Assembly: GCA_023250585.1 (NCBI GenBank)
Contig: JAHFAK010000133.1
Span: 1-5,107 of the forward strand
DNA length: 5,107 bases
Source: Deltaproteobacteria bacterium
Lineage (GTDB): Bacteria; Bdellovibrionota_F; JAHFAK01
Reading direction: 5' to 3'
In this document: in pieces, positions 1 through 5,107 of the stretch
Layout: every line of letters begins with the position of its first letter
Position numbering within the stretch: position 1 is the stretch's first letter
Notes under the pieces: generated by a model
Databases searched by the model: none
Seen by the model: only the letters and a program-made list of their open reading frames with translations
Told to the model about the DNA's origin: nothing
Program-made: the position numbers and the translations under genes

Positions 1-75
1 AATGATATTATTAAAGCAGTAGAGGGGAGAAGAGAATATTCTAAGGAACGTATAAAGGCATTAACTAAAAGATAA
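1..75 (+). CDS. C-terminal end of an unidentified protein (partial, 5' end outside window)
   Basis: Frame 1 is open from the first base and ends at TAA (73-75), giving 24 residues that finish KERIKALTKR. The tail is rich in Lys, Arg and Glu and looks helical, as expected of a real protein C-terminus. No start codon with a ribosome binding site lies inside the window, so the gene must begin upstream. The piece is too short to assign to a family. It is convergent with ddl, whose stop lies about 90 bases further on. It could be a chance open frame, but the composition and the lack of any competing explanation favour a gene end. Confidence 0.5.
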   Translation, partial: NDIIKAVEGRREYSKERIKALTKR

Positions 76-91
76 GCAGTAGAATTCCCTT

Positions 92-131
92 CATATTATG
101 AGGTGCATATTATGAGGTGCATTATGAGGTG
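92..131. repeat. 14-bp tandem repeat, about 2.9 copies
   Basis: The unit CATATTATGAGGTG occurs twice perfectly (92-105 and 106-119). A third copy lacks two bases (120-131, CATTATGAGGTG). The repeat lies in the convergent gap between the partial upstream gene and the 3' end of ddl. Each unit carries an ATGA and a GAGG, but the resulting mini-frames are only a few codons long or run antisense into ddl, so coding is unlikely. A replication-slippage microsatellite is the simplest reading. Confidence 0.85.
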
Positions 132-167
132 TGACACAACTTCCGGTCCGATGGGGTGTAGGCACTT

Positions 168-1271
168 TTACAATGCGTATGAAAAAACGAGTTTTTGCTT
201 TGCTTGCTTACGTTCAATTGCTAAGTGAATCAACTCATCAAGTAATTGGCTGTAAGAAAGCCCCGATACTTCCCACAATTTTGGGTACATGCTAATTTTT
301 GTAAAACCGGGAATTGTGTTGATTTCATTGATGAGAAATTTTCCTGATTTTTTTTCTAAAAACATATCAACACGAGCCATTCCAGAGCAGGCAAGAGAAG
401 CATATGCTCGCATTGCAACTTTTTTACAGGCTTTGATTTCTTTATCAGAAAGTTGAGCGGGAATATCTAATCGTGCTCCATTGTCGTCGATATACTTTGC
501 TTCATATGAATAAAATTCATGATTTTGTGGAATAATTTCTCCGGGCAGTGATGCCTTTGGATTTTCATTCCCTAAAACTGAAATTTCAATTTCTCTGCCT
601 TCAATCGCTTCTTCAATAATAATTTTATGATCATAGCGAAAGGCAAGTTCAGCTGCGGCATTAAATTCTGATTCATTTTTTACTTTGCTGATCCCCACTG
701 AAGAACCAAGATTTGCCGGTTTAATAAAAATAGTTGATCCCAATTTTTTTGATATCGTTGTATACGACAGCTTGTCTCCCTTAAAAAAATAAAGAAATCG
801 AGGAGTAGGAATTTTAGCTTCTTTGAGTAAACGCTTCATCATTACTTTGTCCATACCAATTGATGAGCCTAAAGCATCAGCTCCAACATACGGAATACCG
901 GCAAGTTCGAGATAGCCTTGTATTGTTCCATCTTCTCCATATGTTCCATGCAGAATGGGAAAAACGGCATCGATCTGTTCAATAATACATTTTCCGATGG
1001 CGCTTTCGATGAGCATTGGCCGCTCAGGGTAGGGCAAAATTGTAGCTTTTTGAGGCAATACTTTCAGTGCTATTGTTTTTGGATCTGTAGGGTTTATAAG
1101 ATAATCTTCATTATCTAAAAGATGCCAAGTCCCGTTTTTATCTATACCAACCAAAGTAATGGCGTATTTTTCTTTATCAAGAGCAGTAACAATATTTTTT
1201 GCCGACAGAAGAGAAATTTCATGTTCAGCGCTTCTTCCACCCATGATAACTATGAGATTGAGCTTTTTCAT
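168..1271 (-). CDS. ddl: D-alanine--D-alanine ligase (DdlA-type ATP-grasp enzyme)
   Basis: This cytoplasmic ligase joins two D-alanines using ATP, making the dipeptide that MurF adds to the peptidoglycan precursor. Its 367 residues match the long DdlA class (E. coli DdlA is about 364; DdlB about 306). Visible landmarks are the N-terminal GGRSAEHE motif (11-18, with the substrate-contacting Glu16), HGTYGEDG (108-115), the ATP-grasp GMDK (139-142), IKPANLGSSVG (183-193), YEAKY (256-260), and the metal and nucleotide residues Arg300, Asp302, Glu316 and Asn318 followed by PGF. Tyr260 aligns with E. coli DdlB Tyr216, which favours D-Ala-D-Ala over the D-lactate-forming VanA-type enzymes. The start is the first ATG after an in-frame TAA nine bases upstream; no clear Shine-Dalgarno precedes it. 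It is transcribed divergently from the proline-dehydrogenase cluster. No key residue seems to be missing, so I judge it functional. Confidence 0.96.
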   Translation of the reverse strand: MKKLNLIVIMGGRSAEHEISLLSAKNIVTALDKEKYAITLVGIDKNGTWHLLDNEDYLINPTDPKTIALKVLPQKATILPYPERPMLIESAIGKCIIEQIDAVFPILHGTYGEDGTIQGYLELAGIPYVGADALGSSIGMDKVMMKRLLKEAKIPTPRFLYFFKGDKLSYTTISKKLGSTIFIKPANLGSSVGISKVKNESEFNAAAELAFRYDHKIIIEEAIEGREIEISVLGNENPKASLPGEIIPQNHEFYSYEAKYIDDNGARLDIPAQLSDKEIKACKKVAMRAYASLACSGMARVDMFLEKKSGKFLINEINTIPGFTKISMYPKLWEVSGLSYSQLLDELIHLAIERKQAKQKLVFSYAL

Positions 1272-1373
1272 AGAAGCTTAACGTATAGAAAAAATACTTG
1301 TTAATCAAAGAAATTTTTTCTAATAGTCTTGGCTTTCGTATATAAAGTAAACAGTAATAGAAGAGGAGTTTCC
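1272..1373. promoter_or_regulatory. divergent intergenic region between ddl and the three-gene cluster
   Basis: This 102-base AT-rich gap must hold the start signals for both directions. On the plus strand, TATAAA (1341-1346) could be a -10 box, with only a poor -35 (TTCTAA, 1318-1323) 17 bases before it. On the minus strand, TTGATT (complement of 1303-1308) and TATACG (complement of 1282-1287) are 15 bases apart and could serve ddl, which would give a very short leader. Neither promoter is strong. I see no clear operator palindrome or riboswitch. Confidence 0.35.
1363..1368 (+). promoter_or_regulatory. Shine-Dalgarno that fixes the start of the proline-dehydrogenase-like gene
   Basis: GAGGAG ends five bases before the ATG at 1374. 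The reading frame is open further upstream to a TTG at 1329, but that codon has no ribosome binding site. Starting at 1374 also places a Lys-plus-hydrophobic signal sequence exactly at the N-terminus, so 1374 is preferred. Confidence 0.8.
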
Positions 1374-1445
1374 ATGAAATACTTGAAATTGATTTTTGGG
1401 TTAATAATTTTACTTCAAATAGGACATTATAGTAGAGTATACTCT
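1374..1445 (+). other. predicted signal peptide or membrane anchor of the PRODH-like protein
   Basis: The first 24 residues have a basic start (MKYLK), a hydrophobic core of about twelve residues (LIFGLIILLQIG) and a polar end RVYS, with plausible signal peptidase cleavage after Ser24. The adjacent Cys26 is not preceded by a standard lipobox (Leu-Ala/Ser-Gly/Ala), so a lipoprotein is less likely. Family homology begins only after this segment, around residue 45, so the segment is an extra extension rather than part of the barrel. Confidence 0.65.
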
Positions 1446-2438
1446 CAATGTAATCTTTTTGTCACTGCTAATACATATATGAAAGATACTTCTTTTTGGA
1501 ATAAGATTGTACTCTTCTTTGGCCGTAATTACCTCGCGGGTAGTTCACTCGAAGAAGGCTATGAGACAATTAAAAAATTTCATGCGCTCGGACGAAAATC
1601 TACGTTTGATATTGTTGGAGAAGATTCGCATACTCTCAAAGATGCTGATGCAATTTTACATACATATAAACAAATAGCAGATGATTTTTATGCGGAATAT
1701 GGAGAGGAAGATGTTGTATCTATTTCATTAAAACCGACAGGAATTTGTGCGGTGAATAGGCATACGTTTTTACCCGAGACACCTCTCAATGAACGTCTCT
1801 ATGCGTATGGTGCATATGCTTCTAAAAAAGGTAAACGAAAAATTAGCCTCGATATGGAAGATAGTAATTATACTGATGCATCAATTGAAGCTGTCCGATA
1901 TTCTTGGCGGAAGGGCGTTCCTATTGGATTGGTTTTACAATCACGACTTAATAGAACTGAGCACGATATAGACACAATTTTTAGTGAAAATTATCCTATC
2001 CCACGACATCAATTACGCGTTCGGATTGTTATTGGCGTTTACGTTGAACCTGAAGATATTGCAACCAATGATCGCCAAAAGGCAAAAGAGAGACTTGTCG
2101 ATCGTGTAGGACAATTATTTGATAAGGGAGCCTATGTAGAAATTGCTACACACGACCCTGATATTATAGATCGAATTATTAATGAAATTATTATTCCTCG
2201 TAATATTTCTCCCGATAGATTTGAGTTTCAATTCTTGAAAGGGGTGGAAAATGGATATATGATTGAAAAAAAAGTAATGCGACGAGGATATACCGTACGA
2301 TATTACTTAGGAATAGAACTCAAAAAATTTGCAAGTGTACCTTATATAAAAAGGAGACTCAGTAATAATCCTGCTTTTATAAGGCATGGAATAAAAAATA
2401 TATGGCAACAAATGATTAACTTTTTTACGGGTGAATAG
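1374..2438 (+). CDS. proline dehydrogenase-like protein with N-terminal signal peptide
   Basis: The 354-residue product matches the single-domain proline dehydrogenase (PRODH) barrel, which oxidises L-proline to pyrroline-5-carboxylate with FAD. Recognisable blocks are FDIVGE (78-83), SISLKPTG (116-123), SLDMEDS (158-164), GLVLQSRLNRT (185-195), ATHDP (258-262), RFEFQFLKGV (282-291), GYTVRYY (305-311) and IKRRL (325-329). These resemble the Thermus PRODH, and the expected substrate residues are kept: Lys120, Asp160, Tyr223, Tyr311, Arg327 and Arg328. The usual VKGAY block reads VIGVY (219-223), so the FAD-site Lys and Ala are changed. Residues 1-24 (MKYLK, then a hydrophobic run, then VYS before Gln25-Cys26) look like a signal peptide or anchor, which is unusual for this normally cytoplasmic enzyme; QC is not a proper lipobox. 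No pyrroline-5-carboxylate dehydrogenase is adjacent. The stop codon overlaps the next gene's GTG by one base. The fold is confident; the proline substrate is inferred. Confidence 0.85.
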   Translation: MKYLKLIFGLIILLQIGHYSRVYSQCNLFVTANTYMKDTSFWNKIVLFFGRNYLAGSSLEEGYETIKKFHALGRKSTFDIVGEDSHTLKDADAILHTYKQIADDFYAEYGEEDVVSISLKPTGICAVNRHTFLPETPLNERLYAYGAYASKKGKRKISLDMEDSNYTDASIEAVRYSWRKGVPIGLVLQSRLNRTEHDIDTIFSENYPIPRHQLRVRIVIGVYVEPEDIATNDRQKAKERLVDRVGQLFDKGAYVEIATHDPDIIDRIINEIIIPRNISPDRFEFQFLKGVENGYMIEKKVMRRGYTVRYYLGIELKKFASVPYIKRRLSNNPAFIRHGIKNIWQQMINFFTGE

Positions 2439-3253
2439 TGAAAAATAAAGAAACTGTCATTGCGAGCGAAGCGAAGCAATCTTTAGTAAAAGATGCGAGA
2501 TTGCTTTGCCTTCTTCGAAGGCTCGCAATGACACTGATTTTAGTCTTCTCCTCTTCCCCTCTTTTTGCTGATGAGGCTGCTCTACTTTTTACAGCTCATA
2601 AACAGTATGAAGCGGGCCATTATGAAGAAGCCCTGAAAGTCTATACAGAAGTTGCTCAGACAATACCGAACGGGCATGTGTACTATAATATTGGCAATTG
2701 CTATGTTCGACTGGGTGAAATTGGCAAAGCTCTTTTTTATTACAAAAAATCGCAAAGGCTTATCCCTTATGATCCTGAACTTATCGCCAATATCAACTAT
2801 GTACGTGGGTTAACTAAAGATACAATTGACCGTCAGAGCTTTGAGTCTATTTCACAAAAGCTCTTTTTTTGGTATTATGTTTTTAATTTCAAAACACTGA
2901 TTAGTATAACAATTATAATTAATTTTTTATTTTTTCTCTTTCTGTTTTTGAGATATTTAAAAATAAATAATGAATATCTTTCCTGGATTTTCTATGTACT
3001 TTTTATTTTGAATCTCATCTTTATCTCAACGAGTGCAGTTAAATATTACGAGGAATGCGTAATTAAAGAAGGCGTTGTAATTACGGACGAAATTGATATA
3101 CGTTCAGGTTTTGGAATTACGAATTCAGTTCTATTTAAACTTCATGCAGGAGCTGAATTTAATCTCCTTGAAGAAAATGATGGTTGGGTTAAAATTGAGC
3201 TTACTGACGGAAAAAAAGGCTGGGTTTCTACAAAGGATGTCATATATGAATAG
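2438..3253 (+). CDS. BatE-like protein: signal peptide, TPR, two membrane segments, SH3b domain
   Basis: A 271-residue envelope protein. In order: a basic and hydrophobic signal sequence (about 22-44, probable cleavage LFA|DE), two tetratricopeptide repeats (about 48-81 and 82-115, with the typical YNIGNCYVRLGEIGKALFYY core), two hydrophobic membrane helices (about 153-171 and 181-199), and a C-terminal bacterial SH3 domain (about 207-270, ending DGKKGWVSTKDVIYE). This TPR-TM-TM-SH3 order is that of BatE proteins from aerotolerance (Bat) operons, though no other Bat gene is seen here. TPR and SH3b modules bind proteins or wall components, so a scaffold role in the envelope is inferred. The GTG start shares its G with the preceding TAG stop, which suggests translational coupling. 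Residues 6-32 are encoded by an inserted palindromic repeat. ATG 2528 is an alternative start, but it would leave the signal peptide without its basic residues. Confidence 0.75.
   Translation: MKNKETVIASEAKQSLVKDARLLCLLRRLAMTLILVFSSSPLFADEAALLFTAHKQYEAGHYEEALKVYTEVAQTIPNGHVYYNIGNCYVRLGEIGKALFYYKKSQRLIPYDPELIANINYVRGLTKDTIDRQSFESISQKLFFWYYVFNFKTLISITIIINFLFFLFLFLRYLKINNEYLSWIFYVLFILNLIFISTSAVKYYEECVIKEGVVITDEIDIRSGFGITNSVLFKLHAGAEFNLLEENDGWVKIELTDGKKGWVSTKDVIYE
2455..2533. repeat. dispersed palindromic repeat (EAKQS-type) inside the coding region
   Basis: This 79-bp imperfect inverted repeat has outer arms TGTCATTGCGAG (2455-2466) and CTCGCAATGACA (2522-2533), and inner arms AAGCAATCT (2474-2482) and AGATTGCTT (2498-2506) around a 15-base centre. 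The right half carries its own hairpin, GCCTTC-TTC-GAAGGC (2508-2522). The sequence is of the widely distributed 'gtcattgcgagcgaagcgaagcaatct' type found as many copies in several bacterial lineages, comparable to REP or Rickettsia palindromic elements. Read in this frame it gives VIASEAKQS...LLCLLRRLAMT, the peptide typical of such elements when they land in genes. It is the only copy in the window. ACTG flanks it on both sides (2453-2456 and 2533-2536), possibly a short target duplication. Confidence 0.9.
3232..3236 (+). promoter_or_regulatory. rng: Shine-Dalgarno that fixes the RNase G start
   Basis: AAAGG lies nine bases before the ATG at 3246, inside the end of the TPR/SH3 gene. The frame is open upstream to ATG 3093, and a second ATG at 3237 overlaps this site. 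Only 3246 has both the spacing and an N-terminus (MNSLIISAKKHETRVALIEN) typical of RNase E/G proteins. Confidence 0.7.
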
Positions 3254-4748
3254 TCTTATTATTAGTGCAAAAAAACATGAAACTCGAGTTGCTCTCATCG
3301 AGAATGATGATCTCGTTGAACTGTACATTGAACGCAAAAGTGAACGAGGACTTGTCGGGAATATTTATAAAGGCAAAGTAGTACGTGTGCTTCCAGCAAT
3401 GCAAGCAGCATTTGTAAATATCGGCCTTTCAAGAACTGCATTTTTATATATCCGCGATGTATATGAAGATCTAGATGACATTGATATTGAAACACCAGAT
3501 GAGTCAGCGGAGAAACCAAAAGAAAAAGATAAGCGATACCCAAAAGGCAAGATTGAAGACCTTTTAAAAGAAGGACAAGAAGTATTAGTACAAGTATCTA
3601 AAGATCCGATTGCCAATAAAGGCGCTCGTGTTACTTCGCATATTTCAATCCCTGGCCGGCATTTGGTTTTAGTTCCCACGATGAATCGCGTTGGTGTGTC
3701 GAAAAAAATAGGAAGCCATGCAGAGCGCGAACGTCTCAAAGCAATGGTTAACGATTTTGTAAAAGATAATAAAGTGGGAATTATTATCCGTACGGTTTCA
3801 GAAAACCTTAAGGCTGCTGATTTGAAAGCTGATCTCAATTACCTCCATGAAACATGGAAAAATATAGTAAAAATTAAAGATAGTAAAAAGCCGCCCGCTC
3901 TTCTGTATGAAGAAATTGACTTAAGCTTGCGTGCAGTTCGTGATCTTGCTACCAGTGAGATGGATACAATTCTTATTGATTCAAAAGATGCCTATAAAGA
4001 GCTTTTAAATTTTACGAAAAAATTTATTCCTTCGGTAAAATCTAAAATTGAACTTTTTATGAAGAATGAAAGTATTTTTAAGAGCATTGGAATTGATATC
4101 GATATTGAAAAATCTTTGAATCGTAAAGTCTGGCTTAAATCTGGAGGCTATATTGTAATCGATACAACAGAAGCGCTTACGGCAATTGATGTAAATTCAG
4201 GCAAACATGTCGGTAAAGGAAATTTTGAAGATGCAATTGTAAAAATAAATTTAGAAGCGGTAAAAGAAGTCACGTATCAGCTTCGACTTCGTAACATTGG
4301 TGGAATTATTGTCGTTGATTTTATTGATATGATGAAAGAATCAAATCGAAAAAAAGTGCATCGAGCATTTGTTGAAGCTTTAGAAAAAGACAAAGCCCGA
4401 ACAACAGCGCTGCCCATTTCTGACTTTGGTCTCCTTCAATTGACCAGAAAACGCACACGTGAAAATCTGCTTCAAACATTAACGGATCGTTGTTTTTATT
4501 GCCGAGGAACAGGATTTCTGAAATCAAAAATTACCATTGCATATGACATCATTGAAGAAGTAGAAGAGCACCTCATGCAGAAGGAAATATCTTCGGTTCG
4601 TATAGAAGCTAATTGGGAAATAGCTGATATTCTCAACAGCAAAGAAAATTATATTGTTAAGAATTTGGTTCAGAAATATAAAAAAGAAGTTCTTGTCAGC
4701 CCACGAACTGATTTTCATCTCGAAGACTACGAAATTATTGAGAGCTAA
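3246..4748 (+). CDS. rng: ribonuclease G / RNase E catalytic-domain family endoribonuclease
   Basis: This Mg-dependent endonuclease cuts AU-rich single-stranded RNA in rRNA maturation and mRNA decay. At 500 residues it is close to E. coli RNase G (489) and lacks the long C-terminal scaffold of RNase E. Visible are the S1 RNA-binding domain (about 37-130, GNIYKGKVVRVLPAMQAAFVNIG at its start), GRHLVLVP (137-144), the 5'-monophosphate sensor pair Arg182-Thr183 (IIRTVSENL), the catalytic aspartates Asp315 (AIDVNSG) and Asp358 (IVVDFIDM) with LRLRNIGG between them, and the Zn-link CFYC (Cys416, Cys419) before RGTG. A charged, acidic insert at about 72-104 makes the S1 region slightly longer than in E. 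coli. The start overlaps the end of the TPR/SH3 gene by eight bases, implying co-transcription and coupling. All catalytic residues are present. Confidence 0.95.
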   Translation: MNSLIISAKKHETRVALIENDDLVELYIERKSERGLVGNIYKGKVVRVLPAMQAAFVNIGLSRTAFLYIRDVYEDLDDIDIETPDESAEKPKEKDKRYPKGKIEDLLKEGQEVLVQVSKDPIANKGARVTSHISIPGRHLVLVPTMNRVGVSKKIGSHAERERLKAMVNDFVKDNKVGIIIRTVSENLKAADLKADLNYLHETWKNIVKIKDSKKPPALLYEEIDLSLRAVRDLATSEMDTILIDSKDAYKELLNFTKKFIPSVKSKIELFMKNESIFKSIGIDIDIEKSLNRKVWLKSGGYIVIDTTEALTAIDVNSGKHVGKGNFEDAIVKINLEAVKEVTYQLRLRNIGGIIVVDFIDMMKESNRKKVHRAFVEALEKDKARTTALPISDFGLLQLTRKRTRENLLQTLTDRCFYCRGTGFLKSKITIAYDIIEEVEEHLMQKEISSVRIEANWEIADILNSKENYIVKNLVQKYKKEVLVSPRTDFHLEDYEIIES

Positions 4749-4822
4749 AAAATGCCTAATAATTGTCTTTAATTTCAATTATCTACAATATAGTTCGCAT
4801 TTGTGTCAAAAATCACTGTCTT

Positions 4823-4850
4823 TTTTCATTAAAATATGATAGACTATAAT
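4823..4850 (+). promoter_or_regulatory. sigma70-type promoter for the small NHLP-like gene
   Basis: A perfect -10 box TATAAT (4845-4850) lies 16 bases after TTTTCA (4823-4828), a four-of-six match to the -35 consensus. Transcription would begin near 4857, giving a leader of about 20 bases that holds just the ribosome binding site. This gap (4749-4876) shows no convincing terminator after rng, so read-through from the upstream cluster is also possible. Confidence 0.65.
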
Positions 4851-4862
4851 TGTAACCAAAAG

Positions 4863-4868
4863 AGGAGG
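4863..4868 (+). promoter_or_regulatory. consensus Shine-Dalgarno of the small protein
   Basis: AGGAGG ends eight bases before ATG 4877 and is followed by a second purine stretch, AAGAGG. It is the strongest ribosome binding site in the window and suggests high translation of the 76-residue product. Confidence 0.85.
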
Positions 4869-4876
4869 AAGAGGTT

Positions 4877-5107
4877 ATGTCAAAAGTAAAAATTCTTCAG
4901 GTTATCAAACGAGCGCTCGACGACTCGGATTTTGCAAACAATCTATACGCTAATCCTGAAAAGGCTTTGCGTGGTTTTAATCTTTCTTCGCATGAAATTG
5001 ATCTTATTAAAAACATGCGAGGTGATTCACTGGAAAAGTTTGCATTCGAACTCGAAGATCGGCTTAATAAAGATGACGATTGGTGGATTGGATCGCTACA
5101 AGATTAA
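4877..5107 (+). CDS. small NHLP/Os1348-like protein, possible RiPP precursor
   Basis: A complete 76-residue acidic protein ending at the window's last base. It shows the pattern of nitrile-hydratase-leader-like (NHLP clan, Os1348-type) peptides: an amphipathic helix ending DDSDFANNLYANPEKAL (about 15-30), then GFNLSSHEIDLIKNM (33-47), then an acidic helix (50-64) and a short tail NKDDDWWIGSLQD. The D-x-x-F...L...P-E-x-A-L-x-G-F-x-L-x-x-x-E signature is also shared with LigA-type dioxygenase small subunits, so the fold is better supported than the function. NHLP leaders often precede a core peptide made into a RiPP; here the only core candidate is the last ten or so residues with the WW pair, and no Gly-Gly cleavage site is present. 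It has no cysteines, signal peptide or membrane segment. Its own promoter and a perfect AGGAGG suggest separate, strong expression. Partner genes would lie beyond the window. Family assignment is from memory of the motif. Confidence 0.6.
   Translation: MSKVKILQVIKRALDDSDFANNLYANPEKALRGFNLSSHEIDLIKNMRGDSLEKFAFELEDRLNKDDDWWIGSLQD

Follow-up and report, generated by a model that had tools for sequence, protein, structure and literature searches.

The 5,107-nt window (the whole stretch of DNA analysed here, which is contig C71 in its entirety) ends in an open reading frame on the forward strand (4877-5107; ATG at 4877, TAA at 5105-5107) that encodes a 76-residue protein of the Os1348 type within the NHLP clan. 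On balance, and with only a little more belief than doubt, we regard it as a stand-alone Os1348-type protein that likely serves as a docking or regulatory module and binds its partner in trans. Arguing for this reading are the score against the family profile, the Os1348 crystal structure as top match, the lack of YcaO, LanC-like, PqqD and C39 genes, the single copy, the setting of the homologue in the only related genome, the fusions of the domain to proteins that are not precursors, and a tail that is kept between homologues of one genome pair. Against it stand the location of Os1348 itself in a putative modification cluster and the occurrence of some homologues beside radical SAM or HEXXH genes.

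Assignment to the family is carried by the NCBIfam profile NF038399 (Os1348 family NHLP clan), against which the protein scored 52.5 bits and passed the cut-off of 40, residues 8-63 (4898-5065, forward strand) aligning to model positions 5-62 of 63; by this profile score it is a genuine family member. A phmmer search against the PDB returned the crystal structure of Os1348 (6LK7; E 6e-4, residues 4-62) as the sole meaningful sequence match, and the influenza polymerase PA chains found in the same list (E 0.3-0.9) were dismissed as chance. The sequence-only reading had noted an NHLP-like signature, which the profile score and the 6LK7 match bear out, but the protein falls with the Os1348 family and not with the classical NHLP leaders, whose profile TIGR03793 gave 15.3 bits, below the cut-off of 50.9. 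The Pfam family Frankia_peptide (PF14407) was matched at 34.5 bits (E 2.5e-8), below its gathering score of 48. Profile searches had been advised for both the NHLP/Os1348 and LigA families; the Os1348 profile was matched above its cut-off, and for LigA (PF07746) there was no Pfam match at E up to 10.

The AlphaFold2 model, built from 20 homologues (pLDDT 73.7), contains five predicted helices (residues 3-15, 17-25, 27-30, 38-46 and 49-65), the last of which ends at residue 65. Its top fold match was 6LK7 (Foldseek probability 0.99, E 0.1), which also ranked first in a VIA comparison with the model (Z 6.4 over 63 residues). The matches that follow Os1348, namely borosin methyltransferases and precursors, the LigAB-type dioxygenase DesB and a proteusin precursor, are no stronger than might be expected from a common arrangement of helices. 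The C-terminal tail DDDWWIGSLQD (residues 66-76; 5072-5104, forward strand) lies outside the family domain and is predicted to be disordered, with pLDDT below 50 at residues 66-68 and 71-76; its 11 residues include two Trp and one Ser but no Cys or Thr. The tail described earlier, NKDDDWWIGSLQD, is indeed present, but only D66-D76 extend beyond the Os1348 domain. As claimed from the letters alone, the 76-residue product of 4877-5107 is acidic (pI 4.9, with 15 acidic against 11 basic residues), and it lacks Cys and Thr throughout.

We picture the protein as a compact five-helix domain followed by a short, flexible, acidic tail with two Trp; the small helical domain would dock onto or regulate a partner protein in trans, and the WW tail may make contact with that partner or be no more than a flexible end. 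Leaders of the NHLP type fold into domains and engage their enzymes through protein-protein interactions (PMC12455567), and it is from the action of these leaders, from SonA (PMC8429565) and from fusions of the domain to enzymes that we infer docking as the function.

The source genome (2.24 Mb in 164 contigs, 97% complete) is accompanied in the collection by only one further genome of its phylum, G001. The stop codon of the open reading frame is the final codon of the contig, and since the contig ends at 5107, the sequence 3' of the gene is unreadable; the last 26 nt had no other occurrence in the genome when overlapping contigs were searched for. The upstream neighbour, which lies outside the system, encodes a ribonuclease G/E (Rne/Rng family, TIGR00757; 3249-4748, forward strand) and is separated from the gene by 128 nt. 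Upstream of the gene, the window holds no GNAT, HEXXH or SagB-type genes, a search of the window against Rfam matched no RNA element, and no Os1348-like open reading frame was found at any of seven RNase G loci of named relatives.

A Shine-Dalgarno sequence, AGGAGG (4863-4868, forward strand), lies 8 nt 5' of the ATG. Within the last 20 nt, this motif arises in 0.05% of dinucleotide shuffles of the 128-nt gap, and owing to this rarity the translation signals are convincing, in agreement with the perfect AGGAGG reported before. The promoter is plausible: a sigma-70-like pair on the forward strand (4823-4850) combines TATAAT (4845-4850) with a poor -35 element, TTTTCA (4823-4828), at a spacing of 16 nt, and its 10/12 matches are at chance level for an AT-rich gap, being attained in 11% of the shuffles. 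Across the window, 22 promoter-like sites were observed against 18.9 expected, which is no excess. The promoter is weaker than the near-consensus one claimed previously, and the strong expression claimed with it is conjectural.

Other features of the window are recorded here for their own sake. An inverted repeat (cattgcgagcgaagcgaagcaatc...) with outer arms at 2440-2467 and 2521-2548 and an inner pair at 2471-2482 and 2498-2509, occupies the start of an open reading frame at 2438-3253 (TPR plus SH3), and its 24-nt core occurs seven times in the 0.66 Mb of the genome examined. The TPR/SH3 gene more likely starts at the ATG at 2529, giving the signal-peptide-like MTLILVFSSSPLFADEA, in which case the start codon would come from the inverted repeat. 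The preceding frame (1374-2438) encodes a proline-dehydrogenase-like protein (PF01619, 57.6 bits) that reaches 100 bits against the nearest NCBIfam equivalog, the cut-off of which is 500, and that carries a hydrophobic, signal-like N-terminus unusual for a proline dehydrogenase.

Genes for maturation enzymes were sought throughout the genome. No YcaO, LanC-like, PqqD or C39 peptidase gene was detected genome-wide in this 97%-complete assembly, and the only SPASM radical SAM gene lies on a different contig (C75), where its neighbours are an MFS transporter and a two-component system and the stretch examined contains no Os1348-like open reading frame. The family is represented by a single copy, and no paralogue bearing another tail was found in the genome. 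A graspetide reading was also considered and rejected: RimK-like matches occur on contigs C113 (among ordinary-looking genes), C89 and C160, with no Os1348-like gene on the stretches examined. A crude motif scan of 0.66 Mb, or 30% of the genome, detected no tetrapyrrole-methylase-like gene. For this genome, a role as RiPP precursor is unsupported rather than excluded, and we infer that the organism does not use the 76-residue protein as a peptide precursor.

Of 386 genomes sampled, 34 contain the Os1348 family at E up to 1e-4, 19 of them above the cut-off. No close orthologue was confirmed in plasmids or among genome contigs (55 candidate stretches), and among 59 relatives the protein matched itself, a homologue in G001 and a C-terminal domain in G025 (33% identity across residues 5-64). 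The G001 homologue, of about 96 residues, is weak by sequence (E 0.003) and has a different tail, but it matches NF038399; it is encoded in a housekeeping neighbourhood, between lepA and a gene for a 348-residue protein without a Pfam match. A 20-member alignment holds over the domain, as far as about residue 65, and breaks down in the tails; the aligned homologues, being 17-36% identical to the protein, are too distant for the conservation of its own tail to be judged. A closer comparison is afforded by the related genomes G060 and G201, in which a stand-alone homologue is identical at 65 of 72 residues (28 of the codon changes are synonymous and 7 non-synonymous) and retains six of its seven tail residues, the adjoining cyclase-domain proteins being 68% identical. 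In this one genome pair the tail of the stand-alone homologue is retained under purifying selection, unlike a variable core. The G060 protein had no homologues in plasmids or phages, and the G088 protein none in plasmids.

Elsewhere, the domain is also found fused to larger proteins. In G025, G172 and G310, an Os1348-type domain ends open frames of about 980 residues (L061, L060 and L059, respectively), and the visible part of the G025 fusion resembles a molybdopterin formate dehydrogenase, as read from its translation rather than from a profile search. A second, weaker Os1348-type match was seen at each of these loci, in a frame of 229-287 residues a few kilobases off. Radical SAM genes adjoin homologues in G241 and G315, and genes with a HEXXH motif do so in G131 and G357. 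At the G241 locus (L049:381-2038), a radical SAM protein with a C-terminal Os1348-type domain is directly followed by a stand-alone Os1348-type frame. An nSTAND/AAA protein at the G357 locus (L041:8541-10839) has as neighbours at least four Os1348-type paralogues in tandem, whose short tails differ; one of the copies carries an internal stop codon.

Several stand-alone members have signalling genes as neighbours. Adenylate-cyclase/TPR proteins adjoin them in G060, G201 (by homology) and G088; a sigma-54 activator with GAF domains in G032; a response regulator and a PocR-domain protein in G063; a SpoIIE phosphatase at the second copy in G060; and a cyclic-nucleotide-binding protein with a HEXXH motif in G131. 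The loci with very large adenylate-cyclase/AAA/TPR neighbours (L037:9769-14308, L038:1376-5983 and L040:1373-7354) come from two lineages of different families, and the two genes are adjacent on the same strand in G060 and G201 and convergent in G088. By our own count, signalling genes make up 7 of 26 immediate neighbours; in a control of 76 further genes from these stretches, the signalling families among the 25 families listed were rare, and no significance is claimed. This neighbourhood is a lead, not a result. It could be speculated, at low confidence, that many stand-alone Os1348-type proteins, including the present one, make up a widespread group of small docking proteins in bacterial signalling that are paired with regulators (adenylate-cyclase/AAA/TPR proteins, sigma-54 activators, SpoIIE phosphatases and cyclic-nucleotide-binding proteins) and are not precursors.

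The sequence-only reading held that the gene might mark a new RiPP cluster. In that case the helical domain would be the leader and DDDWWIGSLQD a minimal core, with its modifying enzymes encoded past the end of the contig or at another place in the genome, which we consider unlikely. Membership of the NHLP clan, the view of Os1348 itself as a precursor (PMC7726476), the radical SAM genes beside homologues in G241 and G315, the HEXXH-motif genes in G131 and G357, the tandem G357 paralogues with their differing tails, and the one SPASM radical SAM gene of the genome are all consistent with it. The idea of a new cluster is nevertheless not supported by the genome, which lacks detectable YcaO, LanC-like, PqqD and C39 genes, bears its SPASM gene on C75 without an Os1348-like frame on the stretch examined, and holds a single family copy; moreover, the scores for TIGR03793 and PF14407 fall short of their cut-offs, and the protein offers no Cys or Thr and a single Ser in its tail. 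A tail rich in Asp and Trp could still be a core for a chemistry that needs neither Cys nor Thr. N-methylation is independent of Cys, Ser and Thr, and a split-borosin precursor would be a protein whose helices form a borosin binding domain and whose tail is N-methylated by a SonM-like methyltransferase encoded downstream. SonA chains do come next after Os1348 among the fold matches (Foldseek probability 0.72; Z 4.4 over 47 residues, rmsd 2.4), and in SonA a core follows a bundle of five helices (PMC8429565). The match, however, is one of fold at about 15% identity, with a Z within the chance range for helical bundles; SonA was not matched by sequence in the PDB search, and the motif scan, which covered 30% of the genome and is weak evidence in itself, gave no tetrapyrrole-methylase-like gene. 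We hold this origin to be highly improbable.

Alternatively, the protein may belong to a redox enzyme, as its partner or as a domain that it once carried: either the C-terminal Os1348 domain of formate-dehydrogenase-like proteins in stand-alone form or a LigA-like small subunit. Such an origin or role is suggested by the G025 C-terminal domain, the only match among the 59 relatives besides the protein itself and its G001 homologue, by the recurrence of the fusion in G172 and G310, and by the presence of DesB among the fold matches. It appears quite improbable given that LigA was not matched in Pfam even at E up to 10, that no such enzyme is encoded within the window, and that the enzyme identity of the fusion partner comes from reading a translation, not from a profile search. 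A stand-alone regulatory protein, which was among the options listed at the outset, is the best fit of these options, with no YcaO, LanC-like, PqqD or C39 gene detected and a single copy in the genome.

The 76-residue gene alone opens no new system, and the protein looks like an ordinary, if uncharacterised, member of its family. As genome-mining tools label the Os1348 family as peptide-antibiotic precursors, we contend that a single-copy member such as this one, from a genome in which the usual peptide-modifying enzymes left no trace and a phylum with two genomes in the collection, is a useful counter-example, which suggests that the fold serves generally as a small module for binding, with leader peptides as one of its uses.

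Several known systems can be compared with the protein. The NHLP leaders (TIGR03793) of proteusin and TOMM precursors (PMC2887384; PMC12455567) are of the same clan and have a similar helical fold, with a short N-terminal match (residues 8-32 of the protein) and 8TB1 among the fold matches, whereas the protein has no core rich in Cys, Ser or Thr, is present in a single copy without detected maturation genes, and scores 15.3 bits, short of the cut-off of 50.9. Frankia_peptide members (PF14407) have been proposed as ATP-grasp-modified peptides (PMC8939145), and the alignment to this family spans nearly the whole domain (E 2.5e-8); the score of 34.5 bits is however under 48, and the ATP-grasp gene of the window encodes an ordinary D-Ala-D-Ala ligase and lies on the opposite strand. 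The split-borosin precursor SonA (PDB 7LTC and others; PMC8429565) shares the arrangement of a five-helix bundle and a flexible tail, but it differs in giving no sequence match and in having a partner methyltransferase that was not seen in the 30% of the genome scanned, and the strength of the match may reflect a common arrangement of helices. Os1348 of Pseudomonas sp. Os17 (PDB 6LK7) lies in a putative modification cluster, affects antibiotic activity, and is followed by genes for an acetyltransferase (GNAT), a HEXXH peptidase-like protein and a SagB-type dehydrogenase; six residues at its C-terminus are disordered (PMC7726476). It is about 25-30% identical to the 76-residue protein, and the place of its three 3' genes lies beyond view here, where the contig ends. 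By profile score both proteins nevertheless have the same domain; they are small and helical and finish in a short C-terminus that is disordered in Os1348 and predicted to be so here, and Os1348 is the best PDB match by sequence as well as by fold.
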